Assembly: GCA_020052375.1 (NCBI GenBank)
Contig: JAGVPG010000004.1
Location: 1-64,000, forward strand
Direction: 5' to 3'
Origin: Actinomycetota bacterium
Lineage (GTDB): Bacteria; Actinomycetota; JAHEXW01; JAGVPG01
Length of the DNA: 64,000 nt
The notes below the pieces were generated by a model. It was not told the DNA's origin, ran no database searches, and worked only from the letters and a program-made list of their open reading frames with translations. Below are positions 1 through 64,000 of the stretch, one piece after another. The stretch's first letter is position 1; every line of letters begins with the position of its first letter. Position numbers and translations under genes: made by a program.

Positions 1-1
1 G

Positions 2-787
2 ACCGGGCTCAACGAGGCGTTTGTAATCGGTGAGGAAACCAGAGATAGACTGATATCCGAAGATCCAAAAAGCGCTGAGATTATAAAGCCATTCCTTGCT
101 GGCCGCGATATAAAGCGCTACATACCTCCAAGATCAGATAAGTTCCTGATTTTCACGAGGAGAGGTATCAACATAAAAAAATATCCTGCTATTGAACGCC
201 ATCTCCATAAATATAAGGATAGGCTTACACCAAAGCCAAATGGCTGGACAGGGAAAGATTGGAAGGGTAGAAAACCTGGTTCTTATAAATGGTATGAGAT
301 TCAAGACACCATTGACTATTATAAAGAGTTTGAAAAACCAAAAATTCTTTGGCCAGGTATTAGTGCAGAGGTTACTTCATTTGCAGTTGACGAATCAGGT
401 TTCTATGGAAACGATAATAATCAACTAATTATTTCCGATGACTTATATCTGCTTGGAATACTCAACTCTTTAGTCATGAAGTTCTTTCTAACAAATATTT
501 GCGACATAGTGCAGGGTGGATTCTATCGACTGAAAATAATCTATGTGAGTAGCCTTCCAATAATTCAAATAGATAAGTCAGTACAAGAAAGAAAAGCTCA
601 GAGTAAAAGACTGCGGAACTCTGTTGAAGTAATGCTCGAACTAAACAAAAAAATTGCGTATACGAAAACACCTTATGAAATAACAGCAATCCGAAACCAG
701 ATCGACGCCATCGACCGCCAGATCGACCAGCTCGTATATGAGTTGTATGGATTGACGGATGAGGAAATCAAAATAGTGGAGGGATAA
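2..787 (+). CDS. C-terminal part of a type IIG/Eco57I-like restriction-modification enzyme (5' truncated by window edge)
   Basis: Open frame from base 2 (TGLNEAFVIGEETRDRLI...IIKPFLAGRDIKRYIPP...) continues in frame through the listed 476-787 ORF; 'KPFLAGRDIKRY' and 'YLLGILNSLVMKFFL' are typical of TaqI/Eco57I-like specificity regions; the ends (QIDAIDRQIDQLVYELYGLT) also fit. Confidence 0.75.
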   Translation, partial: TGLNEAFVIGEETRDRLISEDPKSAEIIKPFLAGRDIKRYIPPRSDKFLIFTRRGINIKKYPAIERHLHKYKDRLTPKPNGWTGKDWKGRKPGSYKWYEIQDTIDYYKEFEKPKILWPGISAEVTSFAVDESGFYGNDNNQLIISDDLYLLGILNSLVMKFFLTNICDIVQGGFYRLKIIYVSSLPIIQIDKSVQERKAQSKRLRNSVEVMLELNKKIAYTKTPYEITAIRNQIDAIDRQIDQLVYELYGLTDEEIKIVEG

Positions 788-854
788 GTATGAGAATGCT
801 GTTAGAATCGAAATGTCTAAAATCTTATTTATTAATTAGAAGATTCATACCTCG

Positions 855-2801
855 ATGAGTTGGGACGATGGTCTTTCTAGTGAACAAAAAGCTGCTGCTT
901 CACACATAGGTCAGCATGCGCGTCTTCTCGCAGGTCCCGGTACAGGAAAAACGCTGAGTCTTACAAGAAGGATTATCTATCTAATCAAAGAAGTGGAAGT
1001 TCCTGCATCTGAGATCTTGGTTGTAACGTTTACTCGAGCCGCAATGACTGAACTTAGAAACAGGTTGGCGAGCGAGCTTGGACAAGGTGCAATTCTCCCC
1101 CACATTGCTACTCTACATTCATTTGCTTTAAGTACAATTCTTCAAAGTCCATCGGGGACTCGACTACCGCAACCAATTCGCATTGCAGACGATTATGAGG
1201 AACGGTGGATTGTCCAGGAGGATCTAAAAGAAATTCTTGGAGCAAGAATTAGAGACATTCAGGAGCTTATGAATAAAATGTCCGCGGACTGGGAACAATT
1301 GACTGCAGATGTAGATGGCTACGAAGAAAGATTTCCCAACCCGGAGTTTCTTGCAGCATGGAGAGAACACCGAAGAGTATATGGTTATACATTGCGAGCT
1401 GAGCTCGTATATCAGTTGAAGAACTCGTTAACGGAAGGTGGTATTGATTTCTATGATCCACCCCAATATGTGCTGGTTGACGAGTATCAAGACTTAAATG
1501 CTTGTGATTTGTCTGTTATACACTCCCTTGTTAATTCAGGTGCTGAATTATATGGAGCAGGCGATGATGACCAAAGCATTTATGCATTTAGATATGCAAA
1601 TCCGAATGGAATAAGGAATTTTAGTTCTGATTTTGATCCATCCAGGGACCTTGAGCTTGTTGAATGTAAAAGATGTGATAGCACCATTATTGATCTTGGT
1701 TTATTTATTGCGCGCCAGGATCCACGTCGCTTTCCAAAACTATTAAGGTGTAGTCCAAGGGCTGGAGAAGGATTGGTCGAACTATTAAGATTTCCAAATC
1801 AAAACGCTGAAGCACAGTCTATTGCTGATATATGTAAATGGCTTGTAGACGTACAGCATTTAGAACAAGGTAATATATTAATTCTTTTCAGAAGTGACCA
1901 TAATCGGCAGTTTTCAAAATTAATCCAAGAATATTTGGCTAGGAGGGGGCTAAATTTCTCAATAAATATAGATCCCTTAGCGCCATTGAACTGTTTAAGA
2001 GACGATAACAACAATGAACAAGTTGAAGGTCGTTGCGTTTTCGCACTTATGCGTTTATTAGTAGACAGAAACGATAGCCTAGCTTGGCGAACACTTCTAA
2101 AACTTAGAGCAAATAATATTGGATCTTCAGCAATATCAGCTCTCTATGGCCTATCACGAAGGTCTGGTGAAACCTTTTCAATGAGTATTCAAAGAGTAAA
2201 AGCTAACCCAGGACTAATCCCACGCTTTGGCTCTGTAATAAAAAGAGAAATAGAAGAAATTGAACTAATCCTTGTTGACTATAGTTTTAACAATCCCGAT
2301 ACCTTATACGAAGATTTATCTCAGTTTGTTGAAACGCAGGTTAACAGTGATAGTGAGCGTGAGGATGTGCTTAAGTTGTTTAGAAGCGTACTCAGGCCTG
2401 AGACGCCTACTAATCTTCCTGTTCTCATTCAATCATTAACAGTTACATTGGGTGACAAGGAACAAGACATGGTGGCTGGAGCAATAAACATGATGACCAT
2501 GCATCAAGCAAAGGGACTAACTGCAGATGCTGTATTTATTATTGCCTGTGAAGATGAATATATTCCAGGTAGAAACCAAGGAGAGCTAGAAGAAGATGAA
2601 CGGAGACTCCTATATGTTTCAATAACTCGTGCAAAGCATTATGTTTTTATTACACATTGTCAGAACCGGACAGGTTCACAGCAACGCAGTGGTAGGAATA
2701 CGGATACTTCAAATCGAACCCTTTGTCGTTTTCTTAGCGGTGGGCTAATTTCTTCGAGAGATGGGCAAGAGTTCTGCAATAGCCTGAACCAGCATATATA
2801 G
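855..2801 (+). CDS. UvrD/Rep-family SF1 ATP-dependent helicase
   Basis: Walker A AGPGTGKT, 'VDEYQDLN', 'GDDDQSIYAFR', 'TMHQAKGLTADAVFI', 'RLLYVSITRAK'. Confidence 0.85.
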   Translation: MSWDDGLSSEQKAAASHIGQHARLLAGPGTGKTLSLTRRIIYLIKEVEVPASEILVVTFTRAAMTELRNRLASELGQGAILPHIATLHSFALSTILQSPSGTRLPQPIRIADDYEERWIVQEDLKEILGARIRDIQELMNKMSADWEQLTADVDGYEERFPNPEFLAAWREHRRVYGYTLRAELVYQLKNSLTEGGIDFYDPPQYVLVDEYQDLNACDLSVIHSLVNSGAELYGAGDDDQSIYAFRYANPNGIRNFSSDFDPSRDLELVECKRCDSTIIDLGLFIARQDPRRFPKLLRCSPRAGEGLVELLRFPNQNAEAQSIADICKWLVDVQHLEQGNILILFRSDHNRQFSKLIQEYLARRGLNFSINIDPLAPLNCLRDDNNNEQVEGRCVFALMRLLVDRNDSLAWRTLLKLRANNIGSSAISALYGLSRRSGETFSMSIQRVKANPGLIPRFGSVIKREIEEIELILVDYSFNNPDTLYEDLSQFVETQVNSDSEREDVLKLFRSVLRPETPTNLPVLIQSLTVTLGDKEQDMVAGAINMMTMHQAKGLTADAVFIIACEDEYIPGRNQGELEEDERRLLYVSITRAKHYVFITHCQNRTGSQQRSGRNTDTSNRTLCRFLSGGLISSRDGQEFCNSLNQHI

Positions 2802-2841
2802 TTTAAAAGAGCTGATTAAACTACTAGTTTTGTAACTACAT

Positions 2842-2991
2842 TTATTTTGATGATTTGCGTGTTTTCTTCTTTTCTCTCTGAGAAAGTGCACTAGCGGCAG
2901 AAGATTTTGAGTCCTTACTTGTTCGTTTGTCCCTAAGTACTTTTGAAGCTTGTTTTGCGACTTTGGCACTCGTCACTTTTTTAGCCATCAT
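2842..2991 (-). CDS. small Lys/Ser-rich conserved-type protein (49 aa), not in the supplied ORF track
   Basis: Hand translation: MMAKKVTSAKVAKQASKVLRDKRTSKDSKSSAASALSQREKKKTRKSSK*. Confidence 0.6.
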   Translation of the reverse strand: MMAKKVTSAKVAKQASKVLRDKRTSKDSKSSAASALSQREKKKTRKSSK

Positions 2992-3020
2992 AAAACTTCT
3001 TTCGTATCGCGGTATCGTTG

Positions 3021-3155
3021 TTATGGGTTAAAATTAGTTCCCCCGCAGGATGGACATGGTGGTAGCGTATCGTCAGTGTCGTCTAAACGTACTTTTTGTC
3101 CACAATTAGTGCATGTGTAGGTTCCAATCCCTGGTTTTTCTCCTGTAGTTGACAT
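3021..3155 (-). CDS. small zinc-ribbon protein (44 aa), not in the supplied ORF track
   Basis: Hand translation: MSTTGEKPGIGTYTCTNCGQKVRLDDTDDTLPPCPSCGGTNFNP*, two CxxC knuckles. Confidence 0.7.
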   Translation of the reverse strand: MSTTGEKPGIGTYTCTNCGQKVRLDDTDDTLPPCPSCGGTNFNP

Positions 3156-3384
3156 ACTAAGGACCCCCTTTCGAATTTCCGTGCATTCTAAACATAACGA
3201 ACGAATGTTCGCATGTCAAGTCCAAGCTTATATTCTATATATATATATATATTGCTTTAAGTGCTAATCGGAGAGATAATATCAGCACTTTGTTAGTTAA
3301 AAAGATGAGGATTTCTGCCTGATTATATGTTGATTTTGGAGGATGACAAAGCAAGAATGATTCATCGAAAACACAGTCGTACGT

Positions 3385-4119
3385 TTGGGCGTTGATGTGA
3401 ATAAAGAACCACGTGTAAAGAAAATATTGGTTTCTTTCGGTGAACGGAGGCTAAGGGGCGAAATCGGCAAGGTCTTCGTTGGTGGTGAATGCTGTCCGAA
3501 GGTAGGGCTTCGCGATGTATTTGACCGGGACATGTCGATTTGGACTAAAGAGGAAAGACGTTTTATTTGGAATGCCCATTTTGATTTTTTAGTTATAGAT
3601 AAGGATCACAAGCCGATTACCGCAATCGAGTTTGATGGATCGCAGCACTCCAATTCTCAACAAAGACATAGAGACACACTGAAAGATACAATCTGCAGGA
3701 AAGCAAGTCTACCCTTAATGAGGTTTTCAACTACTGACTTACACCCAACACCAGGGCTAGACGATCAGACATGGGCAAGTTTCATGATGTCCGTTAAAGC
3801 GGTGGCAGGCCAAAGCGCCGATCAGGTCTTTCAATTGATTCTTGAGTACTTAAAGTGGAGCGTAAGTGAAATTAACAAAGGGGAAGAAAACTCTTCGTTA
3901 ACGCGCGGTTTTGTGCCATTCTTTAGCGTTGAGGAATTCGCGCAAATCCTTATTAATTCAAAGCATTCTCAAGAGAACGCGCTGATTATTCTCCAACTCA
4001 AGGCAATTATTCATGATATAAAGGGAAAAATGATAGAAGTTAATCCTGATTTGACTGATGATGAGTTCGCTGAGTATATGACGTCAATACTTGAAAAGTC
4101 AGAGGGTCAGAGTCAATGA
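3385..4119 (+). CDS. DUF2726-like nuclease-fold protein
   Basis: 'FLVIDKDHKPITAIEFDGSQHSN...RDTLKDTICRKASLPLMRF' resembles the DUF2726 endonuclease-like core; start codon uncertain. Confidence 0.55.
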   Translation: MGVDVNKEPRVKKILVSFGERRLRGEIGKVFVGGECCPKVGLRDVFDRDMSIWTKEERRFIWNAHFDFLVIDKDHKPITAIEFDGSQHSNSQQRHRDTLKDTICRKASLPLMRFSTTDLHPTPGLDDQTWASFMMSVKAVAGQSADQVFQLILEYLKWSVSEINKGEENSSLTRGFVPFFSVEEFAQILINSKHSQENALIILQLKAIIHDIKGKMIEVNPDLTDDEFAEYMTSILEKSEGQSQ

Positions 4120-4262
4120 AGAAGGGGTCAGGTCTTGTATTTTGACATTTCGTGATTCCGTTTTTCTGGGTTCTTCGACGACCTGACGGTCGCCTCAGAG
4201 ATAACACTATTGAGCTGCAGAAGTTTTGAGGTTCCAAAATGGAACCTCAAACAGTTCGGGAG

Positions 4263-4287
4263 GCCGACCTAAAGGTCGGCTGCTACA
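4263..4287. repeat. dispersed palindromic repeat GCCGACCTnnAGGTCGGC(x)GCTACA, copy 1 (others 5423-5447, 37617-37641, 43391-43415)
   Basis: GCCGACCTAAAGGTCGGC; near-identical cores at four intergenic sites. Confidence 0.85.
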
Positions 4288-4366
4288 AAGACCTCTCGAA
4301 TCGCGGATTGCTAATTACTCGTTATCGAGCGCCTCTGAATAGCACCTTTTTGTCTGTATCCACACA

Positions 4367-4390
4367 GTTCCATGGTCTAGACCATGGAAC
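4367..4390. repeat. 24-bp perfect palindrome
   Basis: GTTCCATGGTCT|AGACCATGGAAC. Confidence 0.95.
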
Positions 4391-4455
4391 CACTCACGAG
4401 CTGGTGGCGTGTTTTGGATTGCAAGGTCTGTAACGCAAATGGTTAAATAGTCTTT

Positions 4456-5196
4456 ATGAGATATTACTTCTATTTGGATGAGACAGGTGATCATGGTCTG
4501 TCTTTTATTGATGAAAACTTTCCTATATTTCTACTATGCGGGTGTCTGATCAGCGCGGAAGCTATCGCAAAGCTGAACGAGGAACTAGACGATCTAAAGG
4601 TAGATTTCTTTGGTTCCACGGAAGTAATTCTTCACTCGCGGGACATAAGGAAATGCGAGGGTGCTTTTCAAAGACTGTTTGATCTTGAACTGAAAGCCAG
4701 ATTCTACAAGGAACTCAATACCCTTATATCCAAGGCGGACTTTAATATCATTGGCGGAGCAGTCAACAAAACCGAACATATAAAGCGATATGGGAAAGGA
4801 GCAGCTGATCCGTATGCCCTTTCGTTCTCATTCATTCTAGAAAGAATGGTCTATTGTCTTGATAATCGTGACCGGAAATCTGTCGTTGATATCCACGTAG
4901 AGAAGCGTGGCAAAAAGGAAGATCGTTTGCTTATTGGGCATTTCAACTCAACAGTTGATGGGGGAACATATTACGTATCGTCTGAAAGATTAAAACATCG
5001 GATTGCAGACTTTAGATTTCACAGTAAACTCGAAAATATTAATGGGCTGCAACTGGCAGACCTGTGTGCATATCCACTAGCGCGATATGTTATGAATCCG
5101 GAAATGCCTAGTCCAGCCTTTGAAATCATTAAAGATAAGATCTACTGTGATCGTAAAGGAAGATTTGACGGTTGGGGGTTGAAAGTATTTCCATAA
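4456..5196 (+). CDS. DUF3800 domain protein
   Basis: MRYYFYLDETGDHG... N-terminus and 'LQLADLCAYPLARY' C-terminal motif. Confidence 0.75.
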   Translation: MRYYFYLDETGDHGLSFIDENFPIFLLCGCLISAEAIAKLNEELDDLKVDFFGSTEVILHSRDIRKCEGAFQRLFDLELKARFYKELNTLISKADFNIIGGAVNKTEHIKRYGKGAADPYALSFSFILERMVYCLDNRDRKSVVDIHVEKRGKKEDRLLIGHFNSTVDGGTYYVSSERLKHRIADFRFHSKLENINGLQLADLCAYPLARYVMNPEMPSPAFEIIKDKIYCDRKGRFDGWGLKVFP

Positions 5197-5654
5197 AACA
5201 AAAAGTCCCCCGAAGGAGACCTCTCGCCGACCGGGGACACCCCGATCCAAGTACATTGTAAAACATTTTTTTGGTTTTTGTCAAAAATATTTTACGCTCA
5301 GCCTGCCAGTTCTTTAATTTCTTTAAAAACGATACATGATTGTTGTATCTTGAATTGCCATTCCTGCTATACGCGTGTTTCTATAGTTTGCTCACTTCGT
5401 TTGGAATGACACAAGGAGAGTGGCCGACCTGAAAGTCGGCGGCTACAAGATACTTATTTTCCCGTTTTACGATTTACCGTTTGTGAACAATGTGCATTGT
5501 GGGAGCAGGAGGCGAAAACAACAGCATTATACATCCTGTGCTTGGGGAGGTTGAAGAATTCTTCGAGCGTGATATCTTTAGCGAGAAGATTTACTTCAAC
5601 CTAGCCCGGGCACACATATTTTATGTCTTTCACTTACTGCGAGCACTCACTTTT

Positions 5655-6410
5655 CTAGAGTTCTTGGCGTTGGAAGATCAAGAGAGCGGTAACTAGAAAC
5701 AACACTGTCAGTATCAGCGTGGTGAGGATCGGCCAGTAAGATTGGGCGATGCCGGCTTGTCCTTTTAGGATCTTGTCCGCTAGAGTCGGGAGAGCGCCCG
5801 GGGAGTATTTAGAAAGGGCTGTATTGAAGACAGGTAGGATCGAAAGGACTGCGAAACCGAGGATGGACAGGCCGCCGGCGGCGATCTGGTTGGAGAAGAC
5901 AGTAGAAAAAGAGAGAGTAATGACGATGATCAGGAAATAATAGACGAGGAATAGCAGGTTTGCCTGGGTAAAAGCAGCCGACTTGTCTCCGCCAAAGATG
6001 GCTAGCGCGTACAGATAACAGATGAACGCGCCGATCTTGATCGATCCGAGTATCAATATGGATTGAGCGAGAAGTTTGGACAGCACGAAAGCGGTTCTTG
6101 AGACAGGTTTTGTGAGGACCAGCTGGATCGTATTACGGGCTTTCTCCTCGCTGACAAGCCCCATAGTAAACAGGATCGTTGCCAGGATACCCATTTGCGC
6201 CAGATTTTTTGTCCATTGTATCAACGCGTCAAGCAGGACGGGCTCCGGGATCTTGATCGATATGCCTTTCGGCATGGCGAAGCTTATGATCTGTGGAGTA
6301 TATTTCGCGGCTGGCGGGGAGAGCAGAGCGAAGAAAAGAAACACTGCCGGGACGACCCACAGTCTGTAAGTCTTTCCGATCGCTAGTAGCTCCTTTTTAA
6401 AGAGCGCCAT
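5655..6410 (-). CDS. ABC-2 type transporter permease
   Basis: Multiple hydrophobic segments, 'EEKARNTIQLVLTKPVSRTAFVLSKLLA'; next to an ATPase. Confidence 0.8.
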   Translation of the reverse strand: MALFKKELLAIGKTYRLWVVPAVFLFFALLSPPAAKYTPQIISFAMPKGISIKIPEPVLLDALIQWTKNLAQMGILATILFTMGLVSEEKARNTIQLVLTKPVSRTAFVLSKLLAQSILILGSIKIGAFICYLYALAIFGGDKSAAFTQANLLFLVYYFLIIVITLSFSTVFSNQIAAGGLSILGFAVLSILPVFNTALSKYSPGALPTLADKILKGQAGIAQSYWPILTTLILTVLFLVTALLIFQRQEL

Positions 6411-6414
6411 GGTT

Positions 6415-7338
6415 CTATGCCTCTCCCATCATATTCATGAAGATCTCCTCGAGCGAAGGTTCCGCCGTCTGAAAACTTTTCAAAGCGACCCCGGAATCGG
6501 CGATCAATCGCGGGAGTTCTTTTTGGCCGCTTTCGATATCTTTTGTCTTAACGGTCAGGATAAAGGATTCCGTCCGTTCGATCTTCTCGATCCACGCGAG
6601 ATCCTTGATCGATTCCTCAAAACGAGAGGGGTTGGATTCAAACTCGATGGTGAACGATGGTTTAGCGTACCCTTCTTTCAATGTGTCAAGATTCGCCTCG
6701 GTCATCAGTTTTCCCTTGTTCAGGATGGCGACGGAATCGCATACGCGTTCGACGTCATTCAATATATGAGTAGAGAAGAATACAGTGATCTCTTTGCCGA
6801 GAGATCCGATCAGCTCCAGAACTTCTTTACGCCCGATCGGGTCCAGAGCCGATGTCGGCTCGTCCATCAGGATGACTTCCGGATCATTCATAAGTGCCTG
6901 GGCGATCCCAAGCCTCTGTTTCATACCTCTTGAGTATCCGCCGATCTTCTTTCCGACACCGGTCAGGCCGGTGAGGTCAAGCAGTTGTTCGATCTTCCTC
7001 TTTGACGCGCTGGTAGGGAGATTGAAGATGCCGGCGACAAATCCGAGGTATTCATCAGCTGTCATCCAGCCATAGAAGCTCGGGACGTCGGGAAGAAAAC
7101 CGATGACTTTCCGGACAGCGGAAGCATCCTTGACTACATCATAACCCAAGATGCGCGCGGTCCCTGATGTGGGTCTGGCAAGGCCGGTAAGCAACCGTTG
7201 CGTAGTCGTCTTGCCGGCGCCGTTCGGCCCGAGAAATCCAAAGACGCTACCCTGTTCCACAGTAAGCGATAGATGATCGACGGCCGCTTGTTTGCCGAAT
7301 ACCTTGGTGAGTTCGTCGACCTCGATAGCATTACTCAT
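6415..7338 (-). CDS. ABC transporter ATP-binding protein
   Basis: GPNGAGKTT, 'YSRGMKQRLGIAQAL', 'VILMDEPTSALDP'; start trimmed to MSNAIEVDELTKVFGK. Confidence 0.9.
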   Translation of the reverse strand: MSNAIEVDELTKVFGKQAAVDHLSLTVEQGSVFGFLGPNGAGKTTTQRLLTGLARPTSGTARILGYDVVKDASAVRKVIGFLPDVPSFYGWMTADEYLGFVAGIFNLPTSASKRKIEQLLDLTGLTGVGKKIGGYSRGMKQRLGIAQALMNDPEVILMDEPTSALDPIGRKEVLELIGSLGKEITVFFSTHILNDVERVCDSVAILNKGKLMTEANLDTLKEGYAKPSFTIEFESNPSRFEESIKDLAWIEKIERTESFILTVKTKDIESGQKELPRLIADSGVALKSFQTAEPSLEEIFMNMMGEA

Positions 7339-7534
7339 CGCCTCTCCTGCCGAGGACGAAGTACACGATCGGACCGAGGAGCTCACCGAGTATGATCACC
7401 AGGATCCAGATGAGTTTATTCCCGCCGGTCACTTTCTTACGCTTTGACAGGTCGATAAGGGCTGCGATCTGCATCACGAGTTGAAGGATGATGATCGGTA
7501 GTAGTACAAGCAGCAATGCTGAATAGAACTTCAC
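7331..7534 (-). CDS. PLDc_N-type small membrane protein
   Basis: Two TM segments, 'KLIWILVIILGELLGPIVYFVLGR'. Confidence 0.7.
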   Translation of the reverse strand: MKFYSALLLVLLPIIILQLVMQIAALIDLSKRKKVTGGNKLIWILVIILGELLGPIVYFVLGRRGDE

Positions 7535-7669
7535 TTAGCCTCCATGCACTATTGGTAAATATGATTGATCCATATAAGTATAGCAATATCCGTGCGACCC
7601 TTCCCGCTAAGGAAACGGGTTGATTAATAATAAAGATAGTTTATAATAGATATAAGGAATGATTATTGC

Positions 7670-7761
7670 GGGGGCAAAGGCGCTGGGCGCTCCGCGGGCT
7701 GCAAACCCGTTGGCCTTGCCTGAACCGCAAGGAGGAGGTTCGATTCCCCTTGCCCCCTCCA
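7670..7761 (+). tRNA. SelC-like (tRNA-Sec architecture) tRNA with GCA (Cys) anticodon and U73, CCA encoded
   Basis: 8-bp acceptor GGGGGCAA/TTGCCCCC; anticodon stem GCGGG/CCCGT with loop CTGCAAA (anticodon GCA 7701-7703); long variable arm CCTTGC-CTGAACC-GCAAGG; T-loop TTCGATT with stem GG(A)GG/CCCC; T73 then CCA; ends 18 nt before selB. Confidence 0.85.
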
Positions 7762-7779
7762 TAGAGGGAGATAAGAGAT

Positions 7780-9696
7780 TTGAGAAACCTCGTAGTAGGT
7801 ATAGCAGGACATATAGACCACGGAAAGACTTCGCTTGTAAAGTCGCTGACGGGTATCTCCACGGACCGCCTGAAGGAAGAAAAAGAGAGGCAGATGTCGA
7901 TCGACATCGGGTTCGCTTATCTTAGACTTCCTTCAGGCAGGGAGATCGACATGATCGACGTGCCCGGACACGAGAAATTCGTCAAAAACATGGTCTGCGG
8001 AGCTTCGGGCATCGATGTCGGTCTCCTGGTGGTAGCGGCGGATGACGGTGTGATGCCTCAAACCAGGGAACACCTCGATATCCTCCGGCTCATAGGGGTA
8101 AAACGCGGAGCGATCGTGATCACGAAGACAGATCTGGCTGACGACGATATGCTTTCGATCATTGACGAGGATATCGGGACTTTGGTGGAAGACACATTCC
8201 TTGAAGACTGTCCGGTCGTCAAGTTCTCGGCGCGAACGGAACAGGGCAAAGAAGAAGTCATCAGAATGCTCGACGGCATCTGCCATGATGCGGAAGCGAA
8301 AGATGAAAGGAAAGACTTCCGGATGCCCATCGATCATGTTTTCAGTGTTTCAGGTTTTGGTACGGTCGTTACAGGGACAGTCGGCTCGGGATCGATAAAG
8401 AACGGTGATGAGATCGTCGTCTATCCGGCTGGGATAAAGACCAGGGTAAGAAGCTTGCAAACGCACACGGACACAGTGCAGGAGTGCTCGGCGGGACAAA
8501 GGGTCGGGATAAACATCTCAAACGTGACTACCGAAGACCTGAAACGGGGGATGATCGTAGCCAGACCCGGAGCCCTTGAAAAGACGCATATAATCAATGT
8601 GCGCATAGACCACCTGTCATCATCGGGGCGCAAGCTGGTCGATTGCGAGAAGGTCATGCTCTACACGGGGACATCGGAAAGCGTCGCTCGTATCGTATTC
8701 ATCGAAAAAGACGGACTCGAACCTGGCGAAACAGGGCTTGCACAGTTCAGACTGGATCGTTCGATCGCGCCGGCCGTCTTCGACAGGTTCATCATCCGCC
8801 GTCTGTCACCGCAGGTGACGATCGGTGGAGGTCTTATCCTGGAGGTCACAAAGAAGAAATACCGGCGGGTTGACAAGGGGACAGCGGAGCATCTAAGGAC
8901 GATAGAAACAGGTTCGGCGGAAGAAAGGGTGGAAGAACTCTTCAGACGGTCGAGTTTCCTAAATCCTATGCCTAGCAACCGCATCGCAAGGATGGCATCT
9001 TTAGGCCGGACGGACGCGCATGTTATCATCGACGGTATATACAACGCGGGAAACCTGATGCGTCTACCGGCCGGCTTGATCCATATCGCCCAGTATCAAA
9101 GACTGAAAAGCGTTTTGATGGAACGCTTGAAAGCGCATGTTGAAAAGAAGCCCCTGGATACGGTCTTTCCGAGAGAAGAGATCAGGGCTATGATATCCAG
9201 TCGCCTGGACTGTGAGCTATTCAACAGGGCTCTCGAGGATCTGGCTAGGGATAAGACCATAGTCCTTACGGATAAAGGTATTCGGCTGAAGGGCCACAAA
9301 GCTGTTCTGAATAAGAAGCAGATGCAGATATTCAACGATATCGTGGATCTATCGAGTAACGGTGATATCAAGCCGATCTGGCGTTCGAACATAGAAGAAC
9401 TCTCGTCAAAATACGGAAAGGCCGACGTCGATTCGGTTGTGGACCATCTACTGGACGAGAAACGGATCATACTTCTGAAAGACGGAAGCATTCTGACATC
9501 CGAAGCTTACGACAAAGGCATGCGGACACTCTTATCCTCATTCAATGGCTGCGATGGATTCGATCTGGGCTCTTTCAAGGATGTCCTCAACGTCGGCCGC
9601 CGCGCGGCGGTCTGTCTACTCGAACACTTTGATTCGATAGGTCTGACCTCGAGACAAGGTGATAAAAGACTGGTCGTCAAGACGTCTGATCGCTAA
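7780..9696 (+). CDS. selB: selenocysteine-specific elongation factor SelB
   Basis: [38 protein letters not shown], long C-terminal region compatible with winged-helix repeats; TTG start after GGGAG. Confidence 0.93.
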
Positions 9697-9731
9697 GGCG
9701 GGCAGATAAAAGATGATGTATAATCATCTAT

Positions 9732-11675
9732 ATGGATCTTCTGAAAGACCTTAATCCCCAGCAAAAGGAAGCCGTCATCCACGAGGAAGGACCCCTCCTT
9801 ATCCTCGCAGGTGCGGGCAGCGGAAAAACGAGGGCATTGACCTGCCGGATCGCGTATATGATAAAAGGCCGTCGCGTGAATCCGTTGAACATCCTTGCCA
9901 TAACGTTCACCAACAAAGCCGCCAGCGAGATGCGGAATCGTGTGGATGCTCTCCTCGGCAAGAACGTGAGCAAAGGGATGTGGGTGATGACCTTTCATTC
10001 GGCATGCGCCCGTATCTTAAGAAGCGACATCGGATCGCTGGGATATAAGAACACATTCACGATATATGACGACAGCGATTCCGAGAGGCTCATCAGGGAT
10101 TGCTTGATCGAGTTACAGCTCGACCCCAAGAAGTTCGCGCCGCGCGCGGTCTTGAGCGTGATCTCTCATGCCAAAAGCGAACTGATCGACCAGGACACCT
10201 ACGCTGCCGGGGCTTCATCTTATTTCGAACAGGTGACAGCCGAGGTATATAAACTCTACCAGCATCGCTTGTTCACCAGTAATTGCGTAGATTTCGACGA
10301 TCTTATCATGTTAGCGGTAAACATGCTGGAACTGTATCCCAAGATACTGGACAAATGGCAGGAAAAATTCAGATATATATTGATCGACGAGTATCAGGAT
10401 ACGAACCACGCCCAGTTCCGTCTGGTCAGTCTGCTGGCGAGCAAATACAAGAACATCTGCGTGGTAGGCGACCCGGACCAAAGCATATATAAGTTCAGAG
10501 GGGCGGATATAAGGAACATCCTCGAGTTCGAAAGGGACTTCCCTGACCCCAAGATAATAAACCTGGAACAGAACTACAGGTCGACACAGACGATCCTGGA
10601 TGCCGCCAACGCGCTTATAGAGAACAACCGGGGCCGGAAACCGAAGAACCTGTGGACGGACAAAGAAGCTGGAACGGGCATACTCTGGTATCAGGCCGAG
10701 AATGAACGCGACGAGGCGGTCTATGTCCTGACGGAGATCGAGAACCAGTGCCGTCGCAATAGTCGCAGCTTTAGAGACTTCGCGGTCTTCTACCGGACCA
10801 ACGCTCAATCACGTGTCTTTGAAGAAGTCTTCATGAACTGGGAGGTCCCGTATCGAGTTGTCGGCAGCTTGAGGTTCTATGACCGGATGGAGGTCAAGGA
10901 CATGCTGGCCTATTTGAGGGTGGTCAATAACGCGGACGATAACGTAAGCTTAAAGAGGATCGTCAACGTCCCGCGTCGGGGGATCGGAAAGACGACGATC
11001 GAACGGATCTCCGCTTACGCGAATACTATGGGCATGAGCTTGATGGATGCCCTGGAGGTCGTTCAAGACATTCCAGGCATCGGAGCGGCCGCGGTATCAA
11101 AGATCAAAGACTTTTGCGACATGATCAAGGGCTTCCAGGTGAAGAGCGCCGACGGCCTGCTTATTCTGGGGCAGGAGGTCGTTGAGAAGACCGGTTATAT
11201 CCGGGCACTGGAAAAAGAACAGACGACAGAGGCGGCAAACAGGATAGAGAACGTAAAAGAGCTGGTCGGAGCGATGAAAGAGTTCGAGACTGCTTATCAA
11301 GGGGCAAGTCTTGATGATTTCCTAGAAAAGGTCGCCCTGATCACTGACTTAGACTCATATGACCAAGATGATGACGCGGTCACGTTGATGACCGTACATA
11401 ACGCTAAAGGGCTTGAATTTCCGGGTGTGTTTATGGTCGGCATGGAAGAAGGGCTGTTTCCGCATTATAGATCGATGACGGACACGGCCGAACTCGAGGA
11501 AGAAAGGCGCCTGTGTTATGTCGGCATGACACGGGCAAAGGAACACCTATACCTTGTCTCAGCGTGGACTCGCACGATATTCGGCGGTATGAACTACGCT
11601 ACGCAGTCGAGATTCTTACGGGAAATACCTGAAGAGTTATTGGATGTAGATGGCAAGGATGAAGCGACATCTTGA
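9732..11675 (+). CDS. pcrA: ATP-dependent DNA helicase PcrA/UvrD
   Basis: MDLLKDLNPQQKEAVIHEEGPLLILAGAGSGKTRALTCRIAYM, 'LIDEYQDTNHAQF', 'VTLMTVHNAKGLEFPGVF'. Confidence 0.92.
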   Translation: MDLLKDLNPQQKEAVIHEEGPLLILAGAGSGKTRALTCRIAYMIKGRRVNPLNILAITFTNKAASEMRNRVDALLGKNVSKGMWVMTFHSACARILRSDIGSLGYKNTFTIYDDSDSERLIRDCLIELQLDPKKFAPRAVLSVISHAKSELIDQDTYAAGASSYFEQVTAEVYKLYQHRLFTSNCVDFDDLIMLAVNMLELYPKILDKWQEKFRYILIDEYQDTNHAQFRLVSLLASKYKNICVVGDPDQSIYKFRGADIRNILEFERDFPDPKIINLEQNYRSTQTILDAANALIENNRGRKPKNLWTDKEAGTGILWYQAENERDEAVYVLTEIENQCRRNSRSFRDFAVFYRTNAQSRVFEEVFMNWEVPYRVVGSLRFYDRMEVKDMLAYLRVVNNADDNVSLKRIVNVPRRGIGKTTIERISAYANTMGMSLMDALEVVQDIPGIGAAAVSKIKDFCDMIKGFQVKSADGLLILGQEVVEKTGYIRALEKEQTTEAANRIENVKELVGAMKEFETAYQGASLDDFLEKVALITDLDSYDQDDDAVTLMTVHNAKGLEFPGVFMVGMEEGLFPHYRSMTDTAELEEERRLCYVGMTRAKEHLYLVSAWTRTIFGGMNYATQSRFLREIPEELLDVDGKDEATS

Positions 11676-11738
11676 CACGTTTCACAACGGCTCATATAAT
11701 TAAATTATATTAATCACACCAAAATAGTAGGAATTAAC

Positions 11739-12467
11739 ATGTTCAAGAAGCTGAGAAGTGAATTCAATACAGTATTCGAGAAGGATCCGGCGGCGCGGAG
11801 CAGGATCGAAGTCCTGCTGGCCTACCCGGGTCTACATGCGATCCTTTTTCATCGTGTATCGCACTGGTTCTATCATCATAAGCTGGTCTTGATAGCCAGG
11901 TTGATATCGCATTTCGGAAGGTTCATGACCGGGATAGAGATCCATCCGGGAGCGATGATAGGCGAGAGGTTCTTTATAGACCACGGAATGGGCGTGGTCA
12001 TCGGCGAGACATCAGAGATCGGGGATGACGTCCTTCTCTACCAGGGTGTGACGCTCGGCGGCACGGGAATAGAGAAAGGCAAAAGGCACCCTACGATCAG
12101 AAACAACGTTGTAGTGGGCGCGGGCGCGAAGGTGCTGGGAGCTATTACGATAGGCGATAATGTCAGGATAGGAGCGGGTTCCGTAGTCGTAAGGGATGTA
12201 CCGGATAACACGACTGTAGTCGGCGTACCGGCCAGGGCCGTATTCGAGCAAGGGAAACGCGTGACACCGCTGGATGTTCTTGATCACGGCCAGCTCCCCG
12301 ATCCTGAAGTGGAGATCGTGAAGATACTTGTTGATAGGATACACCGCCTGGAAGAGAGAGTGAATAAGATAAAAGAAGTCAAAGAGGTCAAGGATGTCGA
12401 CGATATCAAGGAGATGAAAGAGTCGGAAGAGATGTTGAGGTGTTTTATGGATGGGGCAGGGATCTAA
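11739..12467 (+). CDS. cysE: serine O-acetyltransferase
   Basis: Hexapeptide-repeat fold, '[42 protein letters not shown]'; C-terminal repeat-derived extension. Confidence 0.92.
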
Positions 12468-12468
12468 A

Positions 12469-13625
<1,157 letters not shown>

Positions 13626-13629
<4 letters not shown>

Positions 13630-14420
13630 TGATCGATATTACTGAAAAAGTGGATTATAAGGAGTATTCGAGAGAAGGCGTCAAAGAGGCGACAGGTGAA
13701 GTCGTCGTCGAGATGCCTCTTACTATTTATGTAGATAAAGAAGAACTTGTAACACTGCTCTGCACGCCCGAACGCATGGACTACCTGGCTCTCGGTTTCT
13801 TATGGAGCGAAGGCGTCATCAATACACCTGACGAGGTCAAAAAGATCGTCGTCGACGAGGAAAAAGGAGCCGTCTGGGTGGATGCCGCGATAGACCGGGA
13901 GTTCATCAAGGAGATGATGTTCAAGCGCCTGATCACATCCGGATGCGGCAAAGGGACGACTTTCTATAGCGTCGTCGACAAAGTGTCCGCGCAGCCGGTG
14001 GTTTCGGATATTAAGGTAACTCCGGAACAAGTACTTGACCTGATGTCGAAGTTCCAGGAAACATCGCATCTATACAAGGAAACGCATGGCGTCCATAGCG
14101 CGGCTCTTTGTACACCGGATGAGATACTGACCTTCAGGGAAGACATCGGGCGGCACAACGCGATCGACAAGATACTCGGCGAATGCTTTATGTCGGGTAC
14201 TGCGCTTAAAGACAAAGTGATGTTGACGTCGGGCAGGATATCTTCAGAAGTGTTACTAAAAACGGCTAAGAAAGGCATACCGGTACTTGTATCCCGGACA
14301 TCGCCGACAGCACTGGCTGTAAGGTTAGCCGGAAAACTGGGTGTCACGCTGATCGGGTTCGTCCGGGGCGGCAAGATGAGAGTGTATAACCATAATGAAA
14401 GAGTAAACAGTGAGCAGTGA
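13626..14420 (+). CDS. fdhD: formate dehydrogenase accessory sulfurtransferase FdhD
   Basis: 'LALGFLWSEGVI', 'TSGCGKG', 'VHSAALC', 'EDIGRHNAIDKILG'. Confidence 0.92.
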
Positions 14421-14476
14421 ACAGTGAATAAGAGCAGGACACATCTGTTCACTGTTCATTGTTCACCGTTCACTAA
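14403..14476. repeat. (AGTGAACA)n-type repeat with inverted copy (related: 25248-25267, 62041-62070)
   Basis: ACAGTGAGCAGTGAACAGTGAAT ... TGTTCACTGTTCATTGTTCACCGTTCACT. Confidence 0.8.
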
Positions 14477-14491
14477 GTCATAGGAGTATAT

Positions 14492-15418
14492 GTGTCGTAT
14501 TGTGTAAGAGAGAACCTGCCATTACTGGAAAGAATAGGATGTCTCAAAGAAGAGCGTAAAGCGGTCATTCTGGCGCACAACTACCAGCTGCCGGAGGTCC
14601 AGGATATCGCCGATTTTGTAGGCGATTCGCTGGATCTGTCTATAAAAGCCGCCGAGACAGATGCGGAGATCATCGTCTTTTGCGGAGTCCATTTCATGGC
14701 GGAGACGGCGGCGATCCTTTCTCCGGACAAGAAGGTTTTGCTGGCAGCCGAACACGCCGGGTGTCCGATGGCTAATATGATAAGCGGACATCAGATGAAG
14801 GAGTTCAAAGCGGAGCATCCGGAAGCCACGGCCATGTGTTACGTCAATACGTCCGCTTCAGTAAAAGCTGAATGTGACTGGTGTTGCACGTCTGCGAATG
14901 CCCTGCAGATAGCGGAACATGTCGAAAATGACGAGATCCTGTTTGTACCGGACAAGTATCTGGGTTCGTATATAGCGTCAAAGTCGAATAAACACTTTAC
15001 CATCTGGAACGGTTATTGCCCGACGCACGTCAGGATCAGGCCTGAAGACATCGTCCAGCGCAAGAAGGAACATCCGAAAGCGGCGGTGATCGTGCATCCC
15101 GAATGTGTTTCGGAGGTCGTCGCGCTAGCGGACGAGGTCTTATCGACCGGCGGTATGGTAAAGTTCGCCCGCGAATCCGATTATAAAGAAATAATAATAG
15201 GGACGGAGGTCGGGCTGATCCACCGTCTTGAGCAAGAAAACCCGAAGAAACATTTCTATGCGGCCACGGAACTGGCTATATGTCCGAACATGAAACTTAC
15301 TAACCTGGAGAAGATCCTTTGGTCGCTGGAAGACCTTCAATATGAGATACACGTACCGGAGGACATCGCAAGGAGAGCAAAAAAAGCAATCGACAGGATG
15401 ATAAGTGTCAGGACATGA
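14492..15418 (+). CDS. nadA: quinolinate synthase
   Basis: 'ILAHNYQLPEVQDIADFVGDSLDLS', 'FCGVHFMAETAAIL', 'CPNMKLTNLEKIL'. Confidence 0.93.
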   Translation: MSYCVRENLPLLERIGCLKEERKAVILAHNYQLPEVQDIADFVGDSLDLSIKAAETDAEIIVFCGVHFMAETAAILSPDKKVLLAAEHAGCPMANMISGHQMKEFKAEHPEATAMCYVNTSASVKAECDWCCTSANALQIAEHVENDEILFVPDKYLGSYIASKSNKHFTIWNGYCPTHVRIRPEDIVQRKKEHPKAAVIVHPECVSEVVALADEVLSTGGMVKFARESDYKEIIIGTEVGLIHRLEQENPKKHFYAATELAICPNMKLTNLEKILWSLEDLQYEIHVPEDIARRAKKAIDRMISVRT

Positions 15419-16449
15419 AAGTCTTTGTCGCTATGAGCGGCGGGGTAGACAGCTCGACAACGGCCGCTCTTCTTAAAGAACAAGGACATGAAGTAACCGG
15501 TGTCACTATGTTATTGCATGATGCCGCTTCAGACGAGACCGCAAAAACCGTCGCGCGATACTTGAATATCCTGCATAAGACCATCGATCTTAAAGATCTG
15601 TTCAAGAAGGAGATAATCACCTATTTTGTCGATGAGTACAACAACGGGCGGACTCCCAATCCATGTGTCTTATGCAATAAGAAGATAAAGTTCGGCATGC
15701 TGCTTGATTATGCGCTCGAGAACGGAGCAGACTTCCTTGCAACAGGTCACTACGCCCGCATCGAGCTCACCCGACTCACGACTCACGACTCACGGTTCAC
15801 TCTAAAGAAAGGGATCGACGGTTCGAAAGACCAATCGTATTTCTTGTGGATGCTGGACCAACAGCAGCTGGTTCATATTCTTTTTCCCCTTGGCGCCTAT
15901 ACAAAACATCAGGTAAGGGAGATGGCAAGGGAGCGGGGATTGCCGGTGGCCGATAGGCCGGAGAGCCAGGAGATATGCTTTGTTCCCGATGACGATTACC
16001 GGGCACTACTAAGGAAAAGCGGTAAACGATTCATTGAACCCGGATCGATCATCAGTCCGGACGGAACCGAGATCGGCAGGCACAAAGGCATAATCGATTA
16101 TACCGTCGGCCAGCGTAAAGGGCTCGGCATCGCGGCCGGCCATCCGCTGTATGTGACGGCTATAGACATACAGCAAAATGCGGTTATCACCGGAACCGAT
16201 GAAGACCTGTATAGGAGCGAGATCGAATGTGATCGATCAAATATCATCTCAGGTGATCAGCTTGCACCGGAGTCGGAGGTGACCGCTCGTATCAGATACA
16301 ACAGTCCGGGATCGACAGCCATAATAAGACCTCTAAAGAACGGAACCATCCTTGCCGGCTTCAAGATACCGCAGAGGGCGGTAGCCCCGGGACAGAGCAT
16401 CGTGTTTTACGACGACGATATTGTGATCGGAGGAGCTGTTATATCTTAA
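15415..16449 (+). CDS. mnmA: tRNA-specific 2-thiouridylase MnmA (contains an in-frame repeat insertion)
   Basis: MKVFVAMSGGVDSSTTAALL, 'TPNPCVLCNKKIKFG', 'GSKDQSYFLW', 'SQEICFVPD', 'YTVGQRKGLGI'. Confidence 0.93.
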   Translation: MKVFVAMSGGVDSSTTAALLKEQGHEVTGVTMLLHDAASDETAKTVARYLNILHKTIDLKDLFKKEIITYFVDEYNNGRTPNPCVLCNKKIKFGMLLDYALENGADFLATGHYARIELTRLTTHDSRFTLKKGIDGSKDQSYFLWMLDQQQLVHILFPLGAYTKHQVREMARERGLPVADRPESQEICFVPDDDYRALLRKSGKRFIEPGSIISPDGTEIGRHKGIIDYTVGQRKGLGIAAGHPLYVTAIDIQQNAVITGTDEDLYRSEIECDRSNIISGDQLAPESEVTARIRYNSPGSTAIIRPLKNGTILAGFKIPQRAVAPGQSIVFYDDDIVIGGAVIS

Positions 16450-16516
16450 AACGCTTGACAACCGAAGACCTGTCTTGTAGTGTATATTACATAATATCGA
16501 TAGGAATTGGAGGTAT

Positions 16517-17425
16517 ATGATGTTTAAGGATGCAACGGCGCTGATAGGGGACACGGCTTTGATAAAACTGAATAAAGTCTTATCACCCGGGTCAGCCACA
16601 GTCTACGCAAAGATAGAATCCCGTAATCCGGGCGGGAGCGTAAAAGACCGGATAGGTCTGTCGATGATCGAGGCTGGAGAGAGAGATGGGACCCTCAAAC
16701 CTGGTTCGACGATAGTCGAACCGACGAGTGGGAATACAGGGATCGCTCTGGCTCTGGTCGCAGCGGTCAAGGGATACCAGTGCATCCTTACGATGCCCGA
16801 GTCCATGAGCGTTGAAAGACGCGCGTTATTGAGTTCTTTCGGAGCGGCACTAGTCCTGACACCCGCGACCGAAGGTATGACCGGAGCCGTGAAGAGGGCG
16901 GAGAAACTGGTCGCGGGAAACTCCGACTTTTTCATGCCGCAGCAGTTCAACAACCCGGCAAATCCCGATATCCATAGGACCAAGACGGCTGTCGAGATAC
17001 TGGACGGTGTGGGGAACATAAAGATCGACGCTTTTGTAGCCGGAGTCGGAACGGGAGGGACGATCACCGGAGTCGGTGAAGTCCTGAAGGGCTTAAACCC
17101 GGCTGTCAAGATAGTTGCGGTAGAGCCGGCTGAATCTCCCGTCCTTTCGGGAGGCGCACCGGGTCCGCACAAGATACAGGGGATCGGAGCGGGTTTTGTC
17201 CCTAAGGTCTTGAACACGGCGATCCTGGACGAGATATTGACTGTAGGGCAGGAAGACGCCTTCGCGATGCGGGAACGCTTGATAAACGAGGAAGGACTGC
17301 TGGTCGGCATATCCTCAGGAGCCGCGGTGGTAGCGGCCGGTAAAGTGGCTGAAAGGCTTGGTGAAGGCAAGACGGTAGTGACAATACTTCCGGACACCGG
17401 CGAACGCTATTTGAGCATGGTCTAG
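16517..17425 (+). CDS. cysK: cysteine synthase (O-acetylserine sulfhydrylase), copy 1
   Basis: '[22 protein letters not shown]', '[12 protein letters not shown]', '[13 protein letters not shown]', 'GISSGAA'. Confidence 0.92.
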
Positions 17426-17537
17426 GACAAGAGATCGAAGAGGTCAAGGAGATCGATGAAGTCAAGGAAAAACAAAGAACTATCCTTGATCTCTTTGACA
17501 TCCTCGACTTCTTTGATTTCTTTAATGAGGGGGCATA

Positions 17538-17987
17538 TTGAGGTTTTCAGCTAAGGGGGAGTATGGCGTAAGGGCTATACTCGACATAGCTCTTTATGGT
17601 GAGAGCGGGCCGGTGAGAGTCAAGGAGATCGCCAGGCGGCAAGCGATCCCGATAAGATTCCTGGAACAGGTCATGACATCACTGAAGCAAGCGGGGCTTG
17701 TCGAAAGCTACCGCGGTGCGCATGGCGGATACCGCCTTAAAAAGTCGGCCAAGGACATAAACCTGGCCGACGTTATACAAGCGGTCGAAGGGCCTATCAC
17801 TGTGATGGAGTGTATAAACGAAAAAGACAAAGGCCTATGCGACCAGATCAGTGTCTGCGTCATTCGTGATATCTGGTGTGACGTCCAGAGGTCGGTCATA
17901 AAGTCGCTATCCGCCGTCACTCTGGAAAGTGTGATCAAGAAGAAACAAAAGAGAGAATCCACGCAAGCGCCGGTTTACCAGATTTGA
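17538..17987 (+). CDS. Rrf2-family transcriptional regulator
   Basis: MRFSAKGEYGVRAILDIALYGESGPVRVKEIARRQAIPIRFLEQVMTSLKQAGLVESYRGAHGGYRL; TTG start. Confidence 0.9.
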   Translation: MRFSAKGEYGVRAILDIALYGESGPVRVKEIARRQAIPIRFLEQVMTSLKQAGLVESYRGAHGGYRLKKSAKDINLADVIQAVEGPITVMECINEKDKGLCDQISVCVIRDIWCDVQRSVIKSLSAVTLESVIKKKQKRESTQAPVYQI

Positions 17988-18031
17988 CAACTTTGTGAAT
18001 ACGTGATTGAATGAAAATAATAGAATATAGA

Positions 18032-18328
18032 CCAAAGGCGATGAAGAGAAGGAGTAAGCTGGCCTTTAGTAGGGTTTTAGCGAGCCGCGTTGGTGGAAGG
18101 CGGTACTCGAAAAGCAGCTGAACATGTTCTCGGAGCCGCCGGGCAGAAACCTTGTAAGACCGTAAGGCAAGTAAGCCCGGACGGGAGTTCCCGTTACAGA
18201 GCCAGCCCATAAAAAGAAAAGGTCTGGAGTGGGCGATGAGATCGGTACAGAAATGTGCTGATGAAGTTGGGTGGTACCGCGAGAGATCCCTCTCGTCCCG
18301 GCACTTAGTCGAGACGGGAGGTTTTTTA
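18032..18328 (+). promoter_or_regulatory. T-box riboswitch leader, probable Met specificity
   Basis: Hallmark TGGGTGGTACCGCG at 18268-18281; stem I-like 'AGCGAGCCGCGTTGGTGGAAGGCGGT...CTGAACATGTTCTCGGAG'; terminator hairpin and T6 at 18289-18327. Confidence 0.9.
18289..18328 (+). terminator. T-box intrinsic terminator
   Basis: CCTCTCGTCCC / GAGACGGGAGG stem followed by TTTTTT. Confidence 0.8.
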
Positions 18329-18433
18329 TTATAAAAAATAAAGCGGGCGGGATCATACGAATGTCGATATATACTCGACATAGGTAAGTGTTACTAATAT
18401 GCTTTAAGCTTAGAGAATACAAGGAGGATAGCT

Positions 18434-19636
18434 ATGGCTACCAAGACATATGAAGAGATAAATCAAAAGATCAAAAAGGGCGAGGCCGTCGTGGTCACAG
18501 CCGAAGAGATCATCGATATCGTCAAGGAAAAGGGTGTCAAACAGACCCTCAAAGATGTCGATGTCGTGACCACCGGTACATTCGGGCCGATGTGCTCGTC
18601 CGGAGCGATTCTAAACATCGGACACTCGAATCCGAAGATAAAGATCCAAAAAGCATGGCTTAACGATGTGAATGCGTACGCAGGACTTGCCGCGGTCGAT
18701 CTGTATATCGGAGTCACCGAGGTCCCGGACGACGATCCGTTGAACAAGGTGCATCCGGGCGCGTTCCGCTATGGCGGAGGGCATGTCATCGAGGACCTGG
18801 TCGCCGGGAAGGACGTTAAACTGCGGGCGATCTCGTACGGGACGGACTGCTATCCGCGGCGCAAGCTGGAGACGTTGATCAACTTGAAGGATCTGAACGA
18901 GGCGTTCCTGTTCAATCCGAGGAACGCGTACCAGAACTATAATTGTGCGGTGAACCTGTCCAACCGGGTGATCTATACGTACATGGGTGTCATCAAGCCG
19001 CATCTCGGCAACGCCAACTACTCGACATCGGGACAACTTTCCCCGCTGCTGAACGATCCTCTGTATAAGACGATCGGCATCGGGACAAGGATCTTCCTGG
19101 GTGGAGGAGTCGGATATGTCGTCTGGAACGGTACCCAGCACAATCCGACTGCGAAAAGAGGAGAAAACGGTGTCCCGAAAGGCGGAGCAGGCACTCTGTC
19201 CGTAGTCGGGGATCTCAAGCAGATGAAGCCGGAATGGCTGGTAGGGGCATCCTTTGTAGGCTACGGTGCGACTCTGACAGTAGGGCTTGGCATACCGATA
19301 CCGCTTCTTTCCGAAGAGATACTGGAATATGTCAGCGTTACCGATAAAGAGATATTCACACAGGTCATCGACTACAGTGAGGATTATCCGAACGGTATCG
19401 TCCGGTCATTGGGAGAGATCAGTTACGCGCAGTTGAGAAGCGGCGAGATCGAAGTCAACGGCAAGAAAGTCCCGACGGCCAGCCTGTCCAGCTATTCGAA
19501 GGCTCGAGAGATCGCCCTGGAACTGAAAAGCTGGATAAAGGAAGGTAAGTTCGAGCTTGGCGAACCCGTAGAACTGATCCCGGGACCCGAGAGCGGACTG
19601 TCGTTCAAACCGTTGAAAGAAAGGGCGGTAGAATAA
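18434..19636 (+). CDS. DUF39 homocysteine biosynthesis protein (aspartate-semialdehyde sulfurtransferase-type)
   Basis: 'TYEEINQKIKKGEAVVVTAEEI', 'TTGTFGPMCSSGAILNIGHS', 'CYPRRKLETLINLKDLNEAFLFNPRNAYQNYNCA'. Confidence 0.88.
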   Translation: MATKTYEEINQKIKKGEAVVVTAEEIIDIVKEKGVKQTLKDVDVVTTGTFGPMCSSGAILNIGHSNPKIKIQKAWLNDVNAYAGLAAVDLYIGVTEVPDDDPLNKVHPGAFRYGGGHVIEDLVAGKDVKLRAISYGTDCYPRRKLETLINLKDLNEAFLFNPRNAYQNYNCAVNLSNRVIYTYMGVIKPHLGNANYSTSGQLSPLLNDPLYKTIGIGTRIFLGGGVGYVVWNGTQHNPTAKRGENGVPKGGAGTLSVVGDLKQMKPEWLVGASFVGYGATLTVGLGIPIPLLSEEILEYVSVTDKEIFTQVIDYSEDYPNGIVRSLGEISYAQLRSGEIEVNGKKVPTASLSSYSKAREIALELKSWIKEGKFELGEPVELIPGPESGLSFKPLKERAVE

Positions 19637-20055
19637 TGGCAAAAACGGGAGTCACCAAACGGATAGTGATTCGTTTTCCGAAGCGCTTGGTGGAAGAACC
19701 GATCGTATACCGGCTGATCAAGGACTTCGACCTGGTCATGAACATACTTAAAGCATATGTCACACCGAACGAAGAAGGATTGCTGGTCATGGAGCTTCAG
19801 GGCGATGCGGATAAGTTCGAAGAGGGCATCCGGTATCTGAAAGACAAGGGTGTCTTAGTCGAACCGCTAAGCAAGGATGTCAAGAGAAACGAGGACCGTT
19901 GCACACATTGCGGCGCGTGCGTCGTTTTATGCCCGGCTTCGGCTCTGGTCGTGGATAAGGATACAAGCAAGATCATCTTCTCCGACGAGAAGTGCATTGC
20001 TTGCGAGTTATGCGTTCCGGCATGTCCGGTAGGCGCGATGGAGGTGCATTTCTAA
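19636..20055 (+). CDS. NIL domain / 4Fe-4S ferredoxin protein (partner of DUF39)
   Basis: NIL-like N-terminus then two CxxCxxCxxxCP clusters (CTHCGACVVLCP, CIACELCVPACP). Confidence 0.9.
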   Translation: MAKTGVTKRIVIRFPKRLVEEPIVYRLIKDFDLVMNILKAYVTPNEEGLLVMELQGDADKFEEGIRYLKDKGVLVEPLSKDVKRNEDRCTHCGACVVLCPASALVVDKDTSKIIFSDEKCIACELCVPACPVGAMEVHF

Positions 20056-21133
20056 GATCAGGAAAAAGGTAGAGGCGCAAGGCCTGGCAACGGCCATCGG
20101 CAGCTTCCCGCATGATGATGCGGAGGCCGCGGTGGATCTTATATTCAAAACGATACCGGAGATCCCGGTCTGGCCCCAACTTCCGAACAGAGCTCCGGAA
20201 GAAGGCATGATCGTCCAGTATCTGCAGGGATTTCCCGGGGTGGTCTGGGCGCGATCGAGCGGACATCTCTTCGTGAACATGGAATCACGTGACTTTGATG
20301 AAGAGGTCGTCCGTTTCTACGAGAGGTTTTTACAGACTTCGGAGACCAACCACCCGGAAGTACTGGATTATTTTCAGATCAGCCGGGAATACGCGGCCGG
20401 CTTCTACAAGTTCAAAGAACACTTGAACAAGCGCGCAACCCGAGTCGCGGGTATCAAATACGTAAAGGGACATGTCACAGGACCGATCACTCTTGGTCTT
20501 GGGCTGCCTGACCAGACGGGCAAACCGGTATACTACAGCGATCAAATGCGTGATGTGGTCGTCAAGACCGTGGCGCTTAAGGCGAAATGGCAGATAGCCC
20601 ATCTTAAAGAATATGAGAAGCCGGTCATCATCTTCATCGACGAACCGACTCTCGCTTCCTTCGGCTCGTCGGCTATGATAAGCGTATCCGGGGAACATGT
20701 GATAAGCGCCTTGAACGAGGTGATAAGCGCCATCCATCAGATCGGTGGTATCGCCGGCGTCCATTGTTGCGGTAACACCGACTGGTCTATTATATTTAAG
20801 ACTGATGTCGACATACTCAGTTTCGACGCTTTTGATTATGGAGATTCGTTGTTCTTGTATCCCGAAGAGCTGGCTGTTTTTCTTAGGAGCGGAGGGACGA
20901 TCGCGTGGGGTATAGTGCCGACGGACGAGGAGAGGATGCATGGCGAAAGCGCGGAGAGTCTTCATTTCAGATATGAGGGCTTGATCCACAGGATAGCCGA
21001 TCTCGGAGTATCAACGGAAGACGCGCACATAGCTTCCCTTTTTACACCGAGCTGCGGTATGTCTTCAGTCGGGATAGGTTCTGCGGAAAGGATATGTGAT
21101 ATCCTGTCATGCTTGAAGGCAAAAAGGCACTGA
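20048..21133 (+). CDS. MetE-C/UroD-fold protein, likely 'core' methionine synthase; start codon uncertain
   Basis: 'TAIGSFPHDDAEAAV' lies in frame upstream of the listed start (20132); 'GHVTGPITLGLGL', 'IFIDEPTLASFG', 'GVHCCGNTDWSII', 'TPSCGM'. Confidence 0.75.
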   Translation: MSKIRKKVEAQGLATAIGSFPHDDAEAAVDLIFKTIPEIPVWPQLPNRAPEEGMIVQYLQGFPGVVWARSSGHLFVNMESRDFDEEVVRFYERFLQTSETNHPEVLDYFQISREYAAGFYKFKEHLNKRATRVAGIKYVKGHVTGPITLGLGLPDQTGKPVYYSDQMRDVVVKTVALKAKWQIAHLKEYEKPVIIFIDEPTLASFGSSAMISVSGEHVISALNEVISAIHQIGGIAGVHCCGNTDWSIIFKTDVDILSFDAFDYGDSLFLYPEELAVFLRSGGTIAWGIVPTDEERMHGESAESLHFRYEGLIHRIADLGVSTEDAHIASLFTPSCGMSSVGIGSAERICDILSCLKAKRH

Positions 21134-21630
21134 TCGTCATAGCGCATGATGTGTTCAGGGACGAAGAATATGCGGAACCTCGCGAGGTTCTTGAGAGGGC
21201 CGGGGTCGAGGTCGTCGTCGCGTCATCGGGCCTTAGCGAGGCAAAAGGAAGGTTCGGCCTCACCGTTCATCCTGATATACTGGTCAAAGACGCAGAAGTC
21301 TCCGACTATGACGCGGTAGTGTTCGTGGGCGGCGGAGGGTCAAGGGAGTACTTCAATGATCCGTCTGCGTTAGGACTGGCCAGGGATGCGGACGATGAAG
21401 GGAAAGTATTGGCTGCTATATGTATAGCGCCTCATATCCTGGCAAACGCAGACGTGTTGAAAGGTAAAAAGGCGACGACGTACGAATCGGAGATAGGCGC
21501 TTTGAAAGAAAAAGGCGCCATATATACGGATAAAGACGTCCAGGTCGATGGTAAGCTCATAACAGCAAGAGGCCCGGAAGCGGCCAGAGATTTCGGAGAA
21601 GAGGTAGTCAATGCTCTGCAAAGGATGTAA
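21109..21630 (+). CDS. DJ-1/PfpI family protein
   Basis: 'KALIVIAHDVFRDEEYAEPREVLERAGVEV', 'AICIAPHILANADVLKGKKAT', 'ITARGPEAARDFGEEV'. Confidence 0.88.
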   Translation: MLEGKKALIVIAHDVFRDEEYAEPREVLERAGVEVVVASSGLSEAKGRFGLTVHPDILVKDAEVSDYDAVVFVGGGGSREYFNDPSALGLARDADDEGKVLAAICIAPHILANADVLKGKKATTYESEIGALKEKGAIYTDKDVQVDGKLITARGPEAARDFGEEVVNALQRM

Positions 21631-22510
21631 GTTCAAGGACATCATCGAAGCGGTCGGGAATACCCCTGTTGTAAAGATAACCAAGGTCATCGACGTACCA
21701 GGTGTTGAGGTCTATGCCAAACTCGAGGGTTATAATCCGGGTGGCTCGGTAAAGGACCGGATCGCTAAGTTCATGATCGAGGGCGCGGAGAAAGACGGCC
21801 GGCTCGATCATAAGATGACGATAATGGAGCCGTCGAGCGGGAATACGGGCATCGGACTGGCGATGATCTGCGCGGCTAAAGGGTATAAGCTGGAGATCAT
21901 AATGCCTGAGACGATGAGTATCGAACGCCGGAAGATCATAGCTTCCATGGGCGCCGAGATCATTTTGACACCCGGCGATGAGGGTATGAACGGCGCCATA
22001 GCCCGGTCGGATGAACTTGCCAAGAGGGCATGCTATTTTATGCCAAACCAGTTCGCGAACCCGGATAATGTGAGGGCGCATTATGAAGGTACGGGCGTGG
22101 AGATACTCGAACAGATAGGTCATGTCGACGTGTTCGTAGCCGGGCTCGGTACGAGCGGGACGCTTATGGGAGTCGGAAGAAGGCTGAGAGAACACAATCC
22201 GAACATCAAGGTCATAGCAGTGCAACCTTTCCCGAAATCCAAGATACAGGGTTTAAAGAGCCTGGATGAAGGGTATATCCCACCAATCTACGACGAATCT
22301 GTTGTCACCGAGACACAGATCGTAAGGGACGATGAAGCCTTTGCGATGGCCAGGCGTTTGATGAAAGAGGAAGGCGTTTCGGCCGGTATCTCCTCAGGCG
22401 CGGCTATCGCCGAAGCCGCCAGGCAGGCTAAACATCTGGGCGAAGGCACACTCGTAGTGGTCCTTCCTGATAGAGCTGAAAGATACGTCAGCACCGCCCT
22501 GTTCGAATGA
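21611..22510 (+). CDS. cysteine synthase-family PLP enzyme, copy 2
   Basis: '[23 protein letters not shown]', 'EPSSGNTGIGLAMICAAKGY', 'GISSGAA'. Confidence 0.9.
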   Translation: MLCKGCKFKDIIEAVGNTPVVKITKVIDVPGVEVYAKLEGYNPGGSVKDRIAKFMIEGAEKDGRLDHKMTIMEPSSGNTGIGLAMICAAKGYKLEIIMPETMSIERRKIIASMGAEIILTPGDEGMNGAIARSDELAKRACYFMPNQFANPDNVRAHYEGTGVEILEQIGHVDVFVAGLGTSGTLMGVGRRLREHNPNIKVIAVQPFPKSKIQGLKSLDEGYIPPIYDESVVTETQIVRDDEAFAMARRLMKEEGVSAGISSGAAIAEAARQAKHLGEGTLVVVLPDRAERYVSTALFE

Positions 22511-23256
22511 ACGGGAAGGTCTTGGTAGGGACAAGCGGGTTCAGTTACGCCCACTGGGCGGACGGCGTCTTCTATCCTCATGAACTGCATAGCGACCAGT
22601 GGCTCGAGTTCTATGCTATCAAATTCAAGACTGTCGAGATAAACATGTCTTTCTACCGGTTACCGTCGTTCATCACATTCGAGAACTGGCGGAAATACAC
22701 CCCCAAGGATTTCGCCTTCTCCATCAAAGGAAGCCGGTATATAACTCATGTCAAGAAGTTACTGGACTGCGAAGAAGCGGTCAGGAAGTTATTCGACAGT
22801 GCGTCGGGGCTGGGAAAAAAGCTGGACGTTATCCTCTGGCAATTACCGCAGACCTTCCACGCAGATCCGGGCAGGCTTGCTTCTTTTCTGGATGTACTTG
22901 GCGCTTGCGAGACAGGTGGCGTCCGGCATTCCTTTGAGTTCCGTCACAGTAGCTGGTTCACGGATGACGTCTATAAGATACTGAAGGAAAGAAACGCGTC
23001 GCTTTGTATCGCCGATTCATCCCGATGGCCGTCAAAGAAAAAGGTGACCGCGGATCACGTCTATCTCCGTTTTCACGGCCGGGAGGCATACAGGTCGGAC
23101 TACCCGGATGAGCAGCTCGTAAAATGGGGTTTGAAGGCAAAGCGATGGGCGGCGACGGGACTAGACGTCTATGCGTATTTCAACAACGACGCAAATGCGT
23201 ACGCGGTCAAGAACGCGTTGGCTTTTCATGCTTACGCGACTGGTGAAAATGTATAA
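22507..23256 (+). CDS. DUF72 family protein
   Basis: 'VGTSGFSYAHWADGVFYP', 'YAIKFKTVEINMSFYRLPS', 'VYLRFHGR', 'YAYFNNDANAYAVKNA'. Confidence 0.9.
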   Translation: MNGKVLVGTSGFSYAHWADGVFYPHELHSDQWLEFYAIKFKTVEINMSFYRLPSFITFENWRKYTPKDFAFSIKGSRYITHVKKLLDCEEAVRKLFDSASGLGKKLDVILWQLPQTFHADPGRLASFLDVLGACETGGVRHSFEFRHSSWFTDDVYKILKERNASLCIADSSRWPSKKKVTADHVYLRFHGREAYRSDYPDEQLVKWGLKAKRWAATGLDVYAYFNNDANAYAVKNALAFHAYATGENV

Positions 23257-23331
23257 ATATTTATATTATCAAACAGGGCATATCTGACGAATATTATATT
23301 AGCGACAATTTTTAAGAAGAGGAGAACTTAC

Positions 23332-23901
23332 ATGATCGGACACGCGGTTATCTGGGGGATCCCCGAGACCCTGGAATGGGAACTTGATACATTAAGAATA
23401 AACCATCCTCGTTGGTCCGATGAGGTGTTTTTGAGCTGGTCCAAGCAGACGTATGAAGATGCCGACTACGCCAGGCGCAAGCACGACGCCGAGTTTGTAA
23501 GAGACAGTATGACAGATGAGTTTTTCTCGGTCTTCAGAAAAAAGGCTGACGACCACCGCAGTAACTTTATTGACAGACCTCTTGACGTGCAGGGCCTGCA
23601 GATCGTAAACATCAGTTCGGATGGAGAAAACGACATAATCGATGTGAAGTTCGTCAGTGAGCGTCTATCTGTCAGAGGCAAGGCCAGGAGTGTCATCGAA
23701 TATATGTCCTTCACCCGCCCGCATTATGAGCGTTTCACCGATAGGTCCGCGGCGGACTGGAACGGGACATGCCCGAAATGCTTTGCCGCCTTGCCGACGG
23801 AACACGTATGGCGGTGCCCGTACTGCGGTCATAATGTCGCCGAACAATCGACGGGTTGGAAGATAAGGAAGATCGTCACCGAGAAGGACTATGCTGGATA
23901 A
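23332..23901 (+). CDS. Tim44-like/zinc-ribbon hypothetical protein
   Basis: Region resembling a Tim44-like fold plus C-terminal CPKC...CPYC zinc ribbon. Confidence 0.5.
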   Translation: MIGHAVIWGIPETLEWELDTLRINHPRWSDEVFLSWSKQTYEDADYARRKHDAEFVRDSMTDEFFSVFRKKADDHRSNFIDRPLDVQGLQIVNISSDGENDIIDVKFVSERLSVRGKARSVIEYMSFTRPHYERFTDRSAADWNGTCPKCFAALPTEHVWRCPYCGHNVAEQSTGWKIRKIVTEKDYAG

Positions 23902-24538
23902 TATCCAGCAGATCTTCTACATAGCCGTCATCACCGGTTTCGCGACCGCTCTTATTCCCGGACCGATCATGGTCTTGATGATCGCCGAGACTATCCGATA
24001 CGGATATAGAGCCGGAACAGCCGTCCTTATTGCTCCTATCCTGGTAGACGCTAGTGTCATGATCCCTCTTGCGTTACTACTGCAGAACCTTCTGAAGCTC
24101 AAAGCTTTTCAGATACCCGTTGGCCTGGCAGGCGCGGCGTTCATCATCTTCTTGGGGTTTAAGACGGTGATCTTTGCGACAGGGCCGGAATCTGTCGGAA
24201 CCGATGTAGATGAAGTATTATCGCATAAGCTTTCTCCTTTTTCCTCGTTCAAGAAAGCGCTCACCGCCCATCTCCTAAGCCCGTTTGCGTATGGTTTCTG
24301 GGCGACGGCAGGTACTTATATGATATTTAAGTCGTATACATCCGCCGGTCTGCCGGGTGCGTTGATATACGCGACGGGATTCTGGTGCGGTGCGGCGGCC
24401 AGCGGTGTGCTGGTCCTGTTGATCGCCGGAAAAGGAAGACAGTTCTTGAGTACGCGGCTTTATAAGCTCATCATGGCGTCTTGCGGTATACTACTGATTA
24501 TCTTCGGATTCGTCCTGGGGGTAAAGGTAGTATTATGA
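23891..24538 (+). CDS. LysE-family exporter
   Basis: 'ATALIPGPIMVLMIAETIRYGYRAGTAVLIAPILVDA'. Confidence 0.8.
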   Translation: MLDNIQQIFYIAVITGFATALIPGPIMVLMIAETIRYGYRAGTAVLIAPILVDASVMIPLALLLQNLLKLKAFQIPVGLAGAAFIIFLGFKTVIFATGPESVGTDVDEVLSHKLSPFSSFKKALTAHLLSPFAYGFWATAGTYMIFKSYTSAGLPGALIYATGFWCGAAASGVLVLLIAGKGRQFLSTRLYKLIMASCGILLIIFGFVLGVKVVL

Positions 24539-25263
24539 CATATGAACCAAGATGGTACCGTGACCTTATGAGCGCGAAGGGACTTGTCTCTTTCGAGGTG
24601 ACGGTTTTACAGACGGATCTCCACGTAAGCGCCCGCAAAGACCTGAGTTCTTTAGCATTACGTTGCGTCGAGAGGTTCAGGGCCGATATCGAATCGTTCA
24701 TCGCAGCTGATCCCGTATTCAAAAAGACATTGGTCCCCCATGATGTTCCGGAAACCAGTCCTCCCATCATTAAAGCGATGGCTGACGCGGCCGCTCGCGC
24801 CGGTGTGGGGCCCATGGCTGCCGTAGCCGGAGCTATTTCCGAGTTCGTTGGCCGCGAGCTTATGAAAAAGAGCGAAGAAGTCATCGTTGAAAACGGTGGG
24901 GATATATTCATTACTACAGAATCTGTAAGGAAGATGTTGGTCTATGCCGGTGATTCGCCCCTGAGTGAAAGACTTTGTCTTCTCATCCAGCCTGAAGACA
25001 CGCCTCTGGGGGTGTGTACGTCTTCTGGGACCGTCGGTCATTCGTTGAGTTTCGGCAAGGCGGATGCCGTCGTCGTAGTATCCAGGAATACGGCCTTAGC
25101 CGACGCTTACGCGACCGCCCTAGGCAACAGAATACAATCTGCACAGGACATCGATCCGGTCATAAAGAGCTCTAAAACAGCGGATGGAATCGATGGAGTC
25201 GTGCTGATCAAAGGTGATAAAATGGGCGTGTGGGGCAATATAGAGCTAGTGAAAAGTGAATAG
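24535..25263 (+). CDS. UPF0280 family (ApbE-like) protein
   Basis: 'PRWYRDLMSAKGLVSFEVTVLQTDLHVSA', 'AAVAGAISEFVGRELM', 'VENGGDIFI'. Confidence 0.85.
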   Translation: MTYEPRWYRDLMSAKGLVSFEVTVLQTDLHVSARKDLSSLALRCVERFRADIESFIAADPVFKKTLVPHDVPETSPPIIKAMADAAARAGVGPMAAVAGAISEFVGRELMKKSEEVIVENGGDIFITTESVRKMLVYAGDSPLSERLCLLIQPEDTPLGVCTSSGTVGHSLSFGKADAVVVVSRNTALADAYATALGNRIQSAQDIDPVIKSSKTADGIDGVVLIKGDKMGVWGNIELVKSE

Positions 25264-25276
25264 TGAATTAAAATGA

Positions 25277-28025
<2,749 letters not shown>

Positions 28026-28051
28026 CTAGTAGCCTGTAGCAAGTAGCTGGT

Positions 28052-28101
28052 ACCCCCACCTAAATCCTCCCCCTTAAAGGGGGAGGAATAAAAGGAGGGG
28101 G
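28052..28101. repeat. 50-bp CCTCCCCCTTAAAGGGGGAGG palindromic repeat (others 28481-28530, 25270-25303, 30004-30045)
   Basis: 28052-28101 and 28481-28530 differ at 2 of 50 positions. Confidence 0.9.
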
Positions 28102-28174
28102 TTCTAAAAAGCAACAGGTCACAGGCTACTAGATTTTAGCAGATGAATCTCTAAGATAAAAAAAGGATCGCAAA

Positions 28175-28471
28175 ATGGTTTCTGAGAAAGCGATAACGAA
28201 AAAAGATGTCGAGCATGTGGCGCTCTTGGCGAGACTGGCATTGACCGAAGAGGAGAAAGAACGGTTTACGAAACAGCTGGGCAAGATACTCGAGCATGCA
28301 GGTAAGATAAAGGAGATAGACACAAGCAAGGTGCCACCGACGTCTCACATCGTACCACTCGATAATGTGTTCAGAGAAGACAAAGCCGGGGAGTGCTTAT
28401 CCCAGGAAGAAGCGCTTTCCAACGCACCGGAAAAAGAAGAAGGCGCCTTTCTGGTGCCGAAGATCGTCTAA
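28175..28471 (+). CDS. gatC: Asp/Glu-tRNA amidotransferase subunit GatC
   Basis: 'ITKKDVEHVALLARLALTEEEKERF', upstream of gatAB. Confidence 0.93.
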   Translation: MVSEKAITKKDVEHVALLARLALTEEEKERFTKQLGKILEHAGKIKEIDTSKVPPTSHIVPLDNVFREDKAGECLSQEEALSNAPEKEEGAFLVPKIV

Positions 28472-28529
28472 GGAGGAAGTACCCCCACCTAAATCCTCCC
28501 CCTTATAGGGGGAGGAATAAAAGGAGAGG

Positions 28530-29999
28530 GTGGTCATTTTGGAACTTTTTAATCAACCAGCACATGAACTAAAGAGAATGATGGACACGGGGGAGATCTC
28601 GGCGTTTGAGATCGCCAAATCCGTGTTCAAACGTATAGAGATGGTCGAACCGAAGGTCGAAGCGTACGTGACATTGACCGAAGGGCAAGCCGCAGCGCAA
28701 GCAAAAGAGGCCGACGCGAAGATCAAAAAGGGAGAAGGCCGTGGGTCTCTGTTCGGCATACCGCTGGCGATCAAAGACAACATGTGCACGAAAGGCGTTC
28801 TGACCACGTGCTCATCCGGCATTCTAAAGAATTTCATTCCCGTATACGACGGGACCGTTGTCCGAAAAGTGTCGGATGCCGGTTTGATCATGACAGGCAA
28901 GACCAACCTTGATGAATTCGCTATGGGGTCGTCGACCGAGACATCGTTTTTCGGGACTACCAGGAATCCGTGGGATCTGGAAACGGTCCCGGGCGGTTCA
29001 AGCGGAGGCTCGGCGGCTGCGGTAGCGGCGGGTGAAGCCATCATGGCGTTGGGATCGGATACGGGCGGCTCGATCCGCCAGCCGGCGGCTTTGTGCGGAG
29101 TAGTCGGATTGAAACCGACATACGGGCTTGTCTCAAGATACGGCCTTGTCGCGTTTGCCTCCTCACTGGACCAGATAGGGCCGATAACCAAGGATGTGAC
29201 CGATTGCGCTCTACTTCTGCAAGCAATAGCCGGACAAGACGAACGTGATTCGACTTCTGTAGACATAAACATCCCGGACTATAACAAAGCGCTGGTCGCT
29301 GACGTAAAGGGGATGAAAATAGGACTTCTAAAAGAGATGATGGGTGAAGGCATCCAGGATGAAGTCAAGACTGCGATCAAGAACGCCGTCGATGTGTTCT
29401 CGAAGATGGGCGCCGAGATCATAGAGGTCTCATTACCGCATGCTGAATACGCTCTGTCGGCATACTACTTGATCGCGCCGGCCGAGGCGAGTTCCAATCT
29501 GGCTCGCTATGACGGCGTACGCTACGGCCACAGGACTTCGGAGAAAGTGAAAGACATGATCGATATGTATATGAAGACAAGGGCGGAGGGTTTCGGCAAT
29601 GAGGTCAAACGGCGCATCATGCTCGGTACGTATGCTTTGAGCGCCGGCTACTATGAGGCCTATTACGGCCAGGCGCAGAAGATCAGGACCCTGATCGTCC
29701 AGGATTTTGAAAAGGCGTTCGATAAGGTAGACGCCATCTTGTCGCCGACATCGCCGACGACCGCTTTCAAGATCGGCGAGAAATTCGAAAACCCGCTTCA
29801 GATGTATCTGTCGGACATATGTACGATACCGGTCAATCTGGCCGGATTGCCGGGCATATCGATACCCTGCGGTCTATCCGATGGATTGCCTATCGGGTTG
29901 CAGATAATAGGGAAACCTTTCGACGAGATGACAGTCTTAAGAACCGCATACGCTTTCGAACAAGCATACGGTTTCAAAGAAAGGCCGAAACTGGACTGA
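28530..29999 (+). CDS. gatA: Asp/Glu-tRNA amidotransferase subunit GatA
   Basis: '[24 protein letters not shown]', '[18 protein letters not shown]'; GTG start. Confidence 0.95.
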
Positions 30000-30043
30000 T
30001 GATATTTCCCCCTCCCTTGAGGGAAGGGGGATTAAGGGGGAGG

Positions 30044-31513
30044 GTGGATTACATCCCTAAAGAATCTTATGAAGCCGTAATCGGACTCGAGATCCATGTA
30101 GAACTGAATACCGAGAGCAAGATGTTCTGCGCTTGTCCGGTAAGTTTCGGGGAGAAGCCGAACACTCAAGTATGCCCGGTATGTCTCGGGCATCCCGGTG
30201 TGCTACCGGTCCTTAACGGCAAAGCGGTCGAGTACGCGACGTTGATCGGTCTTTCATTGAACTGCGAGGTCACAGAGTTCTGCCAGTTCCACCGAAAGAA
30301 CTATTTTTATCCGGACATGCCCAAGGACTACCAGATATCGCAGTATGATCTGCCTTTGTGCGTCGAAGGATATCTCGAAGTCGGTGAAGAAAAGGGAGTG
30401 AGCCGGATCAGGATCACCCGTGTCCACATGGAAGAGGACACCGGGAAGCTCATACACATAGGAGGCAGTGGCCGCATACACGGTGCCGATTACAGCTTAG
30501 TCGACTTCAATAGGGCAGGTGTGCCGTTGATCGAGATCGTCAGCGAACCCGACATCCGCTCGCCCGAGGAAGCCCGGATGTTCATGCAGAAGCTGCGGAG
30601 TATCATCCTGACGTTGGGAGTCTCCGACTGTAATATGGAAGAAGGTTCGATGCGCTGCGATGCCAACGTATCCATCAGACCTGTCGGACAGAAGGAATTC
30701 GGTACGAAGACCGAGGTCAAGAACATCAACTCGTTCAGGTCGGTACAACGGGCGTTGCAGCATGAACTGGACCGGCATATAGACACCATCGATTCCGGAG
30801 ACAGGGTGGTACAGGAGACGCGCCACTGGGATGACGCCGGAGGGGTGACGACATCTTTAAGAAGCAAAGAAGAAGCCCACGACTACCGTTATTTCCCTGA
30901 GCCGGACCTTGTCCCGTTGATCAGCGACAAGCCGAAAGTCGAGCGCATGAAGAAAGCATTGCCGGAACTACCCGATGCAAGACGCGTCCGGTTGATGGAG
31001 CAATACGGCTTGCCGAAGCATGACGCCAATGTGATATCTCTTTCCAAAGCGACAGGTGACTTCTTCGAGGAAGTCATGGAAACGTATGAAGATGCGAGGA
31101 AGGTCTCTAACTGGATACTTGTCGAACTCGGCGCGCTCTTGAACCAGGCAAACTTGGAGATCGACGAGTGCGCCGTTACACCCAGGCATCTGATCGACCT
31201 CTTGAAGTTGATGGACAAGGGAACGATCAGCGGCAAGATGGCCAAGGATATATTCAAGGAAAGCTTCGACACAGGAAAGCTGTCGAGCGTGATAGTCGAA
31301 GATAAAGGGCTAGTCCAGTTGACCGACGAAGACGCTATCGGCAAGATCGTCGAGCAAGTGCTGGCGGAAAATCCCAAAGCCATCGAGGACTATAAAGGCG
31401 GACAGGAGAGAGTCGTCGGTTTCCTGGTCGGCCAGGTCATGCGCCTCACCCAAGGCAAAGCCAGCCCGGACGCCGTCAACCGTCTATTGAAATCTAAGCT
31501 AAACAACAAGTGA
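30044..31513 (+). CDS. gatB: Asp/Glu-tRNA amidotransferase subunit GatB (start trimmed to GTG 30044)
   Basis: 'YEAVIGLEIHVELNTESKMFCAC', 'NTQVCPVCLGHPGVLPVLN', 'RNYFYPDMPKDYQISQYD'-type region. Confidence 0.95.
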   Translation: MDYIPKESYEAVIGLEIHVELNTESKMFCACPVSFGEKPNTQVCPVCLGHPGVLPVLNGKAVEYATLIGLSLNCEVTEFCQFHRKNYFYPDMPKDYQISQYDLPLCVEGYLEVGEEKGVSRIRITRVHMEEDTGKLIHIGGSGRIHGADYSLVDFNRAGVPLIEIVSEPDIRSPEEARMFMQKLRSIILTLGVSDCNMEEGSMRCDANVSIRPVGQKEFGTKTEVKNINSFRSVQRALQHELDRHIDTIDSGDRVVQETRHWDDAGGVTTSLRSKEEAHDYRYFPEPDLVPLISDKPKVERMKKALPELPDARRVRLMEQYGLPKHDANVISLSKATGDFFEEVMETYEDARKVSNWILVELGALLNQANLEIDECAVTPRHLIDLLKLMDKGTISGKMAKDIFKESFDTGKLSSVIVEDKGLVQLTDEDAIGKIVEQVLAENPKAIEDYKGGQERVVGFLVGQVMRLTQGKASPDAVNRLLKSKLNNK

Positions 31514-31528
31514 GTACCGGTTTCTCTC

Positions 31529-31571
31529 GTGTCGTTGCGAGGGAGCGAAGCGACCGAAGCAATCTAAGCAA
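31529..31571. repeat. GTGTCGyTGCGAGGGAGCGAAGCGACCGAAGCAATCTAmGCAA repeat (second copy 43427-43469)
   Basis: Two 43-bp copies differing at two positions. Confidence 0.9.
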
Positions 31572-31834
31572 ACGTAAAAAGTGAGTGCTCGCACCTCAAA
31601 ATAAGAAAAAGCCCGCAGGTTGATTCTACCCGAAAAGACGCGATAAATCCCCAGCGAGGATTTATCGCTCGGGGCTCAGGCCTCGCTCGTCGCTAGCTCG
31701 GTGTTAGACACACCTCGCTACCGACACCATGCCCGCTCGGCCTTCGACGCTTTTCTCGCAGAACAACCTGCGGGCTTCATAATATTTATAACCACAGCTC
31801 GCACAAGATATTAATATAGCTTATATACTAGAAT

Positions 31835-32395
31835 ATGCGTAACGAAGGGGTGGGGATGAGGAAGAAACTGATCTTGATATGCGCGTTAGCGATCCTAAGT
31901 CATGGCTGCGCGTTCATGAACAGCGGCACGGGTGGTGGTTTTGATCTGCAGAGCGTGCCGGGATTCCGCAATTGCGGCAAGAGCGAAGAAGGTTTTGCCT
32001 TGCGGGAAAAGATCGTCTTAGATAATTGCACTTGGACAGCTTTATCCGCAGAGAAAACAAAAACGACTGATACTGGTGTCAAGGCGGACGGGCAGTTCGT
32101 TTTCGTAGAGCTTGAACTCAAGAATAACAGTAATCAAGACATCGTCCTGACCGGGATAGAAGTAGAAATGCTCGATACCAAAGACGCGCTACGCACGTAT
32201 GATTCTAAAGAACATAACTCGATATTAGAGGCGGTCGGGAGGGAAAGCATCCTTAAGGGTCGCATCCGCGGCGGTGAAACCGTCAGGGGTTGGGTCGCAT
32301 TCGATGTCAGTGAAAAGGCCAAGGGTCTGGAGTTACGAGTCAGAGATATCGATTTGACAAGCAGCGCTTCGGCGCGTATCAACTTAGGACTATAA
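31835..32395 (+). CDS. DUF4352-like lipoprotein
   Basis: Lipobox-like 'ALAILSHGCAF', 'GQFVFVELELKNNSNQDIVLT'. Confidence 0.6.
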   Translation: MRNEGVGMRKKLILICALAILSHGCAFMNSGTGGGFDLQSVPGFRNCGKSEEGFALREKIVLDNCTWTALSAEKTKTTDTGVKADGQFVFVELELKNNSNQDIVLTGIEVEMLDTKDALRTYDSKEHNSILEAVGRESILKGRIRGGETVRGWVAFDVSEKAKGLELRVRDIDLTSSASARINLGL

Positions 32396-32403
32396 GTGGC
32401 GAA

Positions 32404-32592
32404 CTAGTTATCTGCGATGAATTTACTTATCGATCTGTCGTAGGTCTTCTCGGCGGATTCGCTGAAGAAGCAGGCGGGCAATTCGCCGCGTTTCTTATGG
32501 TAGGTCACGCATTCACAGCACTTGCCTTTTCTTTCGCAACCGGGATATGAGCAATTGCAGTTCCTAAGGTTCTCATCTTGACAGCATTCCAT
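32404..32592 (-). CDS. small Cys-rich protein (DUF6485-like)
   Basis: [43 protein letters not shown]. Confidence 0.75.
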
Positions 32593-32816
32593 AAATACAC
32601 CTCCATCGATATATCCTTATTATATAACGCCGCCAGTTTATAGACTTTGTCTACTTGTAACTTACGACTTGCAAACTTACTGCTGCTTCATCCTTCATCC
32701 TTCATCCTTCAGCTCTAATCTTGTCATTCATCCCCGCATCCACTAAAATATATAGACACACTCTTGTGAGAATAATCACTTCTGCAATATCTTTTACCCT
32801 TTAAGGAGGTAGATCG

Positions 32817-33998
32817 TTGGTTCAGAAGCATATACAAAGCGACAGTGACACAACGTTCAGCGGTCCTTTGACCGAACGCCACATAAAGATAGATGATACG
32901 ACATTACGAGACGGTGAACAGACGGCCGGTGTTGTCTTCTCGAACCATGAAAAGATCGAGATAGCAAAGAAGCTATGCGAGGTCGGTGTGCATCAGATCG
33001 AGGCCGGTATACCGGCTATGGGCGGCGATGAGCTGGAGACGATCAAGAAGATCGCCAAGCTTGGACTACCCTGCAGCATCCTCGGGTGGAACCGGACGGT
33101 CATCTCGGATATTGAAAAGTCCATCGAATGCGGAGTCGATGCGGTAGCAGTCTCGGTGCCGACATCCGATATCCACATAGAACACAAGCTTAAGAAGAGC
33201 CGCACATGGGTGCTTGAGAGCGTTAAACAAGCGGTTGACTTCGCCAAGACCAAGAAGCTTTATGTTTCAGTCAATGCTGAAGACGCGTCCCGTAGCAGCC
33301 TCGATTATCTGATCGAATTCGCTAAATCGGCTAAAGAGGTCGGAGCCGACCGGTTGCGCTTCTGTGATACGCTGGGTATCCTCGATCCGTTCGAGACCTA
33401 CCGTGTCATCAAGTTCATCATCGACCATGCGGATATCGAAGTCGAGATGCACACACACGACGACTTCGGAATGGCGACGGCAAACGCCATGGCCGGCATA
33501 AGGGCCGGCGCGACGTATGTCAATACGACCGTCAACGGGCTTGGTGAAAGAGCGGGGAATGCGGCGCTCGAAGAAGTCGTCATGGCTCTTAAATATACCG
33601 CGCAGATAGACCTGAAGATGAAGACGGAACTTTTCAGAAAGCTATCTATGTATGTTGCCGAAGCCTCTTCGCGTACCGTGCCTGCGTGGAAATCGATCGT
33701 CGGAACGAACTGTTTTGCGCACGAGTCTGGCATCCATGCCGACGGCGTCATCAAGAACCCGATGAACTATGAAGCGTTCACTCCGGAAGAAGTCGGCCTC
33801 GAGCGTCAGATGATCATCGGCAAGCATTCGGGCTCGCGAGCCATCATAAACAAGTTTCTCCAGTATGATATCCAGCTTACGCAAGAGCAGGCGGATTGCA
33901 TACTTGAACATGTCCGCAAGAAAGCTGTTGAAGTCAAGCGAGCGCTCTTCGACAAAGAACTGGTCCAACTGTACAAGACTTACTGCGAGATGAAATAG
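32817..33998 (+). CDS. homocitrate synthase, NifV type
   Basis: 'IDDTTLRDGEQTAGVVFSNHEKIEIAKKL', 'EAGIPAMGGDE', 'SVPTSDIHIEHKLKKSR', 'HTHDDFGMATAN'. Confidence 0.85.
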   Translation: MVQKHIQSDSDTTFSGPLTERHIKIDDTTLRDGEQTAGVVFSNHEKIEIAKKLCEVGVHQIEAGIPAMGGDELETIKKIAKLGLPCSILGWNRTVISDIEKSIECGVDAVAVSVPTSDIHIEHKLKKSRTWVLESVKQAVDFAKTKKLYVSVNAEDASRSSLDYLIEFAKSAKEVGADRLRFCDTLGILDPFETYRVIKFIIDHADIEVEMHTHDDFGMATANAMAGIRAGATYVNTTVNGLGERAGNAALEEVVMALKYTAQIDLKMKTELFRKLSMYVAEASSRTVPAWKSIVGTNCFAHESGIHADGVIKNPMNYEAFTPEEVGLERQMIIGKHSGSRAIINKFLQYDIQLTQEQADCILEHVRKKAVEVKRALFDKELVQLYKTYCEMK

Positions 33999-33999
33999 T

Positions 34000-35259
34000 T
34001 TGCCCAGTTCCCTGACTATCGCGGAAAAGATCCTTAGCGAAAAGAGCGGAACCGACGCCAAAGCCGGCGACATCGTCATCGCGGATGTAGATCTCGTAAT
34101 CGCGCAAGACGGAACAGGCCCTCTTGTCATATCACAGTGGGAGAAACTGGATACCGGCATCGTCGCAAATCCCGGCAAGACGATATTCTTCATCGACCAC
34201 GCGGCGCCTTCGCCAAGGCGCGAACTTTCAAATGCTCATAGGACGATCCGCGCGTTCGGCGAAAAGACCGGCGTCTTGGTTTCGGATGTCTCTTCCGGCA
34301 TAAGCCATCAAAGGTTGGCCGAAGACTATACTGAACCGGGAAACGTCGTTGTTGGAGCAGATTCTCATACTTGCACTTCAGGAGCTATGGGCGCCTTTGC
34401 GACCGGCATGGGATCGACGGATATCGCTGTCGCCATGTCGGCCGGTAAGATATGGCTTCGAGTTCCGGAGACATTTCTCATCATGGTCGATGGTTGGTTC
34501 CCGAAAGGTGTATATGCAAAGGACCTCATGCTCCATATCATAGGAATGCTGGGAGCGGATGGAGCAACATATAAGGCGCTGGAGTTCTCCGGCGATACTG
34601 TTAAGGATATGGACATGTCGAGCCGCCTTACTATGTCGAGTCTCGCCGTCGAAGCCGGAGCTAAAGCAGGACTGTTCGCTTCGGATAAAACGACAAAGGA
34701 ATTTATGAAAGTGCGAGGCCGGGAAGCTAGATGGAAAGAGATATCGGCCGACGACGGTGCGCAATACGAGAAAGTCCTAAGGATCGACGCTTCGGCTCTC
34801 GAACCCGTGGTATCGGTGCCTCACACAGTCGATAATGTGAAGACGGTCAGTGAAGTAAAAGGGACAAAGATAGACCAGGCCTTCTTAGGGACTTGCACGA
34901 ATGGCCGGATAGAAGACCTAAGGATAGCGGCGAGGATCGTCAAAGGTAAGAAGGTCGATCCGAAAGTAAGGTTCCTGGTGGCCCCGGCGTCACGCGAGAT
35001 ATATCTTCAAGCTTTAAGAGAAGGCCTGCTTAAAACCCTTGTCGAAGCGGGAGCGACGATCATGAATCCCGGATGCGGCGCTTGTGTCGGCGTTCATGAA
35101 GGCATCCTTGGAGACGGAGAGGTATGCATCTCCAGCCAGAACAGAAACTTCAAAGGGCGTCTGGGTAATCCGGACGCATTTATATATCTCGCCTCACCGG
35201 CAACGGTCGCGGCATCCGCACTCAAGGGCTGTATCGCCGATCCCAGGGAGGCGCGATGA
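34000..35259 (+). CDS. aconitase-family dehydratase large subunit (LeuC/homoaconitase-like)
   Basis: 'FFIDHAAPSPRRELSNAHRTIRAF', 'VVGADSHTCTSGAMGAFATGMGSTDIA', 'FLGTCTNGRIEDLRIAA'. Confidence 0.9.
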   Translation: MPSSLTIAEKILSEKSGTDAKAGDIVIADVDLVIAQDGTGPLVISQWEKLDTGIVANPGKTIFFIDHAAPSPRRELSNAHRTIRAFGEKTGVLVSDVSSGISHQRLAEDYTEPGNVVVGADSHTCTSGAMGAFATGMGSTDIAVAMSAGKIWLRVPETFLIMVDGWFPKGVYAKDLMLHIIGMLGADGATYKALEFSGDTVKDMDMSSRLTMSSLAVEAGAKAGLFASDKTTKEFMKVRGREARWKEISADDGAQYEKVLRIDASALEPVVSVPHTVDNVKTVSEVKGTKIDQAFLGTCTNGRIEDLRIAARIVKGKKVDPKVRFLVAPASREIYLQALREGLLKTLVEAGATIMNPGCGACVGVHEGILGDGEVCISSQNRNFKGRLGNPDAFIYLASPATVAASALKGCIADPREAR

Positions 35260-35756
35260 TCCTTAAGGGTAAGGTCCATAAGTTCGGTGACGATATAAGC
35301 ACCGACCTTATCACGCCGGGCCGCTACTTTCACTTGCGTACAAACCTGCCGGAGCTGGCGAAGCACACGCTAGAAGATGCCGACGCGGATTTCATGAACA
35401 AGATGAGACCCGGCGACTTCGTCGTTGCGGGCAGGAACTTCGGCCTCGGCTCCAGCCGCGAACATGCGGCTATCGTAATAAAACTCGCGGGTACAGGCGC
35501 AGTTTTGGCGCAGGGATTCGCCAGGATATTCTTCAGAAATGCCATCAACCAGGGTCTACCGGCATTGATCTGCGACACGTCGAAGATAAAGGACGGCGAC
35601 GAGCTTGAGGTAGATGTCGAGAAAGGCGAGATAAAGAATGTCACGACGGGAGAGACTCTGACGACGAGTCCGCTGCCGCCGGCGATGCTCGGCATATTGA
35701 AAGACGGCGGTCTGATAGAACATTTTAAGAAACACGGAGGATTCAAGCTTGCATAA
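35256..35756 (+). CDS. aconitase-family dehydratase small subunit (LeuD/homoaconitase-like)
   Basis: '[16 protein letters not shown]', '[21 protein letters not shown]'. Confidence 0.9.
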
Positions 35757-36750
35757 GATTACGCTGATCAGAGGAGATGGAACGGGACCGGAGCTTACGG
35801 AGGCGATGAGACGCGTCGTCGAAGCGACAGGGATCGATATAGAATGGGAGACTTTGGACGCGGGCGCCGGTGTTATGGACAAGTACGGGACGCCGCTTCC
35901 CGACCATGTCCTTGAGTCGATCCGCAGGAACAAGATCGCCATCAAGGGCCCGATCACGACACCTATCGGCTCGGGTTTCCGCAGCGTAAACGTAGCGCTA
36001 AGAAAAGAACTCAATCTGTACGCGTGCTTGCGACCATCTTTCTCGCTCAAGGGCGTCAAGTCTTTATATAAAGACATCGATCTGGTCATAGTCCGGGAGA
36101 ACACGGAAGACCTTTACGCGGGGATCGAGAGGATGATCGACGACGACACCGCGGAGACCATAAAAAGGATAACCCGCGGGGCTTCGGAAAGGATCGTCGA
36201 CTTCGCCTTTAAATACGCGCAAAAAGAAGGCAGAAAAAAAGTGACCGCTGTCCATAAAGCCAACATCATGAAGTTCACGGATGGATTGTTCCTTGAGGCC
36301 GCACGGCATGTCGCTGAAAGCTACCCGGATATCGAGTTCGAGGACCGGCTGGTCGACAACATGTGCATGCAGCTGGTGCAGAATCCGTGGAACTATGACG
36401 TAATGGTGATGAGCAACCTTTATGGCGACATACTATCCGACCTGTGCGCCGGTTTGATCGGCGGTCTTGGGATAGCGCCGGGCGCCAACATAGGCGAAGA
36501 ATGCTGTGTGTTCGAACCCGTCCACGGGAGCGCTCCCAAATACGCGGGTAAGAACAAGGTGAATCCGACGGCGACCATCCTTTCTGCGTATCTCATGCTT
36601 AAGTATATCGGTGAAACGGAAGCGGCATCCAAAGTCCTTCAGGGAACTGCCAGAGTGATCGAAGCCGGCAAAGACGTCACATACGACCTCGGCGGAACCG
36701 CCGGCACATCGGAGATGGCTGATGCGATTATCAGGGAGATCACTGGCTGA
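35749..36750 (+). CDS. isocitrate/homoisocitrate dehydrogenase family protein
   Basis: '[12 protein letters not shown]', '[17 protein letters not shown]', '[25 protein letters not shown]'. Confidence 0.88.
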
Positions 36751-37615
36751 TCGAGCCAAGAAGGCTCATAATATCCTCTCGAACTGCACGCTTTGTCCCA
36801 GAAACTGTAAGGTAGACCGGCTTGCCGGTCGAAAAGGCTACTGCAAAGCGACCGCCGTTTTGGAAGTCTCAAGCTATAACGCTCATCATGGAGAAGAACC
36901 CCCGCTTTCAGGCACCCGCGGTTCGGGGACTATATTCTTGACTCACTGTACGATGCGATGCGTCTATTGCCAGAACTATCCGATCAGCCAGTTAGGTCAC
37001 GGTAATGACAAAAGCGCGGATGAACTGGCGGGGATGATGCTAAAACTCCAGAGCCAGGGCTGTCATAACATCAACTTCGTCACCCCGACTCATTATGTAC
37101 CGCAGATCCTGGAAGCCCTGGTGATCGCCTCGGACCAAGGTCTTACAATACCTATTGTCTACAACACATCGGGCTATGAATCTCTTGATACGCTTAAGCT
37201 TCTGGACGGAGTGGTGGATATCTATCTGCCGGACATGCGATATGCCGACAAAGCACACGCGAAGAAGTTCTCGGACGCTTACGACTATCCGGAGATAAAC
37301 CGCGCGGCCATAAAGGAGATGCATCGACAGGTCGGCGACTTGGTCCTCGACAACGAAGGGATAGCCGTAAAAGGCCTTCTCATAAGACATCTTGTTCTAC
37401 CGGAGAACATCAGCGGCACCGATAGAATACTTGAGTTCATAGCCAAAGAGATATCGAAGAACACATACATAAGCCTGATGAGCCAGTACTTCCCGGCATT
37501 CAGGGCACACGATTTCGCACCACTCGACCGCAAGATAACACGGAAAGAATATGAAAAAGCGACCGCCAAGATGACAGAACTCGGCCTAGCTAGCGGCTGG
37601 ACCCAGACGGATTAA
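36722..37615 (+). CDS. radical SAM protein, PflA-like (COG1313 type)
   Basis: '[12 protein letters not shown]', '[19 protein letters not shown]' (CxxxCxxC). Confidence 0.88.
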
Positions 37616-37658
37616 ATGTAGCCGCCGACCTTCAGGTCGGCTTCCCCTAAACAAGTGA

Positions 37659-38711
37659 GTGCCCGGTGAGATTGAAGTAAATCTTCTCGCTAAAGATATC
37701 TCGCTCGAAGAATTCTTCAACCTACCCCGGCACAGTATGTATACTAGTATCTATACTATTATCACTGGAGGTATCGTGCCTTTATCTTCATCTGCCAGGG
37801 AAGAGCTGGCGCATCTTAAGCCGCGTAAAAAGTGCTGCCGGTTGGCGGAGTTGTCGGCTTTGATCAGGATGGACGGCTCCATCCATATCAGCAAGGGTGA
37901 GATCTCGTTAAGCACGGAGAGCTATAGCCCGGCGGTGGCGCGGAAGATACTGCTTTTATTAAAAGACCAGTTCGATCTCCAGACTGAGCTGGTCACAGTC
38001 AAGGAACGTACACTGAAGAAGCAGCTAAAGCACATAATATTCATCTCCTCGCAACCTGTATTAAAATATGCGCTCAAGAAACTCGGCATCCTGGATAACG
38101 AGCTTAAACTGAAGCAGAGTCTTCCCGCGGATCTGATAAAAGACCAGAACTGCGAGGCGGCTTATCTTAGAGGCGCATTCCTTGGCGGGGGGTCGATAAG
38201 TGAGCCGAACCACGGTTATCATATGGAGATAGCGACGTCGAATAGCAGGATGGCGGAGGAACTTCATGAACTGCTTGTCTCACAGGGATTTCACGCGCGC
38301 ATCCATAACAGGAAAAAAGATCATGCGGTATATATAAAAGAAGCCGACGAGATCGAGGGCTTTCTAGCCAGGATTGGCGCTCACAATACCGTTTTAAAGC
38401 TTGAGAACATGCGAATAATAAGGGCTTTAAAAAGTGAAGTCAACAGGTTGGTGAACTTCGAAGCGGCAAATCTCAAGAAGTCCGCGGGCGCGTCCGTACA
38501 ACAGATCGAGGATATCCAGGTGATTGTGGAGAGTCTCGGATTGTCGGCGATGTCTAAAGCACTGCGGGAGATATCGATGGCCCGTTTGAACTTCCCGACG
38601 GCCGGTATAGAAGAACTCGGGGAGGCGATCGAGCCGCCCTTGAGCAAGTCCGCGGTATATCACCGTCTGCGCCGCATCCACGCGATGGCCGAAGGTTTAA
38701 GATTGCGTTGA
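37659..38711 (+). CDS. whiA: sporulation/division regulator WhiA (start uncertain)
   Basis: 'CCRLAELSALIRMDGSIHIS', 'EAAYLRGAFLGGGSISEP', 'KSAVYHRLRRIHAMA'. Confidence 0.9.
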   Translation: MPGEIEVNLLAKDISLEEFFNLPRHSMYTSIYTIITGGIVPLSSSAREELAHLKPRKKCCRLAELSALIRMDGSIHISKGEISLSTESYSPAVARKILLLLKDQFDLQTELVTVKERTLKKQLKHIIFISSQPVLKYALKKLGILDNELKLKQSLPADLIKDQNCEAAYLRGAFLGGGSISEPNHGYHMEIATSNSRMAEELHELLVSQGFHARIHNRKKDHAVYIKEADEIEGFLARIGAHNTVLKLENMRIIRALKSEVNRLVNFEAANLKKSAGASVQQIEDIQVIVESLGLSAMSKALREISMARLNFPTAGIEELGEAIEPPLSKSAVYHRLRRIHAMAEGLRLR

Positions 38712-38745
38712 CCGTTTGATTTGGTATATAATCCACTTGTTTTGA

Positions 38746-39810
<1,065 letters not shown>

Positions 39811-39840
39811 AGCGGAAAGCGGAATGAAAGAGCAGGCCAG

Positions 39841-41055
39841 GTGGATAAGAAGACACTTCAGGACATCGATGTAGACAGAAAGCGCGTCCTGGTTCGCGTC
39901 GATTTCAATGTACCCTTGAATGATAAGAGGGAAGTCGTGGACGACGAGCGGATAAAAGCCGCTCTTCCGACCATTAAATACTTACTGGAACACAAAGCCA
40001 GGATAATCCTGATCTCGCACCTCGGACGTCCGAAAGACGCGCCTGACGATAGTCTCAGGATGGACCCGGTCGCCAAACGGCTTGAAGGACTCTTAAAGAA
40101 GAAAGTGATCAAGCTCGACGAATGCATCGGCGACAATGTCAAGAAAGCGGTCGACTCGATGGATAACGGCAACGAAGTCATCCTTCTCGAGAACGTGCGG
40201 TTCAATCCGGAAGAGAAAAAGAACGATCCCGCCTTCGCCAAAAAGCTGGCCGAACTGGCTGACGTATTTGTAAACGACGCCTTCGGTACGGCGCATAGGG
40301 CTCACGCCAGCACCGTCGGAGTCACCAATTATCTGCCGTCGGTCGGAGGCTTTCTGCTTGAGAAGGAAGTCAATGCCCTGACGGCACTGATCGAGAAGCC
40401 GACCAAGCCCTTCATCGCCATACTCGGAGGAAACAAGATATCCGACAAGCTCGGCGTCATCCACAGCTTTCTTGAGATAGTGGACGGCATTCTGATCGGC
40501 GGCGGCATGTGTTTCACTTTCCTGAAAAGTCAGGGAATGGAGATCGGCGACAGCATTTTCGAAGAGGACCAGATGGAAGCGGCCACCGAGATATTATGCA
40601 AGACGGAACAGGAAGGGATCCCTCTATATTTACCGGACGACTTTGTCGTCGCGGATAGTTTTTCTCCTGACGCAAATATTAAGATAGTAGCGGCTGATGA
40701 TATCGAACCCGGGTGGCGGGGACTTGATATCGGTCCGGAAACGATCATGCTCTATAAAGAGATCATCGAGGAGGCGAAGACGATATTCTGGAACGGCCCG
40801 ATGGGAGTCTTTGAATGGGACAACTTCCAGAAAGGAACAAAAAGTATAGCCGAGGCCCTGGCGATCTCTCCTGCCTTGACGATCGTCGGCGGCGGAGACT
40901 CCGATGCGGCGCTCAAGAAATATGGTGTGATGGGTCAGATAGACCATGTTTCTACCGGTGGTGGAGCCTCGATGAAAATCCTGGAGGGCAAGAACCTTCC
41001 GGGAGTAGATGCCTTACTGGATAAAGAACAAATAGCAGTGAAGATGGAGGAATAG
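39841..41055 (+). CDS. pgk: phosphoglycerate kinase
   Basis: '[13 protein letters not shown]', 'LISHLGRPK', '[13 protein letters not shown]'. Confidence 0.97.
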
Positions 41056-41816
41056 TGAGAAGACCGATAATAGCAGGTAACTGGAAGATGTACGAAACGG
41101 CGGCTTCGGCTGTCTTTTTATTTCAACGCATGGAGGACCTGATGGCGGAGGTGCAAGACAGAGAGATCGTCGTCTGCCCGCCGTTCATCGCTTTACGAGG
41201 CCTATCGGTCGTCAAGGAGCAGGACCACCCGAACATCGCCCTGGGCGCGCAGAACATGCACTGGGAAGACGAGGGGGCGTTCACCGGAGAGGTCTCGCCG
41301 ACGATGCTAAAAGACCTGGATGTGGAGTTCGTCATCCTCGGACATTCGGAAAGGCGCCATATCTTCCTAGAGACGGACGATATGATAAACAAGAAGGTCC
41401 ATGCGGCGTTGAAGACCGGGCTGACACCTATCCTATGTATCGGCGAGCTGCTTGAGGAGCGGGAAAGCGGTAATACCGGTAAAGTCATCGAGACTCAACT
41501 TACCGGAGGGTTGAAGGATATCGGCTCCGAGCATATAGAAAAGCTGGTCATTGCATATGAACCGGTATGGGCGATAGGTACCGGAAAAACGGCGACACCC
41601 GAAACGGCACAGGAGACCGTTAAGTCGATCCGCGACTTGCTGGCGAATATGTATACACAAGATCAAGCTGATACGATACGCATCCTATACGGCGGCAGTG
41701 TCAAGCCCGACAACATCGATACTCTGATGGCCGAACCTGATATCGACGGCGCTCTTGTGGGAGGTGCTAGCCTCGATCCCCAAAGCTTCGCCCGGATCGT
41801 CAAGTTCAAGAGCTAG
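41055..41816 (+). CDS. tpiA: triosephosphate isomerase
   Basis: 'IIAGNWKMYET', 'VILGHSERR', 'IAYEPVWAIGTGKTATPE'. Confidence 0.97.
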   Translation: MRRPIIAGNWKMYETAASAVFLFQRMEDLMAEVQDREIVVCPPFIALRGLSVVKEQDHPNIALGAQNMHWEDEGAFTGEVSPTMLKDLDVEFVILGHSERRHIFLETDDMINKKVHAALKTGLTPILCIGELLEERESGNTGKVIETQLTGGLKDIGSEHIEKLVIAYEPVWAIGTGKTATPETAQETVKSIRDLLANMYTQDQADTIRILYGGSVKPDNIDTLMAEPDIDGALVGGASLDPQSFARIVKFKS

Positions 41817-41823
41817 ACTACGT

Positions 41824-43395
<1,572 letters not shown>

Positions 43396-43645
43396 CAGCC
43401 GACCTTCAGGTCGGCCCACCCCCAACGTGTCGCTGCGAGGGAGCGAAGCGACCGAAGCAATCTACGCAATAAGTGAGCACATTGCACACTCTCAAAATAA
43501 TAAGCGCTTCGTTTGTGCGTATTGGATTCAGTTATGGTTGAACAGTCTCTTTTATTCTAAGAGAAACGCGACTGGATAGCTGACAACTACTAGGTATAGT
43601 GCTTGAATAAAGATGTGATACGAGGACTAGAAAAGGAGAGAGCAA

Positions 43646-44029
43646 ATGGAATTACACTTAAGTATTCGCAAATCAAGTATTATTTGGTCTTTAATATGTT
43701 TGGTCTTAATAATGGCGATTGTGGCAATCAGTATTACCGCATGGTTAAACAATAATAAATATGTATCACTGAAGAGCAAATATGTTGCGCAACAAAAACA
43801 AAACTTGAACCTTGTTACGGAGAACAAAAATGCGTGGAATGCAGCTGGAGATAGTGGAGCAACAATTCGCGAACGCGACAAAATGTTTTATGACTGCATA
43901 GCTTCGATCGTCAAAGAGCTTAATGCCGGCTCCAATGTTGCTTCAATCAAATCTGGAGTAGTAGACGCAATAAACTCGAGCGATTATGCAAGAAAGATTA
44001 ACCTAGGAAGGATACAGGCCAAGAATTAG
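43646..44029 (+). CDS. hypothetical single-TM protein
   Basis: N-terminal TM helix, coiled region; RBS AAGGAGAG upstream. Confidence 0.55.
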   Translation: MELHLSIRKSSIIWSLICLVLIMAIVAISITAWLNNNKYVSLKSKYVAQQKQNLNLVTENKNAWNAAGDSGATIRERDKMFYDCIASIVKELNAGSNVASIKSGVVDAINSSDYARKINLGRIQAKN

Positions 44030-44190
44030 ATCCATCTGTACTTATGAAAGAAAAAGAGCAGTGAGCATTATCTCATAATGTCTATTGGTCTTACCTGGCG
44101 TGGAGCGGGATATAAATAGTCGGTTATCCTCATTCTCCTAAGACTTAATTCAATTGCGTAGATCTTACAGACGTTTTTAGCAAAGCGAGG

Positions 44191-44955
44191 TTGATTACTA
44201 AAGTGAATCATCCAAAAACCATTTCAGCCGACAATCTAATTAATGAATTCGTGAAGCACTATAATCAGTTGCATAAAACCAACCTCACCATTACAGAATG
44301 GCCTGACAAAAAAGAACGAAATAAGCCAGCATGTGATGCTCTCGCTGAATCTAATTACCTAACACTTGCAATTGAACATACGACGATTGATTCTTTCTTG
44401 AACCACAGAGCAGACAACGATAGGTTTATACGAGCTGTTGGCAGTCTAGAGAAAGAGCTTAAGGACAAATTCCAGGATCGTATTACTCTTACCATTGCCA
44501 TTGACTCGATACAAACCGGAATAGACTGGGATATCATCAAGATTAACATTCGTGTATGGCTTATCGAGAATGTGCCAAGGTTGCCTTTTGGTAATCAAGA
44601 ACGGTGGATTGAAGATGTCCCATTTCCGATACAAATTTCTAAGTCAAAATGCACCAGTCCTGGATTATTTGTGTCAAGATTTGCCCCCGAAAACCTGGAA
44701 GACCAGATGGCCAAGATTATAAGGCGGGCGCTAGAATCGAAGAACGGGAAACTTGGGGTGTATAAAAATGCTGGCAATTATACACTTCTGCTTATTGAAT
44801 CAGATGATATTGCTCTTCTAGATGTTCCAAAAGTGAGATCAGCGTTAAAAACGGCTATCGAATCAGGGGCACCGAGTGGGAACATTGATGAGATATGGTT
44901 TGCAGATACTAGTATAAGTCAAAAACATGAGTTTTATCTTCTATTCAAAAAGTAG
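44191..44955 (+). CDS. hypothetical protein
   Basis: Long ORF with no competing frame; start codon uncertain. Confidence 0.55.
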   Translation: MITKVNHPKTISADNLINEFVKHYNQLHKTNLTITEWPDKKERNKPACDALAESNYLTLAIEHTTIDSFLNHRADNDRFIRAVGSLEKELKDKFQDRITLTIAIDSIQTGIDWDIIKINIRVWLIENVPRLPFGNQERWIEDVPFPIQISKSKCTSPGLFVSRFAPENLEDQMAKIIRRALESKNGKLGVYKNAGNYTLLLIESDDIALLDVPKVRSALKTAIESGAPSGNIDEIWFADTSISQKHEFYLLFKK

Positions 44956-45474
44956 ATTTAATGGACTTGGGCTTGAACTATCAGTTATTCACGAACAGGG
45001 AGCGGTATTATCAGGATCTGTGTCTTTGTAGATAAGCAGCAGCTATATCAGCTCGTTTTATGCAAAACATGGAATGTGCGAGAAACGTACAACCCGGGGA
45101 CTCAACGGTGGAGGACTCGAACCGCAGCGCAGACACATTAGGAGCCGCTTTCTCAGAGGAAACCTAGATCGTTTTTTTACCTTCGATTTTATTCCCCTTA
45201 GTCAACGGTGTTCAAATAATGTGCATTGTCGGAGCAATAAGCGCGAAACATAGACCTTATACATTTTGTGTTCGGTGAGGTTGAAGACTTCTTCGAACGT
45301 GACTTCAGAAGTACAAACGAGGTCTATAACTTGAAATAGAGAACGGGAGCAAATACGGCGAGCGACATTGCTATTGGTAGCCAAGCGCTGGGCTTTTTAA
45401 TAATGGAATTCATAACTTTTTTACAATCTGCCTTCCTCTATAGGCAGAGGTCAAGTCTGACCTCTGGTTTGCAA

Positions 45475-45942
45475 TCATTTGTTCTTTACTAATTCAAGCA
45501 AGTGATGGTATTGCCAATCACGTTCTTTGGCTATGACAGCATCGGCATCAGAGGAGTTAGTGGCTCTATAAACAGCCTGTACGGCATAATTTGCGGCACC
45601 AACAGAATGAGTGGGAACATGCGCAGTCGCCACCGCTTGGCCTGCGGCGCGGGCAGCAGAGCGAGCTGAATTATCTTCTCCTACTTCACGAGCGGCGGCA
45701 TGGGATGCGAGCGAAGCTTTGCGTATATCAGCCATCTTAAACACGTCTGTATTTATCCATGCCCGGCATGCTTCGATAGCGTTTCGAGGGCGATGGTCTT
45801 CCGGGTATTTTTCCTCAAAGTATGGCAGGACACGCTCGACACAATCAATTGCCCAGATGGCTAATGTTTTATGGTCAGTTTTTCTCACAAGCTCTACAAT
45901 CGACTCGTCTTTGTGTGTAACTGAAAATTTTGGTTTCTTCAT
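45475..45942 (-). CDS. putative immunity-protein-like alpha-helical protein
   Basis: 'NAIEACRAWI', 'ARSAARAAGQAVATAHVPTHSVGAANYAVQAVYRA' resembles the Imm5-like family. Confidence 0.6.
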   Translation of the reverse strand: MKKPKFSVTHKDESIVELVRKTDHKTLAIWAIDCVERVLPYFEEKYPEDHRPRNAIEACRAWINTDVFKMADIRKASLASHAAAREVGEDNSARSAARAAGQAVATAHVPTHSVGAANYAVQAVYRATNSSDADAVIAKERDWQYHHLLELVKNK

Positions 45943-46117
45943 TATTTCTCACCAGGCTTCATTAATTAGTCCCTAGATAATACGCGCGTTTTTACAGATT
46001 AGCAAGACTAGATCGAAGACCTATCCGGGAACAGAAAATAATGCCTCTGTACAGGCATTATAATTTGGCTCCCCGGATTGTACGATTTTCGCACATTCAG
46101 GATCTGTATAAAACGAG

Positions 46118-46747
46118 TTAAGCAGTCTGCCTTCTGATGTTATAAGCAAAACCTGAAATAATGGTGACCAATAGCGATACGAATGCAAAGAGAATGATTG
46201 CTATGGTCACAGTAGGGTTACTCGCACCGGAGAAATATCCGATGATGCTTAGGCCGGGAAACAATAACAGCCATGCTATCAAGTTAGCAGCGAATAACCA
46301 TATCCACATTTTGGAAAGGTACTCCACTAGTCTACTTGAGAGGTGCGCGCGCCACCATGTCAGTGGTGCGTGTATCCATATCCCGAGAATGCCAAGGATT
46401 ATCCCGAGGATCGGTGGGAAAATGCCCCCTCCGAACAAAAGCATTGGAATCGATATAAGAGCCAAAATCAGACCGCCGTTCTTCCTCTGAATAAAAATAG
46501 TAACCCACACTAGGAAAACCGAGGAAAAGAGGATGGCCAGGATTCCGGTTACGAGCAGATTGGGAACAATCGTCATGGCCGGTTCCCCTTCCACTGCGCG
46601 GAAAAATGCTGCGTCCGGCCAGGACAAAATCATTACTCCGCTGGGAGTTACATTGCCCTGAAGAACTTCACCGACACCGTGTTCTATGCCCGCCACGCCC
46701 ATAATCGTGCCTAGCGTTGAAACCAATACTCGCGTCGCGTTTTTCAT
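46118..46747 (-). CDS. membrane protein of unknown function
   Basis: Several hydrophobic segments; start trimmed to MKNATRVLVSTLG. Confidence 0.7.
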   Translation of the reverse strand: MKNATRVLVSTLGTIMGVAGIEHGVGEVLQGNVTPSGVMILSWPDAAFFRAVEGEPAMTIVPNLLVTGILAILFSSVFLVWVTIFIQRKNGGLILALISIPMLLFGGGIFPPILGIILGILGIWIHAPLTWWRAHLSSRLVEYLSKMWIWLFAANLIAWLLLFPGLSIIGYFSGASNPTVTIAIILFAFVSLLVTIISGFAYNIRRQTA

Positions 46748-46748
46748 A

Positions 46749-47378
46749 TCAGCTCCTGAGCAAAAGCTTTTCAGCCAGGTCGCTTGCCCACGCGTGGATT
46801 GCGTCCCAGTCCCGTATGTCACTCGCTGGCAGGTTGTGTAGAGGACTTGCTGGCAAAGCACTTATCAGCCTATGAGGAATGTTGAACTTCGCGGGGTCGA
46901 ACTTGCCGCCAAACATTTCAATCGTGACTGGTCTTAGCCAGGCGAACTTTGCCAGCGCTTTATCGAGCTGTGCGCGCGTTTCCTGCCACTCCCTCTCATC
47001 CGGTGGGTCAAGAGTGGGGCCAAGCGCGAAGATGGCGACCGGCATCTGCTCGAGCGTCGTTTGGTGTAGCTGTAAGAACTTCTGGGCATCCTTTGGCATA
47101 GACCCCATGTAGAGTGGCACCCCCAACACGATCGCGCGGTATCCCGCGAGCGAACGCACTTTCCTCACAGCCTGGGTATCTACCCCTAGCCCCTGTTTAC
47201 GCAGAGTCGCCGCGACCGCCTCAGCAACCTCCTGCGTTGACCCGTAGCGGGTTGCGTAGGCCACAAGAATGGAACTAGCGGTCAGGCCGGGTGAATTGTT
47301 GTTATTCTTTGTCACTTTAGGTCCTCCTCCGTCGATATTCTCAGTCTGAAGTATTGATTCCTGCTGCACATCAGGCAT
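46749..47378 (-). CDS. flavodoxin-domain protein (HemG/flavodoxin_5-like)
   Basis: 'ILVAYATRYGSTQEVAEAVAATLRKQG', 'AIVLGVPLYMGSMPKDAQKFL'. Confidence 0.82.
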   Translation of the reverse strand: MPDVQQESILQTENIDGGGPKVTKNNNNSPGLTASSILVAYATRYGSTQEVAEAVAATLRKQGLGVDTQAVRKVRSLAGYRAIVLGVPLYMGSMPKDAQKFLQLHQTTLEQMPVAIFALGPTLDPPDEREWQETRAQLDKALAKFAWLRPVTIEMFGGKFDPAKFNIPHRLISALPASPLHNLPASDIRDWDAIHAWASDLAEKLLLRS

Positions 47379-47513
47379 GCGGGCAGTTTTTCACCTGGCC
47401 GTTTGGCCAGGTGAAACCACTCCAGGGTCCCCGGGTAGGACTCGAACCACAGCACAGACCCATCTTATACCACACCTATGGTTTCCTGTGCATAAAATGT
47501 GCATTGTCGGAGC

Positions 47514-47688
47514 GGGGGAATATGTTATAAGTCATGCTCCATAAGGGAGCTGACCTTAGATATTGTGAGCATTTCCCAGGTCTGTGAGGAAGACCTTCTG
47601 TAAAAAAGAGTCTTACGAACGACGTGCTGGAAATGAGAGTATAAATTAAGGACGGCGACCAGGAGGATGACTTATAATATATCCTCCC
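47514..47688. repeat. MITE-like palindromic element A
   Basis: Imperfect 27-bp terminal inverted repeats 47514-47540 / 47662-47688 (4 mismatches). Confidence 0.75.
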
Positions 47689-47696
47689 ACGAGGAC

Positions 47697-48050
47697 TCAC
47701 TTTTGTTGAGTTTCGGCGATGCGCGTCTTGATCAGCTTCTTTATAAGCGTTGCGGGGAGGGGTTTGTCGGTTGGGAAGCGGATGGTGCCCTTGGAAGTGC
47801 TGTAGGATCTCAAGTCGTCTTTGAGCACTTCAATAACCACCGCGCTCATCGGGAAGTATGAGCAGTGTTCTTTGAAAGCCGCAAAGCCCGCGACCAGCTT
47901 ACCTTTGTACTTATAGGATGGCATCCCGTAGCTAATGGTCTCGATAGCATCCGGTAAGATCGACTTTATCGTCTGTCGAAGTTTCTCGAGCGTAGCTCGC
48001 GCCTCTTCCGGTACGGTTGCCAAGTATTCATCAACACTTTTTGCCGGCAT
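47697..48050 (-). CDS. DUF1801/YdhG-like protein
   Basis: 'VDEYLATVPEEARATLEKLRQTIKSILPDAIETISYGMPSYKYKGKLVAGFAAFKEHCSYFP'. Confidence 0.88.
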   Translation of the reverse strand: MPAKSVDEYLATVPEEARATLEKLRQTIKSILPDAIETISYGMPSYKYKGKLVAGFAAFKEHCSYFPMSAVVIEVLKDDLRSYSTSKGTIRFPTDKPLPATLIKKLIKTRIAETQQK

Positions 48051-48255
48051 CCTATCCTCCTCGTATAAAAGACACCAACTTCTAAGTAGTCTAGTTGATT
48101 AAGAAAAAACATGTAAGAGCTTACTGCTAGCAAAAATGTGCATTGTTGGAGCGGGGGGATATGTTTTGAGTCATGCTCCATAAGGGAGCATCTTTCTTAG
48201 GGGGAACCCAGATTTCCCAAAAGCGCAGACGTTTTGACGAAAGTGCCTGTGCGAG

Positions 48256-48455
48256 CGGGAGAATATTGTTTTAAGAGCGACATATAACTGACCTTAGGCT
48301 TTGCTAGCACTTTTCAAGGACGCGAGGACTGTTTGAGCGACGTATTCTATATTTAACTAGATTAAACCCGAGCGAGTTCCGCAGCGACCTTTGAAAAGTG
48401 TGCAGCATAAGGCAAGGACAGTTATCCTGGAGCTTCTTAAAACAATATTCTCCCG
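48256..48455. repeat. MITE-like palindromic element B
   Basis: 21-bp perfect terminal inverted repeats CGGGAGAATATTGTTTTAAGA, extending imperfectly inward. Confidence 0.8.
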
Positions 48456-48471
48456 TGAGGACTCAATTGAG

Positions 48472-48559
<88 letters not shown>

Positions 48560-48641
48560 AATATTGAGCTTATAGCTCGTGGCTTGTAGCTCGTAGCCAG
48601 AATAAGGATTTAATGCTACTAGCTACCAGCTACTAGCTGGT

Positions 48642-48863
48642 TTACAGCCTGATAAGCAAGAGGGTCGTTATCGCGAATGTGATCGCAAGCGCGATCGTTA
48701 TCCTGTCGAGGTTCTTCTGGATGATGCTCGTGCTTGAAAACGTAGATGAGATCCCGCCTCCGAAGACGTCGGCAAGGCCACCGCTTTTCCCGCTATGAAG
48801 CAGCACAAAGAATATAAGACCGAAGCTGGCGATCAGGTGAAAGACAATGACAACATTTCTCAT
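48642..48863 (-). CDS. secG: preprotein translocase subunit SecG
   Basis: 'IVFHLIASFGLIFFVLLHSGKSGGLADVFGGG'. Confidence 0.92.
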   Translation of the reverse strand: MRNVVIVFHLIASFGLIFFVLLHSGKSGGLADVFGGGISSTFSSTSIIQKNLDRITIALAITFAITTLLLIRL

Positions 48864-48935
48864 GGGTTTCTCCTAAGTGATTTACGAGTAGCACAAACAC
48901 TAAGTTTAGCAGAAAAAGAGGGCTGTAACAACGCG

Positions 48936-49724
48936 TTAAGCGCCGGCGGGAACGCTTTCAGGGTGCTTGCCGACGAGTTCTTCCACCTTTGCTTTGTCAT
49001 CCGGATAGGCGACGACCTCGTACTTCAAGTCTTCTTCGTTGCCCATGATCCGGCAGGCCTTCGCGAACAACCGTCTGGCACAAGCTTCGCCGCCGTCTTT
49101 AGGGGTGTGAGGCAAGAGAGCGCTGATCGTATGGTTGTCGAGCCGTCCGGCTTCATCCGTCATCCGGAGGTCTTGCCTGACGGTGGCGCCGAGTTTTCTA
49201 AGTAGTCGCTTTTTCTTGTCATGGTTCATATTATCCAAAACACGCTGCTCGATCTTGATATTGATGAGAGAGAATATACTCTCATAGCGTTCATACATCT
49301 GGATCTGCGAGTTGATCATATAGGCGAAATGAGCTGGTTTGTAGAGTCTGGTCTCGGCGTCCGTGATCCCGCGGCCTTCCAGTGCTGTCAGCATATGTCT
49401 TATGCGAACACATATCTCGCCGCCCATGATGGCGGTGACGAAGTATATCAATATCCTTAAAGTGAGCAATGGTAGGGTGTTGATCACACCGTTCTCCATA
49501 AATACCGGGATGATGACGATGGAGTAGACGAGGGATGTGATGATAGCGCTCAACCATCCTCCGCGGCGTCCGTAATATACGATCGATAGGAGGATGACGA
49601 TAAACAACAGCTGGCCGACTGCTTCCTCAGGGTTCTTGTAGACAGTTGCTACAAGAACCGTCGTGGTCAGGATGATCCCGCCACCGAACAGCAGGACTAA
49701 ACGTTTGAAATCATCGTATGTCAT
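48936..49724 (-). CDS. membrane protein with degenerate GGDEF-like domain (paralog 1)
   Basis: TM helices then 'ITDAETRLYKPAHFAYMINSQIQMYERYESIFSLINIKIE...GRLDNHTISALLPHTPKDGGEACARRL'. Confidence 0.65.
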   Translation of the reverse strand: MTYDDFKRLVLLFGGGIILTTTVLVATVYKNPEEAVGQLLFIVILLSIVYYGRRGGWLSAIITSLVYSIVIIPVFMENGVINTLPLLTLRILIYFVTAIMGGEICVRIRHMLTALEGRGITDAETRLYKPAHFAYMINSQIQMYERYESIFSLINIKIEQRVLDNMNHDKKKRLLRKLGATVRQDLRMTDEAGRLDNHTISALLPHTPKDGGEACARRLFAKACRIMGNEEDLKYEVVAYPDDKAKVEELVGKHPESVPAGA

Positions 49725-49742
49725 CTAAGACCTACCTTTTGA

Positions 49743-50525
49743 TCAAGGGGCAAGGTTGTGGATGATCGCTTCCATCTTTCCTTTGTCATTGGGTAGCGAT
49801 ATCACTTCGCACTCTACGCAGTCTTCGTATCCGATCAGGTCGGAAGTGACAGCAGCCAGACGGGAGGCGACGATCTGTGCGCCGTCGTTTGCAGTGAACG
49901 GCAAGATGACACCGAAGATATCGTTCGATAGGCGCCCGACCTCGTCGACCAACCGGACGTGATTGACGATCGTCTTGGCGACCTCCATCATCCCCGGGCT
50001 CTTAGGTGTTTCAAGGTACATGGCAAGAGCTCGAGGTTCGAGGTTTATCATCACGATCGACGAGACGGTATTATACCGTTCGAACCGGGCCAGTTCGACA
50101 GAGGCTAGTTTGGCGAAATACAGTTTGTTGAATATCTTTGTCTCGGTGTCGACGAATTCATTGTGGCTGGCCTCGATCATCAGCTTTTTCACGTTTGACA
50201 TTATCCCGCCGCCGAGGGGCCCTGTTACCAGATATATCGCGGCTCTGACAAGGATCAGCGGGAGTACCGGTTCTATCTTTAAGGAAAGGATGGTCGGGAA
50301 CTGTATCGCGGCATATATCGTACTCGCTAGGATCGCGGTGACGACACCGCCTCGCCAGCCGTCATAGACCGCTCCGATAAGCAATAGAAAGAATAAAAGC
50401 TGGCCGACGACCTCTTTAAGACCTTCGGCCGTCTTAGGCATGACAAGCGCGACCAGGGTTGCACTGACGATAACAAGGGCTGTTCCCGCGATAAGCACAA
50501 ACCGCTGGAATCCTTTATAATCCAT
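49743..50525 (-). CDS. membrane protein with degenerate GGDEF-like domain (paralog 2)
   Basis: Same layout: 'FVDTETKIFNKLYFAKLASVELARFERYNTVSSIVMINLE...GRLSNDIFGVILPFTANDGAQIVASRL'. Confidence 0.65.
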   Translation of the reverse strand: MDYKGFQRFVLIAGTALVIVSATLVALVMPKTAEGLKEVVGQLLFFLLLIGAVYDGWRGGVVTAILASTIYAAIQFPTILSLKIEPVLPLILVRAAIYLVTGPLGGGIMSNVKKLMIEASHNEFVDTETKIFNKLYFAKLASVELARFERYNTVSSIVMINLEPRALAMYLETPKSPGMMEVAKTIVNHVRLVDEVGRLSNDIFGVILPFTANDGAQIVASRLAAVTSDLIGYEDCVECEVISLPNDKGKMEAIIHNLAP

Positions 50526-50623
50526 AGCATCCCCCTTAAAGGTAGTTTGTACTAAGTTACTATCGGCAGTGCATAAACTTTTCTTAATGAATTGTCTTAT
50601 AATCGTTATGAGGTGTCAAATAT

Positions 50624-51736
50624 ATGAAAATCGCTATCGACGCGCGGGATATATTAAGAAAGCAGACGGGTATCGTCACATATACGGTGAATCTGGTCAA
50701 AGGATTGGCCGCCGTCGATGATAAGAACGACTATACGATCTACCTGGATTCATATCGCGACACAGAAGTCGGTGAGGGCAACCTGGTAAAGCAGCCGAAC
50801 TTCAAGAACGCTGTCCTGCGTTCCAAGGGGGCTTTATGGAAACAGATATTCCTGCCTCTGGACCTTGTCCTGCACAAGGCGGATGTTTTTCATTCTCCAA
50901 CGTCGACGATCCCTGCCATCCGTCCGCGGAAGACCATTGTCACCTTCTGCGATCTTTTCCACGAGGCGAATCCGCAATGGACGCCGCCCAAGATCAAGAA
51001 CCGGTTGTCACGTTTGTATAAGTTCGCCGCGCTTAAAAGCGATCATATAATCGCTATCTCTGAAAATACCAAGAGTGACCTTGTAAAATACTACGGGGTG
51101 CAGCCGGAGAAGATCACGGTGATCTATCCGGGGAAAGACGAATTCTTTAAAGAGGTCAAGGATGTCAAGGAAGTCGAGGATATCAAGGAGAAGTATAAGA
51201 TCGGTAGGGAATTCGTGCTACATGTGGGGGCGCTGGCGGAATGGCGGAATGTGCCACGGCTTATTGAAGCGTTCGGCATTCTAAAGCTGGTCGACCGCAT
51301 CCCCCATAAACTAGTGCTGGTCGGTAGGGAAGTCTGGGGTCTGAAAATTAATAAAATAATCAAGGAAGCGGGCCTGACGGGTGACGTAATAGATCTCGAC
51401 TACATCCCGATAGAAGACCTCCGGACGTTGTATAACGCAGCCGATCTGCTCGTCTTTCCTTCGCTTTACGAGGGATTCGGCATCCCCGTTCTTGAGGCAC
51501 AAGCTTGCGGAACACCGGTCGTCGTGTCGAATGCGGCGGCTTTACCGGAAGCCGTCGGTGACGCCGGCATGCTGATCGATCCTTACGATCCTGAAGCGAT
51601 CGCCGACGGTATCAGAACTGTTCTGTCTGATGATGAACTAAGACAAGATCTGATAAAGAAAGGTTTCGAACACGCCAGGAAGTTCAGCTGGGAAAAGATG
51701 GCACGAGAAACGTTAGCCGTGTATCAATCCAGGTAA
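50624..51736 (+). CDS. glycosyltransferase family 4 (contains in-frame repeat insertion)
   Basis: 'VGALAEWRNVPRLIEAFGIL', 'VFPSLYEGFGIPVLEAQACGTPVVVSNAAALPE'. Confidence 0.92.
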   Translation: MKIAIDARDILRKQTGIVTYTVNLVKGLAAVDDKNDYTIYLDSYRDTEVGEGNLVKQPNFKNAVLRSKGALWKQIFLPLDLVLHKADVFHSPTSTIPAIRPRKTIVTFCDLFHEANPQWTPPKIKNRLSRLYKFAALKSDHIIAISENTKSDLVKYYGVQPEKITVIYPGKDEFFKEVKDVKEVEDIKEKYKIGREFVLHVGALAEWRNVPRLIEAFGILKLVDRIPHKLVLVGREVWGLKINKIIKEAGLTGDVIDLDYIPIEDLRTLYNAADLLVFPSLYEGFGIPVLEAQACGTPVVVSNAAALPEAVGDAGMLIDPYDPEAIADGIRTVLSDDELRQDLIKKGFEHARKFSWEKMARETLAVYQSR

Positions 51737-52111
51737 GCAGCGAGTGCAGACCCATAGACTCTCGCCGTCTTTGCGACAAGGTACGAGGGTGACTATTTTC
51801 TCTGAATTCCCACAGATGAAACATGTCTGCGCGATGTAGTTCTCACCTTTCTCCCGGCGTTCTTTCTGTTTTTCCTCGGCGGCTTCCTCACTGAACTCTT
51901 CCGCTTCCCGTTCGACTATCTTCAGCGCACCGGTAGGGCAGACCGCCAGGCAGAACCCGGCGCCGTCGCATAACTCATCCTTGATGACCTTCGCCTTCCC
52001 GTCGACTATCTCGATTGCGCCTTCGGCGCACGGCGTCACGCACAATCCGCACCCGTTGCATAAAGATTCGTCTATCTCAACGATATTCCGTTTGACCTTC
52101 AAACCGTTCAC
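51713..52111 (-). CDS. 2x[4Fe-4S] ferredoxin with C-terminal zinc-ribbon-like region
   Basis: 'CNGCGLCVTPCAEGAIEI', 'CDGAGFCLAVCPTGAL', 'CFICGN...CTRC'. Confidence 0.87.
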   Translation of the reverse strand: MNGLKVKRNIVEIDESLCNGCGLCVTPCAEGAIEIVDGKAKVIKDELCDGAGFCLAVCPTGALKIVEREAEEFSEEAAEEKQKERREKGENYIAQTCFICGNSEKIVTLVPCRKDGESLWVCTRCLPGLIHG

Positions 52112-52225
52112 CTCTCATTTCATTATGGCATCTGTACAAATCATGTCAAATCTGCTAGTATTTTTCCACTTAGTCAAGAACAGCTCCTTTAAGTGGCGGC
52201 CCTCTTATATAAGGAGATGGTATCG

Positions 52226-54739
52226 ATGAAGATATCCAGAACCTCTGTCCTGTTGTCTCTCATTGTCTTATCCCTGCTCGCAGTAGTCATGATACAACCC
52301 TTTACAGTCTTTGGAGACGATGTCGTGACTGACACGATACCGGTCGGAGACGGGCCATACGCGATAGCGGTCAATCCGACACATCACAAGGCGTTCGTGG
52401 CCAATTACTGGGACTACCGGGTCTCGGTGATCAACACGGCAAGTGATACCCTTAAAGCCCAGGTCCCGGTGTCGGATCCGGCAATAGATCCTTATCCGTT
52501 TCCGTTGTCGGTGGCGGTCAACCCGAACACGGACAAGGTCTATGTCGTAAACTGGGCAAAAGCCGATCTTGTCGTCATGAACGGGAACAATAACACCGTC
52601 GAGGCGTCGATTCCCGTAGGAAGTTTCCACAGGCCACCTCGGGCTGTCGTAGTCGACCCGACGACGAACAAAGTCTATGTGGCGAACTACGGGTGGGGTG
52701 ATGTTTATGTCATAGACGGAGATCCGGTCAGCCCGACTTACAACACGATAGTCGCCACTATAAATGTAAATACAAAAGGCGTGTACCAGCCGCAGACAAG
52801 AGTGATCGCCGTGAACCCAACGCTGAAGAGGGTGTACGCGGCTAACGGGTACGGCAACAACCTAGTCGTGATCGATGTGGATCCGGCCAGCGCGAACTAT
52901 AACAAGAAGATAGCGGATATAACGACCGGCGCCGGACCGCGGGCCATCACGATCAATCCGGACAACGGCAAAGTATACGTTGCCAATATCACAGGCAACA
53001 ATGTCACTGTGCTCAACGGATTGACTAACACCGTAGAGGCAACAATATCTGTCGGAACCAATCCCCGCGCGATAGACATCAACACGATCACAAACAAGAT
53101 ATACGTTGCCAACTACGGCAGCGGTAATGTCACGATCATCGACGGTGCGACAAATATAGTCAGAGCTACAGTGAACTCCGGACCCAATCCGCGAGCGATC
53201 GCGGTCGTGAACCGACTGGCCGGGAACGCATATGTGGCGAACGCAAATTCCGGTTCCGATGATCCCAGCACCGTGACGATCATCGATCCCGATGATACCG
53301 TCATGGCTTCGCTCGGAGTAGGTGTTTACCCGATATCGCTCGGTATCGATCTTTTGTTCAAAAACCCGAAGGTCTACGTCGCGAACTGGGTGAGCAATGA
53401 CATCACGGTCATAGATCCGTCTCCCGGAAACGACTCGCCTCTGACAACGACCATCGATCCCTTCCCGGGAGACACGACACCCGAGCTTACTCCGATGTTT
53501 ACGGGAACGGCGGTCAATCAGCGAGCTCCGATAAACTCCAATGTGACAAAGGTCGTTTACCAGATCGACAGTGAGGACGGGGAATGGGTGAGCGCGGCGA
53601 TCACAGGCGGCGCGTCATCGCCGTCCGTGACATGGCAGGCGACGGCCTTGAAACAACTCGAGCCCGGACCGCACACGATCAATGTCGCGGCGTTGGACGC
53701 TACCAGCGGCACGATCTGCAGTTCCGACGGCAACATTTCGAACAGCATGTTTACAGGCGGCATCACGACCTACTCGTTTACAGTCGGTATGACCGATACC
53801 ACACCCCCGGATCCTCCGGTCATCCTGTCTCCACAAGACGGTACTTCGACCGACGACCCCGTAGCGATATCCGGAACAGCGGAAACTTTATCTTCTGTTG
53901 ACATATTCGATAACGGAGATAAGATAACGACTTGCTCGGCCGGACCCGATGGTTCGTGGAACGCCGGCGTGTGGGCGTTTGAGGAAGGGCCTCACAGCAT
54001 CGTGGCTACGGCTACGGATGAAGCGGGGAACCGGAGCGCGGAGAGCGAACCGGCGGACGTTATGGTCAGATACGCGACCGCTTTGAGTTTCACGTGCGAC
54101 ACGCTAAAACCAGTAGGCGGGATGGTTCATGTATCTGGCCGGTTGACTTGTCTAAGCAGCGGCATCGGCGTCGACGGAAGGACCGTGACCGTTACATTGG
54201 GTGCGCAAACGATGAATATAGTCACGGATGGCACGGGACTAGCGGAAGCTTACATACCGGTAACGCAACAGCAAGGTATCTATATGGCATATGCGTCTTT
54301 TAACGGGGAGGCAAATTATAAGCCATCCGGCAGTCAAGGTCAGTTCGTCGTGATATATGATCCGTTCTCAGGGCAAAAAGTCACCGGCGGCGGCTGGATC
54401 CTGAACGGTTCCGGAAAATGCAATTTCGGCTTCAATGCCGAGTATAAGAGCGGCGCGTCGATACCCGCCGGTCAGGTCCAGTATGTCGATCATCTGAACG
54501 GTCTCAACGTCCATAGCGGTTTACTGACGTATCTTGTTTTTATCGGCAACAAGGCAATACTCTACGGAGACTGTACGGTGAACGGTATGAGTGGTTACGG
54601 TTTTGAGTTGGCGGTGACGGACGTGACTGAAGCAGGACAAGGAACTGACGGCCTGGGTATCACGATCACAGGTCCTGACGGGTCTCTGTTCTACTCGGCA
54701 CAGGAAACACTCCAAAAAGGTAACATCAAGATAATGTAA
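52226..54739 (+). CDS. secreted YVTN beta-propeller protein with Ig-like domains
   Basis: Signal peptide MKISRTSVLLSLIVLSLLAVV; repeated 'NPxTxKVYVANxxxxxVxVI' blades; Ig-like 'GTSTDDPVAISGTAETLSSVDIFDNG'. Confidence 0.88.
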   Translation: MKISRTSVLLSLIVLSLLAVVMIQPFTVFGDDVVTDTIPVGDGPYAIAVNPTHHKAFVANYWDYRVSVINTASDTLKAQVPVSDPAIDPYPFPLSVAVNPNTDKVYVVNWAKADLVVMNGNNNTVEASIPVGSFHRPPRAVVVDPTTNKVYVANYGWGDVYVIDGDPVSPTYNTIVATINVNTKGVYQPQTRVIAVNPTLKRVYAANGYGNNLVVIDVDPASANYNKKIADITTGAGPRAITINPDNGKVYVANITGNNVTVLNGLTNTVEATISVGTNPRAIDINTITNKIYVANYGSGNVTIIDGATNIVRATVNSGPNPRAIAVVNRLAGNAYVANANSGSDDPSTVTIIDPDDTVMASLGVGVYPISLGIDLLFKNPKVYVANWVSNDITVIDPSPGNDSPLTTTIDPFPGDTTPELTPMFTGTAVNQRAPINSNVTKVVYQIDSEDGEWVSAAITGGASSPSVTWQATALKQLEPGPHTINVAALDATSGTICSSDGNISNSMFTGGITTYSFTVGMTDTTPPDPPVILSPQDGTSTDDPVAISGTAETLSSVDIFDNGDKITTCSAGPDGSWNAGVWAFEEGPHSIVATATDEAGNRSAESEPADVMVRYATALSFTCDTLKPVGGMVHVSGRLTCLSSGIGVDGRTVTVTLGAQTMNIVTDGTGLAEAYIPVTQQQGIYMAYASFNGEANYKPSGSQGQFVVIYDPFSGQKVTGGGWILNGSGKCNFGFNAEYKSGASIPAGQVQYVDHLNGLNVHSGLLTYLVFIGNKAILYGDCTVNGMSGYGFELAVTDVTEAGQGTDGLGITITGPDGSLFYSAQETLQKGNIKIM

Positions 54740-56489
54740 AGTGTTTCTTTCTGAATAGGAGCAGACAGACATCGACTACCGTAGGATCGTAGAGGACATC
54801 TTTGTTCTTTTGGATCTCCTCCAGGGCTTTCGCAATACCCAGGGCCGGCCGGTACGGGCGGTGGGAAGACATGGCCTCGACTACATCCGCAACCGCCAGG
54901 ATCCGAGCTCCTAAACAGATCTTCTTGCCTCGAGTACCTGCGGGATATCCGGAGCCGTCCATCCTTTCATGATGCTGCAGTACTATTGCGGAAATCGGAT
55001 CCGGCAGCTGAGATTTCGAAATAATATCATGGCTTACTCGACTATGGTCTTTAATGATCTCATACTCCAGATCGGTCAGTTTCGTCGGTTTGCTAAGTAT
55101 CTCCGACGGGATGGAGATCTTACCGATATCGTGCAACGAGCAAGCGATCATAATAGCTTCTATCTCATCCTCTTTAAGACCCATCTCCGCAGCTATCGCG
55201 CAAGCCAGCTGAGTTACACGCTTCTCATGGCCTGCCGTATAAGGATCCCTCAACTCTGTCATAGCAGCTACGGCGCTGATCGTTCCATTTAACGCCTTTT
55301 TCAATTGCATGTAGCTTTGTTCCATTTGTTCTTCTCTCTTATTCTGTTCGGTAATATCCTGTACGGTACCGATAGAACGAACCGGATCGCCTTTCCCGTT
55401 ATAGAAAGTCTCACACTGTTCGTGAACGAACTTTATCCGTCCGTCACGCATTAGGAGCCGGTGGTCGATTTCATAAGGGGTCTTGTTCTTGACCGAATCA
55501 GTATAAGCCTTATCAACCATAGTCCGGTCGTCAGGATGTACCGCTTGAAGAAAGGCTTCATAAGAAGCCTCGAAGGCTTTTGGTGATATCTCGAATATGC
55601 GGTAGATCTCATCGGACCATGTGAGGTGATTACTGATCAAGTCCAGCTCCCAGCTGCCGATATGCGCTAAATGCTGTGCTTCGTTCAGCTGTAACTCCCT
55701 TTTTCGTAGCGCTTCTTCGACATCACGTTGCTTCTGCTCGTTCTCATACAGCATCCGCAAGTATGTATGTTCTTTCTCGAGATTCTCAAGCCAGATATCG
55801 ATCTCACGGCCATTGAAATTACGGCTTAACATGTCTTCAGGCGGAATGTAATAGTGGTTGAAGAGGATCTGTTTCTTTCTTGCGATAAGAGGGTGCGTCA
55901 TGATGATGCTTTTGATGAGTCCGGAATCGAATTTACTCCGGTCGTACTGACAGATGGCAAGACATGGATAATTGGGAAAGAAATCCCTGTTCAGTTTCGC
56001 TTCGTATTCAATGAGTTTCTCCGATCCGGGGTGTCCTCGCAAAGCCCAGCTCATCTCGCCACTAGCGCGGAGTACGCGATATCCTTCTTTTAAGGCCTTT
56101 TTTGTTTCCGAAATGAGCAGGCGGATCATTCTATCAGGATCGAATGAACCCTCGCGTGTATACGACTCGGTCTCATGCAGGATGACAAGCTGCCCGCTCT
56201 TTTCAACACTCGTTGTATCTATCCCTTCGTTCTTAAGATAAGAACGGACCTGGTCTGCGGTATGGGCATCTACGATATAGATGCACTTTTCACCGTCGTT
56301 CAGGCCATCGATGAGGAACGGTACGATTATGTTATGCCACTCTCTGCGTGACTCATATATAAGGCAGAGGTGATCGTGCGGTTTTAGATTCTTTATTGCA
56401 TCCGAGATACCTACGCTTGAGACCGCGCGGGCTCTCTGTTCGATTGTGGACTCTTCTTGTTCCGTGGTTGTGACCGTCATTTCTGGCAC
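54726..56489 (-). CDS. MEDS-PAS-HD-GYP phosphodiesterase
   Basis: 'HDHLCLIYESRREWHNIIVPFLIDGLNDGEKCIYIV' (MEDS), PAS, 'HDIGKISIPSEIL...HHERMDGSGYP' (HD-GYP). Confidence 0.9.
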   Translation of the reverse strand: MPEMTVTTTEQEESTIEQRARAVSSVGISDAIKNLKPHDHLCLIYESRREWHNIIVPFLIDGLNDGEKCIYIVDAHTADQVRSYLKNEGIDTTSVEKSGQLVILHETESYTREGSFDPDRMIRLLISETKKALKEGYRVLRASGEMSWALRGHPGSEKLIEYEAKLNRDFFPNYPCLAICQYDRSKFDSGLIKSIIMTHPLIARKKQILFNHYYIPPEDMLSRNFNGREIDIWLENLEKEHTYLRMLYENEQKQRDVEEALRKRELQLNEAQHLAHIGSWELDLISNHLTWSDEIYRIFEISPKAFEASYEAFLQAVHPDDRTMVDKAYTDSVKNKTPYEIDHRLLMRDGRIKFVHEQCETFYNGKGDPVRSIGTVQDITEQNKREEQMEQSYMQLKKALNGTISAVAAMTELRDPYTAGHEKRVTQLACAIAAEMGLKEDEIEAIMIACSLHDIGKISIPSEILSKPTKLTDLEYEIIKDHSRVSHDIISKSQLPDPISAIVLQHHERMDGSGYPAGTRGKKICLGARILAVADVVEAMSSHRPYRPALGIAKALEEIQKNKDVLYDPTVVDVCLLLFRKKHFTLS

Positions 56490-56515
56490 CCCCGGTCGAC
56501 ATGTATATTATATCA

Positions 56516-56863
56516 CTATGTCGATTTTCCGGATCTGGTCTGAACTGGCACTTTTCTTCTTCCATCAATGAAATGATAAATAGTAAGTACAGGATGTCCT
56601 TGCAGCATGCGAGGTCCGGAGTATCTCATCACAGTCCGGATATTCTCTCTCATTTCCGGCTTATAACAGTGCACCGGACAGTTGGCGCAGGTCGTCTTGC
56701 CTTCTTGAAACGGGCATCTGTGCAAGCGGACTATAGCATAGTCAAGAAGCGCCTGACAATCTTCGCATAATCTGTCTGTAGTGTCATGGTGTCCATGGCA
56801 GAAGATGCTGATCATTACCTCGACAGTCTTTGCTTCCCTGCGCATCCGTGGCTTGTTCTCCAT
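56516..56863 (-). CDS. nitrous-oxide-stimulated-promoter family Cys-rich protein
   Basis: 'MRREAKTVEVMISIFCHGHH...LCEDCQALLDYAIVRLHRCPFQEGKTTCANCPVHCYKPEMRENI'. Confidence 0.85.
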   Translation of the reverse strand: MENKPRMRREAKTVEVMISIFCHGHHDTTDRLCEDCQALLDYAIVRLHRCPFQEGKTTCANCPVHCYKPEMRENIRTVMRYSGPRMLQGHPVLTIYHFIDGRRKVPVQTRSGKST

Positions 56864-56884
56864 GCTTTGAGTATACTCTAAGAC

Positions 56885-58093
56885 ATGTGGAAAAAAATCG
56901 GTTTAGGACTCCTAGCCGCATTATTTGTTTTGCTGGTTTTGCTGGTCGCACTGGCTTATTTTAGGGTGTGGCCGCAACTGAAGCCCGCCATCGGGCCGAT
57001 CCCTATAACTGAGAAGCTCAAGCCGACCCCGGGCAGTAAGAACTTGACGTCACTTCCCTTGATCATACCGAGAGGATTTCAGATCGAGACATTCGCGGAG
57101 GGTCTCGGACCTGCCAGGATCATGACATTCGACTCGCACGGCGTTCTTCTGGCTAGCATAACTCAAGACGGCAAGGTCGTAGCACTTCCTGATGCGAACA
57201 AGGATGGGCGGGCGGATAAAGTCATGACACTGATCGAGGGCTTGAACCTGCCGCACGGCATAGCGTTTCAAGACGAGGATCTTTACATAGCCGAGATAAA
57301 CAGAGTCCGAAAATATACGTATGTCTATTCCGGTCCTGACAATATCCAATTGATAGAGCCACAGACGGTCGTACCGGACCTACCGGAGAGCGGTATGCAT
57401 TTCACGCGGACGTTGACATTCGGTCCTGATGGGAAGATGTACATGTCGATGGGCTCGTCCGTTAATGTGGATGTCGAAGAGGATGAGCGAAGGGCGGCGA
57501 TATCGCGGTATGATCCGAACGGTTCGGGTTTCGAGCTTTTTGCGTACGGATTACGGAATTCGGTAGGTCTTGCATGGCACCCTGTCACTCATGAACTGTG
57601 GGCGACTGAAAACGGTAGAGACCTGCTGGGTGATGATATCCCGCCGGATGAAGTCAATATCATAAGAAAAGGTGGCGACTACGGTTGGCCGTATGCCTAT
57701 GGCAATAAGATAACAGACCCGGCGTTCGATGATAGTGATCACGCATCAAGGACGATACCGGCATATATTGAACTACAGGCTCACTCGGCTCCGTTAGGCC
57801 TGGCTTTCTTTGACTCCGACGCATTCGGCAAGGACTATAAGAACGATCTGTTCATCGCTTTTCACGGATCATGGAACCGCAGCGTTCCGACCGGCTATAA
57901 GGTTGTGAGGATCCATCTGACAGGAAAAAACAAAGACAAAGTCGAATCCATACAAGATTTCATAACCGGTTGGCTGGTGTCTGATGGGGCGCTTGGACGC
58001 CCGGTCGGGTTGGCAGTCGGCAGCGATGGAGCGTTATATATCTCGGATGATAAAAGCGGCCGTGTATACCGGGTTACAAAGATCAAGGAATGA
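56885..58093 (+). CDS. membrane-anchored sorbosone/PQQ-type sugar dehydrogenase
   Basis: 'GFQIETFAEGLGPARIMTF', 'FAYGLRNSVGLAWHPVTHELWATENGRDLLGDDIPPDEVN'. Confidence 0.88.
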   Translation: MWKKIGLGLLAALFVLLVLLVALAYFRVWPQLKPAIGPIPITEKLKPTPGSKNLTSLPLIIPRGFQIETFAEGLGPARIMTFDSHGVLLASITQDGKVVALPDANKDGRADKVMTLIEGLNLPHGIAFQDEDLYIAEINRVRKYTYVYSGPDNIQLIEPQTVVPDLPESGMHFTRTLTFGPDGKMYMSMGSSVNVDVEEDERRAAISRYDPNGSGFELFAYGLRNSVGLAWHPVTHELWATENGRDLLGDDIPPDEVNIIRKGGDYGWPYAYGNKITDPAFDDSDHASRTIPAYIELQAHSAPLGLAFFDSDAFGKDYKNDLFIAFHGSWNRSVPTGYKVVRIHLTGKNKDKVESIQDFITGWLVSDGALGRPVGLAVGSDGALYISDDKSGRVYRVTKIKE

Positions 58094-59563
58094 TCAGTAG
58101 ACATACCTTGGGATCTCAGTGAGGGTGATTGTAACCTTACCGTGTTCGGTCCGTTTTTCCTCCGAGTCGAAAGCTGCTATATAATCAGTCACTTCCGTTC
58201 CGCTCTGGTAGCGGGGAAGCGCGTCTATGATCTCTACTTTTTGTTCTCCTTTATCGGTTTCAACCGTAACGGTCGTATCGATCTTTTCTGTAGCAAACGA
58301 TTGATGATCGTAGACATCGATCCACCCGACGTATATATGCTTTCCGTTCTTTGAGAATCTGAAGAGATACAGGCCGAATATGTTATTTGTTTCGGCTTTG
58401 ATAGTCTCTACATGCTTGAAGTCGGCTCCTTCGAGAACCTCCGTCATCTTCTTATATGTGAAATAACCGATCTTTTTAGCGCCCTTACCCTGGTCGTAGG
58501 CAAATTCACCGTTGTATATCAGACCTGTGAAATCGAAGTAGCCCTGGTCGTGCTTGAATCCCTCCTGCAGGCCGAAGGCCATAAAGATCTTGCCGATACC
58601 ATGTGAAAGAGGATAGACGTTCCGTTTTACTAGATCCGCTGCTTGTTGCCGCTCCGATTGGTATGGAAAATCCCGCGGTTGTCTGAACCTGCTGAGCCGG
58701 AGTTGAGGGTCTCCGCTATACGTCCCCATCTCCGTTATCCAGAATGATTTCGGGTCGGGTATCTTGAGGGACTCAAGCTTCTTTATAATGTATTGGTGGA
58801 TCTCCTTTGTAAGCTGGTAGTCTCCGGATGCGTTTCCGTACCAGTGGAAGTCGAAGATGTCGAAACATCTTGTCTTTTCGCGGGCGATATCTTGAAGCAG
58901 GGGTAGATACGCGCTGTCAAAAGTGGCTTGATAATCTTCGAAGGTCTCGGGCATCCCCATCCCGGATACTCCTCCGATCAATACTGAAGCGTTCGGATTG
59001 CCTTCCTTGACCGCATCGTAAGAAAGACGCATGAACTCTCCGTAATCAGACAGGTTGGCCGTAGGTTCGTTGCCTATCTGCCAGTAGCGGACGTAAGGAT
59101 AACGCTTGACGGTTGCGATGACGAACGCGCGATATGCGTCGGGATCCAAAGGCATCCAGGAACCCGGGCGCGTGTATCCTCCTTCGCGTGGCTGGACGTC
59201 GATATTCAGAAGGATATTCAAGCCCGAGTCGCTCGCTATCCCTATGTTGTCATAATCGAATCCGCGAGCGCGGCCTGTTTGACCGGGCCCTCGCAATCGC
59301 CAGATAAACCGGTTCGGGTCACCGTTCATATATGGATCGACAAGCGACCAGAAGATATAAGGCTCGGTAGTTCCGCGTGTCCATTTTATGCCGGCATATC
59401 TCGCGTCATCGTAAGGGATGGCCGGATGAAAACCGAACGGAGAGCTCTCATATTTCTGATTATTGTCCTGGCTTACGGGATTTTGCGCACTTTCTTGAAC
59501 ACACCCGGTCATCGAGACTATTACAATGAGGAATCCTGTGATACTTCTTGATAAGAATCGCAT
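58094..59563 (-). CDS. glycoside-hydrolase-like (TIM-barrel) lipoprotein
   Basis: Lipobox 'VSMTGC'; 'YWQIGNEPTA' acid/base-like and 'FWITEMGTYSGD' motifs. Confidence 0.75.
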   Translation of the reverse strand: MRFLSRSITGFLIVIVSMTGCVQESAQNPVSQDNNQKYESSPFGFHPAIPYDDARYAGIKWTRGTTEPYIFWSLVDPYMNGDPNRFIWRLRGPGQTGRARGFDYDNIGIASDSGLNILLNIDVQPREGGYTRPGSWMPLDPDAYRAFVIATVKRYPYVRYWQIGNEPTANLSDYGEFMRLSYDAVKEGNPNASVLIGGVSGMGMPETFEDYQATFDSAYLPLLQDIAREKTRCFDIFDFHWYGNASGDYQLTKEIHQYIIKKLESLKIPDPKSFWITEMGTYSGDPQLRLSRFRQPRDFPYQSERQQAADLVKRNVYPLSHGIGKIFMAFGLQEGFKHDQGYFDFTGLIYNGEFAYDQGKGAKKIGYFTYKKMTEVLEGADFKHVETIKAETNNIFGLYLFRFSKNGKHIYVGWIDVYDHQSFATEKIDTTVTVETDKGEQKVEIIDALPRYQSGTEVTDYIAAFDSEEKRTEHGKVTITLTEIPRYVY

Positions 59564-59666
59564 TTTCGACCACCGATCTGAAACGACAGACATTATCTGT
59601 AAAGCATACTAATATCTCTGTGTTAAATGGTCTTTACGAATAGGTTAAGATCGGGTTAAAGAAAAA

Positions 59667-60164
59667 TTACTTGATGGTTGTTGTAACGGTGTTCGAACTG
59701 ACCGGCTTGGATAGACTGGTGCTCTCGACATCGACCTTGACGGGTACGGTAGCTCCGGACGGTGCATCGGGCGCGGTCACTAGTTTGAAATCGAACCAGA
59801 AAAGGTCACCCGCGTTGATCGTTCCTACTTCCCATGTCCAGATCTTCGTTGATTCGTCAAACGCCGGTTTCGATCCGCCTTCTTGTCTCATCTCGCCGGT
59901 GACACCGTTGGGATGTTGAAACTTGATCTTGACTCCTGCCAGCGGCTTCTTGCTGTTGTTCTTTATTAGCACTGTATATTTAAGTTCTTCGTTGGCGGTG
60001 GCGGTAGGTTTGTCCAGTCTGATCTCTGCCGTAAGTGCCGGCAAAGGTTTGAAACTTTTCGGCTTCGCGGTTTCTTCTTTTTTAGAGCAACCTTGTGAGA
60101 AGGCCGCAACCGCGACAAAGCTGCAAAGCACCAATATTAGAATACAGAATCTTGATGCTTTCAA
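59667..60164 (-). CDS. DUF11-like lipoprotein
   Basis: Lipobox 'FSQGC'; 'ATANEELKYTVLIKNNSKKPLAGVKIKFQHPNGVTG'. Confidence 0.75.
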   Translation of the reverse strand: MKASRFCILILVLCSFVAVAAFSQGCSKKEETAKPKSFKPLPALTAEIRLDKPTATANEELKYTVLIKNNSKKPLAGVKIKFQHPNGVTGEMRQEGGSKPAFDESTKIWTWEVGTINAGDLFWFDFKLVTAPDAPSGATVPVKVDVESTSLSKPVSSNTVTTTIK

Positions 60165-60212
60165 TGCTCGATCTCCTTTAATGACTTGCTACTAGCCGGC
60201 AGTTTATTAGTT

Positions 60213-61079
60213 TTAGAAGGGCGCACATGCCTTTTTTACTTTAGTCAGTTCTTTATTTATATCGGAAAGTCTCTTGTTTCCATCAGTTGTTAACTTGTTA
60301 CCCAATGTTCTGAGTCTTTCTAGGTCTTCCTTTAGAATAGGCAAAATTTCGTTTGCGCTCTTAAGTTGTTCATTACTTTGATCTATTTTATCTTTGTCTT
60401 GGGTCTGTAATCCCTCAATGGCAAGGCTATGAGCACCTGACGCAGTCTTCAGTAGTCTCATGAAGTCAGCATGATAAGTAACCAGTAATGGTGGTGGTTT
60501 CGACGCAGATAGAAGTTCTATGGCTTTATCTACATGCCACTTTCGGTCCCGAGCTTCAGATAATAATGTTTCAAGGTCCTGACCTGTAAAAGGCCTAACA
60601 GCCTCATTCCACTCAACTAAGACAGGTAGACAAGCGAGAACATAATCTACCATGACCTCTGACTCATCAAGAGTCTTGATTTCATAATCGGTCAGGTCAA
60701 GTAACGATTTACGTAGTGTTTTACCAGCAGTAGATGGTGGTTTCATACGTTTAATGTCTGCCTGAGCTTTGATCGTGTCAGTCCGCATAACTGCATTTCT
60801 TTTCCTATAACTAGTAAAAGCAACTCGAGACTTATTAATGCTTTCCTGATCGCTTGAAGAAACGACTCCCAATTGTTCCTCTGGCTTTAGCTGGTTACTC
60901 GATTTCACAATACTAGCAACTGATTGGTAAGTATGATCGATGTTTGTCACATACCGGCGAAGTTCCAAGCGTGGTCTAACATAGAAGAAGTCCCCGAGGA
61001 CCACAATCAATAGAATAATTCCTGTTACAAAAAGGGCTAGTATCGACCACTTACGTCTACTGGTAGACTGCATGTGCAC
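60213..61079 (-). CDS. hypothetical single-TM coiled-coil protein
   Basis: N-terminal TM helix followed by helical region; no recognised family. Confidence 0.6.
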   Translation of the reverse strand: MHMQSTSRRKWSILALFVTGIILLIVVLGDFFYVRPRLELRRYVTNIDHTYQSVASIVKSSNQLKPEEQLGVVSSSDQESINKSRVAFTSYRKRNAVMRTDTIKAQADIKRMKPPSTAGKTLRKSLLDLTDYEIKTLDESEVMVDYVLACLPVLVEWNEAVRPFTGQDLETLLSEARDRKWHVDKAIELLSASKPPPLLVTYHADFMRLLKTASGAHSLAIEGLQTQDKDKIDQSNEQLKSANEILPILKEDLERLRTLGNKLTTDGNKRLSDINKELTKVKKACAPF

Positions 61080-61238
61080 CTTTGCTGTCGTAACTTCTTG
61101 TTGAATGATAAATAATGCTTATCATATGCTAGCTATTTAGGAAATTCAAGAGTTTGAATTTGGAGTTGCCCCTTTTGTTGACACGTTCGCTTGACATAGC
61201 GGCGGCTGATGGAGGGGCTTCCAGCATTCTCACATGCT

Positions 61239-61281
61239 CTGGCGGGTCCAGTAGGACTCGAACGCTACGACAACGCGATCT
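61239..61281 (-). pseudogene. tRNA 3'-fragment relic (degenerate)
   Basis: TGGCGGGTCCAGTAGGACTCGAAC... matches the 3' end/T-arm of the intact tRNA at 61959-62035, then shares CTACGACAACGCGATCTT with the relic at 61700. Confidence 0.65.
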
Positions 61282-61285
61282 TATG

Positions 61286-61522
61286 CTATATCAGATGTCT
61301 ATTCCGGAATGATTTACCTGATGAGGTCTTCAGATATTTTTCAAACTTTATAGCCGTTATCTTGTCATTGAATGCGCCGTACCAGACTAGATCTTTAGAT
61401 TCATATCTTGAAGTAGATTTGACTTTACCCTTAACGTGTTTCTCGGTTCTCGCGTCAATGTCTTTAGTCTGACCTACATAATAGGTTTCATCGGTAAGCT
61501 TAAGGATGTATACGAAGTGCAT
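61286..61522 (-). CDS. GIY-YIG nuclease-family protein
   Basis: 'MHFVYILKLTDETYYVGQTKDIDARTEKHVKGKVKSTSRYESKDLVWYGAF'. Confidence 0.87.
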   Translation of the reverse strand: MHFVYILKLTDETYYVGQTKDIDARTEKHVKGKVKSTSRYESKDLVWYGAFNDKITAIKFEKYLKTSSGKSFRNRHLI

Positions 61523-61699
61523 ATATCGAGTATAGCAGATAGGTCTATTGTTGCCCTCCTTCGCCTGCACCAGCCTCACTTCGTTTCGGCTTCTACGGCT
61601 ACGGAGGGCATTCTTCGCCTATTCTACTAATAGAGGTGGCCTGCCATTCGTAGCCGGATAGACGAACATCGTTAGATGTGAGTCAGTGGCGGCGAAGAA

Positions 61700-61742
61700 T
61701 GGTGGGCCCAGCAGGACTCGAACACTACGACAACGCGATCTT
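61700..61742 (-). pseudogene. tRNA 3'-fragment relic
   Basis: TGGTGGGCCCAGCAGGACTCGAAC, 24/24 identical to the 3' end of the intact tRNA at 61959-61982. Confidence 0.75.
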
Positions 61743-61894
61743 TTTGGCGTCTCGCGTTTCTCAGGGGAAACCCAGGTTTCCCCTGAGAGCCGCCCATCTT
61801 CGCTAAAGCTTCGATGGGCTACACCCCATCCTAACCTAGACTGCGGGGGGATACTCCCCCCACAGAAAATGACCCCCCTGTGTCGCAGGTTCTC

Positions 61895-61960
61895 GCCTAC
61901 TAAAAACAAACACTCTCAAAGAATCTCAGCAACATTGGCAATAGAGATTCTTTGAGAGTG
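61895..61960 (-). terminator. intrinsic terminator of tRNA(CAT)
   Basis: 17-bp perfect inverted repeat CACTCTCAAAGAATCTC/GAGATTCTTTGAGAGTG; on minus strand followed by TTTGTTTTTAG. Confidence 0.85.
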
Positions 61961-62035
61961 GTGGGCCCAGCAGGACTCGAACCTGCGACACGCGGATTAT
62001 GAGTCCGCTGCTCTGACCAACTGAGCTATGGGCCC
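61959..62035 (-). tRNA. tRNA with CAT anticodon (elongator Met or Ile2), CCA encoded
   Basis: Minus strand GGGCCCA...TGGGCCC acceptor, loop CTCATAA, T-loop TTCGAGT, A73. Confidence 0.93.
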
Positions 62036-62236
62036 GTGCTAGTGAACAGTGAATAGTGAACAGTGAATAGAATCTTGTTTGGGTACGGATATATTGTATA
62101 AATACTATGGGTAGATAGCAAATCCAATCGCGAGTTTGTTTTATAAGGCCTTACCTTAGCGAAAGCCAAGAAAATGATTTAGAAATCTGTTATTATATAT
62201 AACCGGGTCAAGAAATAGGGGTTTTATAGGAGCAGA

Positions 62237-62671
62237 ATGCACGGAATCCACGGTTTCAGGAGTTTTCGCAACCTCGTCCTGGCGATCTTTCTGATCATCG
62301 GGATGGGTGCGATCTTTATAAGCGCTATGTATGCGCTAAAGCTGTTCCCAAGCCAGCGGACTATCAAGACTAAAACGATTCAGGCCGACAAACTGCCGGA
62401 TGATGTGCCTGTATATAACGGTGCTGTCCTCATCGATTTTAAAAGACAGGACGACAAATCCATCTATCAGTACAAGCTTCCTCTGGGATCGATAACGACC
62501 GCAAGGGCGTTCTATGAGACCGAGATGGCGAAGAAAGAATGGGCCGTATACGTTTCCAGCGAGAACGCTATCGGCTTTTATAAAAGCAACGGTGAGCGGC
62601 AGGTCTTTATCAATCTTGAGTATGTCAATACCAAGGTCAAGGTAACTCTCGAACTACTTAACAAGTCATAG
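62237..62671 (+). CDS. hypothetical single-TM protein
   Basis: TM helix, 'LPDDVPVYNGAVLIDFKRQDDKSIYQYKLPLGSITTARAFYETEMAKKEW'. Confidence 0.7.
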   Translation: MHGIHGFRSFRNLVLAIFLIIGMGAIFISAMYALKLFPSQRTIKTKTIQADKLPDDVPVYNGAVLIDFKRQDDKSIYQYKLPLGSITTARAFYETEMAKKEWAVYVSSENAIGFYKSNGERQVFINLEYVNTKVKVTLELLNKS

Positions 62672-62758
62672 CTTTGTTTGTGAACTTGTTAAGAGACTAA
62701 AACCACGATAAAATCTTTATTTGAATGCTCACCTAAAATCACTTGAAGGAGAAATATT

Positions 62759-63571
62759 TTGCATCTGGTCGTTTGTGTAAAACAGGTACCCGACGCCACT
62801 GAAGTCAAGGTCGATCCGGTCAAGGGTACTCTCGTCAGGCAAGGTGTCCCATCTATCGCCAATCCATACGACATGCACGCGCTCGAGATGGCCCTTCAGC
62901 TAAAGGACGAACATGGAGCCAAGATCACGGTCCTCAGCATGGGTCCGCCGCAAGCGACTGATGTTATAAAAAGATCTATCTCGATTGGCGCCGACGATGG
63001 AAGGCTTCTTTGTGATGTAGCGTTCGCCGGTTCTGATACGCTCGCGACATCTTATATACTATCGCAGGCCATCAAGGAGATCGAAAAGACAGACCCGGTC
63101 GACATAGTCTTCGCGGGCAAGATGGCCATCGACGGAGACACCGCTCAAGTAGGTCCCGGGATAGCGACACGTTTAGGATATTCACTGGTGACTTACTGTT
63201 TGGGGATCGACGGCATAGATACCGGCAGGTCTGTTATCAAAGCGCGACGACAGTTGGAAGGCGGATGCGAGGTCGTCGAGGCTGACCTACCGGTTCTCAT
63301 AACCGTTGTTAAAGAAGCGAACGAAGTCAGATACGCGTCACTTCCTGATCTCATCAAATCGATCAGGAGCGATGTGACGGTCTGGAACAAGGAATTTTTC
63401 GAGCTCGATATTCCGCAATGCGGCCTTAAGGGAAGCCCCACACAGGTCAAGAAGATATTCCCCCCGCCGCCCAAAGACGTGACACCTGAGATCATGAACA
63501 CCGGCGAGACCGGGCTTGATGAGATAGCGAATACGGTCGCAGAAGCCGTCTCCAAGGCGGGGATACTCTAA
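62759..63571 (+). CDS. etfB: electron transfer flavoprotein beta subunit
   Basis: 'VVCVKQVPDATEVKVDP', 'NPYDMHALEMALQLKDEHGAKITVLSMGPPQA', 'AGKMAIDGDTAQVGP'. Confidence 0.93.
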   Translation: MHLVVCVKQVPDATEVKVDPVKGTLVRQGVPSIANPYDMHALEMALQLKDEHGAKITVLSMGPPQATDVIKRSISIGADDGRLLCDVAFAGSDTLATSYILSQAIKEIEKTDPVDIVFAGKMAIDGDTAQVGPGIATRLGYSLVTYCLGIDGIDTGRSVIKARRQLEGGCEVVEADLPVLITVVKEANEVRYASLPDLIKSIRSDVTVWNKEFFELDIPQCGLKGSPTQVKKIFPPPPKDVTPEIMNTGETGLDEIANTVAEAVSKAGIL

Positions 63572-64000
63572 ATGAAAAAAAGCGTATGGATATTCATAGA
63601 ACAGACCGACGGCAAGTTCAACGATGTATCGTGGGAACTGTTGGGAAAAGGCCGGGAGCTTGCAACGGCGCTTGACGCCGAATTGTGCGGTGTTCTGCTT
63701 GGCCATAAAGTGATAGAGATGGCCGAAGAGCCGGTATACTACGGAGCCGATAAAGTCTTTGTCATAGACGACCCCCTGCTTGAATACTATCGGACACAGC
63801 CTTATGCGCACGGTCTTGTAGCACTGGTTAAAGAGTATAAACCGGAAGTGTTCCTGATGGGCGCGACCTATCTGGGACGCGATCTATCAGGCGCGGTGGC
63901 CACGCATCTAAAGACGGGTCTAACCGCCGACTGCACGGTTTTGAATATCGACGAGGAGACGAAACTGCTGCACCAGACGCGGCCGGCTTTCGGTGGAAAC
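63572..64000 (+). CDS. etfA: electron transfer flavoprotein alpha subunit (3' truncated)
   Basis: 'VWIFIEQTDGKFNDVSWELLGKGRELA', 'GATYLGRDLSGAVATHLKTGLTADCT'. Confidence 0.92.
   Translation, partial: MKKSVWIFIEQTDGKFNDVSWELLGKGRELATALDAELCGVLLGHKVIEMAEEPVYYGADKVFVIDDPLLEYYRTQPYAHGLVALVKEYKPEVFLMGATYLGRDLSGAVATHLKTGLTADCTVLNIDEETKLLHQTRPAFGGN

Follow-up and report, generated by a model that had tools for sequence, protein, structure and literature searches.

Some bacteria encode a cysteine tRNA built on the body of tRNA-Sec, a class reportedly named tRNAReC by Vargas-Rodriguez in 2018. The review of Mukai 2017 (PMC7609411), in the part that treats these genes, describes selC* tRNA-Cys as tRNA-Sec-like, with U73, a GCA or UCA anticodon, and an 8/4 branch with an unpaired A51a. 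It places selB* downstream of selC* in Syntrophobacterales and Desulfobacterales, with cysS* in Desulfobacterales, and gives the hosts as Firmicutes, Thermodesulfobacteria, Nitrospirae, and Proteobacteria. The tRNA of this type from Desulfotomaculum nigrificans is delivered by SelB and decodes selenocysteine UGA with cysteine, according to a passage of PMC11415595 (citing Vargas-Rodriguez 2018), and selenoprotein synthesis under scarce selenium has been proposed as the role of such tRNAs (PMC9437257, in its lines on this class). Here, we describe a tRNA of this kind together with its selB* in a deep-branching member of the Actinomycetota, a phylum outside the host list in that part of the review (PMC7609411). 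What is new is mainly the presence of the class in deep Actinomycetota and the finding that the bulged 8/4 shape accompanies an extra delivery factor.

The window (the whole 64,000-nucleotide stretch analysed) is from contig C16 of a 1.64-Mb genome that is 95% complete. Its locus shares with the described selC*/tRNAReC and selB* systems (Mukai 2017; Vargas-Rodriguez 2018) the tRNA-Sec body, GCA, U73, the 8/4 branch with a bulged A51a, a selB* directly downstream, and a canonical selC elsewhere in the genome; the tRNA thus agrees with every sequence feature of the class and is of an already known kind. The order selC* then selB* is also that of the Desulfobacterales selC*(UCA)-selB*-cysS* loci, from which the window differs in its GCA anticodon, its G:C pair at 1:72, and a host without a second CysRS. 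With canonical tRNA-Sec the window tRNA shares an acceptor stem of 8 bp, a long variable arm, and a SelB partner; it differs from the host's canonical selC, whose anticodon is UCA, discriminator G73, and T-stem 5 bp long, and the window SelB* stands outside the canonical SelB group. Allo-tRNAs (8/4 and 9/3; Clostridia, Proteobacteria, Acidobacteria) resemble it in the 12-bp acceptor branch of 8/4 type but are of Ser or Ala identity (PMC7609411, in its account of them), unlike the U73, G1:C72, and GCA found here. The archaeal SelB/EF-Tu/aIF2-gamma-like protein MM1309 is likewise a SelB-like factor and was shown to bind Cys-tRNA-Cys (PMC4329189), but it is archaeal and binds ordinary tRNA-Cys, and the analogy is one of function only.

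Table 1. Features of the selC*-selB* locus in window coordinates
Feature	Position	Strand	Basis
selC*/tRNAReC-type tRNA, encoded CCA included	7670..7761	+	Sequence, ARAGORN, Rfam, pairing check against relatives
Anticodon GCA, in loop CTGCAAA	7701..7703	+	ARAGORN; common to 56/72 relatives
Long variable arm, 6 bp and 7-nt loop (CCTTGC-CTGAACC-GCAAGG)	7714..7732	+	Sequence, RF01852 alignment
T-arm, 4 bp, bulged A at 7736 (class position 51a)	7734..7749	+	8/4 with bulge in 45/72 relatives
Discriminator U73, Cys identity element	7758..7758	+	Sequence, compared with relatives
Putative promoter of sigma-70 type (TTGATT-16 nt-TATAAT), lying 22 nt before the tRNA	7620..7647	+	Consensus match only
selB*, paralogous SelB, 638 aa, TTG start; G243, N273, H186	7780..9696	+	TIGR00475, trees, diagnostic residues

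The tRNA body (7670 to 7758) is followed by an encoded CCA (7759 to 7761). All eight pairs of the acceptor stem (GGGGGCAA/TTGCCCCC, 7670-7677/7750-7757) are formed, pair 1:72 is G:C, and the T-stem (GG-A-GG/CCCC, 7734-7738/7746-7749) has four of four pairs with A7736 unpaired, giving the 8/4 branch. Compared with the UCA, G73, and 13-bp 8/5 branch of canonical selC, the tRNA has GCA, U73, and a bulged 8/4 branch. It is read as tRNA-Cys(GCA) by ARAGORN over 7670-7761 and as tRNA-Sec by Rfam (RF01852, 50.7 bits; gathering, 47; E, 1.6e-8). A sequence-only reading had listed the tRNA-Sec-like features (8-bp acceptor stem, variable arm, GCA, U73, bulged 4-bp T-stem), had placed the tRNA directly upstream of selB, and had filed it as a probable member of a rare Cys/Sec class with a bulged 8/4 branch. 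The features are all in the sequence, selB does start at 7780 (372.7 bits against TIGR00475), the filing agrees with the relevant parts of PMC7609411 and PMC11415595, and the tRNA-Sec covariance model that the reading proposed to run returns the RF01852 match. Single-strand minimum-energy folding of the window tRNA does not favour the cloverleaf, so the support for the tRNA structure comes from covariance models and from its relatives. Matches to sigma-70-like promoters in the tRNA region occur at chance level. The conserved relatives, some of them in the same phylum, show the make-up to be more than chance and rule out an error of assembly or base calling at positions 7701 and 7758.

The host also carries a complete canonical selD-selA-selB-selC(UCA) operon on contig C3. 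Its selC (C3:77110-77204; UCA, G73, 5-bp T-stem) scores 65.5 bits and has another selB alongside, selA scores 616 bits, and selD contains an in-frame TGA. A normal tRNA-Cys(GCA) is encoded on contig C11. The canonical selC, tRNA-Cys, selA, and selD that the sequence-only reading suggested looking for are therefore all present, which rules out the window tRNA as the sole, altered selC. With canonical selC(UCA) and tRNA-Cys at hand, both Cys codons and selenocysteine UGA codons are served without the window tRNA, and two selB genes in one genome shift the question from an altered selC to a second tRNA-factor pair. The genome has one full-length, ordinary CysRS; no second CysRS lacking the anticodon-binding domain (CysRS*, cysS*) was found in it, other CysRS matches lying far below the cut-off. 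The five UGA-coded selenoprotein candidates found, namely SelD, three molybdopterin oxidoreductases with one in-frame TGA each, and a peroxiredoxin-like open reading frame, use TGA. Relatives of the molybdopterin oxidoreductases have Cys at the TGA site, so Cys can stand there. The peroxiredoxin-like frame (FTPVU; L258:340-342, plus strand) lies near a UGA-coded molybdopterin oxidoreductase (about L258:1735, plus strand), and both are likely selenoproteins; the TGA of the peroxiredoxin-like frame was judged from the sequence. The assignment of the host's phylum to Actinomycetota is inferred from WhiB, which was found in 32 of 60 sampled members and, among 14 control genomes, in Corynebacterium only; the host itself is without it.

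The selB* at 7780-9696 (372.7 bits against TIGR00475) is the second selB of the genome and lies directly 3' of the tRNA, with 18 nt between them. In a tree of 29 SelB* and 32 canonical SelB proteins, the two groups fell on opposite sides of a single branch (support, 100/99), with the window protein inside the SelB* side, and the same split was recovered when five more SelB* from the host's phylum were added. Midpoint rooting was used for drawing only, and the trees show one side of a branch rather than a clade. The best identity of the window SelB* (51% over 440 columns) was to SelB* of G703, from the same phylum. All SelB* have G243 and N273, where each canonical SelB compared has A and D. 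At position 186, all canonical rows have R and SelB* has R, Q, H, G, or K (H in the window). This position aligns with E. coli R181, which we take to line the selenocysteine pocket. An archaeal SelB, like the window SelB*, has H at position 186 and Gly at position 243, so these residues do not prove Cys specificity, and a lost selenocysteine pocket was rejected as such proof given R at position 186 in several SelB* and H in the archaeal SelB; as read from the alignments, G243, N273, and position 186 are subfamily markers. The fourth winged helix, which binds SECIS, also differs: at position 608, 24 of 25 canonical rows have K, whereas SelB* is variable (R in the window), a difference that could reflect another RNA signal. 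A scan of named genomes with SelB* gave best matches of 35 to 39% identity, none of them beside a selC*. In G071 (L298, G071:C9:1-12000, at about 2997-4149), an intact 8/4 selC* adjoins a selB* that looks broken, its N-terminal part absent and its homology split over two frames, although the genome has canonical selB and selC at another site; this lineage may be losing SelB*.

A covariance model (R1) was built from three such tRNAs, which it scores at 99 to 110 bits, compared with 43 to 53 bits for canonical selC of related genomes. Starting from named loci, 50 genomes were reached, of which 7 gave R1 matches of at least 88 bits; tRNAs of this type were found in 29 of 396 sampled genomes of the Actinomycetota and 42 of 395 of the Desulfobacterota. 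Matches in G373, G425, and G586, among the weakest in Desulfobacterota, were the canonical selC itself and were dropped. Among 72 tRNAs of the same make-up, 56 have GCA and 70 have U73. A separate canonical selC is present in 65 of 73 genomes with a selC*-type tRNA, compared with a strong match in about 25 of 41 genomes from a phylum sample, so the trait goes with selenocysteine use. Canonical selC was undetected in G743, G209, G213, G323, G433, G393, G093, and G322, all with a selC*-type tRNA; these metagenome-assembled genomes (MAGs) are incomplete, and the eight cases reflect either MAG gaps or a tRNA working without selenocysteine. Three of the eight, G743, G209, and G433, carry SelB* together with the tRNA, and G433 has two selC*-type copies with the anticodon loop CCGCAAA. 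Two SelB*-linked tRNAs of Desulfobacterota (L239:9091-9182 and L240:8862-8953) have a UCA anticodon with A73 in place of U73, possibly a changed amino acid identity.

The shape of the T-arm is coupled to SelB*. The 8/4 form with a bulge was found in 45 of the 72 tRNAs, 38 of them with selB* in the locus, and the 8/5 form in 27, none with selB* (Fisher P, 1e-13, a statistic that ignores relatedness). Within the host's phylum, selB* accompanies 7 of 8 tRNAs with 8/4 and 0 of 21 with 8/5; within Desulfobacterota, the figures are 31 of 37 and 0 of 6. Among the 8/4 tRNAs without a linked selB*, at least one (L231) lies close to the end of its contig. Mukai and colleagues had already proposed SelB* as the reader of the 8/4 form (PMC7609411, in its remarks on SelB*), and the counts turn that proposal into a strong association.

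Downstream of the window pair lie pcrA, cysE, nifS, fdhD, nadA, an MnmA-like gene, and cysK (9732-17425), a run of cysteine and sulfur-transfer genes unlike the selenium-gene setting of selB* in Desulfobacterota, where the loci include selD, yedE, and yedF as well as double-cubane reductase, activase, and HdrA genes. Separate inspection of selD showed a UGA-coded copy beside selB* in L213, L227, L235, L236, and L298. Many Clostridia, too, have a UGA-coded selD but no tRNA of this type in the vicinity, so its place beside selB* is no proof of function. An all-frames comparison of in-frame UGA genes near selB* was swamped by antisense shadow frames. A stricter filter, which misses short N-terminal UGAs, left nothing in the host but genes of formate-dehydrogenase type and, in other genomes, ABC genes next to a stop; apart from selenoprotein types, the selB* flanks yielded no genes that have both an in-frame UGA and homologues.

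The pair is probably a selC*/tRNAReC-type cysteine tRNA with a dedicated SelB*, in which CysRS charges the tRNA, SelB* delivers it, and cysteine enters at SECIS-marked UGA codons. The host's one ordinary CysRS would charge the window tRNA with cysteine, because U73 and GCA are CysRS identity elements, and the 8-bp acceptor stem would keep it off EF-Tu. SelB* would then deliver the charged tRNA wherever a ribosome meets a UGA with a SECIS hairpin after it, and there cysteine would go in, through a tolerated GCA:UGA mispairing, in the place that canonical SelB/tRNA-Sec would give to selenocysteine. Cysteine is the likely amino acid, judging from U73 with GCA or UCA; the anticodon is one of these two within the SelB* family and U73 is nearly universal, so the amino acid appears constant. 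UGA is the codon that both the GCA and UCA forms are documented to read. Cys identity, SelB delivery, and the reading of UGA as Cys have been reported by others for a relative, and by analogy we infer that the window pair does the same in its host, that SelB* prefers the window tRNA, and that ordinary selenoprotein UGAs are the targets. The benefit would be a selenium-independent back-up for selenoproteins, SelD foremost, because this enzyme, the maker of the selenium donor, has a UGA in its own gene in the host; a Cys form of SelD when selenium is missing, by which the selenium pathway might bootstrap itself, suggests a concrete benefit.

The sequence-only reading had offered three functional options, of which the SelB-delivered Cys-tRNA is now the best supported and selenocysteine insertion at Cys codons fares worst. 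In that last case, the tRNA would be serylated, converted by SelA, and read UGC/UGU, as reported for tRNA-Sec variants of Aeromonas salmonicida; a GCA anticodon on a tRNA-Sec body in a host with SelA and SelD fits, but we consider it very improbable given U73 against G73 in the host's canonical selC, the same U73 throughout nearly all relatives, the bulged 8/4 branch, the canonical selC(UCA) and selD in the same genome, selenoprotein candidates that use TGA, and a related tRNA reported to insert Cys (PMC11415595, in the passage on it). That the locus encodes a non-translational RNA (a Cys sensor, a decoy for CysRS or SelB, or a leader regulator of selB*) or a decaying gene is quite unlikely. 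The tRNA does sit in the 5' region of selB*, which would allow an action in cis, the relative G071 has a broken frame in the selB* next to its tRNA, and 8/5 forms exist without any SelB*. Against this, the acceptor stem and CCA are intact, the anticodon loop and discriminator are conserved across 72 sequences from two phyla, which suggests selection for charging and decoding, and an intact selB* frame follows the window tRNA.

Unlikely, in our estimate, is a second recoding channel in which SelB* would recognise a separate mRNA hairpin and put Cys, at UGA or at UGC/UGU, into dedicated genes rather than ordinary selenoproteins. In its favour, SelB* forms a subfamily of its own, marked by fixed differences and an altered contact region in the fourth winged helix, the tRNA T-arm varies in step with it, and a few genomes have the pair with canonical selC undetected; yet the selB* flanks hold no in-frame UGA genes with homologues beyond selenoprotein types, canonical selC is kept in most carriers, and several neighbouring genes are selenium genes. 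The broader proposal of an orthogonal channel in Actinomycetota and Desulfobacterota, made up of SelB* and the bulged 8/4 tRNA, with a tRNA shape, an amino acid (Cys), and an mRNA hairpin of its own and a dedicated set of genes to act on, is unlikely to a like degree. Delivery of Cys to ordinary selenoprotein UGAs, the reading preferred here, has points against it as well: were those UGAs the only targets, canonical SelB could serve the tRNA by itself, which it has to do in genomes with the 8/5 form; the presence of a second SelB calls for an explanation, and its fourth winged helix differs from the canonical one; and in eight carriers of the tRNA no canonical selC was detected, though their MAGs are incomplete.

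If two pairs of tRNA and factor compete for one stop codon within a single cell, as they may here, they would be a natural experiment in the flexibility of the genetic code and in how bacteria keep selenoproteins once selenium runs out. The coupling of T-arm to SelB, with G243 and N273 fixed, makes the question of why there are two SelBs testable by mutation, and the pair is a candidate orthogonal SelB/tRNA pair for genetic code engineers.

Farther along the window, at 18434-20055, a weak match to TIGR03287 (methanogenesis marker 16, below cut-off) is followed by a small ferredoxin-like open reading frame, and the two look like a COG1900 homocysteine-biosynthesis pair. Elsewhere in the host's phylum, two tRNA-Sec(UCA) genes lie 9 kb apart on one contig (L041:1098-1189 and 10294-10386; G025:C96) and are near-identical save for the variable arm and acceptor ends.
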